Both the position numbers and the translations under genes were made by a program. DNA of 64,000 nt from Streptomyces sp. NBC_01465 (lineage in GTDB: Bacteria > Actinomycetota > Actinomycetes > Streptomycetales > Streptomycetaceae), in the NCBI RefSeq assembly GCF_036227325.1, contig NZ_CP109467.1, positions 8,060,001 through 8,124,000 on the forward strand, read 5' to 3'. Shown in pieces: positions 1 to 64,000 of this stretch (positions within the stretch are counted from its first letter, which is position 1; each line of letters opens with the position of its first letter). The notes under the pieces were generated by a model that saw only the letters and a list, made by a program, of their open reading frames with translations, was not told where the DNA came from and did not search any database.

Positions 1-460
1 CCGCACACGGGGTGGCACGGCGGTGGGCGGGCACGCCCGCCTCGATGGGTGAGCGGCCTGTTGCCGTCCCGGTGGCTGCCGTCGCGCTGAACAGGGTGTC
101 GGTGCGTGTGATGTGCAGCAGCCGCGCGACGAGGGAACTGGCCGAGCTGTGCACGGTCTTGCCCGCTTCCAGCGCTGCTTCGCGAACCGTGAGCAGCACT
201 CTGAGGCCGGCACCGTCGCAGAACCGTAGGGGCGCAAGTTCCAGATCCAGCCCTGCGACCGACCGGTCCAGGGTTGCGCGCAGTGCCTCGTGGAAAGCGC
301 AGGTGACATCGATGTCAATGTCACCGTGCACCACTACCCGGGTGCGCTCACCGCGCTCGTAGGTCTCGATGAGAGGGGCCCAGGGGGCGATGCGCAGGGA
401 CCGGGCATCCCCGTTCATCCACAGCGCAGTCCAGATCGCAGGCTCCGTGCCGTCGAGCAT
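1..460 (-). CDS. STAS-domain anti-sigma factor antagonist (3' end outside window)
   Basis: The leftward reading frame is open from an ATG at 460 to the window edge, so the C-terminus is missing. The protein has the STAS pattern: a beta-strand segment (TRVVVHGDIDID), then a second strand leading into FCDGAGLRVLL, which occupies the place of the phosphorylatable D-S-S/T-G loop. The usual Ser is Gly/Ala here (C-D-G-A-G), so control by phosphorylation is uncertain. I chose the ATG at 460 because GGAGGTGG lies just upstream; an in-frame ATG at 496 lacks such a site. Known family members bind RsbW-type anti-sigma kinases in the cytoplasm. The gene is divergent from the winged-helix regulator at 584. 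Confidence 0.75.
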   Translation of the reverse strand, partial: MLDGTEPAIWTALWMNGDARSLRIAPWAPLIETYERGERTRVVVHGDIDIDVTCAFHEALRATLDRSVAGLDLELAPLRFCDGAGLRVLLTVREAALEAGKTVHSSASSLVARLLHITRTDTLFSATAATGTATGRSPIEAGVPAHRRATPCA

Positions 461-535
461 TGCCCCCACCTCCCGCTCGGTCCTTTGGCGCCCCATAGCT
501 TGATACGAACTTTGAATCACGTCAACTGATACCAG

Positions 536-552
536 AAACACGATTCGTGTTT
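536..552. promoter_or_regulatory. Perfect 17-bp palindrome, candidate operator
   Basis: AAACACGA-T-TCGTGTTT is a perfect 8-1-8 inverted repeat between the divergent STAS and winged-helix genes. A -10-like TAGACT (572-577) ends 6 bp before the ATG at 584, so the palindrome would overlap the -35 region and the regulator's transcript would be nearly leaderless. Autoregulation by the 584 gene product is an inference. Confidence 0.6.
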
Positions 553-583
553 CATGTGGTGGATCACGTTCTAGACTGGTCGC

Positions 584-916
584 ATGGAGGAACAGACCAC
601 GTCCCCCGCTGGATGGACGTTCTTGACCAACCACGCCCGGGTCCTGGCCGCGATCGCCGACAACCGGCACGCCCGTATGCGGGATCTGGCCGCGCACTGC
701 CGGCTGACCGAGCGGGCCGTGCAGCGCATCATCACCGACCTCGAAGAGGCCGGCTACCTCTCCCATATGCGCCAGGGTCGCGGCAACGTCTACGAGATCG
801 ATCCCTCGAAGATCCTGCGGCACCCCGCCGAGGCCGACGTGAGCGTGGCGTCATTGCTGGCCCTGCTCGCTCGGGACGAGGCCGACCGCACCACCCCCGC
901 ACTGCACATGTCCTGA
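584..916 (+). CDS. Small winged-helix (MarR/ArsR-like) transcriptional regulator
   Basis: A 110-residue DNA-binding protein that is essentially one winged-helix domain. Residues about 15-75 read as helix 'ARVLAAIADNRHARMRD', a helix-turn-helix (LAAHCRLTERAVQRIITDL) and a wing (GYLSHMRQGRGNVYEID). The short acidic tail has no recognisable ligand domain. It starts at ATG 584, 6 bp after a TAGACT -10-like hexamer, with no Shine-Dalgarno sequence in between, which suggests a leaderless mRNA. A perfect palindrome just upstream is a plausible autoregulatory site. Targets are unknown; the divergent STAS gene is one candidate. Confidence 0.75.
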   Translation: MEEQTTSPAGWTFLTNHARVLAAIADNRHARMRDLAAHCRLTERAVQRIITDLEEAGYLSHMRQGRGNVYEIDPSKILRHPAEADVSVASLLALLARDEADRTTPALHMS

Positions 917-1405
917 TAAGGGGAGGCGCGCCACAAGTCCGGGGCGCCCTGGCGTCGAGGGGCGTGATGCCGGTGTTCGCGTACAACTCCGGCCGCAGGG
1001 ACGGTGCGGTGACGGGGGCTGCCAGCGGGCCCGATGCCCCAGGGGCTCGCCGCCCGGTGCGCGGCGGCGAGGCAAGTGCGCGGCCAGGTCGCGGCGTGCT
1101 TGGCGTGGTCTCCTCGTGTGCGACGCGGGGCTGCCCCCTGACCAGCAGAGCCAGATTTAGGCCAGCAGCCCTCTTGCGGGACCGCGAAGGAGATTGCGGG
1201 GGACGACGTGCACACAGCCTGACTGTCCGTTCCGGTCGTGGTCTGTCGAAGCTATGGGCAGGGCACTCCTGTTGTCCGTAGCTTCGACCGCACGGGGCCG
1301 TGTAGCGTCCGGGCCGGCAGTCGTGGTTCCGAAGTACCGCCCGTGGACGCGAGTTCACGGGCAGCTTGCTGTTCAGCGCCTCTGAGGACCAGGACGACCA
1401 CCTCC
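917..1405. other. Intergenic, no gene recognised
   Basis: About 490 bp of high-GC DNA between the winged-helix gene and the first cold-shock gene. Frames on both strands give Arg/Pro/Gly-rich products without recognisable domains. Its right end must contain the cold-shock promoter and leader. I see no clear -10/-35 pair. Confidence 0.4.
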
Positions 1406-1428
1406 GCCTCCCGCAAAGTGCGGGAGGC
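1406..1428 (+). promoter_or_regulatory. Hairpin in the 5' leader of the first csp gene
   Basis: A perfect 10-bp stem (GCCTCCCGCA / TGCGGGAGGC) with a 3-nt loop ends 26 bp before the cold-shock start codon and just upstream of its CTTGGAGGA ribosome binding site. No T-tract follows. It may stabilise the leader or respond to temperature; the role is inferred. Confidence 0.5.
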
Positions 1429-1453
1429 GACTTCGAGTCCCTTGGAGGACAAC

Positions 1454-1657
1454 ATGGCCAGCGGAACCGTCAAGTGGTTCAACGCGGAAAAGGGCTTCGG
1501 CTTCATCGAGCAGGACGGCGGCGGCCCGGACGTCTTCGCCCACTACTCGAACATCAACGCCTCCGGCTTCCGTGAGCTGCAGGAAGGCCAGAAGGTGAAC
1601 TTCGACATCACCCAGGGCCAGAAGGGCCCGCAGGCGGAGAACATCACTCCCGCCTGA
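1454..1657 (+). CDS. CspA-family cold shock protein
   Basis: A 67-residue single cold-shock domain with [14 protein letters not shown] (RNP1, about residues 7-20) and DVFAHYSNI (RNP2), the two aromatic surfaces that bind single-stranded nucleic acid. Full length for the family. GGAGG lies 8 bp before the ATG. Members act as RNA chaperones in the cytoplasm, at low temperature or constitutively. It differs from the copies at 2698 and 36053 mainly at NASGFRE and VNFDITQ, and it has a different leader, so it is probably regulated separately. A strong terminator follows. Confidence 0.95.
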
Positions 1658-1675
1658 GTTGTCCAACTCCGTGAC

Positions 1676-1701
1676 GCCCGCCTCGGTTTACCGAGGCGGG
1701 C
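1676..1701 (+). terminator. Hairpin terminator after csp
   Basis: A perfect 11-bp stem (GCCCGCCTCGG / CCGAGGCGGGC) around a TTTA loop, 19 bp after the csp stop codon. There is no long T-run, as is common in Streptomyces. Confidence 0.8.
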
Positions 1702-1702
1702 A

Positions 1703-1954
1703 TCATGCTCGCTTGGAGATGGGGTCGCCCAGGAGACCGGCCAGGAGATCGAGCGCCTCCTGCGTTATGTAGCGGTCAGCATCGGGCGTCCTCAGATACC
1801 GGTGGGTCCGGTGACGGAGCATCAACGCCTCGTGCAGGAAACACCCGCCGCGCCGCGCGTGCTCCTCGACCAGTGCAAGCAGCTCCCCGGGCGCAGCTTG
1901 GGAGAACACGGCCGGCACCTTCGCCGCGCGCGCTGCATCCGGTGCGGGCGGCAC
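1703..1954 (-). pseudogene. Fragment of an unrecognised protein (C-terminal part)
   Basis: The frame begins at a GTG (1954) but stays open a further seven codons upstream to a stop, so the start is not fixed. Its 83 residues have balanced composition (ELLALVEEHARRGGCFL..., then YITQEALDLLAGLLGD), unlike the Arg/Pro-rich shadows around it. No good ribosome binding site is visible, and further coding-like remnants follow on the same strand. I read it as the tail of a decayed gene; a small intact hypothetical gene is the alternative. Confidence 0.35.
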
Positions 1955-2094
1955 CTCGATACGACCAACGAGTCACCCACGAGCCGGTGGCGCGGCTTCG
2001 CTCGAGGTGCCCGCGGTTCGCTCCTGCAGTACGGAAGGACGCCAGATCTGAGCAGCCGCTCGCGCATGGGCGCCAGCGGGGGAGGGGCGCTGCC

Positions 2095-2363
2095 CTACTG
2101 CCCGGAGCGCAGCAGGCTCTGGCGTGCGGTGATGCACGCGACAACGGCTGCCTGTTCGTCGCGGACCGCGCGGTGGAAGGCGCGCGCCAGCTCCAACTTG
2201 GCCTGCATGCACAGTAGCCCGGATGGGCTGATCTCGGTCGCCAGCCAAGCGCCCGCTCCTCGACGGCCGGTTCCGTTACGGCGTTGCGCAGGAGCTCGGC
2301 GATCCGTACGTCCAGGGCCGCGGGCTGTAGTTGCGCCAACCCCGTGGCCGACAGGGTCTGCAT
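2095..2363 (-). pseudogene. Frameshifted small hypothetical gene
   Basis: Two leftward frames join into one sensible protein of about 90 residues. The N-terminal part (MQTLSATGLAQLQPAALD... to EPAVEERALG) runs from the ATG at 2363 to about 2245. The continuation (LATEISPSGLLCMQAKLELA... to RQSLLRSGQ) lies in another frame and stops at 2095. A one-base indel near 2245 would restore it. The family is unrecognised, and there is no clear ribosome binding site. A sequencing error cannot be excluded. Confidence 0.35.
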
Positions 2364-2393
2364 GTGGCGACGGGTTGCAGCATGCGATGGGTG

Positions 2394-2697
2394 GAATGTT
2401 GCACTCCAAGCGAATCAATATCTATTCCCGTGAGGTGAGGGTTTGGCGGATCGTGCGGTGAGGGTTTTTGCTGCGGTGAGGAAGGCGCGATTATCCAGAG
2501 CACGCGGTCCGTTGCGTTCATGCTACTGTCGACCTCAGTTGCAGTTGTGGTTCCCGAAACTTCAAGTGCCCTCACTCGGTTTCATCCGGGTGGGAGCGCT
2601 TTTTTATTTCCGGTTATATCCGGGCGGGGTAATCATCGCGGCGACACGGAATTCGTATAGCGCGCATTCCGGTGCACTGCCCCAAAGGAGATATGAC
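2394..2697 (+). promoter_or_regulatory. Conserved cold-shock leader (copy 1)
   Basis: This upstream region is closely similar to 35753-36052 ahead of the other csp gene. Conserved blocks include TTGCACTCC, an extended -10-like TGCTACTGT (2522-2530), CAGTTGCAGTTGTGGTTCCC, a CCGG...CCGG pairing and GGGCGGGGTAATCATCGCGG. If transcription starts just after TACTGT, the leader is about 160 nt, long for a 67-codon gene. Known csp leaders in other bacteria fold in a temperature-dependent way; that role here is inferred from conservation. Confidence 0.6.
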
Positions 2698-2901
2698 ATG
2701 GCTGCTGGTACCGTGAAGTGGTTCAACGCAGAAAAGGGCTTCGGCTTCATCGAGCAGGAGGGTGGCGGCGCTGACGTGTTCGCCCACTACTCGAACATCG
2801 CCACCCAGGGCTTCCGTGAGCTTCAGGAAGGCCAGAAGGTCACCTTCGATGTCACGCAGGGACAGAAGGGCCCGCAGGCCGAGAACATCGTTCCCGCCTG
2901 A
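2698..2901 (+). CDS. CspA-family cold shock protein
   Basis: A 67-residue single cold-shock domain with RNP1 (KGFGFIEQ) and RNP2 (DVFAHYSNI) intact. An AAAGGAG ribosome binding site lies 7 bp before the ATG. Only a few residues differ from the protein encoded at 36053, which also shares the same kind of leader and terminator, so these two are recent paralogues of one transcription-unit type. Expected role: cytoplasmic RNA chaperone in cold adaptation. A third csp gene follows 118 bp downstream past a terminator. Confidence 0.95.
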
Positions 2902-2917
2902 CGCTCACGCACACCTT

Positions 2918-2959
2918 GTAGCTGGGGCCCGCATCCTTCGGGGTGCGGGCCCCAGCTAC
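2918..2959 (+). terminator. Long hairpin terminator with TTCG tetraloop
   Basis: A 16-bp perfect stem starting GTAGCTGGGGCCCGCA, extended by wobble pairs and closed by C(TTCG)G, 16 bp after the csp stop. Almost the same hairpin follows the csp gene at 36 kb. Confidence 0.85.
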
Positions 2960-3018
2960 ATGCGTTTTCCGTAGCGGGTTTTCCTGCGGGCCGGTTTGCG
3001 GCCCAGAAAGGATGAGAC

Positions 3019-3240
3019 ATGGCAACCGGCACCGTGAAGTGGTTTAACGCGGCGAGGGGTTTTGGATTCATCGAACAGGATGACGGAGGTTCCGACGTGT
3101 TCGCCCACTTCTCCAACATCGCCAACGATGCGGCCGGGGCGCTGATCGAAGGTCAGAAAGTCACTTTCGATATCGCGCACGGACCCAAGAGTCCTATCGC
3201 TGAAAATATCGCTACTGTTCCGGAAGCGGATATCGACTGA
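3019..3240 (+). CDS. Divergent CspA-family cold shock protein
   Basis: A 73-residue cold-shock protein with NAARGFGFIEQ in RNP1 (Arg replaces the usual Lys) and DVFAHFSNI in RNP2. The middle loop (NDAAGALIEGQ) and an acidic tail (TVPEADID) set it apart from the other three copies. GAAAGGATG precedes the ATG. Base composition is slightly less GC-rich than its neighbours. It follows a strong terminator by only 60 bp, so it depends either on read-through or on a promoter inside that short gap. Confidence 0.9.
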   Translation: MATGTVKWFNAARGFGFIEQDDGGSDVFAHFSNIANDAAGALIEGQKVTFDIAHGPKSPIAENIATVPEADID

Positions 3241-3351
3241 CGGTTTAGATGTCTAAGTATCCGACACTGTGTATGCCTGGAGAAGCGGTTGCTTCGTCAG
3301 GTATCTCCGTGAGAGCGGAAGTACTTATTCTGGGCCGAGAAATGGGAGATC

Positions 3352-4155
3352 ATGGACATCCGGCGGAGGAACAACGTCACTGTCACCGGACGGGCAGACG
3401 GACCGGTGCTCCTGCTGGCGCACGGGTTCGGCTGTGACCAGAACATGTGGCGTCTGGTGCTTCCCCTGCTGACCAAGGACTTCCGGGTGGTCCTCCTCGA
3501 CTACGTCGGCTCCGGCAAGGCGGACCCCGGAGCCTGGGATGAGCAGCGCTACAGCTCGCTGGATGGCTACGCCGATGACGTGCTGGAGGTCTGTGCGGAG
3601 CTGGACCTGCATGATGTGGCCTTCGTGGGGCATTCCGTCAGTGCCATGGTCGGTGTTCTCGCCGCGGCCCGGGAACCGCAGCGCATTTCGCACCTGGTGA
3701 TGGTGGCTCCCTCACCCCGCTATGTCGACGAGGACGGCTACCGGGGCGGCTTCAGCGCGGAGGACATCGGTGAACTGCTGGAGTCGCTGGAATCGAATTA
3801 CCTGGGTTGGTCGGCGGCGATGGCCCCGGTGATCATGGGCAACGCGGAACGGCCCGAGCTCGGCCAGGAACTCACCCTGTCGTTCTGCGCGACGGATCCG
3901 GCCATGGCCCGGGTATTCGCCCGCACGACGTTCCTCTCCGACAGCCGCGAGGACCTCAAGACAGTCAAGGTCCCCACCCTGATCCTGGAGTGCCGACAGG
4001 ATGTCATCGCGCCTCCTGAAGTAGGCGCATACGTCCACGCGTCGATCCCCGGCAGCCGTCTGATCACGCTGAACGCGACCGGACACTGCCCACAGCTGAG
4101 CGCACCGGAAGCCACGGCCGAGGCAATCACTGACTTCCTCGGGACGCCCAGGTGA
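3352..4155 (+). CDS. rsbQ: RsbQ-like alpha/beta hydrolase
   Basis: A 267-residue alpha/beta hydrolase. The nucleophile motif is GHSVS (Ser95), with Asp217 (CRQDVIAP) and His245 (NATGHCPQLS). Spacing and length match Bacillus RsbQ (Ser96, Asp219, His247). The oxyanion-side motif HGFGCDQNMW is also typical. In Bacillus, RsbQ supplies or processes a small hydrophobic ligand needed by the PAS phosphatase RsbP to switch on sigma-B under energy stress. The next gene encodes just such a PAS-SpoIIE phosphatase and overlaps this stop codon, which strongly supports the assignment. The ligand is not predictable. GAGATC precedes the ATG; a weak ribosome site. Confidence 0.88.
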   Translation: MDIRRRNNVTVTGRADGPVLLLAHGFGCDQNMWRLVLPLLTKDFRVVLLDYVGSGKADPGAWDEQRYSSLDGYADDVLEVCAELDLHDVAFVGHSVSAMVGVLAAAREPQRISHLVMVAPSPRYVDEDGYRGGFSAEDIGELLESLESNYLGWSAAMAPVIMGNAERPELGQELTLSFCATDPAMARVFARTTFLSDSREDLKTVKVPTLILECRQDVIAPPEVGAYVHASIPGSRLITLNATGHCPQLSAPEATAEAITDFLGTPR

Positions 4156-5449
4156 TGTGCACCAGCCAGGACCCGCACCGGGAACAAGGCTCACCGGCAA
4201 GCCCGCTCCCTGGCGTGGAGCACCCCGAAGACGGCACCGGGGCGGATTTCAGCGCACTGCTGGAAGACAGCGCGGAGGAACTGTACGAACAGGCTCCGTG
4301 CGGATACCTTTCGACCCTGCTGGACGGCACCATCGCGAAGATCAACACGACGCTGCTGGACTGGCTGGGCCTGGACCGCCAGCAGGTCGTGGGCCGCATG
4401 CGGTTCACCGATCTGCTCACCGTGGGCGGCAAGCTTTACCACGAGACGCACTTCGCCCCGGTACTGCAGATGCACGGTGAGGTCAGCGGCGTTGCTCTGG
4501 ACATCAAAGCAGCGGGTCAACGGATACCTGTGCTCGTCACCTCGAAGGTGAAGACCAGCGACGCCGGTGAACCGCTGCTGATCCGCACTACCGTCTTCGA
4601 CGCCCGAGCCCGCCGCTCCTACGAGACCGAACTGCTGCGTGAACGCCGGGAAGCCGACGAGGCGCGCCAGCAGGCCGAGGCCGACCGGGCACGTCTCCAA
4701 GAAGCCCTCACCGTCCTCCAGCAGAGCCTGCTTCCCGCCGAACTCCCTCCCGTCCCAGGGTTGGAAGCCTCCTCGCACTACCACACGGCCTCGCCCGACC
4801 TCCTCGGCGGAGACTTCTACGACCTCTTCCCCCTTGACGCCGACCGGTGGGCGTTCTTCCTCGGCGACGTCTGCGGCAAAGGCCCCCAGGCCGCCGCGGT
4901 CACCTCGCTCACCCGCTACACGCTGCGCGCCGCAGCCGTGAACGATTCCGACCCCGTCACCGTGCTCAACACCCTGAATACCGTACTGAACCAGCGATAC
5001 ACCAGCGGCAACGCCCGCTACTGCACCGCCATCTATGGTGTCCTGACACTCAGAGACGACCATGTGGGCGTGGACCTCGCTTCCGGCGGGCACCCTCCGC
5101 ACTCATCCAGCGTGCCGACGGCACCGCCGACTACCTGCCCACCCCCGGGGGCATGCTCATCGGCGTACTGCCAGACGCACAGTTCACCACCGCCCACACC
5201 CGGCTCCTGCCCGGCGACACCCTGCTGCTCTACACCGACGGCCTGACCGAGGCCCGCACCGGACCCGCACGCGACCTGTACGGAGAGGACGCCCTGCGCA
5301 CCTTCGTCAACGGCCGTCCCGCAGCGGGCCCGCAAGCCCTCATAGGCGCCCTGACCGAACTCCTCGCCCGCTTCGGCACCGGCCTCGACGACGACACCGC
5401 GCTGCTCGCCCTGGGCGTTCCCCACTCGACGCGTGAAGAACAGACATGA
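4152..5449 (+). pseudogene. rsbP: RsbP-like PAS/SpoIIE phosphatase, frameshifted
   Basis: It starts at GTG 4152 or ATG 4155, overlapping the rsbQ stop. The order is a PAS sensor (about residues 35-150, YLSTLLDGTIAKINTTLLDW...), a coiled coil (about 155-195) and a PP2C-type SpoIIE domain (LLGGDFYDLF, GDVCGKGPQAA). The original frame leaves family sequence after LASGGHPP near 5099 and runs to a spurious stop at 5246. The missing C-terminus (ALIQRADGTADYLPT..., LLLYTDGLTEAR..., DDDTALLALG) continues in the -1 frame to 5449. One base, probably a G in CTCCG(G)CACTC, is absent. Either the phosphatase is broken, the frame is recoded, or the read is wrong. Its expected substrate is the phosphorylated STAS protein encoded next. 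Confidence 0.82.
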
Positions 5450-5766
5450 GCCCGCTGAACATCGTCACTCAGAACACGTCCACCGGACCCGTCCTGCAGA
5501 TTGTCGGTGACCTCGACTACTTCACTGCCCCCGAACTCCGGGAGTCTGCAAGCGAACTCACCCTGCGGACCGGGCAGTTGTTGGTCATGGATCTGGCCGG
5601 CCTTGAATTCTGTGACTCCAGCGGGATCAATGCTCTTCTCGGGGTGCGCAGTGTGGCCAGAGCGCACAGTGCAGACACCGCCCTGGCCGCGGTCCCCGCG
5701 AACCTTCTCAGGATCCTGAGAATCGCGGGCCTCGATCATGTCTTCACCTTCCTCCCGCACGCCTAG
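5446..5766 (+). CDS. rsbV: RsbV-like anti-sigma factor antagonist (STAS)
   Basis: A 106-residue single STAS domain with the phosphorylation loop FCDSSGINALL, whose first Ser of D-S-S is the expected phosphoacceptor. The ATG overlaps the rsbP stop (ATGA), so the two are translationally coupled. In the known partner-switch, dephosphorylated RsbV captures the anti-sigma kinase RsbW and frees a stress sigma factor. No rsbW or intact sigma gene lies next to it; an RsbW-like ATPase gene lies at 42.5 kb. Confidence 0.9.
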   Translation: MSPLNIVTQNTSTGPVLQIVGDLDYFTAPELRESASELTLRTGQLLVMDLAGLEFCDSSGINALLGVRSVARAHSADTALAAVPANLLRILRIAGLDHVFTFLPHA

Positions 5767-5952
5767 AAGTGCTTCCACTGGCCGGTCGGTTCCCTCTGGT
5801 CTGTGCGGTGTTCGCCCAGCGCGTCCGTCGTGGCAGCAAGCCGTCCCAGGAGCCCGTCCGCCCGCGCGATCCTGGGCTGCGCGGTGGGGCGGGTCGATGC
5901 TCCTCTGCTGGTATCGGGAGCCGCGCGGAGTGTTCGGGTAGAGGAGGTCGGC

Positions 5953-7158
<1,206 letters not shown>

Positions 7159-7569
7159 TCAGCTGGTGCTGTTGAGAGCGTGGGTGTACTGCTCGTCGGT
7201 GACGGGCTCCAGCCAGGTGGTGCCGTCGCCAGTTCCGCCGCCGACGACCATGGCGATGTGTGCCATGAGATTGGTGTCGGTGGCGCCGTGCCAGTGCTCT
7301 TCACCGGCCGGGCACTTGATGATCTGTCCTGCGCTGACGCGTACGACGTTGCCATCGCGGGTGCCGACCAGGCCGATGCCGTCGGTGATGTAGAGGGTCT
7401 GGCCGTTGGCGTGGCTGTGCCAGTTGGTGCGGGCGCCAGGGGTGAAGCGGACCAGAGCGGCGGCGAGGCGGGCAGGGTCGGTAGGGGCCTCGATCATGTT
7501 GAGGTAGACGTCGCCGGTGAACCGCTCGGCGGGCGCCTTGGCCGTCGGGGTCGAGGTGATGTGCTCCAT
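7159..7569 (-). CDS. Cupin-domain protein
   Basis: A small single-domain cupin. Motif 1 is HSHANGQTLYITDGIG and motif 2 GEEHWHGA, giving His/Glu/His metal ligands. I place the start at ATG 7569 because AAGGA lies 8 bp upstream; the in-frame ATG at 7578 overlaps that site and is possible. Such cupins commonly neighbour carboxymuconolactone-decarboxylase-like genes and aldo/keto reductases in actinobacteria, as here. Probably a metal-dependent enzyme or sensor in detoxification; function unproven. Confidence 0.88.
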   Translation of the reverse strand: MEHITSTPTAKAPAERFTGDVYLNMIEAPTDPARLAAALVRFTPGARTNWHSHANGQTLYITDGIGLVGTRDGNVVRVSAGQIIKCPAGEEHWHGATDTNLMAHIAMVVGGGTGDGTTWLEPVTDEQYTHALNSTS

Positions 7570-7619
7570 GGTCGTCATCCTTGTCAGGTGGGGGCGTTAG
7601 GGGGAGAGAGGAGGCAGGT

Positions 7620-7942
7620 TCAGGAGGAGTCGCGCTGGTCGGCGATCTTCTTGAGTTTGTTGATCGCGGTCATGGCGTTGGGCCAGCCCGCATAGAAGGC
7701 GAGATGGGTGATGGCTTCAGACAGCTCCTGCACGCTCAGCCCGTTGTCCAGTGCAACGCCCAGGTGGTAGTCGAGTTGCTCGCTGCGGTAGAGGGCGGCC
7801 AGCGTGCTCACGGTCACCAGGCTCCGGTCGCGGGGCGTAAGACCGGGGCGCTTCCAGATGTGACCGAAGAGGACGTCGTTGGTGACTTCGACGAGCTTGG
7901 GGGCGATGTCTCTAGTTCTTCGGGGGCGGACTGCTCGGGCAT
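7620..7942 (-). pseudogene. Carboxymuconolactone decarboxylase-like gene with N-terminal frameshift
   Basis: The frame ending at 7620 carries a CMD/AhpD-like domain (IAPKLVEVTNDVLFGHIW, RDRSLVTVSTLAALY, LDNGLSVQELSEAITH). Its natural start appears to be ATG 7942 (MPEQSAPEEL) after GGAGACCCTCC, but that frame departs near 7911; one missing base separates EEL from RDIAPKL. As it stands the CMD frame reads on upstream without a stop into an SDR fragment, forming an artificial 185-codon fusion (7620-8177). Either the gene is inactivated or there is a base error. The Cys-x-x-Cys of true AhpD is absent. Confidence 0.6.
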
Positions 7943-7997
7943 GGAGGGTCTCCTGGTTCTGCGACGGTCTGATAGTGCGGTGGAAACGGGACGGCTC

Positions 7998-8177
7998 CTG
8001 GGCGGTGTAGCCGCCGTCGACGGGCAGGGCGATGCCGGTGACGTAGCCGGCGCCGGGGCTGGACAGCCACAGGACGGCCTGGGCGATCTCGTCGGCGGTG
8101 CCGAGCCGGTGGATGGCCTGGCCGGTCTCGGCCTGGGTGCGGTCGAGTTCACCGCCTTCGACCATGGCGTCGACCAT
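7998..8177 (-). pseudogene. Short-chain dehydrogenase C-terminal fragment
   Basis: About 60 residues of an SDR C-terminus remain: ELDRTQAETGQAIHRLGTADEIAQ... to VDGGYTAQ, the classical final strand. Everything upstream, including the NAD site and the Tyr/Lys pair, is missing. The frame begins 20-30 bp from the stop of the MFS gene, which marks a deletion junction. The normal stop is also lost, so it reads into the CMD frame. A similar SDR fragment lies at 46785-46856. Confidence 0.6.
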
Positions 8178-8204
8178 GGGGGTGGCCCGGGAGGCCGGAC
8201 CGGC

Positions 8205-9467
8205 TCAGCTCCGCGCCGACGTCGCTTCAGCGGTTTTGCGTGCTGTCGGGATGGGCGTGTCGGCGCCGCCCAGTGCGACGGTGCGCGTCGTGCCGCGCTT
8301 GGCTGTGACGGCCAGGGTGATCAGCGGCAGCAGGGTCAGGCCCGCGAAGACGGCACCGACCAGGGCGGGGCCGGTGACACCGAGAGGGGAGGCGAGGGCC
8401 TGCCCGGCGAGCGCGGAGCCGGCGGCGATGCCGGTGTTGTAGGCGGAGGTGGTCAGCGCGGAGGCCAGGGTGGGGGCGTCGCCGGCCACGCGGACGGCGA
8501 GGGCGGTGACGACCGGGTTGATCGTGAACCCGGCCAGGGCCATGAGGAAGATCAGGGTGATGGCGGCGACCGGGGTGGTGGACAGCGGGATCAGCGCGAG
8601 CAGGATCAGCGTGGTTGCTGCGGCGGCAGGGATCGTGGTGGCCATCGGGCGGCGGTCGCCGAACCGGCCGCCGATCGCGGTGCCGCCCAGCGCGCCGGCG
8701 CCGAACGCGACCAGCACCAGCGGCACGGCACCGGTCGGGATGCCCGCACGGTCGGTCAGCAGCGGCGTGATGTAGGTGTAGACGGCCAGCACACCGCCCA
8801 TGATCAGCACGGCCGAGGCCAGTGCCAGCCACAGGCGGCTCTGCCGCAGTGCCCGGATTTCGTCCCGTACGGAAACCTGGGTGGGTTGCTCCGTTCGGGG
8901 GATGAAGCGCCCGATCACGGCGGCGGCAAGGGCGGCGAGCACGGCCAGGGCCCAGAACAGTCCGCGCCAGCCGGTGGCGTGTCCGACGAGGGACCCGGCG
9001 GGGACGCCGACGACGTTGGCCAGCGTCAGGCCGCCCATCATCACGCTGACCGCCCGGGTGGCGTTCGCGGGCCCGGCAGCGGCGGTGGCGATGACGAAGC
9101 CGACGGCCCAGAACGCGCCGGTGGCCAGCGCGGTGACGAACCGCGCGGCCAAGACGACGGTGAAGGAACTGGTGAGGGCTGCCACGACGTGCCCGGCGGC
9201 GAACACGGCCAGGGCGAGGACGAGAGTGAGGCGCTGGGGCATGCGAAGGGTGGCCAGGGCCATGGTCGGACCGCCGACGATCATGCCGACGGCGAAGGCC
9301 GTGATCAGCAGTCCGGCGTGGGAGACGCTGACGCCGAGGTCGGGGGCGATGTCCGGGAGGATGCCGGCGATGACGAACTCGGTGGTGCCCATCAGGAAGG
9401 TGCCGGCGGCGAGCACCCACACGACGAAGGGCAGCTTGGTGGGGGCGGCCTTGGCTGCGGCGGGCAT
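8205..9467 (-). CDS. MFS transporter (DHA1-type exporter)
   Basis: A 420-residue membrane protein with 12 hydrophobic segments and the DHA1 signature GTTEFVIAGILPDIA in helix 1, as in AraJ/YdhP-type and chloramphenicol-resistance-type exporters. Conserved loop 2-3 is GGPTMALATLRMPQR and the central loop is RFIPRTEQPTQVSVRDE. It is expected to export small hydrophobic compounds or sugars by proton antiport at the cell membrane. It sits mid-cluster among redox enzymes. AAAGAAG precedes the ATG. Confidence 0.93.
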   Translation of the reverse strand: MPAAAKAAPTKLPFVVWVLAAGTFLMGTTEFVIAGILPDIAPDLGVSVSHAGLLITAFAVGMIVGGPTMALATLRMPQRLTLVLALAVFAAGHVVAALTSSFTVVLAARFVTALATGAFWAVGFVIATAAAGPANATRAVSVMMGGLTLANVVGVPAGSLVGHATGWRGLFWALAVLAALAAAVIGRFIPRTEQPTQVSVRDEIRALRQSRLWLALASAVLIMGGVLAVYTYITPLLTDRAGIPTGAVPLVLVAFGAGALGGTAIGGRFGDRRPMATTIPAAAATTLILLALIPLSTTPVAAITLIFLMALAGFTINPVVTALAVRVAGDAPTLASALTTSAYNTGIAAGSALAGQALASPLGVTGPALVGAVFAGLTLLPLITLAVTAKRGTTRTVALGGADTPIPTARKTAEATSARS

Positions 9468-9501
9468 CGAAGACTTCTTTCCGTACGAGTGGTGGGTGCG
9501 G

Positions 9502-10038
9502 TCAGGAGGCGATCTCGATGGTGATCCGCTCGGCCCTGGCCAGCTGTCCGGCGTCGGCGTCGATATGACCGAGGACGAGCAGGTCCGAGGAGGCGGAGGG
9601 GCCGTCCTGGTAGAAGAGGGCGAGGTTGCCCCACGGCGCGTAGTAGGCGATGTCGCCGACCCTGGGCGCAGACGGCTCGGGGGCGTCGTCGGTAGTGAGC
9701 TTGCGTGGCGGGTCGCCGATCCGCTCGGTGCCGTGGAAGTCCTTCAGATCTACGGTGAGCGGGAGCAAGGTGGCCAGGTCGTGGGCGGCGGGGCTGTCGT
9801 TCAAGGTCGCGTCGACGGGCTGGCCGTCGAGGGTGACACGGATGTCCATGGCAGTGTTCCTGTCGGATCCGGAGGGGGCGCGCAACGCCGTGGTCTCCTG
9901 CCGTCCCGCCGTAGCCGTAGAGGAGGACTCGGACGGCGAGGTCGCGTCCGGTGCGTCGTTGGAACACGCGGCGAGCGCCAGCAGCAGGGCGGCGGCCGGG
10001 GCGGCGCGAAGCAGAGTCCGCCGGAGTGTGGAGGGCAT
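9502..10038 (-). CDS. Cyclophilin-like domain lipoprotein
   Basis: A 178-residue protein with a lipoprotein signal (twin Arg near the start, hydrophobic stretch, LALAAC with Cys25), a Ser/Thr-rich linker and a cyclophilin-like beta-barrel domain from about residue 60 (MDIRVTLDGQPVDATLND..., GDIAYYAPWGNLALFY). Domains of this type, known from TM1367-like proteins, are not proven isomerases. ATG 10038 is preferred; a GTG at 10059 overlapping the upstream SDR stop would add seven residues. Probably anchored outside the membrane. Confidence 0.82.
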   Translation of the reverse strand: MPSTLRRTLLRAAPAAALLLALAACSNDAPDATSPSESSSTATAGRQETTALRAPSGSDRNTAMDIRVTLDGQPVDATLNDSPAAHDLATLLPLTVDLKDFHGTERIGDPPRKLTTDDAPEPSAPRVGDIAYYAPWGNLALFYQDGPSASSDLLVLGHIDADAGQLARAERITIEIAS

Positions 10039-10055
10039 CGGCGTGGTCCGTCCCT

Positions 10056-10721
10056 TCACTCGGGCAGGGATTCGGCGTAGTGCCGGAACCCGTCGCGTTC
10101 GGTGTGCATCGCGTACAGGCGCTCGGCCAGGACGGCGGGGCTGGAGTGCTCGGCGTCGGGGCGGATCGCACCGGGGATGATCAGCTGGGCCGTGTGGATG
10201 TTTTCCGGCGCGAGTGCGTCGTGCAGCATCGCCGCGTACGCGCTCTCGGCGGCGAACGCGATCGAGGTGCCGGCCACCGCAGGGTTCGGGCGCACTGCGC
10301 TGGAGCCGTTGACGAACAGCAGGGTGCCGCGGCCCAGGGCCCGCATGCCGGGCAGGACCGCGTTCACGCAGGCGACCGGGGCTTTGACCGAGAAGGCCAG
10401 TGGGGCGTCGAGGCCGGTGGCGGTGGTGTCCAGGACGGGCTTCATGAAGTCGGCTTGCGGTACCGGGCTGTACTGCAGGACCTCGATCGGCCCCAGCTCG
10501 GCGGCTGCCGTCTTCAGGGCCAGGGTGAGTGAGGCGGCGTCCAGGACGTCGGCGGTGTAGCCGCGGGCCTGAATCCCGTCCCCGTGCAGCTTGCCGCCGA
10601 GGTGGCATAGGCGATCGGCGTTGCGCGCGATGAGTGCGACGCTGTGCCCGGCCCTGCCGAAGCGGTGAGCGGTGGCCAGCCCCAGGCCGGGGCCGGCACC
10701 GATGAGAGCGAATGTGGTCAT
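10056..10721 (-). CDS. Atypical SDR-family protein without the catalytic Tyr/Lys
   Basis: A 221-residue Rossmann protein. The N-terminal motif ALIGAGPGLGLATAHRFG is a good GxxxGxG site. Where classical SDRs have YxxxK, this one reads SIAFAAESAYAAML, with Ala and Glu in place of Tyr and Lys. The NAG motif is also replaced (LQYSPVPQ). It may bind NADP without acting as a classical dehydrogenase. GAAGGA precedes the ATG. It belongs to the leftward cluster under the divergent MmyB-type regulator. Confidence 0.82.
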   Translation of the reverse strand: MTTFALIGAGPGLGLATAHRFGRAGHSVALIARNADRLCHLGGKLHGDGIQARGYTADVLDAASLTLALKTAAAELGPIEVLQYSPVPQADFMKPVLDTTATGLDAPLAFSVKAPVACVNAVLPGMRALGRGTLLFVNGSSAVRPNPAVAGTSIAFAAESAYAAMLHDALAPENIHTAQLIIPGAIRPDAEHSSPAVLAERLYAMHTERDGFRHYAESLPE

Positions 10722-10787
10722 GACGAATCCTTCGTGGGACCGCCCCGAGGGCGAGGCGCGGTCCCGTGTGCGGTGGTGAGGTGTGGG

Positions 10788-11804
10788 TCAGGGCTTCAGG
10801 AGGGCCTTGATGGCACGGCGCTCGTCCATCGCCCGGTAGCCCTCGGCGACCTCGTCGAGCGGCAGGGTGAGGTCGAAGACCTTGCCCGGGTCGATACGGC
10901 CTGACTGGACGAGGCCGATGAGGTCGGGCAGGTAGCGGCGTACGGGGGCAGGACCGCCGCGCAGGCCGACGTGGGAGAAGAACAGCTCCTGCCCGTCCAC
11001 GGCGACCTCGTGGGGGACGCCGACGAAGCCGACGTTTCCGCCCGGCCGGGCGGAGTTCAGGGCCTGCCGCATGGCCTCACCGGTACCGACGCACTCCAGC
11101 ACACTGTCGGCGCCGATTCCGCCGGTCAGCTCCTTGATCCGCTCGATGCCTTCCTCGCCGCGTTCGGCGACGATGTCGGTGGCACCGAACTCGCGGGCCA
11201 ACTGCTGCCGGGAGGCGTGGCGGGACATGGCGATGATGCGCTCCGCGCCCATCTCCTTGGCGGCGATCACCGCGCAGAGGCCGACCGCGCCGTCGCCGAC
11301 GACCACGGCGGTCGAGCCTGGCTTCACCTCGGCCGCGTCCGCGGCCCACCAGCCGGTGCCCATGACGTCGGAGACCGCTAGCAGGCTCGGCCACAGTTCC
11401 TCGCCCGGTACCTGGTCGGTGGCGACCAGGGTGCCCTGGGCGTTGGGGATGCGGACGTAGTCGGCCTGGCAGGTGGACATGAATTCGCGGTGCAGGCAGT
11501 TGGACTGGAAGCCGTTTCGGCAGTTCACGCAGGTGTTGTCCGAGGTGGCGAACGAGCCGATCACGAACTGGCCCGGCTTGACCGAGGTGACCTCGGAGCC
11601 GACTTCCTCGACGAAGCCGACGTACTCGTGGCCCATCGGATGCGGCTCATCGGTCGGCTCGGCGCCGCGGTAGGGCCACAGATCCGAGCCGCACACACAC
11701 GTCACCGCCGTGCGGATGATTGCGTCGGTGGGGTGGAGGACCTTGGGGTCGTCCAGGGTCTCGAAGCGGATGTCGCCGGGGGCATAGATCATTGCGCCGC
11801 GCAT
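10788..11804 (-). CDS. Zinc-dependent alcohol dehydrogenase (MDR)
   Basis: A 338-residue medium-chain dehydrogenase. The catalytic zinc site is CVCGSD with GHEYVG, and the structural zinc motif is degenerate (CVNCRNGFQSNC). The NAD(P) site reads VVVGDGAVGLCAV. The start at ATG 11804 follows AAAGGAA. It is the promoter-proximal gene of the cluster that runs left to 5953, so its promoter lies between it and the XRE gene at 12017. Substrate is unknown; relatives oxidise alcohols or reduce aldehydes. Confidence 0.93.
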   Translation of the reverse strand: MRGAMIYAPGDIRFETLDDPKVLHPTDAIIRTAVTCVCGSDLWPYRGAEPTDEPHPMGHEYVGFVEEVGSEVTSVKPGQFVIGSFATSDNTCVNCRNGFQSNCLHREFMSTCQADYVRIPNAQGTLVATDQVPGEELWPSLLAVSDVMGTGWWAADAAEVKPGSTAVVVGDGAVGLCAVIAAKEMGAERIIAMSRHASRQQLAREFGATDIVAERGEEGIERIKELTGGIGADSVLECVGTGEAMRQALNSARPGGNVGFVGVPHEVAVDGQELFFSHVGLRGGPAPVRRYLPDLIGLVQSGRIDPGKVFDLTLPLDEVAEGYRAMDERRAIKALLKP

Positions 11805-11960
11805 GAGGGGTTCCTTTGCGAGCCGAGGCGCCGTACCAGGGGAGCGGCCGTCGCCGAGTGCAGGGCCAGGTGGATTTCCACCCAGCCGACTCACAGCCGG
11901 GCGAAAAGCACCACGTCATCCAGGTAACCCGCTCCGGGCGCGCGGAGCGAGGCACGGTCA

Positions 11961-11986
11961 AAGGGTGTACTGCCCGTACATCCCTT
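11961..11986. promoter_or_regulatory. Inverted repeat in the divergent promoter region
   Basis: AAGGGTGTAC-TGCC-CGTACATCCCTT contains TGTAC/GTACA arms and near-symmetric AAGGG/CCCTT flanks, midway between the alcohol dehydrogenase and the XRE regulator. It is a good candidate site for that regulator. Binding is inferred. Confidence 0.5.
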
Positions 11987-12016
11987 CCGTCGCGGGCGGG
12001 ACGTACCGTCGAAGGC

Positions 12017-12901
12017 GTGGACAACCAAGCAGAGGTCCGCGAGTTCCTGACCTCGCGGCGAGCGAAGATCACCCCAGAGCAGGCGGGCCTGCCCTCCGGC
12101 AGCCGACGCCGGGTTCCCGGCCTGCGCAGGAGCGAGGTCGCCGCCCTGGCCGACATGAGTGTGGAGTACTACTCCAAACTCGAACGAGGCAACCTCGCCG
12201 GCGCCTCCCCGGCCGTCCTGGACGCCCTCGCCCGCGCACTCCAGATGGATGACGCCGAACGCGCTCACCTGCTGAACCTCGCCCAGGCAGCCGACGGCTC
12301 CGGCGCCCTCACCCGCCCCCGGCGGCGTCCCCCGCAGTGGAAGGCGCACCGCAGCCTGCAGTGGGTCCTGGACGCCGTCACCGCCGGCCCGGCCTTCGTG
12401 CGCAACGGCCGCATGGACCTCCTCGCCACCAACCAGCTCGCCCGTGCTTTCTATGACGACGTCTACGCCACGCCCCACAACCAGGCCAACCTGGCCCGCT
12501 ACAACTTCCTGGACCCCGCCTCACGGCGCTTCTACCCCGACTGGGACCAGGCCGCCGACATCGCAGTGTCGATCTTGCGCACAGAAGCCGGCCGCAACCC
12601 CCACGACAAGGGCCTGCACGACCTCGTTGGCGAACTCTCCACCTGCAGCGACGACTTCCGCACCCGCTGGGGCGCCCACAACGTCCGCCACCACGGCACC
12701 GGCACCAAACGCTTCCACCACCACGCCGTCGGCGAGATGACCCTCGCCTACGAAGGACTGGAAATGGCCGCCGAACCCGGCCTCACCCTCACCGTCTACA
12801 CCGCCGAACCCGGCTCACCCTCCGAAGAGGGGCTGCGCCTCCTCGCGTCCTGGGCCGCCACCCGAGATGCCGAAACTACCGAACCCTCCGCAGCGGGCTG
12901 A
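12017..12901 (+). CDS. XRE-family regulator with MmyB-like ligand domain
   Basis: A 294-residue regulator starting at GTG 12017. Residues about 5-80 form an XRE helix-turn-helix with GLRRSEVAALADMSVEYYSKLERG, and the rest is an MmyB-like sensor domain (WVLDAVTAGPAFVRNGRMDLLATNQLARAFY, later TRWGAHNVRHHGTGTKRFHH and VGEMTLAYEGLEM). Genes of this family often sit divergent to SDR/AKR/MFS clusters in Streptomyces, exactly the arrangement here, so it likely controls the 5953-11804 operon. The MmyB domain is thought to bind small hydrophobic ligands; the ligand is unknown. Confidence 0.93.
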   Translation: MDNQAEVREFLTSRRAKITPEQAGLPSGSRRRVPGLRRSEVAALADMSVEYYSKLERGNLAGASPAVLDALARALQMDDAERAHLLNLAQAADGSGALTRPRRRPPQWKAHRSLQWVLDAVTAGPAFVRNGRMDLLATNQLARAFYDDVYATPHNQANLARYNFLDPASRRFYPDWDQAADIAVSILRTEAGRNPHDKGLHDLVGELSTCSDDFRTRWGAHNVRHHGTGTKRFHHHAVGEMTLAYEGLEMAAEPGLTLTVYTAEPGSPSEEGLRLLASWAATRDAETTEPSAAG

Positions 12902-13054
12902 GCCTGGTTTGGCGAGCGCGAGAGGGACAGTCTCGACAGAGGTCGCTCGATGCGGGGCGTGCTGCCTGGCCATTCGTCCCGCGTCCCACCCTGTTCACGT
13001 GCCGGGGTTCGATTACCTCTCTGTCGGACAAGCGAAAACCTGTGTCGGCCGGAG

Positions 13055-13083
13055 TAGACATTGGGCGGTGGTGTGGTTATGGT
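13055..13083 (+). promoter_or_regulatory. Near-consensus promoter for the MerR leader (copy A)
   Basis: TAGACA (13055-13060), a 17-bp spacer and TATGGT (13078-13083) form one of the clearest HrdB-type promoters in the window. Both hexamers are unchanged in copy B. The start would be near 13090, about 660 nt before the MerR ATG. Confidence 0.65.
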
Positions 13084-13089
13084 TTCTCT

Positions 13090-13749
13090 CGTAGCCAAGA
13101 AGGACCGCAGGGCCTGGCAGACACGAACTGCCGGGCAGCAGTAGATGAAGTTGGCAGTGCGGTGCGGTGGTGGAGTTTCGAAGCCAGGGTTGTTGCAGGA
13201 CGGCGACGGGGCTGACGACCGGACCGGGTGGCCCGCAGTGATCAGGGGCCGCCGCGAGCAGTACCGCAGTACCGCAAGTGCATTACCCGGCAGTGAAGTT
13301 GAGTGAGCAGTACCTCGGTGAAGGCGTCGGCTGCGGGCGCGCGCACCGGGAAGTTCGGCAGTGGGGTTCTAAGCCAGAGTGGATGCAGGAGTGGCGACGG
13401 GGCTGGCTGCCGGAGGGTGGCGCTTTCTCAGGTCACCGGCAGTTCGCATTACCAGCAGTGCGCAGTACCCCTTCGGTAAATGTTGATCAAGAGGGAAGAA
13501 CGGAGGAGTTGAGCGCCATCAGGATCGCCCGGGTGGAATCGCTGAGCCCGGGTACCGCAGGACATCGATAGTGAGGTGGTCTCCGGTCAAGCAACCGCGA
13601 TCCCCGCAGTTCCCGCCCTCTCCCGGGTGGGCATGCGGATACAGAAGGCCGACGCAGTACGAGGGTCGGCAGATGGTGTAGCAGTTCCTTCGGGGCCTTG
13701 GTGCCATATGGCACCAAGGCCCCTCCACGCGTTCCACAGAGAGGTGCAA
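13090..13749 (+). ncRNA. Long GCAGT-rich leader RNA ahead of the MerR gene (copy A)
   Basis: About 660 nt with no convincing protein. The sense strand has 14 GCAGT pentamers between 13138 and 13686, against a single one on the other strand. A hairpin at 13648-13670 (GCCGAC / GTCGGC, 11-nt loop starting GCAGT) changes to GCCGGT / GCCGGC in copy B, turning an A-T pair into G-C and a C-G pair into T-G, so pairing is kept. CTGCC-x-GGCAG at about 13129 pairs in both copies. A 20-codon frame from TTG 13509 after GGAGGAG is a weak leader-peptide candidate. The leader ends in a 32-bp palindrome before the MerR start. I infer a structured regulatory leader or processed small RNA. Confidence 0.5.
13692..13723. 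promoter_or_regulatory. Perfect 32-bp palindrome before the MerR ribosome site
   Basis: The two 16-bp halves starting GGGGCCTTGGTGCCAT are exactly complementary, centred on CATATG. It ends 26 bp before the ATG, and GAGAGGTG lies between. There is no T-tract. It could be an operator for the MerR protein (MerR dimers bind such symmetrical sites) or an RNA hairpin limiting access to the ribosome site. Identical in copy B. Confidence 0.75.
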
Positions 13750-14088
13750 ATGACAGCAGACGATTCGTTCGGCCGTCTCGATGACGACGATTACCCCGCC
13801 TACACCATGGGCCGGGCCGCCGAGATGATTGGCGCCACCCAGGGTTTCCTCCGGGCCATCGGCGAGGCCCGCCTCATCACCCCGCTCCGCTCCGAGGGTG
13901 GACACCGCCGCTACTCCCGCTACCAGTTGCGCATCGCTGCCCGCGCCCGGGAACTCGTGGACCAGGGCACGCCTATCGAGGCCGCCTGCCGGATCGTCAT
14001 CCTCGAGGACCAGCTCGAGGAAGCCCGGCGTATCAATGCCGAACATCACCGCGCCGCCGAAGCGGCAAAACCCACGACCTCAACCTGA
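13750..14088 (+). CDS. MerR-family transcriptional regulator (copy A)
   Basis: A 112-residue protein. After an acidic N-terminus (GRLDDDDYPAYTM) comes a MerR helix-turn-helix and wing: GRAAEMIGATQGFLRAIGEARLITPL, then GGHRRYSRYQLRIAARARELVDQG. A short C-terminal helix (ILEDQLEEARRINAEHH) follows. No effector domain or metal-binding Cys is present, unlike classical MerR. I start it at ATG 13750 after GAGAGGTG; the frame is open to 13576 but would run through the palindrome. The duplicate at 41346 differs by about one residue (Ala/Thr near the end). Target genes are unknown. Confidence 0.92.
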   Translation: MTADDSFGRLDDDDYPAYTMGRAAEMIGATQGFLRAIGEARLITPLRSEGGHRRYSRYQLRIAARARELVDQGTPIEAACRIVILEDQLEEARRINAEHHRAAEAAKPTTST

Positions 14089-14107
14089 GACGGCCCGGAC
14101 CCGCGGC

Positions 14108-14202
14108 TACACATTCGCCGGACCCGTGGCAGTGCGTCTCGCCGCAGCCCACGGCGCCGACGTCGGCCGCTTCCGCGTACGAAGCCGCATCGCACCCGCA
14201 CA
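14108..14202 (+). repeat. 95-bp FhaA_N gene fragment, inverted relative to copy at 41710
   Basis: Right at the end of repeat copy A lies a segment encoding YTFAGPVAVRLAAAHGADVG and the residues after it on the + strand. The same 95 bp lies at 41710-41804 at the end of copy B but on the opposite strand, inside the FhaA_N gene. About one mismatch separates them. Confidence 0.8.
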
Positions 14203-14368
14203 GCTCGGCGAGCAGCTCGCCCTGCTCATCGACGGCGCCGCGGCTCGCACCCGCGTCCTCAACGCCGACGCCTTCCCCACCGCCGCCGCCATCGCCGCCG
14301 TCCTCATCGACAACGCCATCCCCGCCACGGCCGACGATGAGGGGGCACGGGAGGAAGCATCACGCTGA
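14203..14368 (+). pseudogene. TetR-family C-terminal fragment
   Basis: The frame running out of the FhaA_N fragment continues as LGEQLALLIDGAAARTRVLN and ends ...[17 protein letters not shown]..., the final helices typical of TetR-family regulators (LxxQLxLLxDGA). The DNA-binding domain is absent, so this is a remnant left by a rearrangement. It is fused in frame to the preceding fragment with no start codon of its own. Confidence 0.5.
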
Positions 14369-14527
14369 CTTGGCGCTCCGCGGCCCGGCTTTGACGTGCT
14401 GCAGGTCGCGAGGCTGCACCGCTGGTAGGCGATATGAACCGGACGGCATCTGGCCCGGACCTGAAGGCTCTTAGGGAGCTGATGAGGAGTCCTCGTCTGC
14501 TGAGTGTGTCCGTCCGCAGGTGCACGG

Positions 14528-14900
14528 AAGCGTCGAGTTCCCCCTCGGGGATGCGGGATAGCACCGTGGGGTTGGCGATCTTGTAGCCGTTGAGGTGGAG
14601 GATCGGCAGGACGGCGCCGTCGTGCACGGGGTCGAGGAACTTGTTGGAATGCCAGGAAGCGGCGAGCGGTCCTGTCTCGGCCTCGCCGTCGCCGATCACG
14701 CAGGCGACCAGCAGGTCCGGGTTGTCGAGCGCGGCGCCGTAGGCGTGGGCGAGGGAGTAGCCGAGTTCGCCGCCCTCGTGGATCGAGCCGGGCGTCTCGG
14801 GGGCGACATGGCCGGGGCCCCACACGGAGAGCGCGTCGATGCCGCGCTCCTGGATGACGCGGTTGAGGTGGGTGTGGACGAGGTTCAGGCCGGGTGAGGT
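14528..14900 (-). pseudogene. Internal phosphoketolase fragment
   Basis: The frame encodes [15 protein letters not shown]... to VWGPGH, then jumps to [13 protein letters not shown] and continues through [18 protein letters not shown] to [19 protein letters not shown]. Against the intact phosphoketolase at 23294 it lacks the N-terminus, an in-frame block of about 45 residues after GPGH, and all sequence after about residue 230. Residue differences (for example [10 protein letters not shown] for [10 protein letters not shown]) suggest an old or foreign second copy, not a fresh duplicate. No activity is possible. Confidence 0.85.
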
Positions 14901-15097
14901 GACCGTCGGAGCACCTGGGGGTGGTGGCCTGTACGGGCCACCGAGAGGTACGGCGATGCTCGTGGCCGATCTCCTCCGCAGGAGTACCGTGAAGGCACCA
15001 AGGGCACTTCGTACTCCGGCATCCACGCGGGTCTCGTCCTCGGCGAGCATTGGCATCGGGGGCGGCCGCCGCGTCGCTCCGAAGGCGGGATCGCATC

Positions 15098-15655
15098 ATG
15101 ACCGCGACCACCACGTCCACCCGCACCACCCTTCCTCCTGTGACTCCCGTCGCCCGCTTGGCGCTGAAGTCTCTGACGGGAAGCGGCCTGCTCGACGGCG
15201 CCTGGTGGCCCCGCTCGCGCGACCTGGCCGCCGAACTCCCCGCCCTGGCAGACGTGCTGGATCCGCTGTGGGGGCGCATCACCCGCGTCGCCGTCAATCC
15301 CATGTTCTGGCCCGTCGTCCCGCGCAAGGTGGCCATCCGCGACCGCGTGCTCAAGGTCGGCTGGTTCACTCCTGAACTCGACCCGCACAAGCTGCTGTTG
15401 CTGTCCTACTCGACCGGCCGGTGGGACCTCTTGGTGATCCCGCCCGAGACGGGTGCCGCGGCTGCAGCCCGGCTCATGGCCGCCGCCTGCGCCGTGGACG
15501 GGCCCGCGCTGACTGCCACGGATTTCATCGCCGCTGAGACCGCACGTCACCACGATGTCGCCGAGGGCGACCGGCTGCAGAGTGCGCAGGCATGGTGGGA
15601 GTACGAGGGCGGTGCGGCCTCCACTCGTGCCGTTGCGACGGCCGCGGGGCGGTAA
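15098..15655 (+). CDS. DUF5994 family protein
   Basis: A 185-residue protein with the DUF5994 pattern: LDGAWWPRSRDLAAELPAL near the N-terminus, then ITRVAVNPMFWP, and VGWFTPELDPHKLLLLSYS. The function is unknown; in Streptomyces such genes are often small, stress-associated and next to STAS or ANTAR genes. The ATG at 15098 follows AAGGCGGGA. The neighbours on both sides are fragments, but this frame looks intact at family length. Confidence 0.85.
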   Translation: MTATTTSTRTTLPPVTPVARLALKSLTGSGLLDGAWWPRSRDLAAELPALADVLDPLWGRITRVAVNPMFWPVVPRKVAIRDRVLKVGWFTPELDPHKLLLLSYSTGRWDLLVIPPETGAAAAARLMAAACAVDGPALTATDFIAAETARHHDVAEGDRLQSAQAWWEYEGGAASTRAVATAAGR

Positions 15656-15660
15656 CCGCC

Positions 15661-15945
15661 ATGGGCGCCGCACTCACCGCCGCCGTCCTGCTCTTGATCA
15701 CCATCGCCGCGTATGTGACCCACCGCCGCAGTACCCAGCACGCCGAAAGGACCACCTTGCGCACCTACATTCGTCCCCCTACAGGACGCTGGGCCGCCGA
15801 AGAGCTGAGGGGCGCCGGCACGCCGCTTCCTGGGTCTCTCCCGCCGGCCTCCCCGGCCGACCGGCACGACCATCGCGACGGGGGTCGCGGACGCTTCCGG
15901 GCGCGCCGCCGCCGTGACCGCCCCACGCACAAGCGGGCCCGCTGA
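15661..15945 (+). CDS. Small hypothetical protein with one membrane segment
   Basis: It begins five bases after the DUF5994 stop. Residues about 3-19 (AALTAAVLLLITIAAYVT) form a single hydrophobic helix, followed by a basic, Arg/Pro-rich tail whose later part looks non-conserved. No ribosome site is strong, and no family is recognised. It may be a short membrane protein co-transcribed with DUF5994 or a frame left by decay. Confidence 0.35.
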   Translation: MGAALTAAVLLLITIAAYVTHRRSTQHAERTTLRTYIRPPTGRWAAEELRGAGTPLPGSLPPASPADRHDHRDGGRGRFRARRRRDRPTHKRAR

Positions 15946-16029
15946 GCGCAGTGTTCTCGTGCCGCCGACGGACGGCAACCCCATGCCGATCCGGGACTAT
16001 GCTGCGGGGAGACGTCCCAGAACCCGGCG

Positions 16030-16323
16030 GTGCACTGCCGGCTCGTCTCCAGGTCAGAGGATCTGGCGGATTTGTACGTCGAATCCTCCCCTGCTCCGCC
16101 CGGTGAGGATTTCCACGGGCGGGAGGAGTTTCTGCACCGCTTGGCGGATGACGTACAGCTGCCGGGTTTCGACATGCTGGTCGCCGAATCGGAGGCGCTC
16201 ACCGGGTGCGTATACGGAGCCCCGGTGGCGCGCGACGGCTCCTGGTGGGATGGATTCGACGGCGCCCGATCGACGACCTCACCCTGCTCATCGACTTGTT
16301 CCTCCACCATCCATGACCCTTGA
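16030..16323 (+). pseudogene. GNAT acetyltransferase N-terminal fragment
   Basis: The frame (DLADLYVESSPAPPGEDFHG..., LPGFDMLVAESEALTGCVYG, RDGSWWDGFDG) matches the first half of Streptomyces GNAT-type acetyltransferases, where an equivalent of GxWWxGF precedes the acetyl-CoA loop. After about residue 78 the sequence loses family character (STTSPCSSTCSS) and stops. The acetyl-CoA binding half is missing. Confidence 0.5.
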
Positions 16324-16378
16324 CCAGTAAGAAGGGCCAAGTCGCCGTTGGGCCTGTGTTTGGGTTCCGCGTGGCCGG

Positions 16379-16690
16379 CTACTCGACAGGAGCGTCCGAC
16401 GGTCGGCTCGGACGAAGGCACCGGCGAGTTGAGGTCACAGCTCCCGGTGCCGTCCGCAGTTTCAGTGCGCGGCGCAGCTCGCGGTGCATCTGCTCGGGGA
16501 GCGGCTGATCTTGCGCCGAGCCGACCAGAGCCGTCTCGCTGGAGCACGGCCCCAGGACCATCACCATGCCGCGCGCCCGGTCGATCACCGCGCGGGTCGA
16601 CAGCGTCCTGAGCAACTGGTCCTTCTCGGCCCGCAGTTCGAGGACCTCGGCCGCGAGAGCCTCGTCCCCCGTCAGAATCACAGCTCTCAA
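16379..16690 (-). CDS. ANTAR-domain protein, possibly decayed at the C-terminus
   Basis: The frame starts at TTG 16690. LRAEKDQLLRTLSTRAVIDR and ARGMVMVLGPCSSETA match the first helices of ANTAR RNA-binding domains that act at terminator-antiterminator loops. The third-helix region is not clearly ANTAR-like (LVGSAQDQPLPEQMHRE...), and the last 25 residues look random, so a frameshift or truncation is likely. No upstream sensor domain is present. Confidence 0.5.
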   Translation of the reverse strand: MRAVILTGDEALAAEVLELRAEKDQLLRTLSTRAVIDRARGMVMVLGPCSSETALVGSAQDQPLPEQMHRELRRALKLRTAPGAVTSTRRCLRPSRPSDAPVE

Positions 16691-16743
16691 AGGCCGCTGT
16701 CCTTCGTCGGGCGAGCTGCCGCTCTCCTGCCGTACCGGGCGCG

Positions 16744-17058
16744 CTACCGCGGGTCAGGATTTTCCATCAGCCGGTGGTGGAGTTCCGTGGTCATGGCGTG
16801 GATGGCCCGGGTGAGTTCGGTGTTCGTCTTGAGCTCCAGTTCCTGCTCGACGAAGTCGTGGTCGGCCTTCGCCTGCTGGAACTCTGCTTGCCGGTTCTGC
16901 CCGATCATGACGAAGGTCGACAGGAAGATCGCCTCAAGGGATACGACCAGGGTCAGCATGGGCCACGGGTTGGACTCCACGAACAGCATCCAGAGCAGGA
17001 AGCCCGTCAGCGATGCGCAACTGGACGTCGCCCGCGCGCTTGGACCGGTGTGCAGCAA
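16744..17058 (-). pseudogene. DUF1003 membrane protein, N-terminally truncated
   Basis: FLLWMLFVESNPWPMLTLVV, SLEAIFLSTFVMIGQNRQAE and KADHDFVEQELELKTNTELT are the second membrane helix and following helix of DUF1003 proteins, which usually have about 170 residues. The N-terminal region and first helix are missing; the first 16 residues of the frame are unrelated. Remnant, or a divergent short form. Confidence 0.55.
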
Positions 17059-17213
17059 CGACGGGATGGTGCTGCTGCGGGTCCGCTCGGTCGTTCATCT
17101 GAACGCGCCTGCTTCCATGGAGGGCCGTCACTGTGCGGTAGATGCTGCAGGGTGGCACTTCAGGAGTCCACCGCACCCGCCGCTTCGGTTCGGAACCTGA
17201 AAGGCCACGTTTT

Positions 17214-17229
17214 AGGGCCGGTTGGCCCT
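17214..17229. promoter_or_regulatory. OsdR/DevR-type box ahead of the DoxX operon
   Basis: AGGGCC-GGTT-GGCCCT is a perfect inverted repeat 99 bp before the DoxX start. Its core GGGCCGGTTGGCCC differs by one base from the box before the universal stress gene (27767-27780). An 8-bp stem hairpin (17245-17268) lies just downstream. Confidence 0.65.
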
Positions 17230-17327
17230 CTGTACGGTCCTTCGGCCCACAGCGCCACCACTGTGGGCGCGCGACATTGAAGAAGCCACCGCATTCGCGG
17301 TAGCAGTGTCGGCAAGACGGGTTCGCC

Positions 17328-17951
17328 ATGGCAGTTCACGATCATTCGAGCGGGCGGGCCGGCCTACGGTTCCCCTCGCACCGCAAGGCACCGGCCTCAG
17401 CGGCATCGGTTGCCGCGCGTGACACCACCCGCTCGACGGCTTTCGCCACGGTCTTCGCGGGCGTGCGGATTCTGACCGGGTTCGTCTTCCTCTGGGCCTT
17501 CCTCGACAAGACGTTCGGCTGGGGTTACGCGACGGCTTCGGGCAAGGGCTGGATCGACGGCGGTTCGCCGACCAAGGGCTTCCTCAGCGGAGTTGCCGCA
17601 GGTCCGCTCCAGTCCACTTTCCACAGCATGGCCGGAGATGCCTGGGTGAACTGGTTGTTCATGCTGGGGCTGTTGGCCATCGGCGTCGCCGTGATGTCCG
17701 GTCTGGCGCTGCGTTTCGCCGCGGTGGCCGGCACCGTGATGATGGCGCTGATGTGGGCTGCCGAGTGGCCGCCGGCCCAGCACCTCTCGAACGGTCAGCC
17801 GAGCATGTCGTCCAATCCGTTGGTCGACTATCACGTCCTGTACGCCGCGATCCTCATCGCGCTCGCACTCGGCCACGCCGGCCGCGTCTGGGGCCTGGGC
17901 CGCGGCTGGGAGCGCATAGCGATCGTGCGCGACAACCGCTGGCTGAGCTGA
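17328..17951 (+). CDS. DoxX/DoxD-like membrane protein
   Basis: A 207-residue protein with four hydrophobic segments: RILTGFVFLWAFLDKTFGWG, WLFMLGLLAIGVAVMSGLAL, FAAVAGTVMMALMWAAEWPP, and VLYAAILIALALGHAG. DoxX-type proteins are linked to quinone-coupled redox and thiol stress. It leads a tight five-gene operon (DoxX, CBS-BON, flavodoxin, cNMP-binding, response regulator) preceded by a DevR-like box, which points to expression under low oxygen or dormancy. The first 35 residues are cytoplasmic and disordered-looking. Confidence 0.88.
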   Translation: MAVHDHSSGRAGLRFPSHRKAPASAASVAARDTTRSTAFATVFAGVRILTGFVFLWAFLDKTFGWGYATASGKGWIDGGSPTKGFLSGVAAGPLQSTFHSMAGDAWVNWLFMLGLLAIGVAVMSGLALRFAAVAGTVMMALMWAAEWPPAQHLSNGQPSMSSNPLVDYHVLYAAILIALALGHAGRVWGLGRGWERIAIVRDNRWLS

Positions 17952-17964
17952 GAGGGCACTCCTC

Positions 17965-18702
17965 ATGCGGCACAGCAAGATCGGCTCGGTGATGACGGGT
18001 GACGTGGTGTGCGCCGAGTTCGGCACCCCGTTCAAGGAAGTGGCCCGTCTCCTCGCCCACCATCGGATCGGTGGTCTGCCCGTCGTGGACGGCGACGAGC
18101 GAGTGATGGGGGTCGTCTCCGGCAGCGACTTGATGCGCGACCAGGCCCGCACCGCACCATCCCCCGAGCCGCGGCAGCGGCCACGGCTGCGGCTCCTGCC
18201 CCAGGGGCGGAGCCAGTGGGACAGGAACGTCAGCGTTCAGGCGCATTCGGCCGGTCAGCTGATGTCGAGGCCGGCCGTGACGGTGCATGCCGAGGACACC
18301 GTCGCTGTGGCTGCGCGGATGATGGCGCAGCACGGGGTGGAGCGGCTGCCGGTCGTCGACGAGGAGGACCGCCTGGTGGGCATCGTGACCCGGCGGGATC
18401 TTCTCCAGCTCTTCCTGCGTCCGGACGCGGACCTGCACCGTGACGTTGTGGAAGACGTCCTGGACGGGGCGCTGCGCCTGCCGCTCACGGCTGTCTCCGT
18501 CGATGTCCACGACGGGGTGGTGAGCCTCGCGGGTGAGGTGGAGCGGCGCATCGAGGCCACGGTCGCTCAGCGGATGGCCCAGCAGATCGACGGTGTCATC
18601 GATGTCGTCTCCGAACTGACCTGGCGTATCGACGACAGCGTCGGCGAAACGGTGGACGCGGAACTCAAGGACGTCGCGGATGCCTGGATCGACAAACTCT
18701 GA
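17965..18702 (+). CDS. CBS-pair protein with C-terminal BON domain
   Basis: A 245-residue protein with two CBS motifs (about 1-60 IGSVMTGDVVCAEFGTPFKE, and 95-150 QLMSRPAVTVHAEDTV), then a BON domain (about 165-225, LPLTAVSVDVHDGVVSLAGE). CBS pairs bind adenine nucleotides; BON domains bind phospholipid. It lies 13 bp after DoxX. A second protein of the same architecture is encoded at 25975, also behind a DevR-like box. CBS proteins of this kind are typical members of the mycobacterial and Streptomyces dormancy regulons. Exact role unknown. Confidence 0.92.
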   Translation: MRHSKIGSVMTGDVVCAEFGTPFKEVARLLAHHRIGGLPVVDGDERVMGVVSGSDLMRDQARTAPSPEPRQRPRLRLLPQGRSQWDRNVSVQAHSAGQLMSRPAVTVHAEDTVAVAARMMAQHGVERLPVVDEEDRLVGIVTRRDLLQLFLRPDADLHRDVVEDVLDGALRLPLTAVSVDVHDGVVSLAGEVERRIEATVAQRMAQQIDGVIDVVSELTWRIDDSVGETVDAELKDVADAWIDKL

Positions 18703-18718
18703 CGGCAGGGGACCGGCC

Positions 18719-19228
18719 ATGGCACGGCGAGCACTTGTTGCGTACGGAACGAAGAACGGTTCGACCCAGGGGATAGCCGAGGCTGTCGCAGCCGCCTTGC
18801 GAACCCACACGGTTGAGACCGAGGTACATCCGGCATCCGAAGTCGAGGACGTGAGCCCGTACGACCTGGTGGTGCTGGGCGGCGCCCTGTACGCGGGGCG
18901 CTGGCACCGGGATGCCGTGCGGTTCGCACGCCGGCATCGTGCCGCGCTGCTGGAGCGGGCGGTGTGGCTCTTCAGCAGCGGTCCGCTCGACGCGTCGGCG
19001 ACACAGCGGGACATCCCTCCGGTACGGGGCGCCCGCCGGGCGGCGGCGCATCTCGACGCCCGCCGGCATGTGACCTTCGGCGGCCGGCTCGAAGCCGGGG
19101 CGCAAGGCCGCATGGCACGCATGATCGTCGAGTCCGGACGCGGCGGGGACTACCGGGACTTCGACCGGATCGCCGCGTGGGCCACGGGTATCGCCGAGGA
19201 GTGCGCCGCAGAGGCACAGTTGCGATGA
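18719..19228 (+). CDS. Flavodoxin-domain protein
   Basis: A 169-residue flavodoxin fold. The FMN phosphate loop is YGTKNGSTQGIAEA (residues about 9-22), followed by VLGGALYAGRWHRDAVRF and a C-terminal FGGRLEAG segment, like menaquinone-dependent protoporphyrinogen oxidase HemG-type domains. The ATG at 18719 sits 16 bp after the CBS-BON stop. Probably moves electrons between the quinone pool and a partner under low oxygen; partner unknown. Confidence 0.9.
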   Translation: MARRALVAYGTKNGSTQGIAEAVAAALRTHTVETEVHPASEVEDVSPYDLVVLGGALYAGRWHRDAVRFARRHRAALLERAVWLFSSGPLDASATQRDIPPVRGARRAAAHLDARRHVTFGGRLEAGAQGRMARMIVESGRGGDYRDFDRIAAWATGIAEECAAEAQLR

Positions 19229-19240
19229 AGGGAAGAATCC

Positions 19241-19699
19241 ATGTCTGTCCTGACCAGCATCCTCAGCGGGCTTCCCACCGAGCACCGTACGCGAGTGGCG
19301 GATCTTGCGCACGAGGTGTCCTTCCCTGCCCAGGCACGCCTGTTCAACGAGGGGCAGCATGCCGACCGGTTCTGGGTCGTTCGGTTCGGTACGGTCGCTC
19401 TCGACCTGCATGTTCCCGGGCGGTCTCCAGCAGTCATCGAGACTCTGGGGCCAGGTCGACTCGTAGGATGGTCATGGCTGTTCGCGCCGTATGTGTGGCA
19501 GTTGGGGGCAACGGCGCTGCGGCCGGTGGGTGCTGCGGAGTTCGACGCCGCTGCCGTGCGGGAGTTGTGCCGGAGCGAACCGGAACTGGGAGCGGCGGTG
19601 GGGCTGTGGGTTGCCCAGGTGCTCGCCCACCGGCTCCACTCCACCAGAATCCGCCTGCTGGATCTTTACGGGCCCGCCGGCAGTGGACCACCGCGCTGA
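19241..19699 (+). CDS. Cyclic-nucleotide-binding (Crp-like sensor) protein
   Basis: A 152-residue cNMP-binding beta-roll (FPAQARLFNEGQHADRFWVV, VIETLGPGRLVGWSWLFAPY, LGATALRPVGAAEFDAAAVR). It stops after the C-helix, so there is no Crp DNA-binding domain. The phosphate-binding cassette lacks the usual Gly-Glu...Arg-Thr/Ser set, so ligand binding may be lost or altered. It is fourth in the DoxX-to-response-regulator operon and resembles the single cNMP-domain proteins of dormancy regulons. Confidence 0.88.
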   Translation: MSVLTSILSGLPTEHRTRVADLAHEVSFPAQARLFNEGQHADRFWVVRFGTVALDLHVPGRSPAVIETLGPGRLVGWSWLFAPYVWQLGATALRPVGAAEFDAAAVRELCRSEPELGAAVGLWVAQVLAHRLHSTRIRLLDLYGPAGSGPPR

Positions 19700-19724
19700 C
19701 GACACTCGACGCCCGGAGGGCAAT

Positions 19725-20423
19725 GTGAGCCAGGAACGCGTCTTCTCAGCGGAATCGCCGATCCGGGTCTTCCTGCTCGACGATCACGAGGTCGTACGAC
19801 GAGGCGTGCACGACCTCCTCGACTCGGAACCGGACATCACCGTGATCGGCGAAGCGGGAACCAGCGCGCAGGCCCTGGTCCGTGGTCCGGCGCTGCGCCC
19901 TGATGTCGCGATCCTGGACATCCGGCTCCCGGACAGCGACGGCATCACCGTCTGCCGCGAACTCCGAGACCGCATGCCGGAGTTGGCCTGTCTGATGTTG
20001 ACGTCGTTCGACGATGACGACGCCCTGCTGGACGCGATCATGGCTGGGGCCGCCGGGTATGTCCTGAAGCAGATCAAGGGCTCGGATCTGGTCACGGCGG
20101 TGCGGACGGTGGCGGCGGGGCAGTCGATGCTCGACCCGGCGACCACCGGGCGCCTGATGAGTAGTCTCCGCGGACCCGCCGTTCCCGTGCAACCTCCCTC
20201 AGAGGCAGGGCAGTTGGATGCGCTGAGTGTGCGCGAACGGGAGATACTGGATCTGATCGGCGAGGGGCCCACCAATCGGCAGATCGGCAAACGCCTCTAT
20301 CTGTCGGAGAAGACCGTCAAGAACCACATCTCGCGGCTCTTGGCGAAGCTCGGCGTCGAACGCCGGGTGCAGGCGGCGGTCCTGGCCGTCCGGATGGAAC
20401 CTCTGCCTCGCAGGGATGCGTGA
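19725..20423 (+). CDS. osdR: NarL/DevR-family response regulator (OsdR-like)
   Basis: A 232-residue response regulator from GTG 19725, after CGGAGGG. Receiver: LLDDHEVVRRG (acid pocket Asp19-Asp20), phosphoacceptor Asp65 (AILDIRLPDSDG), Thr/Lys switch (LTSFDDDDAL, YVLKQI). LuxR-type helix-turn-helix: LSVREREILDLIGEGPTNRQ, then SEKTVKNHISRLLAKLGV. It resembles mycobacterial DevR/DosR and S. coelicolor OsdR. The convergent gene at 20795 encodes a matching two-GAF kinase. The GGGNC-N4-GNCCC boxes in this cluster are its likely sites. Confidence 0.9.
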   Translation: MSQERVFSAESPIRVFLLDDHEVVRRGVHDLLDSEPDITVIGEAGTSAQALVRGPALRPDVAILDIRLPDSDGITVCRELRDRMPELACLMLTSFDDDDALLDAIMAGAAGYVLKQIKGSDLVTAVRTVAAGQSMLDPATTGRLMSSLRGPAVPVQPPSEAGQLDALSVREREILDLIGEGPTNRQIGKRLYLSEKTVKNHISRLLAKLGVERRVQAAVLAVRMEPLPRRDA

Positions 20424-20537
20424 CTCGGCAGAGCCGACGGAGCCCTGCCCTGGCGGGTATCGCAATCACGGACCCGGCACCGTGGTGTGAGAGGGTGGAT
20501 GGTGTGGTCCAACGCGCCCTACCGCCCGGTGTGGAGA

Positions 20538-20588
20538 CGCTCTACGCTCAAGGTGAAGGGAAGGGATCTCCTCCCTTTCCGTAGAGCG
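20538..20588. other. Two-level hairpin between the regulator and kinase genes
   Basis: CGCTCTACG and CGTAGAGCG (9-bp perfect arms) enclose a second pairing, GGAAGGGA / TCCCTTTCC. It lies 115 bp after the response-regulator stop. Probably a terminator; no T-run. Confidence 0.5.
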
Positions 20589-20720
20589 AGGCTCCCTGCC
20601 CCTGAGCTGATCGAGGCCGGCCGGAGCCGTATCGCCGACATCACGGCTCCAGCCTCCGTCCTCGCGGCCGCTCGAGGCAGGGGGAACTCCCGCACCCCTG
20701 TGGTCGATTGAGGACACCGC

Positions 20721-20762
20721 ACGTGGGGGCGACGTATCCGGGGGGAACAGTCGCCCCCACGT
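20721..20762. terminator. Bidirectional terminator between convergent osdR and osdK
   Basis: A 13-bp perfect stem (ACGTGGGGGCGAC / GTCGCCCCCACGT) with a 16-nt loop, 32 bp beyond the stop of the leftward kinase gene. It can serve both strands. Confidence 0.7.
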
Positions 20763-20794
20763 GCGCGCTCATCGTGAGGGCTGGCACGGAACCG

Positions 20795-22516
20795 CTAGCG
20801 GCGATCGGGAAGCGGTACGGTCCAGCACAGAAGGGTGCCGCCCTCGGTCGGCGCGGTCAGCGTGAGGTCGCCGCCCAGGTTCAGCGCCCGCTCGCTGAGG
20901 TTGCGCAGCCCGCTGCGGTGTCCGCCTGCGCCGATGCCAACTCCGTCGTCGGTGACCGTGAGGGTGAGTTGCTCCTTGCGGACGATGAGCGCGATCTCCG
21001 CGGACGACGCGTGTGCGTGGCGGACGACGTTCGCCAGCGCCTCGCTGAGTACGGCCACCACCTCGTCGGCCATGGTGTGCGGGACGTCGTTGTCGAGCAG
21101 TCCCTCCATGCGCAGGGACGGGGTGAATCCGAGTGCGGGGACGGCTTCTTCGGCGGTCCGGGAGGCGTTGGCCCGCAGGCCGGGACCGACTGCGGTCGCG
21201 CCGTGGGCCCGCAGTCCGAAAATCGTGGAGCGGATGATCTTGATGGTGGTGTCGAGGTCGTCGACCGCCCTGCCGATCCGTTCGGTTGCTTCCGGGTTTT
21301 CGACGAAACGCTGCGCGCTCTGCAGGGTCAGTCCAGTGGCGAACAGCCTCTGGATGGCCAGGTCGTGGAGATCGCGCGCTATCCGGTCGCGGTCCTCCAG
21401 TACGCTCACCTGCTCCGCGGCCTTGCGCCGGTCGGCGAGTTCCAGCGCGAGGGCGGCCTGTCCGGCGAAGCCGGGCAGCGGTGCGATCTCCTCCGGGGTG
21501 AAGGGTGTGCGTCCCGCGGCGCGGGCCAGCAGGAGGACCCCACGAGCTCCGTCCCTCGTACTCAGCGGAACAGCGAGCGCGGGCCCCAGCCCCTTCCAGC
21601 GCTCGGGACGGTAGGTCACCCGCGGGTCCGTCGCCACATCCGCGGTGACAATCAGCTGTCCTGCGACCAGCGCTGACCCCGTCAGGGTTCCCTCGCGCGG
21701 CATCCGCATCCCACGGTGCACCGCGGCCCCCTCACCGAGCGCGAGTACCCCGCGCAACTCCTGGGTATCGGGGGTCAAGAGGTCGACCACGCCCAGGTCG
21801 GCCGAGGTGATGGCCCGCGCCCGGTCCAGCATCAGCTCCAGGACTGTCGTCTCCGGGGCGCCGGAGAGCAGACCGCTGGTGAGCTCGGCGCCGGCCGCCA
21901 GCCAACGCCCCCGCACCTGTGCCTCCGCGTACAGGCGGGCGTTGTCGATCGCCACCCCGGCCGCAACCGCCAGGGTCGACAGGACGGCCTCGTCCTCCGC
22001 GTCGAACTGCGCACCCCCTCGTTTCTGTGTGAGGTAGAGGTTGCCGAACACCACTCCGCGCACGCTCACGGGCACGCCCAGGAAGGAGTGCATCGGTGGA
22101 TGGTGCGGGGGGAAACCGTAGGAGGCCGGGTGCTCGGACAGTTCTCTCAGCCGCAGCGGCTCGGGATGGCTGATCAGCTCGCCGAGGAGCCCGTGGCCGG
22201 CGGGCAGTGCCCCGATCTGCGTGTGCTCGGCGTCGCTGATACCCACCGTGACGAACTGGGCGAGGCGTTGATCCGGCCCTATCACTCCCAGTGCGCCGTA
22301 TTCGGCATCGACCAGGATGGCCGCGGCCTCGGTGATGTGCCGCAGCACCTGTGAGAGATCGAGCTCGCGTCCCACCGACAGGACCGCCTCCAACAGGCTG
22401 TGCAGACGCCCTCGAGTGCTGAGGACCGCCCGGATCTGCGCCTGGAGTTCTTCGAGCAGCACATCCAGGCGCAGCCGTGGCACGGTTTCGGACAGTGCGG
22501 GTTCCTCGGCGTTCAA
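20795..22516 (-). CDS. osdK: Two-GAF sensor histidine kinase (OsdK/DevS-like)
   Basis: A 573-residue soluble kinase: GAF-A (about 50-195), GAF-B (about 210-350), HisKA_3 with DRDRIARDLHD (phosphoacceptor His) and HATPase (SEALANVVRHAHASS, DDGVGIGAGGHRSGLRNLSERA). GAF-A contains GFPPHHPPMHSFLGVPVSVR with His138/His139. In mycobacterial DosS the haem-ligating His lies in the same type of loop, so gas or redox sensing is plausible; which His binds haem is inferred. The convergent response regulator at 19725 is the natural partner. The DUF2180 gene lies 48 bp upstream and is likely co-transcribed. Confidence 0.92.
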   Translation of the reverse strand: MNAEEPALSETVPRLRLDVLLEELQAQIRAVLSTRGRLHSLLEAVLSVGRELDLSQVLRHITEAAAILVDAEYGALGVIGPDQRLAQFVTVGISDAEHTQIGALPAGHGLLGELISHPEPLRLRELSEHPASYGFPPHHPPMHSFLGVPVSVRGVVFGNLYLTQKRGGAQFDAEDEAVLSTLAVAAGVAIDNARLYAEAQVRGRWLAAGAELTSGLLSGAPETTVLELMLDRARAITSADLGVVDLLTPDTQELRGVLALGEGAAVHRGMRMPREGTLTGSALVAGQLIVTADVATDPRVTYRPERWKGLGPALAVPLSTRDGARGVLLLARAAGRTPFTPEEIAPLPGFAGQAALALELADRRKAAEQVSVLEDRDRIARDLHDLAIQRLFATGLTLQSAQRFVENPEATERIGRAVDDLDTTIKIIRSTIFGLRAHGATAVGPGLRANASRTAEEAVPALGFTPSLRMEGLLDNDVPHTMADEVVAVLSEALANVVRHAHASSAEIALIVRKEQLTLTVTDDGVGIGAGGHRSGLRNLSERALNLGGDLTLTAPTEGGTLLCWTVPLPDRR

Positions 22517-22564
22517 CTGTGGTCTCCGCTCGCTCGGCCGGCCTGGAAGGGCGGTGCCGCCACG

Positions 22565-22771
22565 TCAGAACTGGTGCTCCGCGTCATGACAGGTGAGGCA
22601 GGTGAGGCGGCGAGCGGGAATCTTGAGGGTGGTGAGTCCCGTGCCCTCCTCGCGGTGGATTTCGGCGGCGCCGGTCTTGGTGTGCTCAAGGCAGGTGGCG
22701 GCGCCGCAGCGCGTGCACACGGCGGTGGCAGCGGTGGTGATGCCGCGCTGGAGGCAGTCGTAACAGTTCAT
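22565..22771 (-). CDS. DUF2180 zinc-ribbon protein
   Basis: A 68-residue protein with CYDC, CTRCG, CLEH and CLTCH, a treble-clef-like set of paired cysteines and histidines that match DUF2180. GAGGGAA precedes the ATG. In Streptomyces this family accompanies dormancy/hypoxia genes. The role is unknown. It is first in the leftward pair with the kinase gene. Confidence 0.88.
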   Translation of the reverse strand: MNCYDCLQRGITTAATAVCTRCGAATCLEHTKTGAAEIHREEGTGLTTLKIPARRLTCLTCHDAEHQF

Positions 22772-23293
22772 GATTCCCTCGGCTCTCTGGGGTGTTGTCG
22801 GATACGGCGGGGTGGGAGTAGGAGGTCCTCCGGGCAGGAGAGCCCCATCACCGTGCCGGGCAGGGCCAGTGGGAGCGCAGCGGGGAGGAACAGTGCGTAC
22901 ATGACCTACCGCCGGGATCTCGGTGCACTGTCAAGGGGCGCGGGGCCGGACGACATGCCCCGCTGGACGCACCGGGGGTGCTCAGGAGCCCGTGTGGAGA
23001 TAGGGAGACGCGGACCCTGCGGCAGATGGTGCGGAGTGCTCCGGTGCGACATCGCGGTGAAAGCGGCGCGGCCGGGGGCCAGGGCGGCATCACCCACGCT
23101 AGTCCCCGGATACGGCCTTGCACAGCGCCAGTCGGCCCGGGACAGGCATCAGGCCGGTCCGGGGACAGGGCCATCCGGCACCTGCTGCTTGCTCGGGCGT
23201 GGTCCTAGGCTGCGAAACGAGGCTCCGGCCCCAGACGGCCGGACCCCATGCCGGCGATGACGCCCGCTCGGCGGTCTATGCAGGGAGTGCGAG
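22772..23293. promoter_or_regulatory. Divergent DUF2180/phosphoketolase intergenic region with OsdR-type box
   Basis: No convincing gene in 520 bp. At 23168-23181 lies GGGCC-ATCC-GGCAC, one mismatch from a perfect GGGNC-N4-GNCCC repeat; its complement GTGCCGGATGGCCC differs by one base from the box at 27767. TAGGCT at 23206-23211 is a possible -10 for the phosphoketolase gene, placing the box about 38 bp upstream of it, a usual activator position. No similar box was seen near the DUF2180 start. Confidence 0.55.
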
Positions 23294-25678
23294 ATGCCCG
23301 ACATCCAGCAGGAATCGGCACGTTATCTTCGCGCGCAGGAACTGGCCGCGCTCGATGCGCACTGGAGGGCGGCGAACTACCTGGCGGTCGGCCAGATCTA
23401 TCTGATGGCCAACCCGCTGCTCGACGAGGCGCTGCGCCCCGAGCACATCAAACCCCGGCTGCTGGGTCACTGGGGGACGTCGCCCGGGCTGAACCTCGTC
23501 CACACCCACCTCAACCGTGTGATCACAGACCGCGGCAAGGACATCCTGTGCATCTGGGGTCCCGGCCACGGAGGGCCCGCGGTACTCGCCAACTCCTGGA
23601 TCGAGGGCACGTACTCCGAGACGTACCCGGACGTGAGCCGGGATGCAGACGGTATGGCTCGTCTCTTCCGGCAGTTCTCCTTCCCCGGCGGGGTGCCCAG
23701 CCATGTGGCCCCGGAGACGCCCGGTTCGATCCACGAGGGCGGCGAACTCGGCTACTCCCTCTCCCATGCCTACGGCGCCGCGTTCGACAACCCCGATCTG
23801 CTGGTCGCCTGCGTGATCGGCGACGGCGAGGCCGAGACGGGACCGCTGGCCGCTTCCTGGCACTCCAACAAGTTCCTCGACCCCGTCCGCGACGGAGCGG
23901 TCCTGCCGATCCTGCACCTCAACGGCTACAAGATCGCCAACCCGGCCGTGCTCGCCCGGCTCCCCGAGACCGAACTCGACGACTTCCTGCGCGGGTTGGG
24001 CCACGAACCGATCCATGTCGAGGGCGACGATCCGCTCCAGGTGCACGACGCGATGGCGCACGCCATGGACACGGCCCTGGACCTGATCGGCGCCATCCAG
24101 CGCGGCGCGCGCGAGGAGGGCGTCACCGAGCGGCGCCCCTGGCCGGTGATCGTGCTCCGTACGCCCAAGGGCTGGACCGGACCGGCCGAGGTGGACGGGA
24201 TTGCGGTCGAGGGGACCTGGCGCGCCCATCAGGTCCCGCTGGCCGGCGTACGCGAAAACCCGGACCACCTGCGCCAGTTGGAGCAGTGGATGCGCTCCTA
24301 CCGGCCGCGGGAGTTGTTCGACGACCGGGGCAGGCCGAGCGCCCAGGTCCTGGAGTGCGTGCCACAGGGCGTGCGGCGCCTCGGCGCGAGCGAGCACGCG
24401 AACGGTGGACTCCTGGTCCGTGCCCTGCCGCTCCCGCCGCTCGAACGCTACGCAGTGCAGGTCGACAAGCCCGGCACGACGATGCACGAACCCACCCGGG
24501 TACTGGGCGATCTCCTGGAAACCCTCATGGAGAACACCGCCGAGCGGCGCGACTTCCGCCTCTTCGGCCCGGACGAGACCGCCTCCAACCGCCTGCAATC
24601 CGTCTACCGCGCCACCGGAAAGGCGTGGCAGGCGCAGACCCTGCCGGTGGACGAGCACCTCGACCGGCACGGACGGGTCATGGAAATCCTCTCCGAACAC
24701 ACCTGCCAGGGCTGGCTGGAGGGCTACCTGCTCACCGGCCGGCACGGGATGTTCTCCTGCTACGAGGCGTTCGTCCACATCGTCGACTCCATGGTCAACC
24801 AGCACATCAAGTGGCTGCGCACCGCCCGCCGCCTGCCCTGGCGCCGTCCCGTCGCCTCCCTCAACTACCTCCTCACCTCGCACGTCTGGCGCCAGGACAA
24901 CAACGGCTTCTCCCACCAGGACCCGGGCTTCATCGATCACGTCCTCAACAAATCCCCCGAAGTCGTCCGGGTCTACCTCCCCCCGGACGCCAACACGCTG
25001 CTCGCGGTGGCCGACCATGTCCTGCGCTCGCGCGACTACGTGAACGTCGTCGTCGCCGGCAAGCAGCCGTGCTTCGACTGGCTGACCCTGGAGGAGGCCC
25101 GCGGCCACTGCGCCCGCGGAGCCGGGATCTGGGACTGGGCAAGCACGGAAAACGGCGGCCGGGACCCGGACGTGGTTCTGGCGTGCGCCGGTGACGTTCC
25201 CACGCTGGAGGTACTGGCCGCGGCCCAGTTGCTGCGCCGCCACCTTCCCGAGCTGGCGGTGCGCGTGGTGAACGTGGTGGACCTCGCCCGCCTCCTCCCC
25301 ACGGCGGAGCATCCGCACGGCATGCCCGATGCCGAGTACGACGCCTTGTTCACCCCGGACAAACCGGTCATTTTCGCGTACCACGGCTACCCGTGGCTGA
25401 TCCACCGCCTCGCCTACCGGCGCTCCGGCCACGCCCATCTCCATGTCCGCGGCTACAAGGAGGAGGGCACCACGACGACGCCCTTCGACATGGTCGTACG
25501 CAATGACCTCGACCGGTACCGCCTGGCCATGGACGTCATCGACCGAGTCCCCGGCCTCGCCGAGCGAGCCGCCACGATCCGCCAGGAACTGTCGGACACC
25601 CGCCTGCGCCACCACGACTGGATCCGCGAACACGGCACCGACCTCCCAGAGGTCGCCGACTGGACCTGGACCGGCTGA
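23294..25678 (+). CDS. xfp: Phosphoketolase (xylulose-5-P/fructose-6-P)
   Basis: A 794-residue ThDP enzyme of full family length. It shows [20 protein letters not shown] and [15 protein letters not shown], the ThDP-binding [20 protein letters not shown] with [10 protein letters not shown], and the C-terminal [13 protein letters not shown] with [20 protein letters not shown]. The reaction cleaves xylulose-5-phosphate or fructose-6-phosphate with phosphate to give acetyl phosphate and glyceraldehyde- or erythrose-4-phosphate. Acetyl phosphate can yield ATP when respiration is limited, which fits this dormancy cluster. A partial second copy lies at 14528. No acetate kinase gene is nearby. Confidence 0.96.
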
Positions 25679-25876
25679 ACTCAACGCCAGGGAGAGGGGA
25701 CTTCGAAGCGGGGCAGTCCCTCGGAGCAGACCGACGCCGGACTGTCCCATGCCCCGGCAGCCTGGAGGGAGTGCTCCGCGGCACCCTCGGGCGCCGTGCC
25801 GCACAGGGCACAAGGCCGCCCCTGAAGCTCCGGCCTTCTCCATGACACCTGACGTGCGGATTCTTATCTGAAACGA

Positions 25877-25890
25877 GGGACCTTTGTCCC
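25877..25890. promoter_or_regulatory. DevR-type box ahead of the second CBS-BON gene
   Basis: GGGAC-CTTT-GTCCC is a perfect inverted repeat 85 bp before the CBS-BON start. Its GGGAC/GTCCC arms equal the core arms of the mycobacterial DevR box; the other boxes in this cluster carry GGGCC/GGCCC. Confidence 0.65.
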
Positions 25891-25974
25891 CTGCCCCGGG
25901 GTTCGCGATCGGAGCGAAGGTGGGGGTGGCGGGGCCACTGTGCGCTTTGCCCGTGCTCCGCCCGGAAGGGGTCA

Positions 25975-26646
25975 ATGACCATGCGACACCGCACTGTTGC
26001 CGACCTGATGACGCACGCCGTCATCAGCGTCCGCACCGACACCACCTTCAAGGACGTCGCCGCGAAACTGGCCGAGAACTCGATCGCCGCCGTGCCGGTC
26101 GTCGACGACCAGAACTGCCCCCTCGGCGTGGTCTCGGAGGCAGACCTGCTCCGCCGTGAAGCAGTCCAGCCCGATCCCGACGGCCACTCCGCCACGGCGG
26201 GCAGGCCGCACGATGGGGGAGGCGGGCAGGGCGAGACGGCGGGCGAGCTCATGTCCTCACCAGCCGTCTGCGCACAGCCGCAGTGGAATGTCGTCGAGGC
26301 GGCGCGGACCATGGACCGGCACCAGGTCAAACGTCTCCCCGTCGTCGACGAGACCGGGAAACTCGTCGGCATCGTCAGCCGAAGCGACCTCCTGCGAATC
26401 TTCCTTCGCCGTGACGCAGTGATCCGCGAGGAGATCACCTACGACGTCCTGCACCGAACCCTCGCCATCAGCCCGGAGACGCTGCATGTCGCGGTGTCCG
26501 ACGGGATCGTGACACTCAGGGGCCGCATCGAGCAGCCCGCACTGCACTCCACCGTGCTGCGGCTGTGCCAGTCGGTCGACGGCGTCGTCGCCGTCCACGA
26601 ACTGCCCGCCGATGCAGCCGCCACGCCTCCCGTACGGCACTCGTAA
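25975..26646 (+). CDS. CBS-pair protein with C-terminal BON domain
   Basis: A 223-residue protein with CBS motifs at about 1-60 (VADLMTHAVISVRTDTTFKD) and 90-145 (ELMSSPAVCAQPQWNVVE, RLPVVDETGKLVGIVSRSDL) and a BON domain at about 155-210 (LHVAVSDGIVTLRGRIEQ). Same architecture as 17965 with moderate identity, so they are paralogues in one regulon. GGAAGGGG precedes the ATG. It ends at a very long bidirectional terminator. Confidence 0.92.
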   Translation: MTMRHRTVADLMTHAVISVRTDTTFKDVAAKLAENSIAAVPVVDDQNCPLGVVSEADLLRREAVQPDPDGHSATAGRPHDGGGGQGETAGELMSSPAVCAQPQWNVVEAARTMDRHQVKRLPVVDETGKLVGIVSRSDLLRIFLRRDAVIREEITYDVLHRTLAISPETLHVAVSDGIVTLRGRIEQPALHSTVLRLCQSVDGVVAVHELPADAAATPPVRHS

Positions 26647-26704
26647 GCCCGCAACGACGTGCCCGGCCCCCTCCGTGGAGGGGGCCGGGCACGTCGTTGC
26701 GGGC
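26647..26704. terminator. 28-bp-stem bidirectional terminator
   Basis: The two 28-bp arms (GCCCGCAACGACGTGCCCGG... and its complement) are perfectly complementary with only two central bases unpaired. It exactly fills the space between the convergent CBS-BON and slipin stop codons. Confidence 0.9.
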
Positions 26705-27556
26705 TCAGACGTTCTCCCGTGCTCCGTTCGCCAGCGGGAGGATCTCCGGCTTGGCGACCTCGCCGGGCCGCTGTTTGGACGCGGCGGCCGCGGTCTCGCG
26801 GGCGAGGAAGGAGCCGAGCTCGCCGATCGTGCTCATCAGCGGGGCGGGGAAGACGACGGTGGTGTTCTTGTCGACGCCGATCTCCACCAGGCTCTGCAGA
26901 TTGCGCAGTTGGAGCGCAAGCGGATGCTCCATCATGATGTCGGACGCTTCCCCGAGCGCCGCTGCGGCCAGTGATTCCCCCTGAGCGTTGATGATCTTTG
27001 CGCGCTTCTCGCGCTCGGCCTCAGCCTGGCGGGCCATCGCACGCTTCATGCTGTCGGGCAGCTGGATGTCCTTGAGTTCGACGAGGGTGACCTCCACGCC
27101 CCACTCGACGGTGGCGACGTCGAGGATCTCGCGGATGTCCAGGTTGATGCGGTCGGTCTCCGACAGCGTCTCGTCCAGCGTGTGCTGTCCGACGACCTTG
27201 CGCAGCGTGGTCTGCGCGATCTGGTTGATCGCGGCATGCACGTTCTCGATCGCGATGACCGATTTCACGGCGTCCACGACACGGAAGTACGCCACCGCCG
27301 ACACATCGACGCTGACGTTGTCCCGGGTGATGATCCCCTGCGACTGGATGGGCATCGTGACGATCCGCAGCGAGACCCGGTGCAGGACATCGACGAACGG
27401 AACGATGAATCGCAGGCCGGGGGAGCGGGGACCCACCAGCCGGCCGAACCGGAACAGCACCCCCTTCTCGAACTGCTTGACGACCTTGATGGCCATGGCG
27501 AACGCCACGACGACCAGCAGGGCCACCACGACGATCAGGAAAATGAGCACGCCCAT
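26705..27556 (-). CDS. Slipin-family SPFH membrane protein
   Basis: A 283-residue protein: one N-terminal membrane helix (LIFLIVVVALLVVVAFAMAI), then the band-7/SPFH domain (FEKGVLFRFGRLVGPRSPGL, RDNVSVDVSAVAYFRVVDA, TLRKVVGQHTLDETLSE) and a coiled coil (RQAEAEREKRAKIINAQGES). Slipins form oligomers on the cytoplasmic face of the membrane and are often tied to NfeD proteases; no nfeD is present here. ATG 27556 follows GAGGAGCA. It is divergent from the universal stress gene and may share the boxes at 27743-27780. Confidence 0.93.
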   Translation of the reverse strand: MGVLIFLIVVVALLVVVAFAMAIKVVKQFEKGVLFRFGRLVGPRSPGLRFIVPFVDVLHRVSLRIVTMPIQSQGIITRDNVSVDVSAVAYFRVVDAVKSVIAIENVHAAINQIAQTTLRKVVGQHTLDETLSETDRINLDIREILDVATVEWGVEVTLVELKDIQLPDSMKRAMARQAEAEREKRAKIINAQGESLAAAALGEASDIMMEHPLALQLRNLQSLVEIGVDKNTTVVFPAPLMSTIGELGSFLARETAAAASKQRPGEVAKPEILPLANGARENV

Positions 27557-27742
27557 GTGCTGCTCCTCAGCTAGGGCACGAGGCCTCCGGCCCTGCGCAC
27601 TCCAGCCGGAGCACGACGGGCACAGGAGCCGGACTGAACCCCTGTACCAAAGCGGACAGTGGAGACCCGCAGTGGCGGGCCCGGCCGGGCTCCGCAGTTC
27701 GTACCGTCCCCCGAGCATGGCCCGCTGCGCGCGGCGCGGGCA

Positions 27743-27780
27743 GGGGCCGATCGGGCCGTGAAGCCAGGGCCGGATGGCCC
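27743..27780. promoter_or_regulatory. Paired OsdR-type boxes before the universal stress gene
   Basis: GGGCC-GGAT-GGCCC (27767-27780) is a perfect inverted repeat. A second, imperfect element, GGGGCCGATCGGGCC, lies at 27743-27757. TAGCGT (27805-27810) is a possible -10, placing the perfect box about 31 bp upstream of it. Confidence 0.65.
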
Positions 27781-27855
27781 GGTCACGGCTTGGGCGCGGG
27801 TGCATAGCGTGAAGTCGGCTCCCCGTTCACAACCGATCGGCAGGAGAACAACGAC

Positions 27856-28329
27856 ATGGCTCAGCACAACGATTCGAAGCCCCGGCCCGTCGTCGTGGGC
27901 GTGGACGGCTCGACCTGCTCACAACAAGCGCTGCGGTGGGGCCTGGCCCAGGCCGGACTGACCGGCAGCACCATTGAAGCCGTTGCCGCGTGGCAGTACC
28001 CCGAGGTGTACGGATACACCTACGGGTGGGTGCCGTCGATGCCCGAGGGCGGTGTCTTCGCCAAAGCCGCCGAGCGGGCCCTGCAGGAAACCGTGGCCAA
28101 CGTACGGGACCAGCTCGACCGACCCGCCGCAGTGACCCTCCGCGTGGCAGAGGGCCACCCCGTGAAAGTGCTGATGGACGCGGCCCGCAACGCGCAGGTC
28201 CTGGTCCTGGGCAGCCGTGGCCACGGCACCTTCACCGGCATCATGCTCGGCTCGGTCAGCCAGCACTGCGTGCAGCACGCACCCTGCCCTGTCGTCGTCA
28301 TCCCCTCCACCGCGAGCGGCACGGTGTAG
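27856..28329 (+). CDS. Universal stress protein (UspA family)
   Basis: A 157-residue single Usp domain. VVVGVDGSTCSQQALRWGL supplies the N-terminal Asp, and VLGSRGHGTFTGIMLGSVSQ is the G-2x-G-9x-G-S ATP-binding motif. GGAGAA precedes the ATG. Usp genes are the hallmark of DevR/OsdR regulons. Probably an ATP-binding stress regulator in the cytoplasm. Confidence 0.94.
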   Translation: MAQHNDSKPRPVVVGVDGSTCSQQALRWGLAQAGLTGSTIEAVAAWQYPEVYGYTYGWVPSMPEGGVFAKAAERALQETVANVRDQLDRPAAVTLRVAEGHPVKVLMDAARNAQVLVLGSRGHGTFTGIMLGSVSQHCVQHAPCPVVVIPSTASGTV

Positions 28330-28445
28330 CGCCGATCTGTTGCTGACCGGGGGTCGGCATGGTGATGGCGTCCTGCTCGCCGCGGCCGGTATACGGCGCA
28401 ACCCGGAGGCGGCCGGCCACTGAGGGACGCGACGAGCATTCCAGT

Positions 28446-28479
28446 GGGTCCCGCGATGCGAACAGGCATCGCGGGACCC
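28446..28479. terminator. Terminator between convergent usp and FAH genes
   Basis: A 14-bp perfect stem (GGGTCCCGCGATGC / GCATCGCGGGACCC) with loop GAACAG, between the stops of convergent genes. Confidence 0.85.
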
Positions 28480-28520
28480 GTGTCTCGTGCGTCGGGCGAG
28501 GCCCGTACGACTCCCTCAGT

Positions 28521-29492
28521 TCACGGCCGTTCCCGGGAGCGGCGCCGGCCGGAGGGCAGGGCGGTCGGGGCGGCGCCGGTGATCACGGTGTTGGAGACCG
28601 TGCCGATGCCTTCGACGGTGAGGGTGACGGTGTCGCCCGGCTTCAGCGGCGGTGGGGTCTGCTCGCCGCGAAGGCCCCACAGTTCGGCGAGGCAGCCGCC
28701 GTTGCCGCAGGTGCCGGAGCCCAGGACATCGCCGGGGACGACGCGTGTGCCGCGCGAGGCGTAGGCGGCCATCTCCTCGAAGGTCCAGCTCATGTTGGAG
28801 AGAAGGTCTTTGCCGATCGTTTCACCGTTGACCTCGGCGGTCAGCGCCAGGCGCAGGAAACCGTCGGTGTCGCGGTACCGCTCCAGTTCGTCCGCGGTGA
28901 CGAGGTAGGGGCCGAGGGTGGTGGCGGTGTCCTTGCCCTTGCAGGGGCCGAGGCCGACCTTCATCTCGGCGGACTGGAGGTCCCGGGCGGACCAGTCGTT
29001 GAAGACGGTGTAGCCGATGATGTGGTCGCGGGCCTGCTCGGGCGTGAGGTCGCTGCCCTCGCGGCCGATGACAGCGGCGACTTCGAGTTCGTAGTCGAGG
29101 GCGGTCGAGCCCGGGGGCATGGGGATGTCGTCGTGCGCGCCGAATAGGGCGTGCGGGTTGGTGAAGTAGAAGGTGGGCGCGGCGTACCACTGCTCGGGCA
29201 CTCCTGCGACGCCGTCCACGGCCTTGCGTACGCCTTCGACGTGTTCCTCGAAGGTGACGAAGTCCCGTACGGAGGACGGCTGGAGCGGGGGCAGCAGCCG
29301 GACCTGGGAGACGTGCGGTCCCGGTGGTACGTCGAGCGCGGATGCCCCGGCATCCAGGAGGGCGGGCAGACCGCCGCAGGTGTGGATCAGCTCGGTGAGA
29401 GATGTGGTGCCGGGCAGCGGGTAGAGGGTGCCGTCCGCCTCGACGACGGCGACGCGGGTGCGGTGCTGGTGTGCGTAGGTGGCGAATCGCAT
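28521..29492 (-). CDS. Fumarylacetoacetate hydrolase-family protein
   Basis: A 323-residue FAH-fold enzyme. Metal ligands are in ALDYELEVAAVIGREG (E-x-E) and GYTVFNDWSARDLQ (Asp), with GPYLVTADEL and LGSGTCGNGG downstream. It is the last gene of the leftward aromatic catabolic operon. Family members hydrolyse or decarboxylate ring-cleavage products such as fumarylpyruvate or 2-oxo-hept-dienedioates. The promoter-proximal gene of this operon (33671) is a second FAH protein, so the two may act on successive intermediates. Confidence 0.92.
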   Translation of the reverse strand: MRFATYAHQHRTRVAVVEADGTLYPLPGTTSLTELIHTCGGLPALLDAGASALDVPPGPHVSQVRLLPPLQPSSVRDFVTFEEHVEGVRKAVDGVAGVPEQWYAAPTFYFTNPHALFGAHDDIPMPPGSTALDYELEVAAVIGREGSDLTPEQARDHIIGYTVFNDWSARDLQSAEMKVGLGPCKGKDTATTLGPYLVTADELERYRDTDGFLRLALTAEVNGETIGKDLLSNMSWTFEEMAAYASRGTRVVPGDVLGSGTCGNGGCLAELWGLRGEQTPPPLKPGDTVTLTVEGIGTVSNTVITGAAPTALPSGRRRSRERP

Positions 29493-29581
29493 GGGGGCTC
29501 CTGGCGCGAACAGGGGCCGGGGGCGCGGAGGGCGGAGTCAGGGCATGGACAGGGCCGTCGCGCCCCCGGGACTCGGGGTGG

Positions 29582-30520
29582 TCAGACCGGCGGGGCGACG
29601 AACACGCCGCGGTCGGGGTCGTTGAAGGACTCCTTGGCGACGAGTTCGTTCATCGCGTTCGCCGTGCCCCACTGGTCGGTGACCTCGGGCTTGGAGAAGT
29701 CGTAGACGTGCGGATGCCAGGTGTCCTCGTCCAGGCACTCCAGCTCGGTGGTGTATTCCACGGTGTTGCCGTGCGGGTCGAGGAAGTACGTGAACGTGTT
29801 GTCGCCCGCCATGTGCCGGCCCGGCCCCCAGACCTTCTTGAAGCCGGCCCGCATCACCCGGCCGGAGCCGCGCATGTACTCGTCGATGCCGCGCATCTCG
29901 AAGGAGACATGGTGCAGTGCGGTGTGCGGGCCCTGTGCGATCGCCATCGAGTGGTGCTGGTTGGAGATCCGCATGAAGTGCATGACCTCGCCCATGTGCG
30001 GGGAGGAGAGCGTGTCGGACAGGGCGAAGCCGAGGTGGCGCTCGTACCACTGCCGGGTTCGGTTGAGATCGGGGGAGTTGAGGACGACGTGGGAGAGCTT
30101 GACCGGGATGGCCTCCTTCTCCTCGATCTTGCGGTGCTGTCGTACCTCGACGTCGGCGGAGACCTCGATGGTGCGGCCGTCGATGTCGAAGAAGCGGAAG
30201 CCGTAGCCGCCGCCAGGGGTGTCGACCTTGCCCGGACGTGATATCAACTGCACGTCTCCGGCGAGGAGTTGCTCGGCGAGGGTGTCGACGTCCTGCGGTG
30301 AGGCCGCTCCGTAGGAGACGAGGTCGAGGCGCTTCTCGCCGGCCTTCCGCAGCCGTATGACGTACTGCTCGGGGGAACCCTCGGCGGCGAGGAAGGAGAT
30401 GCCGGAGTCCTCGGCGACCTTGGTCAGGCCCCAGACACCGGCGTAGAAGTCGAGCTGCTTGTCGTAGTCGGGCACGGCCAGGTCGACGTGCCGCAGGTGG
30501 GTGAGCAGACGTCCGTTCAT
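29582..30520 (-). CDS. Extradiol (catechol 2,3-type) dioxygenase, VOC superfamily
   Basis: A 312-residue two-module VOC dioxygenase. The predicted Fe(II) ligands in the second module are His144 (KLSHVVLNSPD), His204 (ALHHVSFEM) and Glu255 (GNTVEYTTE). The conserved second-shell FLDPHGNTVEY is present. It should open a catecholic ring at the meta position using O2. ATG 30520 is six bases after the upstream amidohydrolase stop. Its presence with an FAD hydroxylase and FAH hydrolases defines a meta-cleavage pathway; the substrate is not predictable. Confidence 0.9.
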   Translation of the reverse strand: MNGRLLTHLRHVDLAVPDYDKQLDFYAGVWGLTKVAEDSGISFLAAEGSPEQYVIRLRKAGEKRLDLVSYGAASPQDVDTLAEQLLAGDVQLISRPGKVDTPGGGYGFRFFDIDGRTIEVSADVEVRQHRKIEEKEAIPVKLSHVVLNSPDLNRTRQWYERHLGFALSDTLSSPHMGEVMHFMRISNQHHSMAIAQGPHTALHHVSFEMRGIDEYMRGSGRVMRAGFKKVWGPGRHMAGDNTFTYFLDPHGNTVEYTTELECLDEDTWHPHVYDFSKPEVTDQWGTANAMNELVAKESFNDPDRGVFVAPPV

Positions 30521-30525
30521 GGTGG

Positions 30526-31533
30526 TCAGCCCTTCTGGAGGCGGAGGAGTGCGGCAGCGGTGCCGCCGCGGATGGCGTCGAAGTCGGCGGCCGGCAGGTG
30601 CGCGGAGCGCAGGGCGCCGAGTGGGTCGTCGGTGCCCATGTCGAAGGGGAAGTCGGAGCCGAGCAGCACCCGGTCTGCTCCGGCCACGCGCACCAACTCC
30701 CGCAGCACGTGCGGGTCGTGGACCAGTGAGTCGAAGTAGAGGTGCTTGAGGTAGCTGCTGGGCGGCTGGGTGCAGCCGGCGCCCGCGTCCGAGCGGGCTG
30801 CCCAGGCGTGGTCGGCGCGGCCGATGTGGGTGGGCAGGTAGCCGCCGCCGTGCGCCGCGATGATCTTCAGGTCGGGGTGGCGGTCCAGGACGCCGGAGAA
30901 GATGAGGTGGGAGAGGGCGACGGCGTTCTCGGTGGGCTGGCCGACGGAGTTGGACAGGTACCACTGGTCGAGGCGTTCGTCGAGGGTGCAGCCGAAGGGG
31001 TGCAGGAAGACGAGCGCTCCTGTCTCTTCGGCGCGCGACCAGAAGGGTTCGTAGGCCGGGTCGGACAGTTCGCGCCCCGGGGCGTGGCTGGAGATCTCCA
31101 CCCCGGAGAGGCCGTGCTCAAGCGCGTGGTCGATCGCGCGCACCGCCTGTTGTGGATGTTGCAGGGGTACGAGGCCGAGGCCGCGCAGCCGGTCGGGGGC
31201 GGCCGAACAGTGCGCGGCGGTCGCCTCGTTGGCGAGCCGGTACACCTTCTCGGCCGTCTCCTCGTCGGCCCAGTAGTGGTAGTGCGAGGGGGAGGGGCTG
31301 ACGAGTTGGACGTCCACGCCCGCGGCGTCCATCGCAGCGAGCCGGACGGCCGGATCGGTGAGGCGAGGAATGCGTTCGCCGATCATCGGGCCGTTGACCT
31401 TCAGGGCAGCCGGTCCGTTGCGGCGGGCGTCCAGGCCCTTCGCCTCGGCAAGGCCCGGCAGGCCGTCCACCAGCGCCTCGACCTCGGGCAGCAGGACGTG
31501 GGCGTGCACGTCGACGGTGGGCGGTGTCGTCAC
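30526..31533 (-). CDS. Amidohydrolase-2 family metal enzyme (probable decarboxylase)
   Basis: A 335-residue TIM-barrel starting at GTG 31533, overlapping the upstream stop (GTGA). It has VDVHAHVLLPE (two His metal ligands), FLHPFG, IIAAHGGGYLP and VLLGSDFPFDMG (Asp). This set matches the ACMSD/gamma-resorcylate decarboxylase group. In a meta-cleavage operon such enzymes decarboxylate an aromatic acid or a semialdehyde product without oxidation. Reaction inferred from family and context. Confidence 0.88.
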   Translation of the reverse strand: MTTPPTVDVHAHVLLPEVEALVDGLPGLAEAKGLDARRNGPAALKVNGPMIGERIPRLTDPAVRLAAMDAAGVDVQLVSPSPSHYHYWADEETAEKVYRLANEATAAHCSAAPDRLRGLGLVPLQHPQQAVRAIDHALEHGLSGVEISSHAPGRELSDPAYEPFWSRAEETGALVFLHPFGCTLDERLDQWYLSNSVGQPTENAVALSHLIFSGVLDRHPDLKIIAAHGGGYLPTHIGRADHAWAARSDAGAGCTQPPSSYLKHLYFDSLVHDPHVLRELVRVAGADRVLLGSDFPFDMGTDDPLGALRSAHLPAADFDAIRGGTAAALLRLQKG

Positions 31534-32660
31534 GGCAGTTCCCGCAGCATGGTCATGGTGCGGCCCATCAGCCCGGGTATGTCCGCGTCGCGGACTCCGT
31601 CGAGCTGCCACTGGCCGATCTGTACGGACGCTTCGACGACGGGACGCACGCGGTGGATCCGCCGTTCGTAGTACGCCTGGAACAGGGCGTCGTCCCAGGT
31701 GTCGGAGGCGGTCAGCATCTGGGCGAGGACCCAGGCGTCCTCCATCGACAGGGCCGCGCCTTGGGCGAGGGTGGGCGGGCAGCAGTGCGCGGCGTCGCCG
31801 ACCAGGACGACGCGGCCGCGGTGCCAGGAGCCCTCGACCAGCATCCGGTCGAACCAGGTGTAGTTGACCTGCGTCGGGTCGGTGATGTGCCGGGTGATCT
31901 CGGGCCAGTGGCCGCCGTAGTGCTGTGCGAGGGCACGCATCTCGTCGGCGTAGGAGGCGGTGGGGATGGAGGCACGGTCGCGTTTGGCCTCGACGACGTA
32001 CGCGTAGAGCGTGCTCTCGCTGGTCGGGCAGTAGCCGGCGATGTAGGCGGGGCCGCCGAAGGCGAGGTCCGTGCGGGTCAGGCCGGCCGGGCGTGGGGCG
32101 GCGATCCGCCAGATGGCCATGCCGGTGGGTTCCGGTCTGTCCATGATGCCGATGGCCGCGCGCGTCGTGGAGCCCAGGCCGTCGGCGGCGATCACCAGAT
32201 TGTAGCGGCCCTGGCTACCGTCGTCGAAGGCGACGGTGACGCCAGTACCGTCTTGTTGCAGGGACTCCGCGCGAACACCCAGCCGTACGGTGGCACCGCT
32301 CGCGCGGACCGTGTCGATCAGAATGCGCTGGAGCTGTGGGCGCTGCATGCCGACGGTGGCCGGCAGGTCGTCGCCGCCGGTGCGCAGATCCTCGGCGACG
32401 TGCAGGACGGTGCCGTCGGGCGCGGTGATGCCGACCGCGCCGAAGCCGTAGCCGGACCTCTCCACCTTCTCCCACACGCCGAGCTCGCGCAGCACACGCA
32501 GGGCGTTGCCCTGGAGCGTGATGCCGGATCCTGCGGTGGCGTTCCAGTCGTCCTTGACTTCGATCAGGTCGACCGCGATCCCGGCGCGGCGCAGCAGGAT
32601 CGTCGCGGCGTTGCCGGCCGCGCCGCCGCCGATGACGAGAACCGTGCTGGGTGTGCTCAT
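31530..32660 (-). CDS. FAD-dependent aromatic monooxygenase
   Basis: A 376-residue group A flavoprotein hydroxylase: GxGxxG in VLVIGGGAAGNAATILLRR, the DG motif in VIAADGLGSTTRAAIG, and the GD motif in VVLVGDAAHCCPPTLAQGAA. It should add a hydroxyl to an aromatic ring using NAD(P)H and O2, supplying the dihydroxy substrate for the dioxygenase at 29582. The next gene overlaps its stop. The upstream cyclase-type gene ends 48 bp before it. Confidence 0.92.
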   Translation of the reverse strand: MSTPSTVLVIGGGAAGNAATILLRRAGIAVDLIEVKDDWNATAGSGITLQGNALRVLRELGVWEKVERSGYGFGAVGITAPDGTVLHVAEDLRTGGDDLPATVGMQRPQLQRILIDTVRASGATVRLGVRAESLQQDGTGVTVAFDDGSQGRYNLVIAADGLGSTTRAAIGIMDRPEPTGMAIWRIAAPRPAGLTRTDLAFGGPAYIAGYCPTSESTLYAYVVEAKRDRASIPTASYADEMRALAQHYGGHWPEITRHITDPTQVNYTWFDRMLVEGSWHRGRVVLVGDAAHCCPPTLAQGAALSMEDAWVLAQMLTASDTWDDALFQAYYERRIHRVRPVVEASVQIGQWQLDGVRDADIPGLMGRTMTMLRELP

Positions 32661-32708
32661 GAGGGGAACTCCTTCGTTCCGCTGGTGACTTGGCAGGTTG
32701 GGGGCGTG

Positions 32709-33674
32709 CTACTTGACGGCGATCGGATTGACCGGGGAGCCGACGGCGCCGGTGATCGGCAGGGGAGCGGCGGTGAGCCAGAAGTCGTACGCACCGTCGC
32801 GTGCGCAGTCGGCGGCGAGCGCGTCCAGGTCCCACATCTCGCCGATGAGCAGGCCCATGTTGGGGATGGCGACCTGGTGCAGCGGCTGAAAGGCGTGCTC
32901 GAACTCGTTCGGGCGGACCTCGAAGCCCCAGGTGTCGGTGGCGATCGCGGCGATCTCGGTGCGGTGCAGCCAGCCGGCGGTGGTGAAGGAGAGGCCGGGG
33001 GCCGAGCCGCCTGCGTACTCGCCCCAGCCGTCGCGCCGGGCCCGCGCGAGCTGACCGGTGCGTACCACCACGATGTCGCCGCGCCCGATCCGCACCCCGT
33101 GGGCGTCGGCGGTCGCGCTCAGATGCTCCTCGGTGATCGCGAAACCGTCCGGCAACTCGCCGTCCTCGCCCACCACTTGACCCACGTCGAGAAGGACGCC
33201 GCGCCCGGCGACGTACGGGGCCATGTGCTCGATGCCGGTGACCAGGTCACCGTCGGAGGTGACGACCGTTTCGGCCGGGCGGCCGTTCCACGCCCTGCCG
33301 TGGTCGAAGATGTGGCCGAGCCCGTCCCACTGCGTCGAGCACTGCAGCGGCATGGCGATCACGTCGTCGGCGCCGCCGATCCCGTGCGGGAAGCCCTGGT
33401 TGCCGAGGGCGGCATCGGTGCCGGTGTCGAGCATCGTGTGCACGGGGTTGGTCCGGCGCCGCCAGCCCTTCTGTGGCCCGTCCATGTCGAAGCGCTGCGA
33501 GAGGGAGAAGCTGACGCCCCGCCGCACCAGCGCGGCGCCCTCGCGGCGCTTGGCCTCGTCGATGAAGTTGAGGGTGCCGATACGGTCGTCCTCGCCCCAA
33601 CGCCCCCAGTTCGAGTACGCCTTGGCGGCCTCGGCGATCGCGCCTTCCGGGTCGGTCCGGTCCGGAGCCGTCAC
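32709..33674 (-). CDS. Cyclase-family metal hydrolase
   Basis: A 321-residue protein of the cyclase/kynurenine-formamidase superfamily, with STQWDGLGHIFDHGRAWNG in place of the HxGTHxDxxxH motif, as in longer members, and GDIVVVRTG and AIATDTWGFEVRP further on. It probably hydrolyses an amide, lactone or ring-cleavage product. Its ATG overlaps the stop of the upstream FAH gene (ATGA), so they are translationally coupled. Confidence 0.88.
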   Translation of the reverse strand: MTAPDRTDPEGAIAEAAKAYSNWGRWGEDDRIGTLNFIDEAKRREGAALVRRGVSFSLSQRFDMDGPQKGWRRRTNPVHTMLDTGTDAALGNQGFPHGIGGADDVIAMPLQCSTQWDGLGHIFDHGRAWNGRPAETVVTSDGDLVTGIEHMAPYVAGRGVLLDVGQVVGEDGELPDGFAITEEHLSATADAHGVRIGRGDIVVVRTGQLARARRDGWGEYAGGSAPGLSFTTAGWLHRTEIAAIATDTWGFEVRPNEFEHAFQPLHQVAIPNMGLLIGEMWDLDALAADCARDGAYDFWLTAAPLPITGAVGSPVNPIAVK

Positions 33675-34672
33675 GACGCCACCTCAGCCACGCAGCGGGT
33701 GCGCTGTGCACCGAGCCCGGTGACAGAGCCGTCCATCACGTCTCCGTCGCGCAGCAGGCGCCCCCAGTGCATGCCGTTCCCGGCCGGGGAACCCGTCAAC
33801 ACGAGGTCGCCGGGGAGGAGTTGAGCGGACTGTGAGGCGTAGGACACCATCCGCGCCACGTTGAAGATCATGTCCTTGGTGGACTCGTCCTGCATGGTCT
33901 CGCCGTTCAGCTTCAGCACCAGGCGCAGGTCGCCGGGGCCGGCGATCGACTCGGCGGGCACGATCCACGGGCCGAGCGGGGTGAACCCCGGCGCGTTCTT
34001 GCTGCGCAGCCAGTCGGTGCCGATCTGCGGCATGTCCCGGCGGAAGACGGTCGCGCGGTCGGTGAGATCGTTGGCGATCGTGTACCCGGCGACGTACTCC
34101 AGCGCCGCGTCGATGGAGATCTGGTGCGCGGGGCGGCCGATCACGGCCGCCAACTCCAGTTCCCAGTCCGGCTTTTCGGCCCATTCGGGGAGTACGACGT
34201 CGTCGTAGGGTCCGGTGATCGCGCTCGGCAGGCCGATGAAGACGTACGGCAGGTCCTCCTGCGCCCGCCGGTCCATGATCTCCGCCGCCTCGGCGCGCCG
34301 TTCGTCCTCCGGCCGGTCGTCACCGGGCGCGCGGTGTGCCACATGCAGATCGATGACGTGCTGCCGGTAGTTGGCGCCGGACTGGAAGACCTGCCGCGGT
34401 TCGACGGGAGCGTGTACCCGGAACTGCGCCAGCGGGCTGCGTTCTACGGAATCGTCGTCGGCCAGCGACCGCAGGCGGGGCAGTACCGCCGGCCAGTCCT
34501 CCAGGAGGCGGCGGACGGTCAACTGCTCGTCGCCGAGGGCGTCGCGCAGGTCGACGACGCGCTCGTCGGCCGTGACCAGGGCGGGGAACGCCGGGCTGTC
34601 CGGGGCCGAGAGTGTCGCGAGGGCGAACGGGCCGGCGAAGGGCGCGGATGCGGGAGCGGGTTTCACGGACAT
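33671..34672 (-). CDS. Fumarylacetoacetate hydrolase-family protein
   Basis: A 333-residue FAH enzyme with an N-terminal FAA domain (about 15-80) and catalytic domain: VFQSGANYRQHVIDLH, WELELAAVIGRPAHQ (E-x-E), GYTIANDLTDRATVF (Asp), and VLTGSPAGNGMHWGRLL near the end. First gene of the leftward catabolic operon facing the LysR gene. Likely hydrolyses the ring-fission product or its successor. GGAGGACATG gives the start. Confidence 0.93.
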   Translation of the reverse strand: MSVKPAPASAPFAGPFALATLSAPDSPAFPALVTADERVVDLRDALGDEQLTVRRLLEDWPAVLPRLRSLADDDSVERSPLAQFRVHAPVEPRQVFQSGANYRQHVIDLHVAHRAPGDDRPEDERRAEAAEIMDRRAQEDLPYVFIGLPSAITGPYDDVVLPEWAEKPDWELELAAVIGRPAHQISIDAALEYVAGYTIANDLTDRATVFRRDMPQIGTDWLRSKNAPGFTPLGPWIVPAESIAGPGDLRLVLKLNGETMQDESTKDMIFNVARMVSYASQSAQLLPGDLVLTGSPAGNGMHWGRLLRDGDVMDGSVTGLGAQRTRCVAEVAS

Positions 34673-34735
34673 GTCCTCCTGATTGCGGTGGGACTAATCT
34701 GGACCCGCCACCAACGATCAGGGAAATAGATTGCA

Positions 34736-34752
34736 TGGATGGAAGCTATCCA
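34736..34752. promoter_or_regulatory. Inverted repeat between LysR gene and catabolic operon
   Basis: TGGAT-GGAAGCT-ATCCA is a 5-7-5 repeat of the T-N11-A type favoured by LysR regulators, 64 bp upstream of the FAH start and 59 bp before the LysR start. Candidate control site. Confidence 0.45.
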
Positions 34753-34810
34753 CTCGATGGATTTCTCCTGGTCAGCGCCGTACCGGCGCCGTACAGCAAG
34801 GGGGAAGAAC

Positions 34811-35728
34811 GTGAATCTGGCCCGCCTGGACCTCAACCTCGTCGTGGCCCTGCGTGCCCTGCTGGAGGAGCGCAACGTCACCCGTGCCGGGCAGCGCGTC
34901 GGACTGAGCCAACCCGCCATGAGCGCCGCCCTCTCCCGGCTGCGCCGCCACTTCGACGACGACCTGCTCGCCCGCGTCGGTGGACACTACGAACTCACCG
35001 CCCTCGGGCAGGTTCTCCTCGACCGCACCTCCACCGCCTACGACGTCATCGAACGGCTCTTCTCCAGCCAGGCCACGTTCGACCCGGCACATGAGAGCCG
35101 CGAGTTCAAGCTGGTGGCTTCCGACTACGCCGTCGCCGTCTTCGGCGCCGAACTCGCCCGCGTTGTCCACGAGGAGGCCCCTGGCATTCGGCTGCGGTTC
35201 GCGCAGACGCCGCCCACCGTGGTGGACGACACCGCCACGCTGCTCAGCACCGTCGACGGACTGCTCATGCCGCACGGTGTCATCAGCGACTTCCCCGCCA
35301 CCGATCTCTACGACGACCGCTGGGTCTTCGTGGTCGCCGACGACCATCCGACCATCTCGGACGGACTCACTCGACAAGACCTCGCGGAACTGCCCTGGGT
35401 CACCTACCAACGCACCTACGACGCGCCCGCCGTGCGCCAGCTCGGGATGCTTGGCGTCGAGCCGCGCGTGGAGGTGTCCGTCGACAGCTTCCAGCTGCTG
35501 CCGCAGCTGGTGGCCGGCACCCGGCGCATCGCCATGGTCCAGGCCCGGCTCGCCCGACTGCTCGCACCCATCGCCGCCGTCCGCGTCGTGGAACCTCCCT
35601 ACGAGGCTGTGCCCCTGCAGGAGGCCCTGTGGTGGCACCCGGTCCACACGCACGACGCCGCTCATATCTGGCTGCGGGAGACCGCAGCGCGCGTCGGGTC
35701 GAGACTGCCCCCACCGCTCGGCGGATGA
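34811..35728 (+). CDS. LysR-family transcriptional regulator
   Basis: A 305-residue regulator from GTG 34811 (after AAGGGGGAAG), rather than the ATG at 34739. Helix-turn-helix: LDLNLVVALRALLEERNVTR and AGQRVGLSQPAMSAALSRLR (residues about 5-65). The effector domain follows from about 95 (REFKLVASDYAVAVFGAELA). The NodD/LinR-like N-terminus is typical of regulators of aromatic catabolism. Divergent from the 34672-28521 operon, which it probably activates in response to an aromatic inducer. Confidence 0.93.
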   Translation: MNLARLDLNLVVALRALLEERNVTRAGQRVGLSQPAMSAALSRLRRHFDDDLLARVGGHYELTALGQVLLDRTSTAYDVIERLFSSQATFDPAHESREFKLVASDYAVAVFGAELARVVHEEAPGIRLRFAQTPPTVVDDTATLLSTVDGLLMPHGVISDFPATDLYDDRWVFVVADDHPTISDGLTRQDLAELPWVTYQRTYDAPAVRQLGMLGVEPRVEVSVDSFQLLPQLVAGTRRIAMVQARLARLLAPIAAVRVVEPPYEAVPLQEALWWHPVHTHDAAHIWLRETAARVGSRLPPPLGG

Positions 35729-35752
35729 ACCGGGACGTGCGACTCTTCGGAA

Positions 35753-36256
<504 letters not shown>

Positions 36257-36264
36257 CGCTGACT

Positions 36265-36310
36265 GTGTAGCTGGGGCCCGCATCCCTCGGGGTGCGGGCC
36301 CCAGCTACAC
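36265..36310 (+). terminator. Long hairpin terminator after csp
   Basis: An 18-bp stem starting GTGTAGCTGGGGCCCGCA, nearly identical to the hairpin at 2918-2959, 9 bp after the csp stop. Some read-through may reach the helicase gene. The remaining 280 bp to 36593 are AT-richer than the surroundings and hold no recognisable gene; they probably contain the helicase leader. Confidence 0.8.
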
Positions 36311-36593
36311 GCATTTCCCGCGGTGCTTTCACCTGCGGGACGACGCGGAGGAATCCGCGGTCTCACCCCGTGCGGGTTCTCCCTCGGCAGTGCAGACGCA
36401 TCCTGAAAGCAACTCCGCAGTCGACGCCCGGATATTACGTCCCTACTGCGTCACACATTTCGGCACCCGTGCCCGCATGGTTTTCTGTCGGCCAGATGTG
36501 CTTTGTTTTTTCTTCGGTCCATACTTGTAATTCTCCACGCGGCTCATTGCTGCGGGAATTCCTTGATATGTGCCGCATCGAGGAAGGTTCCGC

Positions 36594-38072
36594 ATGAACC
36601 GCACACGCACGAACGACCGCTCTGCCCGCACCAGTAACGGCACTGCCAACGCAGGGAGGGGTGGCAGCCGCTTCGGTTCACAGGCGCCGCGCCGATCCGG
36701 CGGTTACGGCCGTCGGCCCGCCGCGGTGCAGGGTGAGTTCGCGCTCCCCAGGACGATCACCCCCGCGCTGCCCGCCGTTGAGGGCTTCGCCGATCTCGGC
36801 ATGCCCTCGCAGTTGCTGGCCGAACTCGGCAGGCAGGGCGTGAGTGCACCGTTTCCCATCCAGGGCGCAACGCTGCCGAACTCGCTGGCGGGCCGTGACG
36901 TCCTGGGCCGCGGACGCACCGGCTCCGGGAAAACCCTCGCCTTCGGCCTCGCTCTGCTGGCCCGCACTGCTGGGCGGCGTGCTGAGCCCCGCCAGCCGCT
37001 GGGACTGATCCTCGTACCGACGCGTGAACTGGCCCAGCAGGTAACGGATGCGCTCACGCCGTACGCCCGCTCCGTCAAGCTGCGGCTGGCCACGGTGGTG
37101 GGCGGGATGCCGATCGGCCGCCAGGCCGGCGCGCTGCGAGGCGGGGCCGAGGTCATCGTCGCCACGCCCGGCAGGCTCAAGGACCTCATCGACCGCGGTG
37201 ACTGCCGGCTGGACCAGGTGGGCATCACGGTCCTGGACGAGGCCGACCAGATGGCGGACATGGGCTTCATGCCGCAGGTCACCGCGCTGCTCGACCAGGT
37301 GCGCCCGGAGGGCCAGCGGATGCTGTTCTCCGCCACCTTGGACCGTAACGTCGACCTGCTCGTACGCCGCTACCTGACCGACCCCGTCGTGCACTCGGTC
37401 GACCCGTCGGCCGGTGCGGTCACCACGATGGAGCATCACGTCCTGCACGTCCACGGCGCCGACAAGCACGCCGCCACGACCGAGATCGCCGCTCGCGACG
37501 GCCGCGTGATCATGTTCCTGGACACCAAGCACGCCGTCGACCGGCTCACCCAGGACCTGCTCAACAGCGGGGTCCGAGCCGCCGCATTGCACGGTGGCAA
37601 GTCCCAGCCGCAACGCACCCGCACACTGGCGCAGTTCAAGACGGGCCACGTCAACGTGCTGGTGGCGACCAACGTCGCGGCGCGCGGCATCCACGTCGAC
37701 AACCTCGACCTCGTCGTCAACGTAGACCCGCCCACCGACCACAAGGACTACCTCCACCGCGGTGGCCGTACCGCCCGCGCCGGCGAGTCCGGCAGCGTTG
37801 TCACCCTCGTCACACCCAGCCAGCGCCGGAGCATGGTCCGCCTCATGACGGACGCCGGAATCCGGCCGCAGACCACACAAGTCCGCTCGGGCGAGGAGGC
37901 GCTGAGCCGGATCACCGGCGCCCAGACCCCCTCCGGCATCCCGGTCGTCATCACCGCACCGGTAACCGAACGCCCCCAGCGCAGCGCCTCCTCGTCCCGA
38001 GGCCGACGCCGCCCCGCTTCGGCAACGCGGCGCGCACCCGCACGCCGGCCCGTCAGCGACGCGGCGGCCTAG
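36594..38072 (+). CDS. DEAD-box RNA helicase
   Basis: A 492-residue helicase. It carries the Q-motif region (PFPIQ), Walker A GRTGSGKT (107-114), PTRELAQQ, TPGRL, DEAD (215-218), SAT (LFSATLD), and the C-terminal HRGGRTARAGESG. A basic tail (about 455-492, Arg/Ser-rich) would bind RNA. The start at ATG 36594 follows GAGGAAGG. Cytoplasmic ATP-dependent unwinding of cold-stabilised RNA is the likely role, given the csp gene ahead and the SCO5918-type gene behind. Confidence 0.95.
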   Translation: MNRTRTNDRSARTSNGTANAGRGGSRFGSQAPRRSGGYGRRPAAVQGEFALPRTITPALPAVEGFADLGMPSQLLAELGRQGVSAPFPIQGATLPNSLAGRDVLGRGRTGSGKTLAFGLALLARTAGRRAEPRQPLGLILVPTRELAQQVTDALTPYARSVKLRLATVVGGMPIGRQAGALRGGAEVIVATPGRLKDLIDRGDCRLDQVGITVLDEADQMADMGFMPQVTALLDQVRPEGQRMLFSATLDRNVDLLVRRYLTDPVVHSVDPSAGAVTTMEHHVLHVHGADKHAATTEIAARDGRVIMFLDTKHAVDRLTQDLLNSGVRAAALHGGKSQPQRTRTLAQFKTGHVNVLVATNVAARGIHVDNLDLVVNVDPPTDHKDYLHRGGRTARAGESGSVVTLVTPSQRRSMVRLMTDAGIRPQTTQVRSGEEALSRITGAQTPSGIPVVITAPVTERPQRSASSSRGRRRPASATRRAPARRPVSDAAA

Positions 38073-38079
38073 AACCTTC

Positions 38080-38520
38080 GTGACCAGGAAGCTGACCCAT
38101 CTCTGCAGGAGGCACCTTTTGACGCTGGTTCAGATGCGGCCCCGTACGGCGAGCGCCGGCCCCGCGCACAACACGGCCGAGACCAGGGTCGTGGGCGGAC
38201 CGCAAGTCTGGGACGACATGAGCGTGGAAGTGGCGCTCGCCGTCATGACCGCCGCCCGCACGGGCCGGCTGGTCGTCTGCGACCAGGACGGCCGGCGCAC
38301 CGGCCTGGTCACCCGGGCCGAACTGACCGCCGCTCGCGAGCACTCCGCCTACACGGACCATGTCCGCCTGCGCGACATCATCGGCGACCACGGGGCGCCC
38401 ATCTCGCCCATGAGCGTCGCCCCCGATGCCGACCACTCGATGCGCTCCCGCCGGCTTGGCATCTTGCCGGCGATCGAGGGGCGAGGAAGCGGCCTTGGCG
38501 TCCCTTCCCTCTCCCACTGA
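38080..38520 (+). CDS. Single CBS-type domain protein
   Basis: A 146-residue protein from GTG 38080, seven bases after the helicase stop. The basic N-terminus (KLTHLCRRHLLTLVQMRPRT) precedes a CBS-like region (VWDDMSVEVALAVMTAARTG, VCDQDGRRTGLVTRAELTAA). The C-terminal part ends with RRLGILPAIEGRGSGLGVPSLSH, which resembles the last CBS strand with possible local decay. Co-transcribed with the helicase; function unknown. Confidence 0.78.
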   Translation: MTRKLTHLCRRHLLTLVQMRPRTASAGPAHNTAETRVVGGPQVWDDMSVEVALAVMTAARTGRLVVCDQDGRRTGLVTRAELTAAREHSAYTDHVRLRDIIGDHGAPISPMSVAPDADHSMRSRRLGILPAIEGRGSGLGVPSLSH

Positions 38521-38568
38521 GCCGCTCACCCAGGTCGGACCGTTCACTCCTTGTCTCTGTGAGGCCAC

Positions 38569-38877
38569 ATGCGTTGTGTCATCGCCCGCTTCCCCTTCGA
38601 CCTCACCAAGAACGGCGTGCTGGAAGCGATGAAGGGCATCAAACCCGAACCGGGCAGCGGCGCATCGGTGATCATCGGCCGCCGCCTTTACCCGGTCAAG
38701 CAAGTCGGCCAGGTCATCACGCGCCAGGACCGCCGTGACTTCAGCGCCGCCGAAGTCCTTCGGGCCATGGCGCAACTCGGCTTCACCTGCCGCGACCTCC
38801 CCACTGCCGTACCTGTGCACAACCTCACCTCGCTCGAGCAGGCTTCCGCGATGCTCGGCGCTCCCGTACCCGCCTGA
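38569..38877 (+). CDS. SCO5918-type small protein
   Basis: A 102-residue basic protein (RCVIARFPFDLTKNGVLEAM..., VIIGRRLYPVKQVGQVITRQ, DLPTAVPVHNLTSLEQASAML). It matches the S. coelicolor SCO5918 family, which sits next to a DEAD-box helicase and csp gene, as here. No catalytic motif is visible; RNA-related help to the helicase is an inference from conserved neighbourhood. TGTGAGGC precedes the ATG weakly. Confidence 0.85.
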   Translation: MRCVIARFPFDLTKNGVLEAMKGIKPEPGSGASVIIGRRLYPVKQVGQVITRQDRRDFSAAEVLRAMAQLGFTCRDLPTAVPVHNLTSLEQASAMLGAPVPA

Positions 38878-38914
38878 GCTGGGAAGCACGAACAGCGCGG
38901 CGACTGGACCGTCA

Positions 38915-38950
38915 TGTGGGCCCGACCGGTAGATGCCGGTCGGGCCCACA
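38915..38950. terminator. Bidirectional terminator
   Basis: A 15-bp perfect stem (TGTGGGCCCGACCGG / CCGGTCGGGCCCACA) with a 6-nt loop between convergent genes. Confidence 0.85.
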
Positions 38951-38983
38951 CTGCGCTCAACAGGGTTGGTGCCGAGTGGCTGC

Positions 38984-39343
38984 TCAGTGGTCGGAATAGC
39001 TGAAATCGCCCACGGTCCAGGTGCTGATGTCCTCGATCGCCACGCGGTACATCCCACCCGTCTCGGGAATCCCCACCGTGCCCTGCAGGATCCGGGCGAC
39101 GTGGAAGTGCAGATGCGTAGGCGGCCCGTCCCTCTTCACGGGAGCATCGAAGACGGCGGAGAACTCTGCCAGGCGGTCCGAGTCCGTCAGCACCTCCGAC
39201 ACCCTCTGCCTCCACACCGCTTCGGGGGCAAGACGGCCGGTGATGACAGCACCACCGGTGACCACGGTCAGGGACATCTGGTTGCTCTGCTCGGATTCCA
39301 CCAGGGCGGCGACGTCAACGAGCAACTCGTCAGGCTTCGACAT
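38984..39343 (-). CDS. GvpU-like small protein (possible gas-vesicle accessory family)
   Basis: A 119-residue protein starting at ATG 39343. An N-terminal helix (KPDELLVDVAALVESEQS) is followed by beta-rich SLTVVTGGAVITGRLAPEAV, FSAVFDAPVKRDGPPTHLHF and GIPETGGMYRVAIEDISTW. This order resembles GvpU (helix, then GGxxISGxL, then a strand-rich tail). No structural gvp genes are in the window, so it is an orphan and the family call is tentative. A TATAAT box ends about 8 bp before the ATG, so the transcript is nearly leaderless. Confidence 0.6.
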   Translation of the reverse strand: MSKPDELLVDVAALVESEQSNQMSLTVVTGGAVITGRLAPEAVWRQRVSEVLTDSDRLAEFSAVFDAPVKRDGPPTHLHFHVARILQGTVGIPETGGMYRVAIEDISTWTVGDFSYSDH

Positions 39344-39350
39344 GCGGAAG

Positions 39351-39356
39351 ATTATA
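39351..39356 (-). promoter_or_regulatory. Consensus -10 (TATAAT) for the GvpU-like gene
   Basis: On the minus strand, TATAAT is followed by CTTCCGC and the ATG. A perfect -10 hexamer is rare in this GC-rich window. No good -35 is visible 17 bp upstream. Confidence 0.5.
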
Positions 39357-39470
39357 TTCGCCGACCGGCCAGCTGCTGGGGCAGCGTGCTGCGGTGCTAC
39401 CGGAGAAGTCGGGCGCTCACCGTCTTGCGGCCGACGGCCCGGCGGGTGACCCAGTGCCGCCGATCGTGCG

Positions 39471-39668
39471 GTGGTATTGCCGCCTGCTGTGACGGCGTGT
39501 GTGGAGGATGTGGGCGCGGATGGCCTGGGAGTCGGCCTGATCACCTCGGGCCGGATCAGGACCGTGGCCCATGCCGCTGACGAGCGCAGCTACCGGCTGG
39601 AGGACGCGCGGCTGATGGCGGGGAGGGCCCCGTGCACCCGTATCTGCATCGCCGGATCACCCGGCTAG
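39471..39668 (+). pseudogene. GAF-domain fragment
   Basis: The frame from GTG 39471 reads LPPAVTACVEDVGADGLGVG, LITSGRIRTVAHAADERSYR, LEDARLMAGRAPCT, which follows the first half of GAF domains found in GAF-ANTAR regulators (C...G.DG.G..L......R.L.A..D.....ED.Q...G.GPC). It stops where the GPC loop should lead on. Only about 60 residues remain and no ANTAR part follows, so it is a remnant. Confidence 0.5.
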
Positions 39669-39867
39669 TTGTTTCGCCCGTTCCCGAACGGCCTGCATCC
39701 GAGAGCGAGTTGACGGCTCGACCCGGTGCTGTGGCAGTGAGGTTCGGTCATTGGGGGAAGGGAACTTGCGGCCATGCGTGCCATGTTGGGCGTCCAGTGC
39801 TGTGACCGGGATGGTTCACCGTGATCGGAAGGACGAGCGCACGCGAAACGACTGATATTACTGGGGC

Positions 39868-40245
39868 ATGCAGGAAGAGACGGCACGCTCCGCGATCGAC
39901 ACGTTCATTTCCGCGTTCAACGCCTCGGACGACAGCTATGTGACTGCGCTGCTCTCCCAAGCCCTGACCTCAGACGTGGTTTTCTGGGGACCGTTGGGCC
40001 GCAGTGAGGGGATCGAGGCGGTCGAGCGGTTCGTGCTGGACATCCGGCGCCACCCGGCGGGGACCGGCACGATGGTGCGCTGCTCAGCGGTGGACATGCC
40101 TGACGAGTGGGCCCGGTACCAGTGGGTCTTCACGACGCCTGATGGAGGCCCCCGCCTGGCGGGAACAGATGTCGTCCATCTGCGACGGAGTCTCATCGAC
40201 CAGGTCATCGTCTTCGCGGGGGAGATCGAGCCGTCCGCCTCCTGA
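39868..40245 (+). CDS. SnoaL/NTF2-like small protein
   Basis: A 125-residue alpha+beta-barrel protein: RSAIDTFISAFNASDDSYVT (first helix), LTSDVVFWGPLGRSEGIEAV, and strands YQWVFTTPDGGPRLAGTDVV and IDQVIVFAGEIE. This matches SnoaL-like proteins that act as isomerases, cyclases or ligand carriers. Only a weak GCATGC region precedes the ATG. No partner enzyme is adjacent, so the substrate is unknown. Confidence 0.85.
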   Translation: MQEETARSAIDTFISAFNASDDSYVTALLSQALTSDVVFWGPLGRSEGIEAVERFVLDIRRHPAGTGTMVRCSAVDMPDEWARYQWVFTTPDGGPRLAGTDVVHLRRSLIDQVIVFAGEIEPSAS

Positions 40246-40597
40246 GTCATCCTTCTGTCGTTGTCCTTCTCCTGGACTTGCCCCTTCGGCGTTCGGGAGG
40301 AGGTTGAGGCGAGGCACGGCAAGATCGCGTCGGTGATGACGGCGGGCGCCGCATGGGCGGGTGGGGTGACTCCGAAACCGACTTTCTGGCCTGCGAGGCC
40401 GAGGCTCCCGGGCCGTACGGACACGTGCGCCTGCGTCTTTCCCGGCTTATGTCACGGGCCTGCGGGGAGGGGTCAAGGCCGCAGGCCCGCTGTCCCTCCG
40501 GCATGACCCGACGCCGGATGGCACTGATCGAGCCGCTCCGTCACGCTCCTGCCTGGCCGTCCGCCCCACCTCCCGCCCTCTTGGCTCGACGCGGCTG
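40246..40597. other. Intergenic, no gene recognised
   Basis: About 350 bp between the SnoaL-like gene and repeat copy B. Short frames on both strands lack domain features and ribosome sites. Confidence 0.4.
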
Positions 40598-40641
40598 GAT
40601 TACCTCTCTGTCGGACACGCGGAAACCTGTGTCGGCCGGAG

Positions 40642-40670
40642 TAGACATTGGGCGGTGGTGTGGTTATGGT
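40642..40670 (+). promoter_or_regulatory. Near-consensus promoter for the MerR leader (copy B)
   Basis: TAGACA, a 17-bp spacer and TATGGT, unchanged from copy A. The start would be near 40677. Confidence 0.65.
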
Positions 40671-40676
40671 TTCTCT

Positions 40677-41345
40677 CGTAGCCAAGAAGGACCGCAGGGC
40701 CTGGCAGACACGAACTGCCAGGCAGCAGTACACGCAGTAGATGAAGTTGGCAGTGCGGTGCGGTGGTGGAGTTTCGAAGCCAGGGTTGTTGCAGGACGGC
40801 GACGGGGCTGACGACCGGACCGGGTGGCCCGCAGTGATCAGGGGCCGCCGCGAGCAGTACCGCAGTACCGCAAGTGCATTACCCGGCAGTGAAGTTGAGT
40901 GAGCAGCACCTCGGTGAAGGCGTCGGCTGCGGGCGCGCGCACCGGGAAGTTCGGCAGTGGGGTTCTAAGCCAGAGCGGATGCAGGAGCGGCGACGGGGCT
41001 GGCTGCCGGAGCGTGGCGCTTTCTCAGGTCACCAGCAGTTCGCATCACCAGCAGTGCGCAGTACCCCTTCGGTAAATGTTGATCAAGAGGGAAGAACGGA
41101 GGAGTTGAGCGCCATCAGGATCGCCCGGGCGGAATCGCTGAGCCCGGGTACCGCAGGACATCGATAGTGAGGTGGTCTCCGGTCAAGCAACCGCGATCCC
41201 CGCAGTTCCCGCCCTCTCCCGGGTGGGCATGCGGATACAGAAGGCCGGTGCAGTACGAGGGCCGGCAGATGGTGTAGCAGTTCCTTCGGGGCCTTGGTGC
41301 CATATGGCACCAAGGCCCCTCCACGCGTTCCACAGAGAGGTGCAA
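40677..41345 (+). ncRNA. Long GCAGT-rich leader RNA ahead of the MerR gene (copy B)
   Basis: About 670 nt, matching the copy A leader. One GCAGT of copy A is changed to GCAGC here, and most others are kept. The hairpin at 41244-41266 reads GCCGGT / GCCGGC against GCCGAC / GTCGGC in copy A: an A-T pair is replaced by G-C and a C-G by T-G, so the stem survives. The same 20-codon TTG frame (41105-41167) is present with one residue changed. It ends in the same 32-bp palindrome. Confidence 0.5.
41288..41319. promoter_or_regulatory. Perfect 32-bp palindrome before the MerR ribosome site (copy B)
   Basis: Identical to 13692-13723: two exact 16-bp complementary halves centred on CATATG, 26 bp before the ATG. 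Its full conservation, while the flanking leader has changed, supports function. Confidence 0.75.
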
Positions 41346-41684
41346 ATGACAGCAGACGATTCGTTCGGCCGTCTCGATGACGACGATTACCCCGCCTACA
41401 CCATGGGCCGGGCCGCCGAGATGATCGGCGCCACCCAGGGCTTCCTCCGCGCCATCGGCGAAGCCCGCCTCATCACCCCGCTCCGCTCCGAGGGCGGCCA
41501 CCGCCGCTACTCCCGCTACCAGTTGCGCATCGCTGCCCGCGCCCGGGAACTCGTGGACCAGGGCACGCCTATCGAGGCCGCCTGCCGGATCGTCATCCTC
41601 GAGGACCAGCTCGAGGAAGCACGGCGTATCAACGCCGAACATCACCGCACCGCCGAAGCGGCAAAACCCACGACCTCAACCTGA
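41346..41684 (+). CDS. MerR-family transcriptional regulator (copy B)
   Basis: A 112-residue MerR-type protein, the same as 13750 except for about one residue (HHRTAEAAK versus HHRAAEAAK). Helix-turn-helix and wing are complete (GRAAEMIGATQGFLRAIGEA, GGHRRYSRYQLRIAARAREL). Many codon positions between the copies carry synonymous changes, so protein sequence is under purifying selection in both. Its stop overlaps by nine bases the end of the convergent FhaA_N gene. Confidence 0.92.
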   Translation: MTADDSFGRLDDDDYPAYTMGRAAEMIGATQGFLRAIGEARLITPLRSEGGHRRYSRYQLRIAARARELVDQGTPIEAACRIVILEDQLEEARRINAEHHRTAEAAKPTTST

Positions 41685-42084
41685 AACGGCCCGGACCCGC
41701 GGCTCACCTTGTGCGGGTGCGATGCGGCTTCGTACGCGGAAGCGGCCGACGTCGGCGCCGTGGGCTGCGGCGAGACGCACTGCCACGGGTCCGGCGAAGG
41801 TGTACCCCTGCTCTGCCGCGTAGCGGCGCACCCCTCGCGCGAGTTGGATCACCACTTGGCTTTCGCTCGGCCCGAGTTGGCTGTGCGTTTCGGCAGGAAG
41901 CTCGACGACGAAGGCATTGGGCACCACAGTGCGCCGGCGGTCCAGGATCAGGGCGCGGTCATCGCATTGCCGACGGAGCGCGTCCGCCACTTCCGCTTGT
42001 TTCCGTACGGGCGGCATCATCAGCGCCCACAGGGCATCGGTCCAACGCTCCATGGCGCATTCCAGGGTGGTGAGCATCTTCATC
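41676..42084 (-). CDS. FhaA N-terminal (DUF3662) domain protein lacking the FHA domain
   Basis: A 135-residue protein from ATG 42084 after GGAAGGGG. MLTTLECAMERWTDALWALM, PVRKQAEVADALRRQCDDRA, RRRTVVPNAFVVELPAETHS and GYTFAGPVAVRLAAAHGADVG follow the N-terminal domain of FhaA/FHIPEP-type proteins. Normal members go on to a linker and FHA domain; here the frame ends just after SRIAPAQ at the boundary with repeat copy B. The tail (GEPRVRAVSG) is read from the repeat. Probably truncated by the duplication event; whether the leftover domain works is unknown. Confidence 0.8.
41710..41804 (-). repeat. 95-bp segment shared with 14108-14202 in inverted orientation
   Basis: Part of the FhaA_N gene. 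The same bases lie at the end of repeat copy A on the opposite strand, so the 27.6-kb interval is flanked by both long direct and short inverted repeats. Confidence 0.8.
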
Positions 42085-42245
42085 AGCGTCCCCTTCCCGC
42101 CATGGAGGCTCGGACGCGCGCCCATACGAGTGTCGCCGGGGCCGGGTGATGCGGGTCGAGGGGAGCGCTCTGTACGTTGCGGCTGAGGCGGTTCAGGACT
42201 GGGCTGGGGTGCTGTCCTCCGTTGACGTTCCGGTGCGGAGCTTGG

Positions 42246-42332
42246 TCACGGCATGGAGAGGAGCCGGGAGATCTGCATCCGAGAGACGCCGAGTTCCTCG
42301 CCGATCTGACTCTGGGGCATCTCTCGGTCGAA
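42246..42332 (-). pseudogene. Sigma factor region 4 fragment (SigB/SigF-like)
   Basis: The last 28 codons of a leftward frame read RFDREMPQSQIGEELGVSRM then QISRLLSMP, the helix-turn-helix of region 4.2 of Streptomyces SigB-type stress sigma factors (typically MTQSQIGxxLGVSQMHVSRLL). Regions 2 and 3 are missing and no start exists. It lies just downstream of the RsbW-like ATPase gene, the usual neighbour of such sigma genes, so a sigma gene has been mostly deleted here. Confidence 0.6.
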
Positions 42333-42504
42333 GCGCGTGGGGGTGGGCCGGCCCGAAGGGGGAACTCGGCCAGCCGCGCCGGCTCCGGCCGGTGGGTGGA
42401 GCCGTCGGCCGACGGACCCCATGGCGGAGCGATGCCGCACACAGGCTCTCTGGCTGTCACCGCCGTACCCGCTGCGTGCCGCCCCGTGTGGCCGCCCGGC
42501 CGCG

Positions 42505-42912
42505 TCAGCGGGTGAGGACGGCGCGTACGTTCTTTCCGCCTTGGGGGCAGCGGCTGATCGTAACCGTACGTGCGAGGAAGCGGACCAGGGGCCAGCCGAA
42601 TCCGCCCCTGGCCCCGGTGAGGTCCGGCGAGCGCTCGCGCGGCGTGGCGCGGCTGGGGTCGCGCACGGTGATCTCCAGCGTGGTGCGGTCCGCGGCCAGT
42701 CGCAGAGCGGTGAGCCCTCCCGCGTGCCGCAGTGCGTTCGTGACCAGCTCGGAGACCACCAGAACGGCGTTGTCCAGGCACTCGGGCGTGGGGGCGGGTG
42801 ACAGCTCGGCGAAGAACTCACGCATGTCCTCGCGCGCCTGGGTCGCCGTGGCTGGGTGGGTCGTCCGCTGCACGCGGTCGGTTCGCCGTTCCATGACATA
42901 GAGCTGACCCAT
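42505..42912 (-). CDS. RsbW-like ATP-binding protein (anti-sigma kinase family)
   Basis: A 135-residue HATPase_c_2 protein. N-box: LDNAVLVVSELVTNALRHAG; G1: ITVRDPSRATP (Asp present, but the usual DxGxG is altered); G2: GARGGFGWPLVRFLARTV. Start at ATG 42912 after CGGGAG. Small ATPases of this kind phosphorylate STAS antagonists and sequester sigma factors, or serve other roles in Streptomyces. With the sigma remnant next door its original partner may be gone. Confidence 0.88.
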   Translation of the reverse strand: MGQLYVMERRTDRVQRTTHPATATQAREDMREFFAELSPAPTPECLDNAVLVVSELVTNALRHAGGLTALRLAADRTTLEITVRDPSRATPRERSPDLTGARGGFGWPLVRFLARTVTISRCPQGGKNVRAVLTR

Positions 42913-43021
42913 GTGCTGAACTCCCGTCGAGGACAAGTTCTGGTCTCGTGAACCGTACTTCTGCCCCGTCGGCCGGGGTCTAACTCCGCCATACGGCACC
43001 CGTGCGGGGGTCACCAATGGC

Positions 43022-43180
43022 ATGGGCGAGGGCATCCAGGCAGCCAGCTTGTTGTCGGCCGCAGCAGTCCCGCGCGCTGTCCTGCGCGAACTGGCCGAAC
43101 ATCGGGGCGACAGTGCAACCGACGACGAACTGGTCGTCTGCCTCGGCTGGTTCTGCCCCAGGTGTCCCACCACGCGCTGA
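43022..43180 (+). CDS. Possible small hypothetical protein
   Basis: A 52-codon frame (GIQAASLLSAAAVPRAVLRE, LAEHRGDSATDDELVVCLGW, then FCPRCPTTR) with balanced composition and a final CPRC pair. No ribosome site is convincing and no family is recognised. It could be a remnant of a larger gene. The stretch from 43181 to 43466 holds nothing recognisable. Confidence 0.25.
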   Translation: MGEGIQAASLLSAAAVPRAVLRELAEHRGDSATDDELVVCLGWFCPRCPTTR

Positions 43181-43466
43181 GCACCACGCTTACCTGCTGC
43201 CGCACCATTCCCCCTGCCGTTCTTGTCCTGAGGAAACGAGACGGGGAGCGTTTCCGTGAGCCGTAACCCGTCTCGACACGCGTTTGCGGACCAGACGTCC
43301 TCGATGGCCTCGCCAAGAGCCTGGCCGCTCCCAGAACGGCCCCTGACGCGTATCGGGCCCGGTACTGATTTCTCAGTGCCGGGCCTGATCTACTGTTTTG
43401 ACTGTCGGGGTGGGCCACAAGGGTGGCGACGCCCCCATCGGCAGCGCTACGGCCGGCGGGGCGCGG

Positions 43467-44048
43467 TCAGCCGGCTTCCGTCAGGGCCGCGTGCGCGGCG
43501 GCGAGGATCTCCTCGGAGAGCGGGGAGCCCTTGGTGGCCCGGGACAGGACCAGCGCGCCGAACAAAGTGCACAGCCGGGCGGTACCGTCCCCGCCCGCGT
43601 CCCCTTCCTCGTCCCCGACGGAGGCGAGGAACGCGGCGAAGTCGACCACGCCCTGCGTGTAGACGCGGCGGGCCTCGCGATCCTCACCCCCGCGTGCGAC
43701 GTCGACGGCGAGGGCTGCGACCGGGCAGCCGTCCGCCGCGTCGTCACGGTGTTCGACGGAGAGGTAGGCGTCGATCAGGGTCCGCTGAGCGGCATCCCGC
43801 CGCCCGTCGTACCGCTGGAGCTCGACCGCGTAGCGCCGAGCGCGCTCATCGAAGGCATGGGCCGTGGCTTCGTCGACGAGCGCCTCCTTGGAGGCGAACT
43901 GTTTGTAGAAGCCGCCGTGGGTCAGACCGGCCGCCTTCATCAGGTCGGCGACGCTGACGTGGGTGCCCTGCTCCCGGAACAGCCGCGATGCCGTATCCAC
44001 CACCCGCCTTCGGTTCTCCTCCGCCTGTGCCTGCGATACGCGGCTCAT
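43467..44048 (-). CDS. TetR-family regulator
   Basis: A 193-residue TetR protein. DNA-binding domain: NRRRVVDTASRLFREQGTHV, SVADLMKAAGLTHGGFYKQF, ASKEALVDEATAHAF. The AcrR-like 'THGGFYKQFASKEAL' type often regulates a divergent SDR gene, as here. ATG 44048 follows GGGAGGTG. The C-terminal region (DGCPVAALAVDVARG) resembles TetR_C proteins of that group. Likely represses itself and the 44164 SDR via the 44097-44118 operator. Confidence 0.93.
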   Translation of the reverse strand: MSRVSQAQAEENRRRVVDTASRLFREQGTHVSVADLMKAAGLTHGGFYKQFASKEALVDEATAHAFDERARRYAVELQRYDGRRDAAQRTLIDAYLSVEHRDDAADGCPVAALAVDVARGGEDREARRVYTQGVVDFAAFLASVGDEEGDAGGDGTARLCTLFGALVLSRATKGSPLSEEILAAAHAALTEAG

Positions 44049-44096
44049 GACCACCTCCCGTTTGGATGTCGACTGGCATCTATCATAGGCCCGTGT

Positions 44097-44118
44097 TTAG
44101 ATTGGAGTCGTAATCTAA
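44097..44118. promoter_or_regulatory. TetR operator candidate
   Basis: TTAGATT-GGAGTCGT-AATCTAA, a perfect 7-8-7 inverted repeat in the divergent TetR/SDR intergenic region, AT-rich against its surroundings. Confidence 0.65.
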
Positions 44119-44163
44119 CGTGTTGCGGGCGGCCGACGGCACCCGCCAGGACCAGGAGCAGGC

Positions 44164-44856
44164 ATGGAACTCAAGAACGCGGTCGCGGTCGTCACCGGAG
44201 CCAATCGGGGACTCGGAAGGCACCTGGCCGCCCAGCTCGTCGAGCGCGGCGCGAAGGTCTATGCGGCGGCCCGCCGCCCCGAGACGGTCGACCTGCCGGG
44301 CGTCACCCCGCTGCGCCTCGACGTGACGGACCCGGAGTCGATACGGGAGGCCGCCCGCATCGCCTCCGATGCGACGCTGCTGATCAACAACGCGGGCATC
44401 TCCACCGGCGCAACGCTGATCGGCGGCGACCTGGACGAGGTACGTCGCGAGATGGAGACCAACTTCTTCGGCCCGCTTGCCGCCACCCGGGCCTTCGCCC
44501 CCGTCATCGAGAGCAACGGCGGCGGCTCCGTACTCAACGTCCTGTCCGCCCTGTCCTGGTTCCACCCGGCCGGCCTCGGCTCCTACGCGGCCTCCAAGGC
44601 CGCCGCCTGGGCGTTGAGCGACGCGACCCGTGAGGAGCTGGCACCGCGCGGCATCGCCGTCTCGGCGCTGCACGTCGGCTACATGGACACCGACATGGCC
44701 GCCGGCGTGCCCGCCGAACAGAAGGTCGCCGCCGCCGACGTCGCAGCCCAGGCCCTGCACGGCATCGAGACCGGCCTGCCCGAGATCCTCGCCGACGAGA
44801 CCAGCCGGTACGTCAAGCAGAGCCTGTCCGGGGCACCCCAGCCGAACGCGGGCTGA
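44164..44856 (+). CDS. Short-chain dehydrogenase/reductase
   Basis: A 230-residue classical SDR: cofactor motif VTGANRGLGRHLA, Asp loop LRLDVTDPES, INNAGIS, Ser in LNVLSALSWF and catalytic YAASK. A start at ATG 44164 follows CAGGAGCAGGC. It is divergent from a TetR gene and likely induced when that repressor binds its ligand. Substrate unknown; NADP preference is suggested by AARRPE after the second strand. Confidence 0.94.
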   Translation: MELKNAVAVVTGANRGLGRHLAAQLVERGAKVYAAARRPETVDLPGVTPLRLDVTDPESIREAARIASDATLLINNAGISTGATLIGGDLDEVRREMETNFFGPLAATRAFAPVIESNGGGSVLNVLSALSWFHPAGLGSYAASKAAAWALSDATREELAPRGIAVSALHVGYMDTDMAAGVPAEQKVAAADVAAQALHGIETGLPEILADETSRYVKQSLSGAPQPNAG

Positions 44857-45063
44857 CGCTCACCTCTCTCCACCCCAGCGCGACCCTGCAGGGAGGCGCG
44901 GCCGACCGGATCGTGCCAGTGGCCTGATCGCCGGACGCGGACGAGGGTGCAGTGCGCCCGCGCCGCACCCAGAAGAACAACACAAACTAGCTCGTACTGG
45001 GAGAAGCCCGGGGTGAGCGGAGACCTCGTCCTTCCACGGACGGGACATGGAACGGAGACGACG

Positions 45064-46068
45064 ATGAGGGCTTTCCTGGTCGAGAAGTACGGTGACGCGA
45101 CCACCATGCGCGCCGCCGAGGTACCCGACCCGCAGGTGGGGCCCGACGACGTCCTGGTCAAGATCCACGCGGCGGGCGTCAACCCGCTGGACATCAGGAT
45201 CCGCAATGGCGACTTCAAGGCGTTCATGCCCTACCGTCTCCCGCTCGTCCTGGGCAACGACCTCGCCGGTACGGTCGCCCAAGTCGGAGCGTCCGTCACC
45301 CGCTTCGCGGTCGGCGACGATGTCTACGCCCGGCCCGACAAGGACCGCATCGGCACCTTCGCCGAACTCGTCTCTGTCCACCAGGACGACCTGGCACTCA
45401 AACCGGCCACGCTCACCATGCCCGAGGCCGCCTCCCTTCCCCTGGTCGCCCTGACCGCGTGGCAGGCCCTGGCCGAGCGGGCCCACGTACAGTCGGGCCA
45501 GAAAGTCCTCATCCATGCGGGTGCCGGCGGCCTCGGTTCCATCGCCGTCCAGCTGGCCAAGGCGCTGGGCGCGCACGTGGCCACCACCGTGAGCACCGCC
45601 AAGGTCGACCTGGTCAGGGACCTCGGCGCGGACGAGGTCATCGACTACCGCACCCAGGACTTCGAGGAGCTCCTCGACGGGTACGACGTCGTCCTCGACA
45701 GCCTCGGCGGCGACAATCTCGCCAAATCCCTGCGTGTACTCAAGCCCAGCGGCATCGCCATCAGCGTCGCGGGCCCGCCCGACCCGGCCTTCGCCCGCGA
45801 ACTCGGCGCGAACCCGGTTCTTCGCCTGGCCATGACCGCGCTCAGTGCCAGGACCCGGCGTCAGGCCAAGCGCCTCGGCGTGACGTACTCCTTCCTGTTC
45901 ATGAAGGCCAGCGGCGTCCAGCTGCGCGAACTCACCCCCCTCATCGACACCGGGAAGATCCGCCCCCTCGTCGATCGCGTCTTCCCGTTCGACGAGACCC
46001 TCCAGGCCATGGAGTACGTCGAGAAGGGCCGGGCGAAGGCCGGCAAGGTCGTCGTCTCGATGGCGTAG
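45064..46068 (+). CDS. NADP-dependent quinone oxidoreductase-like protein (MDR, zinc-free)
   Basis: A 334-residue medium-chain reductase without zinc-binding Cys. GVNPLDIRIRNGDFK and LGNDLAGTVAQVGASV are in the N-terminal domain, and the nucleotide site reads VLIHAGAGGLGSIAVQLAKA. It resembles QOR/zeta-crystallin-type enzymes that reduce quinones or enones. It lies 207 bp after the SDR on the same strand and may share its control or have its own promoter. GGAACGGAG precedes the ATG. Confidence 0.93.
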   Translation: MRAFLVEKYGDATTMRAAEVPDPQVGPDDVLVKIHAAGVNPLDIRIRNGDFKAFMPYRLPLVLGNDLAGTVAQVGASVTRFAVGDDVYARPDKDRIGTFAELVSVHQDDLALKPATLTMPEAASLPLVALTAWQALAERAHVQSGQKVLIHAGAGGLGSIAVQLAKALGAHVATTVSTAKVDLVRDLGADEVIDYRTQDFEELLDGYDVVLDSLGGDNLAKSLRVLKPSGIAISVAGPPDPAFARELGANPVLRLAMTALSARTRRQAKRLGVTYSFLFMKASGVQLRELTPLIDTGKIRPLVDRVFPFDETLQAMEYVEKGRAKAGKVVVSMA

Positions 46069-46237
46069 GGCGGGCGCGCCGGCATAGACCCGCTCCGCCA
46101 GATCACCTCCCGCGTCGAGCGAGGCGTGGTGCGCCCAGTCGTGGGCAAGGCGCCCGGCTTTGGTCTGACCTCGTGCCCTCGGCCCCTGCCCGCCCCTTGA
46201 GCAGGACCCCTTCCCACGGCACTCCTTCCCTGCCTGA

Positions 46238-46582
46238 TCAAGCTGCTGCAGGGAGGCCCTCGAGGACATCGAAGTCGAGTCCCAGCGCAGGATGATGCAA
46301 GATCCACAGGGTGAGGGGGTGCGTGCAGATCAAACGAAGGCGCCCGTCGTGCGCCGAAGCGGCATTGCGGGCAACCGCGAGGACCGCGAGGCCCGTTCCG
46401 TCGATGAAGGCGACCTGCCTCAGGTCGACCAGAACATCCGGCCGAACGCACGCGGTCAGTGGCGCCAGAAGGGCGCCGAGCGCCGGCGCCGTCAGCAGAT
46501 CAATCTCGCCGTGCAGCGTGGCGACGACACCGGGTCCACGACTTTGGGTGTCGAGTAGTGATGTGCGCGGAGGGTTGGGCAT
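46238..46582 (-). CDS. STAS-domain anti-sigma factor antagonist
   Basis: A 114-residue STAS protein: VVATLHGEIDLLTAPALGAL, VLVDLRQVAFIDGTGLAVLA. The loop reads IDGTGL, with Thr as the possible phosphoacceptor. It stands alone, with convergent and divergent neighbours of other types. The third STAS gene of the window. Start ATG 46582. Confidence 0.88.
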   Translation of the reverse strand: MPNPPRTSLLDTQSRGPGVVATLHGEIDLLTAPALGALLAPLTACVRPDVLVDLRQVAFIDGTGLAVLAVARNAASAHDGRLRLICTHPLTLWILHHPALGLDFDVLEGLPAAA

Positions 46583-46984
46583 GACGCCCTCGATCCCTGG
46601 AGAGGTGCACGAATGGGTGGGACGTGAAAGCCCTCACCAGGGACCGGGGCCCGAGCCAACCACCCGAAGCTACGCCGCCATGCACTGAAGCGAAGTGGCT
46701 TGTGGGATCTCAGACTCGAACGAGTGACGAGCCATGCGTATCCCCGCTCCGGAGCAGCCATGGGGGAGCCAACGTGCCCCCGGAGGACTCGACCGCGGCC
46801 AGGCCGCAACGGGCCGGGCCATCGACCGGCTCGGCACCGCCGGCGAGATCTCCTGCCCTGTTGGCGACAGAAGATGGCTGCTGGCCGTCCATGTCCACCG
46901 CCGTGGCGGTGGCTGAGCGGCGCAGAGGGAAGCGGCAGGGGTAGGACATTGCGTGACTGCCCGGTGGCCTCGCCAGGGCGTGGT
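46583..46984. pseudogene. Intergenic with SDR remnant (46785-46856, + strand)
   Basis: Most of this 400-bp stretch holds nothing recognisable. In the frame at 46785-46856, GGLDRGQAATGRAIDRLGTA and GEIS correspond to the SDR C-terminal segment also left at 7998-8177 (ELDRTQAETGQAIHRLGTADEI). It is therefore a second, shorter and more diverged remnant of the same SDR type. Confidence 0.45.
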
Positions 46985-47722
46985 TCAGCGGTGGGCTGCG
47001 CGATTCATCTCGACGACGTCGTCGACGGTGGGGTTGGCCGGGAGGGCGGCGAAGCGTTGCGGGAGGCTGTCGCGGATGGCTGTGTCCTTGTCGCGGTCGG
47101 CTGCTGCCAGGGCCGCGGGCAGCTCGTCGATGGTCAACTCGGTGCAGTAGGCGGGGCCGTTGGGCTGCTGGCGCCAGGATTCGGCCAGTGCGCCGGCGTC
47201 GTAGGGGTTGAAGCCGGTGTCGTCCACCAGGCTCATGGCCACCTTCCGCGCCGCGTCGGAGTCACCGGCGACGGGGATGGCGATCCGGCCGGGGGTTCCC
47301 GCCGGGACGCCCTTCGTGCGCTGGGTTTCGGCCAGTGCGGCGTTCCATGCCTTGACGACGGGGCGGCCGAGCAGCTCGGCGGTGTACACGCTCTCGACCT
47401 GGCCGTTGTCCACCGCCTCGATCGGCTCGCTGAGCATGCCCGGGTAGTAGTTCGAGGTGTCGATGACCACGGTCTCGTCGGGCACCGATGCGAACAGGTC
47501 TGACAGCTGGCCCGCCACGCCGAACGGGATCGAGAGGACGATCACGTCCCTGCCCTGGACCGAGTCCTCAAGGGCCACCGCGCGGGCTCCGGACTCCAGC
47601 ACCTCGGCCGCCACGGTCTCGGGGCCACGGGCGTTGGCCACCAGGACCTCGTGACCGGCCGTGCTGAGCTTGGAGGCGAGGTTCCCGCCGATGGCACCGG
47701 CGCCTATGACCGTTATTTTCAT
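46985..47722 (-). CDS. F420-dependent NADP reductase-like protein
   Basis: A 245-residue Rossmann protein with GAGAIGGNLASKLSTAGHEV and VANARGPET (a basic residue for NADP), then IVLSIPFG, VVIDTSNYYPG and AELLGRPVVKAWNA. This is the NADP oxidoreductase coenzyme F420-dependent family; actual F420 use is not certain from sequence. The TetR gene at 47807 lies upstream on the same strand. No ribosome site is strong, but the ATG is clear. Confidence 0.9.
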   Translation of the reverse strand: MKITVIGAGAIGGNLASKLSTAGHEVLVANARGPETVAAEVLESGARAVALEDSVQGRDVIVLSIPFGVAGQLSDLFASVPDETVVIDTSNYYPGMLSEPIEAVDNGQVESVYTAELLGRPVVKAWNAALAETQRTKGVPAGTPGRIAIPVAGDSDAARKVAMSLVDDTGFNPYDAGALAESWRQQPNGPAYCTELTIDELPAALAAADRDKDTAIRDSLPQRFAALPANPTVDDVVEMNRAAHR

Positions 47723-47806
47723 GATGTGTCCTTTGCTGGGTTGTGCTGCGCCACCTGTGAAGGTGGCGCCATGTGATGGCTGCGGCCGGACCGGATCGTG
47801 CGGCGG

Positions 47807-48400
47807 TTACGCCTGGGCGTTGTGTTCGCGGTAGCCGCTCGCGAGGAGCGTGCGGAGCCGGCCGAGCGACTCCTCGTCGGTGCCGGTGCCCTTGATCCAG
47901 GCAACGGAACAGGCCGCGAGGAACAGGTCGTACCCCTGCACCGATGCCCGCACGTGCCCGGCGCGCTGCGCCGCTCGCACGTATTGGTCGGTGGCGGTGA
48001 TGAGGGTGTCGCAGGGAATCGTGAGTGGGCTGTCCGGATCCTGCGCCCGGGTCGCGGCCATGAGCGGTTCCGGAAGGCCGCTGTAGGCGCTGAGGTACTC
48101 CTCCATTGCCCGCAGCCACTGTTCCAACGCCTCGGCCGGGTCGCCGAGTTGCTCGATGTCCGCCTGGCGGGCGACGAGTTCCTCGGAGCGGGTCTGCAGC
48201 ACGGCCGCGAGCAGTGCTTCCCGGGTGGGGAAGTGCCGGTACAGGGTGCCGGGCCCGACTCCCGCCTCCTTGGCCACCGCCTCCAGGGAGGTGCCGACCC
48301 CGTGCCGCAGGAAGTGGCGCTGCGCGGTCTCGAGGAGAGTCGCGCGGTTGCGCTGGACGTCCGCACGGGGCTTGCGCCCCTGGTGTCCGCCGGCGGCCAT
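47807..48400 (-). CDS. TetR-family regulator
   Basis: A 197-residue TetR protein: NRATLLETAQRHFLRHGVGT, SLEAVAKEAGVGPGTLYRHF, PTREALLAAVLQTRSEELV. C-terminal TetR_C domain follows (LEQWLRAMEEYLSAYSGLPE). ATG 48400 follows GGAGGA. Upstream inverted repeats at 48441-48490 are likely its own operators, and the F420-reductase-like gene behind it is the likely regulated partner. Confidence 0.93.
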   Translation of the reverse strand: MAAGGHQGRKPRADVQRNRATLLETAQRHFLRHGVGTSLEAVAKEAGVGPGTLYRHFPTREALLAAVLQTRSEELVARQADIEQLGDPAEALEQWLRAMEEYLSAYSGLPEPLMAATRAQDPDSPLTIPCDTLITATDQYVRAAQRAGHVRASVQGYDLFLAACSVAWIKGTGTDEESLGRLRTLLASGYREHNAQA

Positions 48401-48440
48401 GCGTCCTCCTGCTCTCCGGTGAGTACGGGCACGCATCAAA

Positions 48441-48490
48441 ACGGATGCTGCCTCCGTATGCTCTCGAGCATAAAACGGAGGTACCCTCCG
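48441..48490. promoter_or_regulatory. Tandem inverted repeats ahead of the TetR gene
   Basis: ACGGA-TGCTGCC-TCCGT (48441-48457) and CGGAGG-TAC-CCTCCG (48476-48490) are both perfect repeats, each preceded by AAA. They lie 41-90 bp upstream of the TetR start and probably bind that protein. Confidence 0.6.
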
Positions 48491-48527
48491 GTCAAATCGG
48501 AGCGGTGGCGCGCAGCCCAGCAACGAT

Positions 48528-50315
48528 TCAATGCTGTGCGTGCTGCGCGGCGAGTCGTACGGGTGCGTTTCGGGCGCCGTAGCCGCGGTAGTCGCCGTCG
48601 CGCTGGACGAGTTCGAAGAACACGCGGCCGACTGTCCGCGTGTAGCAGTGCCGGAAAGTGCCGCTGGTGTCCTCGTCGTACAGGATGCCGAGCTCGCGAA
48701 GGGTCTCCAGCTCGGCGTCGCCGAACTCATGGCGTGCGGCGAGGTCGTCGTAGTAGTTCGCGGGTACGGTCAGCAACTCGCCTCCCGCGTCACGGAAACG
48801 GCGTGCGGCCGCGAGGATGTCGGCGGTGGCGAGCGCGACGTGCTGTGCTCCGCCGGTTTCGTGCTCCGGGGCGGGTCCGACGGCGAGGGCGATGCGCACG
48901 CTGCCGTCGGTGTTGGTCACGGCGCGGCTGCGGAGCAGGCCGTAGGGGTCGGCGACGTCCACGCTCTCGTGCGGGAGCAGCCCGAGCACGCCGCTCTGGA
49001 AGAGCGTTGCTTCGTCGAACCTGAGCCAGGGCTGGGTGAGGGCGATGTGGTCGATGCCGTGGACGTCCGTTCCTGCGGGGCTTTCATGCGGGACCGGCGC
49101 GAAGTCGTCCGTCCAGCCTGGGGTTTCGGGCTCGGGAGGCGCGCAGAAGAAGATCTCGGTGCCGTCGGGTGCCGCGACCGCGTCGAGGGGGGCGTCGCCG
49201 GGGGCGCGGCGGCGTGGCAGTACGGGCGCCAGCAGGGATTCGGCGCGCAGCGCCGCTGCGGCAGGATCCGGGGATTCCAGGCCGATCGCTGTCAGGGAGA
49301 GCGTGGCGCGCCCGCTGTCGGAGGCGGTGTTGAGCAGGATGCGGGCCCCGCCCTGTTCCCAGAGGTCCACCGGCTTGCCGCGATGCCTGGCAGTGCGGGC
49401 GAAGCCGAGCGCGTGAAGAAGTGCTGATGCCGGTTCGGCATCGCCGGTGAGGAGTTCGGCGAAGGCGAACCCGGTGGGCTCCACCGCGGCAGCGGACGGT
49501 GGCCGGACCCCGGTGCTCTCCTGAAGCAGGCGCAGCGAGCGCTGGGCATCGACTGCGGTGGGACCCGCGTCGGTCTGTCGGAAGACATCGTTGAACACCT
49601 CGAGGGAGAGAGGCCCGCGGTATCCGGCGCCCCGTACATGGGTGAGGAATCCGGTGAGGTCGAGGCCGCCCTGGCCGGGGAAGCAGCGGTGGTGCCTGCT
49701 CCACTGGAGTACGTCCATCTGCATCAGCGGGGCGTCTGCCAGTTGCAGGAAGAAGATCTTCTCGCCGGGGATCGACTCGATGCCCTTGGGGTCGCTGCCC
49801 CGGGCGAGGATGTGGAAGCTGTCGAGACAGACTCCGAGGGCGGGGTGGTCGGCGGCTTCGACGATGTGCCAGGCATGGTCGTACGTGCTGACGTGGCGGC
49901 CCCAGGCGAGTGCTTCGTAGGCGATGCGGATGCCGTACTGGGCTGCCAGTTCGGCGAGTTGGTGCAGTTGGCGGGCCGCGAGAGCGTCATCGTCCACGGC
50001 GAGCGGTGAGACGTTGGAACACACCAGGGCCAGGTCCGTTCCCAGCCGCCCCATCAGACGGAACTTGTGCTCGGCGCGGCGCAGGCTGCGCGCGAACTCG
50101 TCCTCGGGCACGGCTTCGATGTCCCGCAGCGGTTGGTAGAGGTCGATGGTCAGGCCGAGATCTGCGGTGCGTTCCCGGATCTCCTCCGGGGTGCAGGGGC
50201 TGGCGAGGAGGTCGTTCTCGAAGATCTCGATGCCGTCGAAGCCCGCCCGGGCCGCTGCGGACAGCTTCTCGGTCAGTGTTCCGCTGAGCGAGACGGTGGC
50301 GATGGACGTACGCAC
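48528..50315 (-). CDS. quiC: 3-Dehydroshikimate dehydratase (QuiC-type, TIM barrel plus HPPD-like)
   Basis: A 595-residue two-domain protein from GTG 50315. The N-terminal sugar isomerase/AP-endonuclease barrel (about 1-275) has FDGIEIFENDLLAS, IAYEALAWGRHVSTYDHAW, LGVCLDSFHILARG and LSLEVFNDVFR. The C-terminal 4-hydroxyphenylpyruvate-dioxygenase-like VOC domain (about 300-595) has GIDHIALTQPWLRF and RVFFELVQRDGDYRGYG. The family turns 3-dehydroshikimate into protocatechuate. It is last in a LIV-transporter operon and overlaps by 43 bp with the shikimate dehydrogenase gene, consistent with quinate/shikimate use. No protocatechuate dioxygenase is in the window. Confidence 0.9.
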   Translation of the reverse strand: MRTSIATVSLSGTLTEKLSAAARAGFDGIEIFENDLLASPCTPEEIRERTADLGLTIDLYQPLRDIEAVPEDEFARSLRRAEHKFRLMGRLGTDLALVCSNVSPLAVDDDALAARQLHQLAELAAQYGIRIAYEALAWGRHVSTYDHAWHIVEAADHPALGVCLDSFHILARGSDPKGIESIPGEKIFFLQLADAPLMQMDVLQWSRHHRCFPGQGGLDLTGFLTHVRGAGYRGPLSLEVFNDVFRQTDAGPTAVDAQRSLRLLQESTGVRPPSAAAVEPTGFAFAELLTGDAEPASALLHALGFARTARHRGKPVDLWEQGGARILLNTASDSGRATLSLTAIGLESPDPAAAALRAESLLAPVLPRRRAPGDAPLDAVAAPDGTEIFFCAPPEPETPGWTDDFAPVPHESPAGTDVHGIDHIALTQPWLRFDEATLFQSGVLGLLPHESVDVADPYGLLRSRAVTNTDGSVRIALAVGPAPEHETGGAQHVALATADILAAARRFRDAGGELLTVPANYYDDLAARHEFGDAELETLRELGILYDEDTSGTFRHCYTRTVGRVFFELVQRDGDYRGYGARNAPVRLAAQHAQH

Positions 50316-51190
50316 AGGGGTTCCCCTTCGGTGGCGTGGGCGAGCTCGGCGGCGTCGGTGAACATCCGCGTACGGTCCGGTTCGTGGCCGGTGAAGAGCC
50401 TGAAGGCGTCGGCAGCCTGGAGGACGACCATGCCGACACCGTCGAGGGTGGCGCAGCCGTGCGCGCGGGCGGTGCGCAGCAGTTCCGTCTCCAGTGGCCG
50501 GTACACGATGTCGGCGACCCACAGCGGGGGTCGGAGCAGTTCGGCCCGGAGGGGGAGGCCGGGGTGGGTGGCCATCCCGGTGGGTGTGGCATGGACCAGG
50601 CCGTCGGCGTGGGCCAGGAGGGCTGTCAGCTGGTGTGGTTCCGCGGTGGACACACGCCCTGTCCCGAAGTGCCGGGTGAGGGATGCTGCGAGCCCGGCCG
50701 CCTTCCCGGGCAGCGTGTCCAGGACGGTGAGGTGCCCGCAGCCCCGGGCGAGCAGGGCATGGGCGACGGCCGCGCCCGCTCCGCCTGCTCCGAGCTGAAC
50801 GACCCGCTGAATTCGGGCGTCGGGCAGGAATCGGTCGAATGAGGCCGCGAATCCGGTGACATCGGTGTTGTGGCCCACTGACCGCGCGCCCTCGAACACC
50901 ACCGTGTTGACTGCTCCCAGCTCTTCCGCCTGCGGGGCGAGCGCATCCAGGTGCTTCAGGACGAGCTGTTTGCAGGGGTGGGTGATGTTCAGGCCGTCGA
51001 AGCCCATGTCCCTTGCACAGCGGACCAGTTCACCGACTCTGCCGGGGGCGACACCCAGGGTTTCGATGTCGATCAGCCGGTAGAGATAGCGCAGGTTCTG
51101 GCGGTCCGCCTCCCGCTCGTGGAGCGCGGGGCTGAAGGACGTGCCGATACCTGAGCCGATCAGACCGACGAGATACGAGGGCTGGGGCAT
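50273..51190 (-). CDS. Shikimate/quinate dehydrogenase (AroE/QuiB-like)
   Basis: A 305-residue AroE-fold protein. Substrate site: SGIGTSFSPALHE and ITHPCKQ (catalytic Lys), with VGHNTDVTGF; nucleotide site: LGAGGAGAAVAHALL. ATG 51190 follows AGGGAGG. In a catabolic operon with QuiC and a LIV transporter it probably oxidises quinate or shikimate to the dehydro acid, not the biosynthetic reverse. Confidence 0.9.
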   Translation of the reverse strand: MPQPSYLVGLIGSGIGTSFSPALHEREADRQNLRYLYRLIDIETLGVAPGRVGELVRCARDMGFDGLNITHPCKQLVLKHLDALAPQAEELGAVNTVVFEGARSVGHNTDVTGFAASFDRFLPDARIQRVVQLGAGGAGAAVAHALLARGCGHLTVLDTLPGKAAGLAASLTRHFGTGRVSTAEPHQLTALLAHADGLVHATPTGMATHPGLPLRAELLRPPLWVADIVYRPLETELLRTARAHGCATLDGVGMVVLQAADAFRLFTGHEPDRTRMFTDAAELAHATEGEPLCVRPSPPSRSAEH

Positions 51191-51204
51191 GGCCGTACCT
51201 CCCT

Positions 51205-51951
51205 TCACAGGCCCAGGTAGATACGGCGGACGCGGGCGTCGTTGCTGAGTTCCTCCGAGGTGCCGGTCATGGCGACGGAGCCGTTCTCCATCACCAGGCA
51301 GTGGCTGGTCGCGCCGAACGTGAGGGTGGCGTTCTGTTCCACGAGGAGGAGGCTGAGGCCTTCCTCGCGCAGCCGTCGCAGCACTTCGAGGATCTCTCCG
51401 ACCAGCTTGGGCGACAGCCCCATGGAGGGCTCGTCCAGCAGCAGAATGCGGGGTCTGGCCATCAGGGCGCGGCCGATGGCGAGCATCTGCTGCTGGCCTC
51501 CGGAGAGCGCGCCGGCCAGACGTCCGCTCATCTCGCGCAGTACGGGGAAGAGCGCATACACCTCCTGTTCCAGCGTGGCGCGGGTCTCGGCGTTCCAGCG
51601 GCGGGCGTACGCACCGAGGAGAAGGTTCTTCTCCACGGACAGGCCGGGGAAGACATGGCGGCCTTCGGGTACGTAGCCGATGCCGTGGCGCACCATGTCG
51701 CGGGCCCGGACTCTGGTGAGGTCGTGCTCGCCCAGGGTGACGCGCCCGCCGCTGCGCTGCACCAGGCCCATCAGCGCTTTGAGCGTGGAGGTCTTCCCCG
51801 CGCCGTTCGCTCCGATGATGCCGACCGAGTCGCCGGGGGCCACGTCGAAGCTGATCGAGCGGACCGCGCAGATGCCTCCGTAGTGGACCGAGAGGCCGTC
51901 GACGGCGAGCGCAGCCGCGGAGACTGTTCGTACGGTGGGCGCCTGGTTCAC
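51205..51951 (-). CDS. livF: LIV-type ABC transporter ATP-binding protein (LivF)
   Basis: A 248-residue ATPase from GTG 51951. Walker A is GANGAGKT, the signature LSGGQQQ, and Walker B ILLLDEPSMGL. It overlaps by four bases (GTGA) the stop of the permease-ATPase fusion. Second ATPase of the importer; the GYVPEGRHVFPGLSVEKNL segment is diagnostic for LivF. Confidence 0.94.
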   Translation of the reverse strand: MNQAPTVRTVSAAALAVDGLSVHYGGICAVRSISFDVAPGDSVGIIGANGAGKTSTLKALMGLVQRSGGRVTLGEHDLTRVRARDMVRHGIGYVPEGRHVFPGLSVEKNLLLGAYARRWNAETRATLEQEVYALFPVLREMSGRLAGALSGGQQQMLAIGRALMARPRILLLDEPSMGLSPKLVGEILEVLRRLREEGLSLLLVEQNATLTFGATSHCLVMENGSVAMTGTSEELSNDARVRRIYLGL

Positions 51952-53783
51952 CGGGTTGCCTCCTTGGGCGCCGGGGCCGGGGCGGTGGGCTCCGGGAGCG
52001 GGACGTGGGACAGGGCGGAGTCGCCGAGATAGGCCTCGATCACCTCGGGAACGGTGACCACCTCGGCCGGGGCGCCCTCCGCGATGATCTTTCCGCTGGA
52101 GAGCACGGTGACGCGCTCGCACAGGGACATGACCAGGCCCATGTTGTGCTCGATGAGGATCACCGTGGTGCCGCTGTCGCGGATGGAGCGCACGATGCGG
52201 GCGAGTTGTTGCACCTCCTCGCCGTTCAGTCCGGCGGCCGGCTCGTCGAGGAGCAGGAGCCGGGGGTGTGAGGCCATGGCGCGGGCGATCTCGATGCGGC
52301 GCTGGATGCCGTACGGGAGCGAGCTCGGGGCGGCTTCCGCGAAGTCGGTGAGGCCGAAACGCTCCAGGGTCTCCCGGGCCTCGCGGTGCAGCCGGCGCTC
52401 GCGGCGTACGACGCCGGGCTGCCACAGGGCGTACTGCCAGATCGTATGGGTGCGGGTGCGGTCGAGAGCGACAAGGATGTTCTCGCGGACCGTCAACTGG
52501 CCGAACAGGCGCAGGTTCTGGAAGGTGCGCGCCATGCCGAGGCGGCTCAGTGTGTAGGTGCGGGTGGCCGTGGTGTCGGTACCGGTGAAGCGCACCCCGC
52601 CTGAGGTGGCCCGGTTGAAGCCGCTGATCACGTTGAACAGGGTGGTTTTCCCTGAGCCGTTGGGGCCCACGATGCCGCGGATCTCTCCGGAGGCGACGCT
52701 GAGCGAGACACCGTCCAGGGCGCGCAGGCCGCGGAAGTCCTTGGTCACGGAGCGGATGTCGAGCAGCGGATCGCCGCCGGTGGCGGCCGGCGCCCTGTCG
52801 TAGGGCTGGAAGGGGCGGAGTTCGGCGCGGTCGCCGACACGGCCGCGCCGGCGGCTCACGAACTCAGCGGTACGGGAGGGGATTCCGGCGAGTCCGGTGG
52901 GCGCGAAGACGACCATGAGGACGACCACGACGCCGTATCCGAGCTGTGCGTACGTGGAGAAGTCGGAGAGCCATTCACGGATCAGGGTCAGTCCGACTGC
53001 GCCCACGACGCAGCCCACCAGTGAACGCCGGCCGCCGATGACGACCATGGCGAGCAGGATGAACATGTTGGCGATGGAGAAGGTCTCGGGGGCGACGTAG
53101 CGGATGAGTCCCGCGTACAGCACTCCGGCGAGTCCCCCGTAGAGGCTGGAGAGCAGGAAGGCTGTCATGCGCAGCAGCGGGATCTCCGCGCCCATGGCGC
53201 CCGCTGCCAGGGGGTCGTCGCGCATGGCGCGCAGCCGCCTGCCCAGTGAGGTGCGGACGACGAAGAGGCCGAAGCCGAGACTGACCGCGAAGAGGACCAG
53301 CTCCAGGTAGTAGTAGAGGTATTCGCTGGAGAGGTCGATGCCGGGGAGGGTGGGCTGCGGAATGCCGGAGATGCCGTCGGCGCCGCCGGTGATCGTGGCG
53401 TTGGTGATCCAGTTGATGAAGCCGAGCGCCAGGCCGAGCGTGACGATGCCCAGGTAGTGGGACTGCATGCGCAGGGCGGGGATGCCGACGAGGAGTCCTA
53501 CGGCCGTGGTGACGAGCAGGGCGAGGGCGGCGGCGGCCCAGAATCCGTAGCCGTAGTGGGTGGTGAGGATGGCGACGGTGTACGCGCCCGCGCCGAAGAA
53601 GGCGACCTGGGCGAGGTTGATCTGCCCGGACACCCCCATGGCCAGGCCCATTCCCATCGCCAACAGGGCATAGATCACTGCGATGTTGACCACGTGGATG
53701 GTGTAGCTGCCCAGACCGTACGGCAGCAGCCAGCCGGCCACCGCGAGTGCGCCGAGTCCGGAGAGCCGGTAGCGCCTGCTCAT
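51948..53783 (-). CDS. LivM-LivG fusion (permease plus ATPase)
   Basis: A 611-residue fusion. Residues about 1-310 are a LivM-type permease (GMGLAMGVSGQINLAQVAFF, several membrane helices, VIGGRRSLVGCVVGAVGLTL). Residues about 345-600 are a LivG-type ATPase: GPNGSGKT Walker A, LLLLDEPAAGLNGEEV Walker B with IEHNMGLVMSLCERVTVLSS. The signature motif is degraded (SSLPYGIQRR for LSxGxQ), as in many LivG proteins. Such fusions are common in actinobacteria. Confidence 0.93.
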   Translation of the reverse strand: MSRRYRLSGLGALAVAGWLLPYGLGSYTIHVVNIAVIYALLAMGMGLAMGVSGQINLAQVAFFGAGAYTVAILTTHYGYGFWAAAALALLVTTAVGLLVGIPALRMQSHYLGIVTLGLALGFINWITNATITGGADGISGIPQPTLPGIDLSSEYLYYYLELVLFAVSLGFGLFVVRTSLGRRLRAMRDDPLAAGAMGAEIPLLRMTAFLLSSLYGGLAGVLYAGLIRYVAPETFSIANMFILLAMVVIGGRRSLVGCVVGAVGLTLIREWLSDFSTYAQLGYGVVVVLMVVFAPTGLAGIPSRTAEFVSRRRGRVGDRAELRPFQPYDRAPAATGGDPLLDIRSVTKDFRGLRALDGVSLSVASGEIRGIVGPNGSGKTTLFNVISGFNRATSGGVRFTGTDTTATRTYTLSRLGMARTFQNLRLFGQLTVRENILVALDRTRTHTIWQYALWQPGVVRRERRLHREARETLERFGLTDFAEAAPSSLPYGIQRRIEIARAMASHPRLLLLDEPAAGLNGEEVQQLARIVRSIRDSGTTVILIEHNMGLVMSLCERVTVLSSGKIIAEGAPAEVVTVPEVIEAYLGDSALSHVPLPEPTAPAPAPKEATR

Positions 53784-54649
53784 GCGCGGCTCACCGTCCT
53801 CTCGCCGAAGACGCCCGTCGGGCGGATCATGATGGCGACGGTGAAGACGAGGAACGTCACCAGCACCGAGTAGCCCTGGAAGTGCCCTGCGGCGTACGAG
53901 TCGAGGACGCCGATGGCGAGGCCCCCGACGACGGCGCCGGGGATGGATCCGAAGCCGCCGAGCATGGCCGCGGCGAATCCCTTGATGCCCAGGGCGCCGC
54001 CGAGCGAGGCGTCGACGTACAGCATCGGTCCGACCAGACCGCCGGCCAGCGCGGCAAGTCCCGCGCCGATGGCGAAGGCGAGCGCGTTGCTGCGGCCGAC
54101 GTTGATGCCCACCGCGGTGGCGGCCTCGTGGTCCATGGCGACGGCCTGCATGGCGGCCCCGCGCTTGGTGCGCGCCAGGAACCAGGCGAGCGTGATGACG
54201 GCGAGTGCGGCGACGCCCATGACGAGGAGGTCGTATGTGCGCACACGCACCCCGAAGAGATCGAGGGGGGCGGAGCGCAGCGGGGAGGGAACCGCCCTTC
54301 CGGTGGTGCCCCAGATGAGGATGGCGACGGCCTGGAGGACGATGCCGAAGCCGATGGTGCCGATCAGCATCAGGTCGAAGTCCTTGTTCTCCAGCGGGCG
54401 CAGGACCCGCTCGATGACCAGCCCGATGGCCGCGGTGACCGCGATCGCCACCAGCATGGCGACGGCGAAGGGGAGCTTCGAGGTGAGGTAGAAGGTGGAG
54501 GCGGCGTAGGCGCCGATCATGGCGATGTCGGCGTGGGCGAAGTTGACCAGGCCCATGGTGCGGTAGACGAGGGAGAATCCCATGGCGACCAGGGCGTAGA
54601 CGGCCCCGAGACTGAGGCCTCCGACGAGTGTCTGCAGTGTCTCTTGCAC
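53780..54649 (-). CDS. livH: LIV-type ABC permease (LivH)
   Basis: A 289-residue permease from GTG 54649 after GGGGAGAA. LVGGLSLGAVYALVAMGFSL and VYRTMGLVNFAHADIAMIGA are the LivH signature, followed by seven or eight hydrophobic segments. Its stop overlaps the start of the LivM-LivG gene (ATGA). Confidence 0.94.
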   Translation of the reverse strand: MQETLQTLVGGLSLGAVYALVAMGFSLVYRTMGLVNFAHADIAMIGAYAASTFYLTSKLPFAVAMLVAIAVTAAIGLVIERVLRPLENKDFDLMLIGTIGFGIVLQAVAILIWGTTGRAVPSPLRSAPLDLFGVRVRTYDLLVMGVAALAVITLAWFLARTKRGAAMQAVAMDHEAATAVGINVGRSNALAFAIGAGLAALAGGLVGPMLYVDASLGGALGIKGFAAAMLGGFGSIPGAVVGGLAIGVLDSYAAGHFQGYSVLVTFLVFTVAIMIRPTGVFGERTVSRA

Positions 54650-54666
54650 GGTGTTCTCCCCGGGGC

Positions 54667-55821
54667 CTAATTCTGCGGGACGAGCTTGCCGTCGCGGATC
54701 ACGCCGATGGTGGTCTTGGTGATTCCCACGCCGTCCTCGCCGTACTGGAAAGTGCCGAGCAGGCCCTGGTACGCGGTGGCGCGGATCGCGTCCGCGAGCT
54801 TCTGGCCGGTCGCTCCCTTGCTGGTCTTGAGGGCGGTGAGCAGGATGTTCGCCCCGTCGTAGGCCTTCGCGCCGTGCAGTTCGGCCTCTTTGCCGTACGC
54901 GGCCTTGTAGGCGGCGGCGAAGGCCTTCGAGGCGTCGCTGGTGTCGTTGCTCAGGTACGGCGAGCTGACGATCGTGCCCTCGACGGCGGCCTTGCCCGCG
55001 GTGTCGATGAAGACGGGGGTGCCCTGCGGTGCGGCGCCCGCGAACGGTGCGGTGATGCCGAGGTCCCGGGCCTGCTTGACGATCAGTCCGGCCTCCACCT
55101 CCTCCGAGCCGATGAAGATCACGTCGGGCTTCTTGGCGCGGATGGTGGTGAGTGCGGCGCTGAAGTCCTTCTGGTCGGTGGTGACGACCTGGTCGGTGGA
55201 GGGGGTGACACCGAGGTCCTTGGCGGCCTTGAGGAAGGCGTCGTGTTCGCCCTTCCCGAACGAGCCGTTGTTGGTGATCATGGCGATCTTCTTGTGGCCC
55301 TTGGCTGTCACCAGGTACTGGGCGAGCGTCGTGTCGTAGGTGGTGGAGGTCGGCCCGTTGAGGAAGAGGAACGGGCTCTTCAGCGCGACCAACGCGTTGG
55401 ACTGGCCCGAGGTGATGTTGGGGATCTTCTCCTGCTGGAGCACGGGCCCCATGGCGACGGTCACCGCGCTCTCGGCGGTGCCGAGCATGGCCACGTACTT
55501 CTCGCTGGCGAGCTTGCGGGCGATATTGGTGCCGGTGGTCGGATCGCCCTGGTCGTCGAAGAGCTTCAGCTCGATCTTGCGGCCGTCGATGCCGCCCTTC
55601 TTGTTCCATTCGGCGACGGCGAGCTTGGCGCCCTTGTATTCCCAGTCGCCGAGCGAACTGAGCTGTCCGCTCTGCGCGTTCACCACCGCGACCTTGATGG
55701 GGCCGGTGGTGGCCTTGTCGTTGTCTCCGGAGTCACCGGGGGCGCTGCACGCGGCCAGGGCCGTGGCTAGTGCGGAGGTCACGCAGAGAGTGAGGATGCT
55801 TGGTCGCGGAGTGCGGGGCAT
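54667..55821 (-). CDS. LIV-type ABC substrate-binding lipoprotein (LivK/LivJ)
   Basis: A 384-residue periplasmic-binding-type lipoprotein with LALAAC-like lipobox at Cys25, then IKVAVVNAQSGQLSSLGDWE, KKGGIDGRKIELKLFDDQGD and DPTTGTNIARKLASEKYVAM. It should bind the solute outside the membrane and deliver it to LivH/LivMG/LivF. In catabolic operons LIV importers often carry aromatic or alicyclic acids, not amino acids; here the dehydratase and dehydrogenase point to quinate or shikimate (inference). Confidence 0.93.
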   Translation of the reverse strand: MPRTPRPSILTLCVTSALATALAACSAPGDSGDNDKATTGPIKVAVVNAQSGQLSSLGDWEYKGAKLAVAEWNKKGGIDGRKIELKLFDDQGDPTTGTNIARKLASEKYVAMLGTAESAVTVAMGPVLQQEKIPNITSGQSNALVALKSPFLFLNGPTSTTYDTTLAQYLVTAKGHKKIAMITNNGSFGKGEHDAFLKAAKDLGVTPSTDQVVTTDQKDFSAALTTIRAKKPDVIFIGSEEVEAGLIVKQARDLGITAPFAGAAPQGTPVFIDTAGKAAVEGTIVSSPYLSNDTSDASKAFAAAYKAAYGKEAELHGAKAYDGANILLTALKTSKGATGQKLADAIRATAYQGLLGTFQYGEDGVGITKTTIGVIRDGKLVPQN

Positions 55822-55867
55822 GGGGTCACCTCGTAGGGAGAAGGAAGGTCGGATGCGTTCCGTGCCG

Positions 55868-57622
55868 TCAGTCGGTGAATGACCCGCGGTAGATGTCCTT
55901 GATGTTCCAGTGGCCGGGGGTCGGCACAGGCTCGTTGACCATGGGTACGTCGATCACCGCGGGCCTGCGCCGCGCGATCGCTTCGGCGAGTGCTTTGGGC
56001 AGATCGGCAGGGGTGGTGACGGTGTGTCCTTCGGCGCCGCAGGACTGGGCGAGGGCCGCGAAGTCGGGGCTGTAGGGCCTGCCTTCGGGGTCGGTGAACT
56101 CGCAGCCGTACGAGCGTCCGAAGGAGGAGGTCTGGAGGTCGGCGATGGTGCCGTGGGCGCGGTTGTTCATCACCACGAAGACCACGGGCAGGCCCTGTTC
56201 CACGGCCATGGGGAGCGCGGGCAGCTGGGCGCTCATCCCGCCGTCGCCGACCAGTGCGACCACGACGCGCTCGGGCTGCGCGATCTGCACGCCGATGGCC
56301 GCGGCGGGGCCGAAGCCCATGGTGGAGGCTCCGCCGGGGGTGATGAACCGTCCGGTCTCGGGGAGTTCGTAGCACTGGGCCACACCGTTCTTGTTCCAGC
56401 CGACGTCGGTCACCAGGATCGCGTCGTCGGGAATCGCGTCCCGCAGATCGGCGAGGATGCGCTGCGGGCGGAGCGGGAAGCTGTCGCTGAGCCCGGCCTC
56501 GCGGGCGGAGTCGAAAACGCTCCTGCGGGCGGTGGTGATGGTGTCGCGCAGTCCGGAACGCACCAGCGGCTCGGGCCGCACGGCCCTGACAGCAGCGCCG
56601 ATGGCCCGCACCGCGAGGCCCACATCGGCCACGGCACCGATGTCGGCGGGGTAGTTGCGGCCGATCTCGGCCGGGTCGATGTCGATCTGGATGAGCCGGC
56701 TCGGCGGGCTGTGCCGGTCGCCGAAGGTCCAGGTGTAGGCGGGATCCCACGAACTGGCGTCGGTCTCGGCGAAGCGGGTGGCCAGGGCGAGGACCACATC
56801 GGCGCCCTTGGTGTACGCGTGGGTGGTCTCCAGGCCCCAGAAGCCCGGCATGCCGAGAAGGAGGGGGTGGCTGTCGGGCAGGAGGCCCTTGCCCATCAGG
56901 GAGTGGGTGAGGGGAATGTCCAGATGTTCCGCGAGCTCCAACAACGCTTCCCTGGCGGCCGGTTCGCGCAGTCCTCCGCCGAAGTAGATCAGCGGGCGCT
57001 CGGCGGCGAGGAGCGCCTGGGCGACGCGCTCGGCGGTGACCTCGTCGAGGCCGGGTGTTGCCGAGCCGCCGGGCAGGGGGTTCTGGCCTTCGTACGGGTC
57101 GGTCTGCCGGTTGAAGAGGTCCATGGGGACATTGATCAGGACGGCTCCCGGGCGGCCGGAGGTCGCGGTCCAGAAGGCGCGCTCGCAGGTGCGGGCCAGG
57201 TCCTGGACCCGGTGCACGTTCCAGGCGCGCTTGGTGAACGGCCGGTAGACGGCGCTCTGGTCGGCGTCGGCGTGGAGGTTGACCTCCTGGTGCGGGTGGC
57301 GCCCGTAGTAATAGGAGGGGATGTCGCCGGAGATGACGACCAACGGGATCGAGTCGAGGGCGGCGGTGGCCACCCCGGTGACCGCGTTCATCATGCCGGG
57401 GCCGACGTGGGTGAGGAGGACGCCGGGTTTGCCGGAGACGCGGGCGTAGCCGTCGGCGGCATGTGCGGCGGCCTGCTCGTGACGGGCGATCACGAACGTG
57501 ATGGAGGAAGGGCCCAACGCATCGAGGAGGGCGATGTTGGTGTGTCCGCACGTACCGAAGACGTGGTCGACTCCGTACGACTCGAGCTGGCTGACCAGGG
57601 CTTCCGCGGCAGTCACGGTCAT
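55868..57622 (-). CDS. ThDP-dependent enzyme (2-oxo-acid decarboxylase/acetolactate synthase-like)
   Basis: A 584-residue three-domain ThDP protein. The catalytic Glu lies in RHEQAAAHAADGYAR and the ThDP-Mg motif is VGDGGMSAQLPALPMAVEQ to NN. N-terminal VFGTCGHTNIALLDALG differs from biosynthetic acetolactate synthase (VFGxPG). Probably a decarboxylase or carboligase acting on a 2-oxo acid. Its ATG overlaps the stop of the aldehyde dehydrogenase gene, so the two may act in sequence: 2-oxo acid to aldehyde to acid. Confidence 0.88.
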   Translation of the reverse strand: MTVTAAEALVSQLESYGVDHVFGTCGHTNIALLDALGPSSITFVIARHEQAAAHAADGYARVSGKPGVLLTHVGPGMMNAVTGVATAALDSIPLVVISGDIPSYYYGRHPHQEVNLHADADQSAVYRPFTKRAWNVHRVQDLARTCERAFWTATSGRPGAVLINVPMDLFNRQTDPYEGQNPLPGGSATPGLDEVTAERVAQALLAAERPLIYFGGGLREPAAREALLELAEHLDIPLTHSLMGKGLLPDSHPLLLGMPGFWGLETTHAYTKGADVVLALATRFAETDASSWDPAYTWTFGDRHSPPSRLIQIDIDPAEIGRNYPADIGAVADVGLAVRAIGAAVRAVRPEPLVRSGLRDTITTARRSVFDSAREAGLSDSFPLRPQRILADLRDAIPDDAILVTDVGWNKNGVAQCYELPETGRFITPGGASTMGFGPAAAIGVQIAQPERVVVALVGDGGMSAQLPALPMAVEQGLPVVFVVMNNRAHGTIADLQTSSFGRSYGCEFTDPEGRPYSPDFAALAQSCGAEGHTVTTPADLPKALAEAIARRRPAVIDVPMVNEPVPTPGHWNIKDIYRGSFTD

Positions 57623-59124
57623 CGGTCCGACTCCTCGTCGAGCGAGGCCGATGCGCCCCATACGGACATGCCGCGGAGCATCAGCGTCTTGACGACCGTG
57701 TAGTCCTCGATCATCGACCGGGGTGTCTCGCGGCCGAACCCGGAGTCCTTGACTCCGCCGAACGGAACATGGTCCAGGCGGTAGTTGGAGGTACCTCCGG
57801 CGATCAGCGCACCGGTCTCCAGGTCCCGCCAGGCGGTGATGATGCGCCCCATGTCCCGGGTGAAGAGCCCGGCCTGGAGGCCGTAGCGGCTGGTGTTGCA
57901 CTCGGCGATGACGGCGTCGAAGTCGTCGTAGGGGAGCACGGTGACCAGTGCGCCGAAGATCTCCTGCACCACGACCTGGGCGTCGCGGGTGGGGCCGGCC
58001 ACAATCGTGGGCGCGGCGGTGGCGCCTTCGCGGGTGCCGCCGCGCAGGACACGAGCGCCCGCGGCAGCCGCCTCGGCCGACCAGCGGACCACGCGTTCGG
58101 CCGCGTCGTCGTCGACCATCGAACCCACGTCGGTGGCGGCGTCGAGCGGATCGCCGACCTTCAGGGCGTCGACGCCCTGGGCGAAGGCGGTGAGGAAGTC
58201 CTCGTAGCGGGAGTGGTGGACGTAGACCCGTTGGACGGAGATGCAGCTCTGCCCGGAGTTGCTGTATCCGGTACGGGCGCACTCTTTCGCGGCCTGCGCG
58301 ATGTCGGCGTCCTCGCAGACGACGGTGGCGGCGTTCCCGCCGAGCTCCAGCACCAGTCGCTTGGCGCCGGCGGCGCGGGCCACCGCCTGGCCGGTGGCCC
58401 CGCTGCCGGTGAAGCTGATGACGGCTACCTCGTCGGCCGCGCACAGCAGCGCACCGACCTCGCCGCCTCCGTGCAGCAACTGCACCGCCTGCGGCGGCAG
58501 TCCGGCCTCCAGAAGCAGGGCGACGATCGCGGCACTGGAGGCCGGGGCCTGCGGTGGTGCCTTGACGAGGGTGGTGTTGCCGGCGGCGAAGGACGCGCCG
58601 AGTTTGTGCGCAAGGAGATTGGCCGGGGCGTTGAAGGGGGTGATGGCGAGGGCCACTCCGGCCGGTGCACGGTAGGTGAGCGCTGTGTTTCCGGCCCCGC
58701 GCGCCCAGCCGGCGACGGGCAGCATCTCACCACCGATCTGGCGGGCCTCGGCCGCACACACCGCGAAGGTGTCCGCCACCCGGTCGATCTCGCCGCGGCC
58801 GTCCTTGAGCGGCTTGCCCAGTTCCAGGGCGAGCAGCCTGGCCAGGCCCTCGCGGTTCTCGGAAGCCGCGCGGGAGGCGCGCTCGAGGATCTCCGCACGG
58901 GCGGCGGGAGTCAGACGGGCCACGGCCCGGGCAGCGGGACGGGCGTAGGCCAGAGCCCGGGCTACCTCCTCGCCGGTCGCGGTGGTCGTCCGGCTGACAA
59001 CACGGCGCAGATACGGCCCTGTTCGTATGAGGGGAGGACCCTCGCCACCCCACGCGCCGGCGATGAATGCGGGAGCTTCGGCGACCGTGGCCTCGGTGCC
59101 CGCTTTGAGGAGGGATTCCAGCAT
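57619..59124 (-). CDS. Aldehyde dehydrogenase
   Basis: A 501-residue NAD(P) aldehyde dehydrogenase. Features: ITPFNAPANLLAHKLG, SFTGSGATGQAVA, catalytic Glu in LVLELGGNAATVV, catalytic Cys in YSNSGQSCISVQRVYVH, and VPFGGVKDSGFGRE. It belongs to the succinate-semialdehyde/lactaldehyde-like group. It is the promoter-proximal gene of the eight-gene leftward operon, divergent from the IclR gene. CGGGAGATC precedes the ATG. Confidence 0.93.
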   Translation of the reverse strand: MLESLLKAGTEATVAEAPAFIAGAWGGEGPPLIRTGPYLRRVVSRTTTATGEEVARALAYARPAARAVARLTPAARAEILERASRAASENREGLARLLALELGKPLKDGRGEIDRVADTFAVCAAEARQIGGEMLPVAGWARGAGNTALTYRAPAGVALAITPFNAPANLLAHKLGASFAAGNTTLVKAPPQAPASSAAIVALLLEAGLPPQAVQLLHGGGEVGALLCAADEVAVISFTGSGATGQAVARAAGAKRLVLELGGNAATVVCEDADIAQAAKECARTGYSNSGQSCISVQRVYVHHSRYEDFLTAFAQGVDALKVGDPLDAATDVGSMVDDDAAERVVRWSAEAAAAGARVLRGGTREGATAAPTIVAGPTRDAQVVVQEIFGALVTVLPYDDFDAVIAECNTSRYGLQAGLFTRDMGRIITAWRDLETGALIAGGTSNYRLDHVPFGGVKDSGFGRETPRSMIEDYTVVKTLMLRGMSVWGASASLDEESDR

Positions 59125-59253
59125 GAGATCTCCCGAAGAACCGCTCAGTGGTACCGGTGGACTGCTCTGTGGGTCGGCGTGTAACGTACGGGCGCCGAAC
59201 TCGCCCTGGCAAGAGGGCAGTTCGAGGAAGTTTTCAAGCGAAGGGGGAAGCCG

Positions 59254-60036
59254 ATGGAACGGTCCGAGCAGGAGCGGTCCGCAGAGGCGACGGGGGTGCG
59301 CAGTGTGCGCAGGGCGCTGGACATCCTGGGGCTGCTGAGCGAGGACCGGCCGACCGTCACTCTGCGGGAGATCGTCGACGCAACCGGTCTCGCCAAGACG
59401 ACGGCCGTCCGGCTCGTGCAGACGCTCGAACAGTGCGGCCTGCTCTGGGACACCCCGGCCGGCTACACCGCGGGCCCCGGCCTGTGGCGCTGGGCGCATC
59501 TGGCCCACACCAGCTGGGAACTTCCGCGCGAGACACGCAAGTTGATGCGGGAACTCGCCGAGGAACAGCGGGAAACTGTCAACTTGTTCATGCTGCGCGG
59601 CGAGCACCGCGTCTGCGTGGCGCAGCAGGAGAGCCCTCAGGCGCTGCGCCATGTTGTGGGCGTGGGCGACGAACTGCCGCTGTGGGCCGGTGCCTCGTCG
59701 AAGATCCTTCTCGGTACGGCCCCGGACAGCCTGCTCCACCGGATCGCACAGGGCTCCCCGTACGGCGAACTGCACGCGCGGCAGCTGCGGGTGTGGGCGG
59801 ACACGGCCGCCGAACACGGCTTCGCGGTCAGCCGGGGCGAGCGCGACGAGGGCCTGACGGCCGTTGCCGTACCGGTCCTGGGCCGGAGCGGAGCCGTGGT
59901 GGCCGCGCTCTCGCTCAGCGGGCCGAGCCACCGCTTTCCCGAGGAGACCGTCCAGCGGTTCGCCGGAGCTCTGCAGGAGGTCGCCCGGCGGATGTCGGAC
60001 CAGGGCTTCGCCCACCCCCTCAGCCCCACGATGTGA
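59254..60036 (+). CDS. IclR-family transcriptional regulator
   Basis: A 260-residue IclR protein. Winged helix: VRSVRRALDILGLLSEDRPT, LREIVDATGLAKTTAVRLVQ, TLEQCGLLWDTPAGYTAGPG. Effector domain: VAVPVLGRSGAVVAALSLSG and the central GASSKILLGTAP-like segment. It probably controls the divergent operon (59124-48528) and the CoA transferase/lyase genes that follow on its own strand. AAGGGGGAAG precedes the ATG. Confidence 0.94.
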   Translation: MERSEQERSAEATGVRSVRRALDILGLLSEDRPTVTLREIVDATGLAKTTAVRLVQTLEQCGLLWDTPAGYTAGPGLWRWAHLAHTSWELPRETRKLMRELAEEQRETVNLFMLRGEHRVCVAQQESPQALRHVVGVGDELPLWAGASSKILLGTAPDSLLHRIAQGSPYGELHARQLRVWADTAAEHGFAVSRGERDEGLTAVAVPVLGRSGAVVAALSLSGPSHRFPEETVQRFAGALQEVARRMSDQGFAHPLSPTM

Positions 60037-60060
60037 TCCGACCGCAGAAGGAGCCGGTGC

Positions 60061-61263
60061 ATGACGGAACGACCGCTCTCAGGAATCCGCGTACTCGATC
60101 TCACCAATGTGCTCGCAGGACCGTACTGCAGCTATCACCTCATGCTCCTCGGCGCCGAGGTCGTCAAGGTCGAACAGCCGGGCCGGGGCGACCTCGCCCG
60201 CAGCCTCGGGCCCGACCCCGAGCTGAACCGGGCCGGTATCGGCGCCTCCTTCCTCGCCCAGAACGCCGGCAAGAAGTCTCTCGTACTCGATCTCAAGGAC
60301 CCTGCGGACCGTGCGGACTTCGAGGACCTTGTGCGCGGCGCCGATGTGCTCCTGGAGAACTTCCGGGCCGGGGTCCTGGACCGTATCGGATACGGGCCCG
60401 AGCGGCTGCGGGAGCTCAACGGCCGGCTGGTGTCCTGCGCCATCACCGGCTTCGGGCAGTCGGGACCGATGAGTTCGGCCCCCGCCTACGACCAGATCAT
60501 CCAGGGTCTGTCCGGAATGATGAGCATTACCGGCACCACCGACACCGCGCCGCTCAGGGTGGGATTTCCCGTCAGCGACTCGCTCGGCGGGCTCGGGGCG
60601 GCGCTCGCCATCAGCGCGGCCCTGCTCGGGCGGGAAAGGACGGGGGAGGGGGCCCACCTGGATGTCTCCATGCTGGAGGTGTCCCTCTCCGCCATGGGGT
60701 GGGCCGTGTCCAACTACCTGATCAGCGGGGTGGATCCGGAGCCGATGGGCGACCAGAACGCGACCGCGGCGCCCTCGGGAACCTTCGAGGCGGCCGACGG
60801 CGGGCTCAACATCGCGGCCAACCGGCAGGAGCAGTTCGAGACGCTCTGCAGACTGGCCGGGCTGCCGCACCTGCTGGAGGACCCGCGCTTCGCCGAGCGC
60901 GAGGCACGCAAGATCCACCGCGCCGAGCTGAACGCCGAGCTGAACGCTGCGCTGCGGCAGAAGACCGCCGCCGAGTGGGAGACGACGCTCTCCGCCGCCG
61001 GGGTCCCCGCCGCCCGCGTACTGAGCGTTCCCGAGGCCGTGGAGCTGGAACAGCTCGGCCATCGCGGCTTCTTCACCGATCTGCCCTACCCGGACGGATC
61101 CGGCCGCACCCTGCGCATCAGTGGGAACGGCGTGCTCGTCGACGGACGGCCCCCGCACCCGGACCAGCCACCGCCGCTGCTGGGCGAGCACAACGAGGAG
61201 CGTCACCGGCTGATTGCCCGCTGGCGCGCGGAGAGCCGGGCTTCCGGGGTGCTGGGGTCATGA
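60061..61263 (+). CDS. CaiB/BaiF-type CoA transferase
   Basis: A 400-residue family III CoA transferase: GIRVLDLTNVLAGPYCSYHL, GAEVVKVEQPGRGD, the DLKDPADRADFEDLVRGADV and LLENFRAGVLDRIGYGPERL segments, and the catalytic-Asp region near DVSMLEVSLSAMGW. It moves CoA between two carboxylic acids. The next gene, a citrate-synthase-like lyase, overlaps its stop (ATGA), implying the CoA ester made here is the lyase substrate. Confidence 0.93.
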   Translation: MTERPLSGIRVLDLTNVLAGPYCSYHLMLLGAEVVKVEQPGRGDLARSLGPDPELNRAGIGASFLAQNAGKKSLVLDLKDPADRADFEDLVRGADVLLENFRAGVLDRIGYGPERLRELNGRLVSCAITGFGQSGPMSSAPAYDQIIQGLSGMMSITGTTDTAPLRVGFPVSDSLGGLGAALAISAALLGRERTGEGAHLDVSMLEVSLSAMGWAVSNYLISGVDPEPMGDQNATAAPSGTFEAADGGLNIAANRQEQFETLCRLAGLPHLLEDPRFAEREARKIHRAELNAELNAALRQKTAAEWETTLSAAGVPAARVLSVPEAVELEQLGHRGFFTDLPYPDGSGRTLRISGNGVLVDGRPPHPDQPPPLLGEHNEERHRLIARWRAESRASGVLGS

Positions 61264-62093
61264 GCGACGGGCAGAACACCGGACCGCAGGACGGCCTGGT
61301 CGCTCAGTGGTGGGCCACCGCGGTGAGCCGTGTCGAGCCCGGCATCATCGAACTGCGGGAACACCCCGTCCAGGACCTCATCGGCCGCGCGACCTTCGCC
61401 GAGACGATCTGGCTGATGCTCCGCGGCACCCTGCCCAGGGCCGAGCAGGCCCGGCTCCTGGAGGCGGCCCTGGTCGCCGGCGTCGACCACGGACCGCAGG
61501 CGCCCTCCATCGCCGCCGCCCGGATGGCCGCCACCTGCGGGATCGGTCTCAACAGTGCGATGGCGACCGGCGTGAACATGCTCGGTGACGTCCACGGCGG
61601 GGCCGGGCAGCAGTGCGTACAACTGCTCAGCGACATCGGCGAACGCCACCGGGAGGGCCGCGACTTCGATGCAGTCGTCACCGAGGTCATCGGCGAATGG
61701 CGAACCCGTTCCCGCTACCTGCCGGGCTTCGGGCACCGTTTCCATCCCCGTGATCCACGCCGTGATCCGCTGCTCGCCCTGGTGGACCGTGCCGTGGCCG
61801 ACGGGCTGGTGGAGGGCGCACACCTGCGGGCAGCGCTCGCCGTGGAGGCGCAGCTCAACCAGGGGCGCGAGGGGAAGAAGCCCGTCCCGATGAACATCGA
61901 CGGTGCCACCGCCGTCATCTATGCCGAGCTGGGCTTCGAGGCGCCGCTCGCCCGCGGCCTGTTCGTGCTCAGCCGCAGCGTCGGCATCCTGGCGCACGCC
62001 TGGGAGGAGAGCGGTCAGGGGCGCCGCAACAAGAGCCCCATGCCGCCCAGCATGGTGCCGGTCCACCTGGTGGTACCAACTGGGCATTCCTGA
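61260..62093 (+). CDS. Citrate-synthase-like lyase (citryl-/malyl-type CoA lyase family)
   Basis: A 277-residue short citrate-synthase fold lacking the N-terminal region of true citrate synthases. Candidate catalytic groups: His in DVHGGAGQQ, His in LPGFGHRFHPRDPR and Asp in PMNIDGATAV. Short members of this type, annotated as citryl-CoA lyase or CoA-transferase-linked lyases, cleave a hydroxyacyl-CoA into acetyl-CoA (or acyl-CoA) and a 2-oxo acid. Coupling with CaiB supports cleavage. The exact substrate is unknown. Confidence 0.85.
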   Translation: MSDGQNTGPQDGLVAQWWATAVSRVEPGIIELREHPVQDLIGRATFAETIWLMLRGTLPRAEQARLLEAALVAGVDHGPQAPSIAAARMAATCGIGLNSAMATGVNMLGDVHGGAGQQCVQLLSDIGERHREGRDFDAVVTEVIGEWRTRSRYLPGFGHRFHPRDPRRDPLLALVDRAVADGLVEGAHLRAALAVEAQLNQGREGKKPVPMNIDGATAVIYAELGFEAPLARGLFVLSRSVGILAHAWEESGQGRRNKSPMPPSMVPVHLVVPTGHS

Positions 62094-62139
62094 CCCGAAG
62101 TTGAACTGTCGCCCGGACAAGTTTCCTTTGCCGCAGGTC

Positions 62140-62169
62140 TTGCCACGGGCGTAGCGGCGTCCCTAGCGT
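62140..62169 (+). promoter_or_regulatory. Candidate promoter of the quinoprotein gene
   Basis: TTGCCA, an 18-bp spacer and TAGCGT, 74 bp before the quinoprotein ATG. No hairpin was seen after the lyase stop, so read-through is also possible. Confidence 0.5.
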
Positions 62170-62242
62170 GACCCCCTGTCCGCGTGACCATTCTGCGGAT
62201 CGTACGAACCACCTGGCGGACCTTGATCGAATCGAGGGATCG

Positions 62243-64000
62243 ATGGAACGGCGTACTTTCCTCCTGACAGCCGCAGCGACCGGCACCACCGCGGCCACCT
62301 CCCTGGCCGGCCCCGCAGAGGCCTCCGGCAGGACTCCCGGCCTCGCGCTTCCCGTACCACCACAGTCGGCGGCCCTGGGCGTGAGCGCCCGTGACTGGCC
62401 CAAAGCCGGCGGCAACTACGGCAACCAGAACCACTCCGCACTCTCCGCCGTCACACCCAAGAACATCGCCAAACTCGGCGGGGCCTGGCACCTCAACCTG
62501 GAGGGCGGCTCCACCGCCCAGTACCAGCAGTGCACGATCGTCGTGCAGCACGGCGTGCTGTATGTGGAGACCACGCAGCAGAACGTCTTCGCCGTCGACG
62601 GGCGCACCGGTGAGGTCATCTGGAAGACCAGCCTCGGCACCGAGACGACCAACATGCGGGGCGTGGCCGTCGCCGGTGGCCTGGTCTTCTCCATCTCGGG
62701 CGCCAACATCGTCTACGCCCTCGACCAGAGAACCGGGGCCGTCGTCTGGCAGAAACCCCTGATCGTCGAGGACAACGGAGGCGATGACGGCTGCGACGAC
62801 AACAGCGGCCAGTGCGGCGGCAACAGCGGGGGACTCGCAGGCGCGGTCGTGCACTTCGACGGGCTGATCTATATCGGCACCGAGGGTTCCACAGCGGGCG
62901 CGCGCGGCCGCGGCTACGCCCTGGACGCCAAGTCCGGAGACGTCGCCTGGACCTTCTGGGGGCCACCGGGACCGGGCGAGTACGGGCACGACACCTGGGA
63001 GGGCGACTCCTGGAAAACCGGCGGCGCCGTCCCCTGGATCCATCCCGCCGTCGACCCCGAACTCGGCCTGGTCTACTGGACGTTCGGCAACCCCTACCCC
63101 CGTACCGACGGATCGTCCCGGGGCGGCGACAACCTCTTCGCCAACTCGATCGTTGCCATCGACGCCAAGACCGGCGCACGGCGCTGGCACTTCCAGTCCG
63201 TCCACCACGACATCTGGGACGCCGACAACGTCATGGCGCCGGTCCTCGCCGATCTCCTGATCGAAGGACGCAGACGCAAGGTCGTCGTCTACGGCTCCAA
63301 GACCTGCCACTTCTACATACTCGACCGGCGCACCGGCGAGGCGATCCACGGCATGGAAGAGCGTGACGTTCCCCAGCAGGCCGAGCAGAAAACCTCTCCC
63401 ACTCAGCCCTTCCCCGGCGGCGAGCCCTTCACCGACCCCTTCCCCCGGCTCGACAAACCCACCAGGCCGGTCCCCTTCTACCCGGCCGGCGGCCTGTACT
63501 CGGTCTTCTGGGACCGCGCCACCATCATCTTCCCGGGCGCAGGAGGCGGCGGCGACTGGGGCTTCCCGTCCTTCAGCCCGAAGACCGGCTACGTCTACAT
63601 CGGCTACGGACTGGTCAACTCCTCGTACTCCAACACCCATGGAGGCCGGGTCAACACCGCCCGCCCGCTCGGTGAACTCTTCGGCGGCGGCCTGGTTGCC
63701 ATGGATCCGCGCACCAACACCGTCGCCTGGCGCAAGGAGGGCGACTGGTCGCTGGCGCACGGCAACGGCATTCTCACCACGGCGGGCCGCGTTCTCTTCC
63801 AGGGCCGCCCCGACGGCGTACTCGAAGCGATGGACGACACCGACGGCAGCACCCTGTGGACCTGGCAGTGCGGGGCCGGAGTCAACACCATCCCGGTCTC
63901 CTACGAGATCGACGGCGAGCAGTACGTCGCCGTGCTCGCCGGCGGAAACGGACTGCCCTTTCCCGATATCCCCAAGGGCGACCATCTCTGGGCCTTCAAA
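62243..64000 (+). CDS. PQQ-type quinoprotein dehydrogenase, exported by Tat (3' end outside window)
   Basis: The frame is open from ATG 62243 to the edge (586 codons). The first 30 residues carry RRTFLL and an Ala-rich hydrophobic stretch, a Tat signal. A beta-propeller of PQQ repeats follows (W-motifs such as TGEVIWKTSL, SGDVAWTFWGPPG, TNTVAWRKEGDW). GGNYGNQNHSALSAVTPKNI is the classical N-terminal quinoprotein segment. Vicinal cysteines of methanol-type enzymes are absent; instead two Cys flank an Asp/Gly-rich loop (GCDDNSGQCGG). Active outside the membrane, oxidising an alcohol or polyol. In a quinate/shikimate locus a PQQ polyol dehydrogenase would fit. PQQ synthesis genes are not in view. 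Confidence 0.9.
   Translation, partial: MERRTFLLTAAATGTTAATSLAGPAEASGRTPGLALPVPPQSAALGVSARDWPKAGGNYGNQNHSALSAVTPKNIAKLGGAWHLNLEGGSTAQYQQCTIVVQHGVLYVETTQQNVFAVDGRTGEVIWKTSLGTETTNMRGVAVAGGLVFSISGANIVYALDQRTGAVVWQKPLIVEDNGGDDGCDDNSGQCGGNSGGLAGAVVHFDGLIYIGTEGSTAGARGRGYALDAKSGDVAWTFWGPPGPGEYGHDTWEGDSWKTGGAVPWIHPAVDPELGLVYWTFGNPYPRTDGSSRGGDNLFANSIVAIDAKTGARRWHFQSVHHDIWDADNVMAPVLADLLIEGRRRKVVVYGSKTCHFYILDRRTGEAIHGMEERDVPQQAEQKTSPTQPFPGGEPFTDPFPRLDKPTRPVPFYPAGGLYSVFWDRATIIFPGAGGGGDWGFPSFSPKTGYVYIGYGLVNSSYSNTHGGRVNTARPLGELFGGGLVAMDPRTNTVAWRKEGDWSLAHGNGILTTAGRVLFQGRPDGVLEAMDDTDGSTLWTWQCGAGVNTIPVSYEIDGEQYVAVLAGGNGLPFPDIPKGDHLWAFK

Follow-up and report, generated by a model that had tools for sequence, protein, structure and literature searches.

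The window analysed here, a stretch of 64,000 nt from Streptomyces sp. NBC_01465 (GCF_036227325.1, NZ_CP109467.1, positions 8,060,001-8,124,000, forward strand), carries two full copies of one unit that are 97% identical. From 5' to 3', the unit consists of a promoter block, a hairpin (P1), a middle part that varies and contains GCAGU linkers, a core, a strong hairpin and a gene for a MerR-type protein. Leaders of the long form additionally have two modules in this middle part, D1 and D2, which are paralogues of each other. The features, in window positions, are as follows.

13035..13083 (+): promoter block of copy A and possible MerR operator, with AAAACCTGT at 13035-13043, a -35-like TAGACA at 13055-13060 and a -10-like TATGGT at 13078-13083
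13090..13723 (+): RNA of copy A, from predicted start to end of terminal hairpin; whole stretch conserved, consensus fold from 76 leaders
13107..13139 (+): hairpin P1, GGCAGACACGAACTGCC, holding the sole ACTGC; its sequence recurs in other families
13158..13254 (+): module D1, paralogue of D2; 98.8% of pairs kept
13255..13310 (+): GCAGU-rich linker 1; of 102 leaders, 62 have site 13258, 56 have 13266 and 65 have 13290, these sites being unpaired in the consensus fold
13314..13350 (+): hairpin separating linker 1 from D2; pair 13320-13344, for example, is G-C in 53, A-U in 15 and G-U in 8 of 76 leaders
13352..13440 (+): module D2, paralogue of D1; 15 compensatory events against a null maximum of 7 over 13310-13440
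13441..13470 (+): GCAGU-rich linker 2; of 102 leaders, 71 have site 13455 and 53 have 13462
13498..13692 (+): core domain of copy A, model R1, 219.4 bits; 29 of 49 pairs change on both sides (69 sequences)
13692..13723 (+): terminal hairpin of copy A, 14 pairs, terminator-like; 19 compensatory events against a null maximum of 4
13750..14088 (+): MerR-type gene of copy A, 112 residues, Pfam MerR_1
36059..36247 (+): cold-shock-domain gene upstream of copy B, PF00313, 100.1 bits
36570..38072 (+): DEAD-box helicase gene upstream of copy B, PF00270 and PF00271
40623..40670 (+): promoter block of copy B, read from the sequence, with GTAGACA at 40641
40677..41319 (+): RNA of copy B, 97% identical to copy A; core at 41094-41288 (220.9 bits), terminal hairpin at 41288-41319
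41346..41684 (+): MerR-type gene of copy B, its protein 99.1% identical to that of copy A

The promoter that a preliminary description of this DNA had placed ahead of the MerR gene is present, with 17 nt between its two elements, and the position of the -10 element suggests an RNA start near 13090. Ahead of the RNA, the same block recurs in the Streptomyces group (128 distinct upstream regions) and in two other families, here called f17 (39 regions) and f18 (27 regions); it also precedes merR on four Rhodococcus plasmids. Its Streptomyces consensus is AAATCT, about 11-13 nt, AGTAGACAT, a spacer and GG.TA..GTT, or AAATCT...AGTAGACATT in short form; a role as MerR operator is putative. Of 72 occurrences of the GTAGACATT motif in 0.9 Mb, 70 belong to leader promoters, four of them assigned by eye. 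Leader length varies among lineages, the median from predicted start to 40 nt past the core being 655 nt in 12 long Streptomyces leaders, 491 nt in 19 of the 20 leaders of f17 (one was dropped for want of a promoter motif), 361 nt in 14 leaders of a second Streptomyces form and 353 nt in 21 leaders of f18. About 110 nt are shared in inverted orientation 3' of the two MerR copies (about 14090-14215 and 41.69-41.81 kb), a trace of a rearrangement after or during the duplication.

The leader has a conserved fold

Leaders were collected upstream of 110 MerR matches, 109 of which had 850 nt of upstream sequence. These gave 105 distinct sequences and, once L051 (without leader match), L089 and L106 (short matches) were dropped, a set of 102. 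The 76 leaders with less than 12% gaps were used for the consensus fold, the pairing of sites and the count of compensatory events, and the core alignment A1 comprised 90 of 101 distinct core sequences. Covariance modelling of homologous leaders, which the preliminary description had proposed as a check, showed that the core is conserved. In 69 diverse sequences, 91.9% of cells pair and 29 of 49 pairs (178 cells) change on both sides, against 30.5-44.3% of cells, 7-13 pairs and 12-26 cells when partners were slid in the same sequences. A second set of 98 rows (94 distinct) gave 94.0% paired, with 21 pairs and 168 cells changing on both sides, against at most 46.4%, 4-8 pairs and at most 21 cells in the slid control; both alignments were fitted to model R1, which favours it. 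Compensatory events on the tree number 38 in the core, where 300 simulations of random substitutions gave at most 11. Within the 76 Streptomyces leaders, 100 simulations gave null maxima of 27 for the full fold (59 events observed) and 11 for the core (16 observed), and here the leader folds had been computed from the very leaders that were scored, which favours these folds. The claim of an RNA-level element is supported, with structure kept across a class, but at about 640 nt the RNA is not the small one that had been proposed.

Single parts differ in how well they are supported. Pair by pair, with a tree-aware null, no significant Watson-Crick pair was detected in the leaders or in the diverse set; the two significant pairs of the leaders are adjacent near 13097, and neither was kept under the 85% rule. 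Taken together, these comparisons strongly support a conserved fold, and support for any single pair is weak. The P1 helix alone lacks support in the 76 leaders (2 events, null maximum 5) and support for D1 is weak (4 events, null maximum 4). The paralogy of D1 and D2 is based on a local alignment score of 76, the best of 500 shuffles reaching 45. Helix 6 of the core model is doubtful because many of its cells fail to pair (72.4% paired). The core also has invariant unpaired stretches. A stem read as GCCGAC/GTCGGC in copy A and GCCGGT/GCCGGC in copy B had been described as covarying, and its pair 13652-13666 is indeed G-C in 61, A-U in 8 and G-U in 7 of the 76 leaders. The terminal hairpin has no run of T in the window, and transcription termination at this site is putative.

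GCAGU sites are in excess in several lineages

Between 13090 and 13749, GCAGT occurs 14 times and its complement ACTGC once, and none of 2,000 dinucleotide shuffles reached 14 (mean 1.8, maximum 7; mononucleotide shuffles have a mean of 0.8). Copy B (40686-41345) likewise has 14 GCAGT and one ACTGC, again with none of 2,000 dinucleotide shuffles reaching 14 (mean 1.9, maximum 8). The preliminary count was thus correct, but the range given with it, 13138-13686, leaves out the sole ACTGC, which sits at 13127-13131. By eye, the sites are retained in copy B as had been reported, apart from one GCAGT that became GCAGC and one gained within a short insertion.

The strand bias expected in homologues was found when they were counted against shuffled controls. 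The 102 leaders contain on average 11.67 GCAGT and 0.95 ACTGC, with 2.01 GCAGT after shuffling, and GCAGT is their commonest 5-mer. The excess is also seen in f17 (94 in total, shuffled mean 16.8), in the second Streptomyces form (24, shuffled mean 6.8) and in locus L177 (10, shuffled mean 1.3); locus L176 has 1 against 0.3. No excess was detected in the 21 leaders of f18 (7 observed, 10.7 shuffled), which rules out GCAGT as a mark of the whole RNA family, and Rhodococcus leaders have just 0-2 each.

In the consensus fold of the 76 leaders, GCAGU sites have a mean paired probability of 0.147 against 0.436 elsewhere, a contrast to which the poor alignment of the linkers that hold them itself contributes by lowering their consensus pairing. 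Site 13358 is fully paired in this fold, and the single-sequence fold of copy A shows a weak contrast (0.55 at GCAGU, 0.63 elsewhere). We also considered that the repeats might compete to pair with the single ACUGC of P1. This was rejected, as leaders with an altered P1 (six AACTGG, one AACTGT, one GAACTAC) retain 10-15 GCAGT; this check covered 201 distinct leaders having the promoter motif, in 36 of which the pattern missed the P1 motif.

Distribution and gene order

A DNA search with the leader gave matches in 252 of 295 genomes of the genus (E values up to 0.001), some of them in part; the best matches listed cover nearly all of 721 nt at 77-88% identity and weaker ones are partial. Loci with the same MerR, among the 80 named of at least 488, belong to Streptomyces, Actinacidiphila, Streptantibioticus and one "Actinobacteria bacterium". 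The covariance model R1, which covers the 195-nt 3' core, matches 151 of 200 genomes of the own family (14 of 17 genera), 47 of 120 in f17 (31 of 68 genera), 20 of 35 in f18 (4 of 7 genera) and 58 of 296 genomes sampled from the class (15 of 114 genera). It is also found in 4 of 11 named regions of a plasmid collection (Streptomyces sp. Mg1, Embleya, Kitasatospora and Nonomuraea). In the phylum sample, 9 of 198 genomes matched, eight from the own genus and one at 7e-4 that is probably due to chance. Within these samples, the RNA looks confined to some families of one class. Locus L222, in a genome of f17 (G624), carries a Streptomyces-like core of 219.4 bits, which is a recent transfer or contamination.

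For gene order, 65 chosen loci gave 69 matches and 90 loci gave 98, together 167 matches with 137 distinct units. In 128 of the 137, a MerR gene follows within 300 nt, 47-220 nt behind the core; a hairpin below -18 kcal/mol is located 3' of the core in 136, and the promoter motif is present in 130. Five of the other nine units have their MerR further on, behind a second complete unit, and for four no MerR was seen in the sequence read. The hairpin is retained in every one of the nine and the promoter motif in eight, so that the unit can stand apart from merR, although the link with merR is still the rule. One of the nine, in L147, reaches 92.7 bits, a usual score within its family, and on inspection by eye continues into a long frame on the opposite strand; others of the nine, at 30-66 bits, may be decaying. 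Tandem RNA units, each with its own hairpin, were observed in L139, L147, L164, L196, L213 and L262, which belong to f18 genomes and one genome of the own family.

All four Rhodococcus plasmid regions have the promoter element ahead of merR and lack the core; by eye they also keep a P1-like hairpin, a AGTACCGC-like stretch and a terminal hairpin. The presence of the block without the core ties it to merR, which supports autoregulation without proving it. Regions from Nocardia, Saccharopolyspora and Pseudonocardia carry a MerR relative with neither promoter element nor core. In age, the promoter block, terminal hairpin and MerR gene come first; next is the 195-nt core, to which the preliminary description had given no special place.

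The MerR-type protein

The 112-codon MerR gene described at 13750 was confirmed by a match of its protein to MerR_1 (PF13411; residues 18-80, 35 bits, cut-off 21.6). In NCBIfam the protein falls to MerR-type families, with the heat-shock repressor HspR (NF047375) as best match; membership was rejected at 36.9 bits against a cut-off of 105. BldC, a MerR-like developmental regulator of Streptomyces (PMC6344877), is likewise a small MerR-type protein without a large effector domain, but the protein studied here scores 14.1 bits against the BldC cut-off of 77 and is not a member. A sequence search for relatives of solved structure gave none at E 0.01. By annotation, and partly by eye, Hsp20 genes are found near merR in some relatives. 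On a Saccharopolyspora pogona plasmid (L189, 1949-2827) a MerR relative lies directly behind an Hsp20 gene, with no RNA or promoter element between them, an arrangement that hints at heat-shock regulation as the older role of this MerR.

Cold-shock genes in the neighbourhood

Around the 80 named loci (0.9 Mb), 62 cold-shock motifs were found in 49 loci, 61 of them on the same strand, against 1.3 expected from the 13 cold-shock genes of the own genome; these loci are related and were found by similarity, and do not count as independent events. In 29 of the 80, the motif lies 0.33-1 kb behind the MerR start, and DEAD-box motifs often accompany the cold-shock motifs. In the window, a functional link between copy B and the cold-shock and DEAD-box genes upstream of it may be considered. 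A cold-shock gene is annotated beside merR in three of the four Rhodococcus regions, whereas the f17 and f18 loci examined showed no such gene within a distance of about 1.5 kb. Outside Streptomyces, array and neighbour are thus uncoupled, since Rhodococcus has the neighbours with 0-2 GCAGT per leader and f17 has GCAGU with no such neighbour seen.

The window contains four of the 13 cold-shock-domain genes of its genome, all on the plus strand (1460-1651, 2704-2892, 3025-3213 and 36059-36247), and is a stress island. A phosphoketolase gene fragment (XFP_N positions 126-219 of 364) is located beside copy A at 14307-15056 (-), and a full-length phosphoketolase gene is located at 23294-25678 (+). 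A LuxR-type response regulator gene (19491-20423, +) adjoins that of a GAF/HisKA_3 sensor kinase (20795-22516, -), a pair that resembles the DevR/DevS dormancy regulators.

Comparison with known RNA families

None of the 4,227 models of Rfam 15 matched the window at gathering score, in agreement with the earlier statement that no described leader class has this pattern. The leader alone gave just three short chance-level matches at E 10, and no match was obtained over the RNA in 16 relatives, so that a known Rfam family is ruled out for window, leader and relatives; a cobalamin riboswitch in L176 (3027-3171, +, 34.7 bits) is far from this RNA and unrelated to it. No description of the RNA was seen in the literature searched, whose scope left aside most subscription papers and all bioRxiv preprints, and there is a small but appreciable chance that a prior report exists. 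The RNA family appears to be new; the order of its parts is of a familiar sort. Like the cspA thermoregulator leaders, it is a long structured 5' leader, and cold-shock genes lie near it, but it is much longer, has no Rfam match and leads a MerR gene rather than a cold-shock gene. Riboswitch and attenuator leaders likewise place a strong hairpin between a conserved core and the gene close behind it. The conserved structured domain ahead of merR is in this respect a candidate aptamer, but no known aptamer was matched, and complete units also occur without a gene directly behind.

A proposed attenuated unit and its alternatives

The reading we favour, which we judge about equally likely to be right or wrong, is that of a new family of large structured actinomycete RNAs forming an attenuated unit, in which MerR is made by read-through and GCAGU serves as a protein site. 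The dedicated conserved promoter would give an RNA of about 640 nt here (in compact relatives, some 300-350 nt), with the strong hairpin 13692-13723 as its usual 3' end. Transcripts that run past this hairpin would serve as mRNA for the small MerR-type protein. This protein, in turn, would probably bind the extended promoter and so adjust expression of the unit. The RNA itself would be built from a deeply conserved core and optional modules, and in Streptomyces and some relatives the single-stranded GCAGU array would offer sites for an RNA-binding protein. The partner would most likely be an RNA chaperone of the stress response, for instance a cold-shock protein, and occupancy of the array would make read-through into merR depend on how much of that protein is available; the cold-shock protein is a guess from the neighbourhood, more apt to be wrong than right. 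Against the attenuated unit stand the hairpin without a T run, the lack of any significant single Watson-Crick pair, the weak pairing contrast of GCAGU in the single-sequence fold, the lack of a GCAGU excess in f18 and the separation of array and cold-shock neighbours outside Streptomyces.

A serious, if minority, candidate is a purely cis-acting leader, whose core would sense a ligand or temperature and control the hairpin before merR, GCAGU being a linker or folding aid. The closeness of MerR to the core in 128 of 137 units, the invariant unpaired stretches of the core and the hairpin directly ahead of the gene are all consistent with it. Units without MerR directly behind speak against it, as they keep the hairpin (9/9) and the promoter (8/9), one of them at a typical 92.7 bits, and so does the recurrence of the GCAGU excess in several lineages.

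The same MerR-less units, together with the tandem ones, have their own promoter and hairpin, and these, with the many unpaired GCAGU sites, point to a trans-acting RNA or sponge, as the preliminary description had proposed, a view that we again hold possible but not probable. Here the terminated RNA, not a small one, would be the product and titrate an RNA-binding protein, MerR being merely an autoregulator; such a role fits poorly with a merR link that is the rule (128/137) and with an array that is missing in f18 where the core is kept.

It is improbable that the array arose by the neutral spread of short repeats within the linkers, with the core alone being of importance. The number of GCAGT ranges from 2 to 22 per leader and short direct repeats are present within the linkers, as such an expansion would have it, but the excess recurs in both Streptomyces forms, in f17 and in L177, eleven or more positions recur in more than half of the 102 leaders, and ACTGC stays rare.

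Type III toxin-antitoxin operons such as ToxIN consist of a promoter, a repeat RNA, a hairpin terminator and a protein gene (PMC8860590). The unit has its parts in a similar order and some members are on plasmids, so that an RNA binding the protein encoded behind it may be imagined. We consider this very unlikely: the motif is of 5 nt at uneven spacing and not a long tandem unit, termination is here only predicted, and the protein is of the MerR type (Pfam MerR_1, NCBIfam), DNA-binding rather than a toxic endoribonuclease.

A protein-coding stretch or artefact is already contradicted, in line with the earlier remark that no convincing protein is present: four frames are open in 10 of 84, 46 of 102, 89 of 102 and 38 of 102 homologues, but for the frame open in 89 the length matches the reference modulo 3 in just 40 of 102, about chance, which rules out a coding leader, and compensatory changes and the class-wide spread argue further against it.

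Next to the attenuated unit with read-through into merR, we formulated a bolder version, speculative and not one we would expect to hold in full. It sees a class of ribonucleoprotein-forming RNAs in which a fixed core is combined with expandable, lineage-specific GCAGU sites where a stress RNA chaperone would land. Part of its action would be in trans, and an attenuated MerR gene would serve the RNA as built-in autoregulator.

Implications

The RNA matches 252 of 295 genomes of its genus, some in part, and its core is present in 31 of 68 genera of f17, yet it has no match in Rfam 15. The bacteria that carry it are not known to have Hfq or CsrA, and its GCAGU array offers a convenient bait for an RNA-binding protein with sequence specificity. 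If the bolder version is true, the GCAGU array and the fixed core would together define a new class of large actinomycete ribonucleoprotein RNA.
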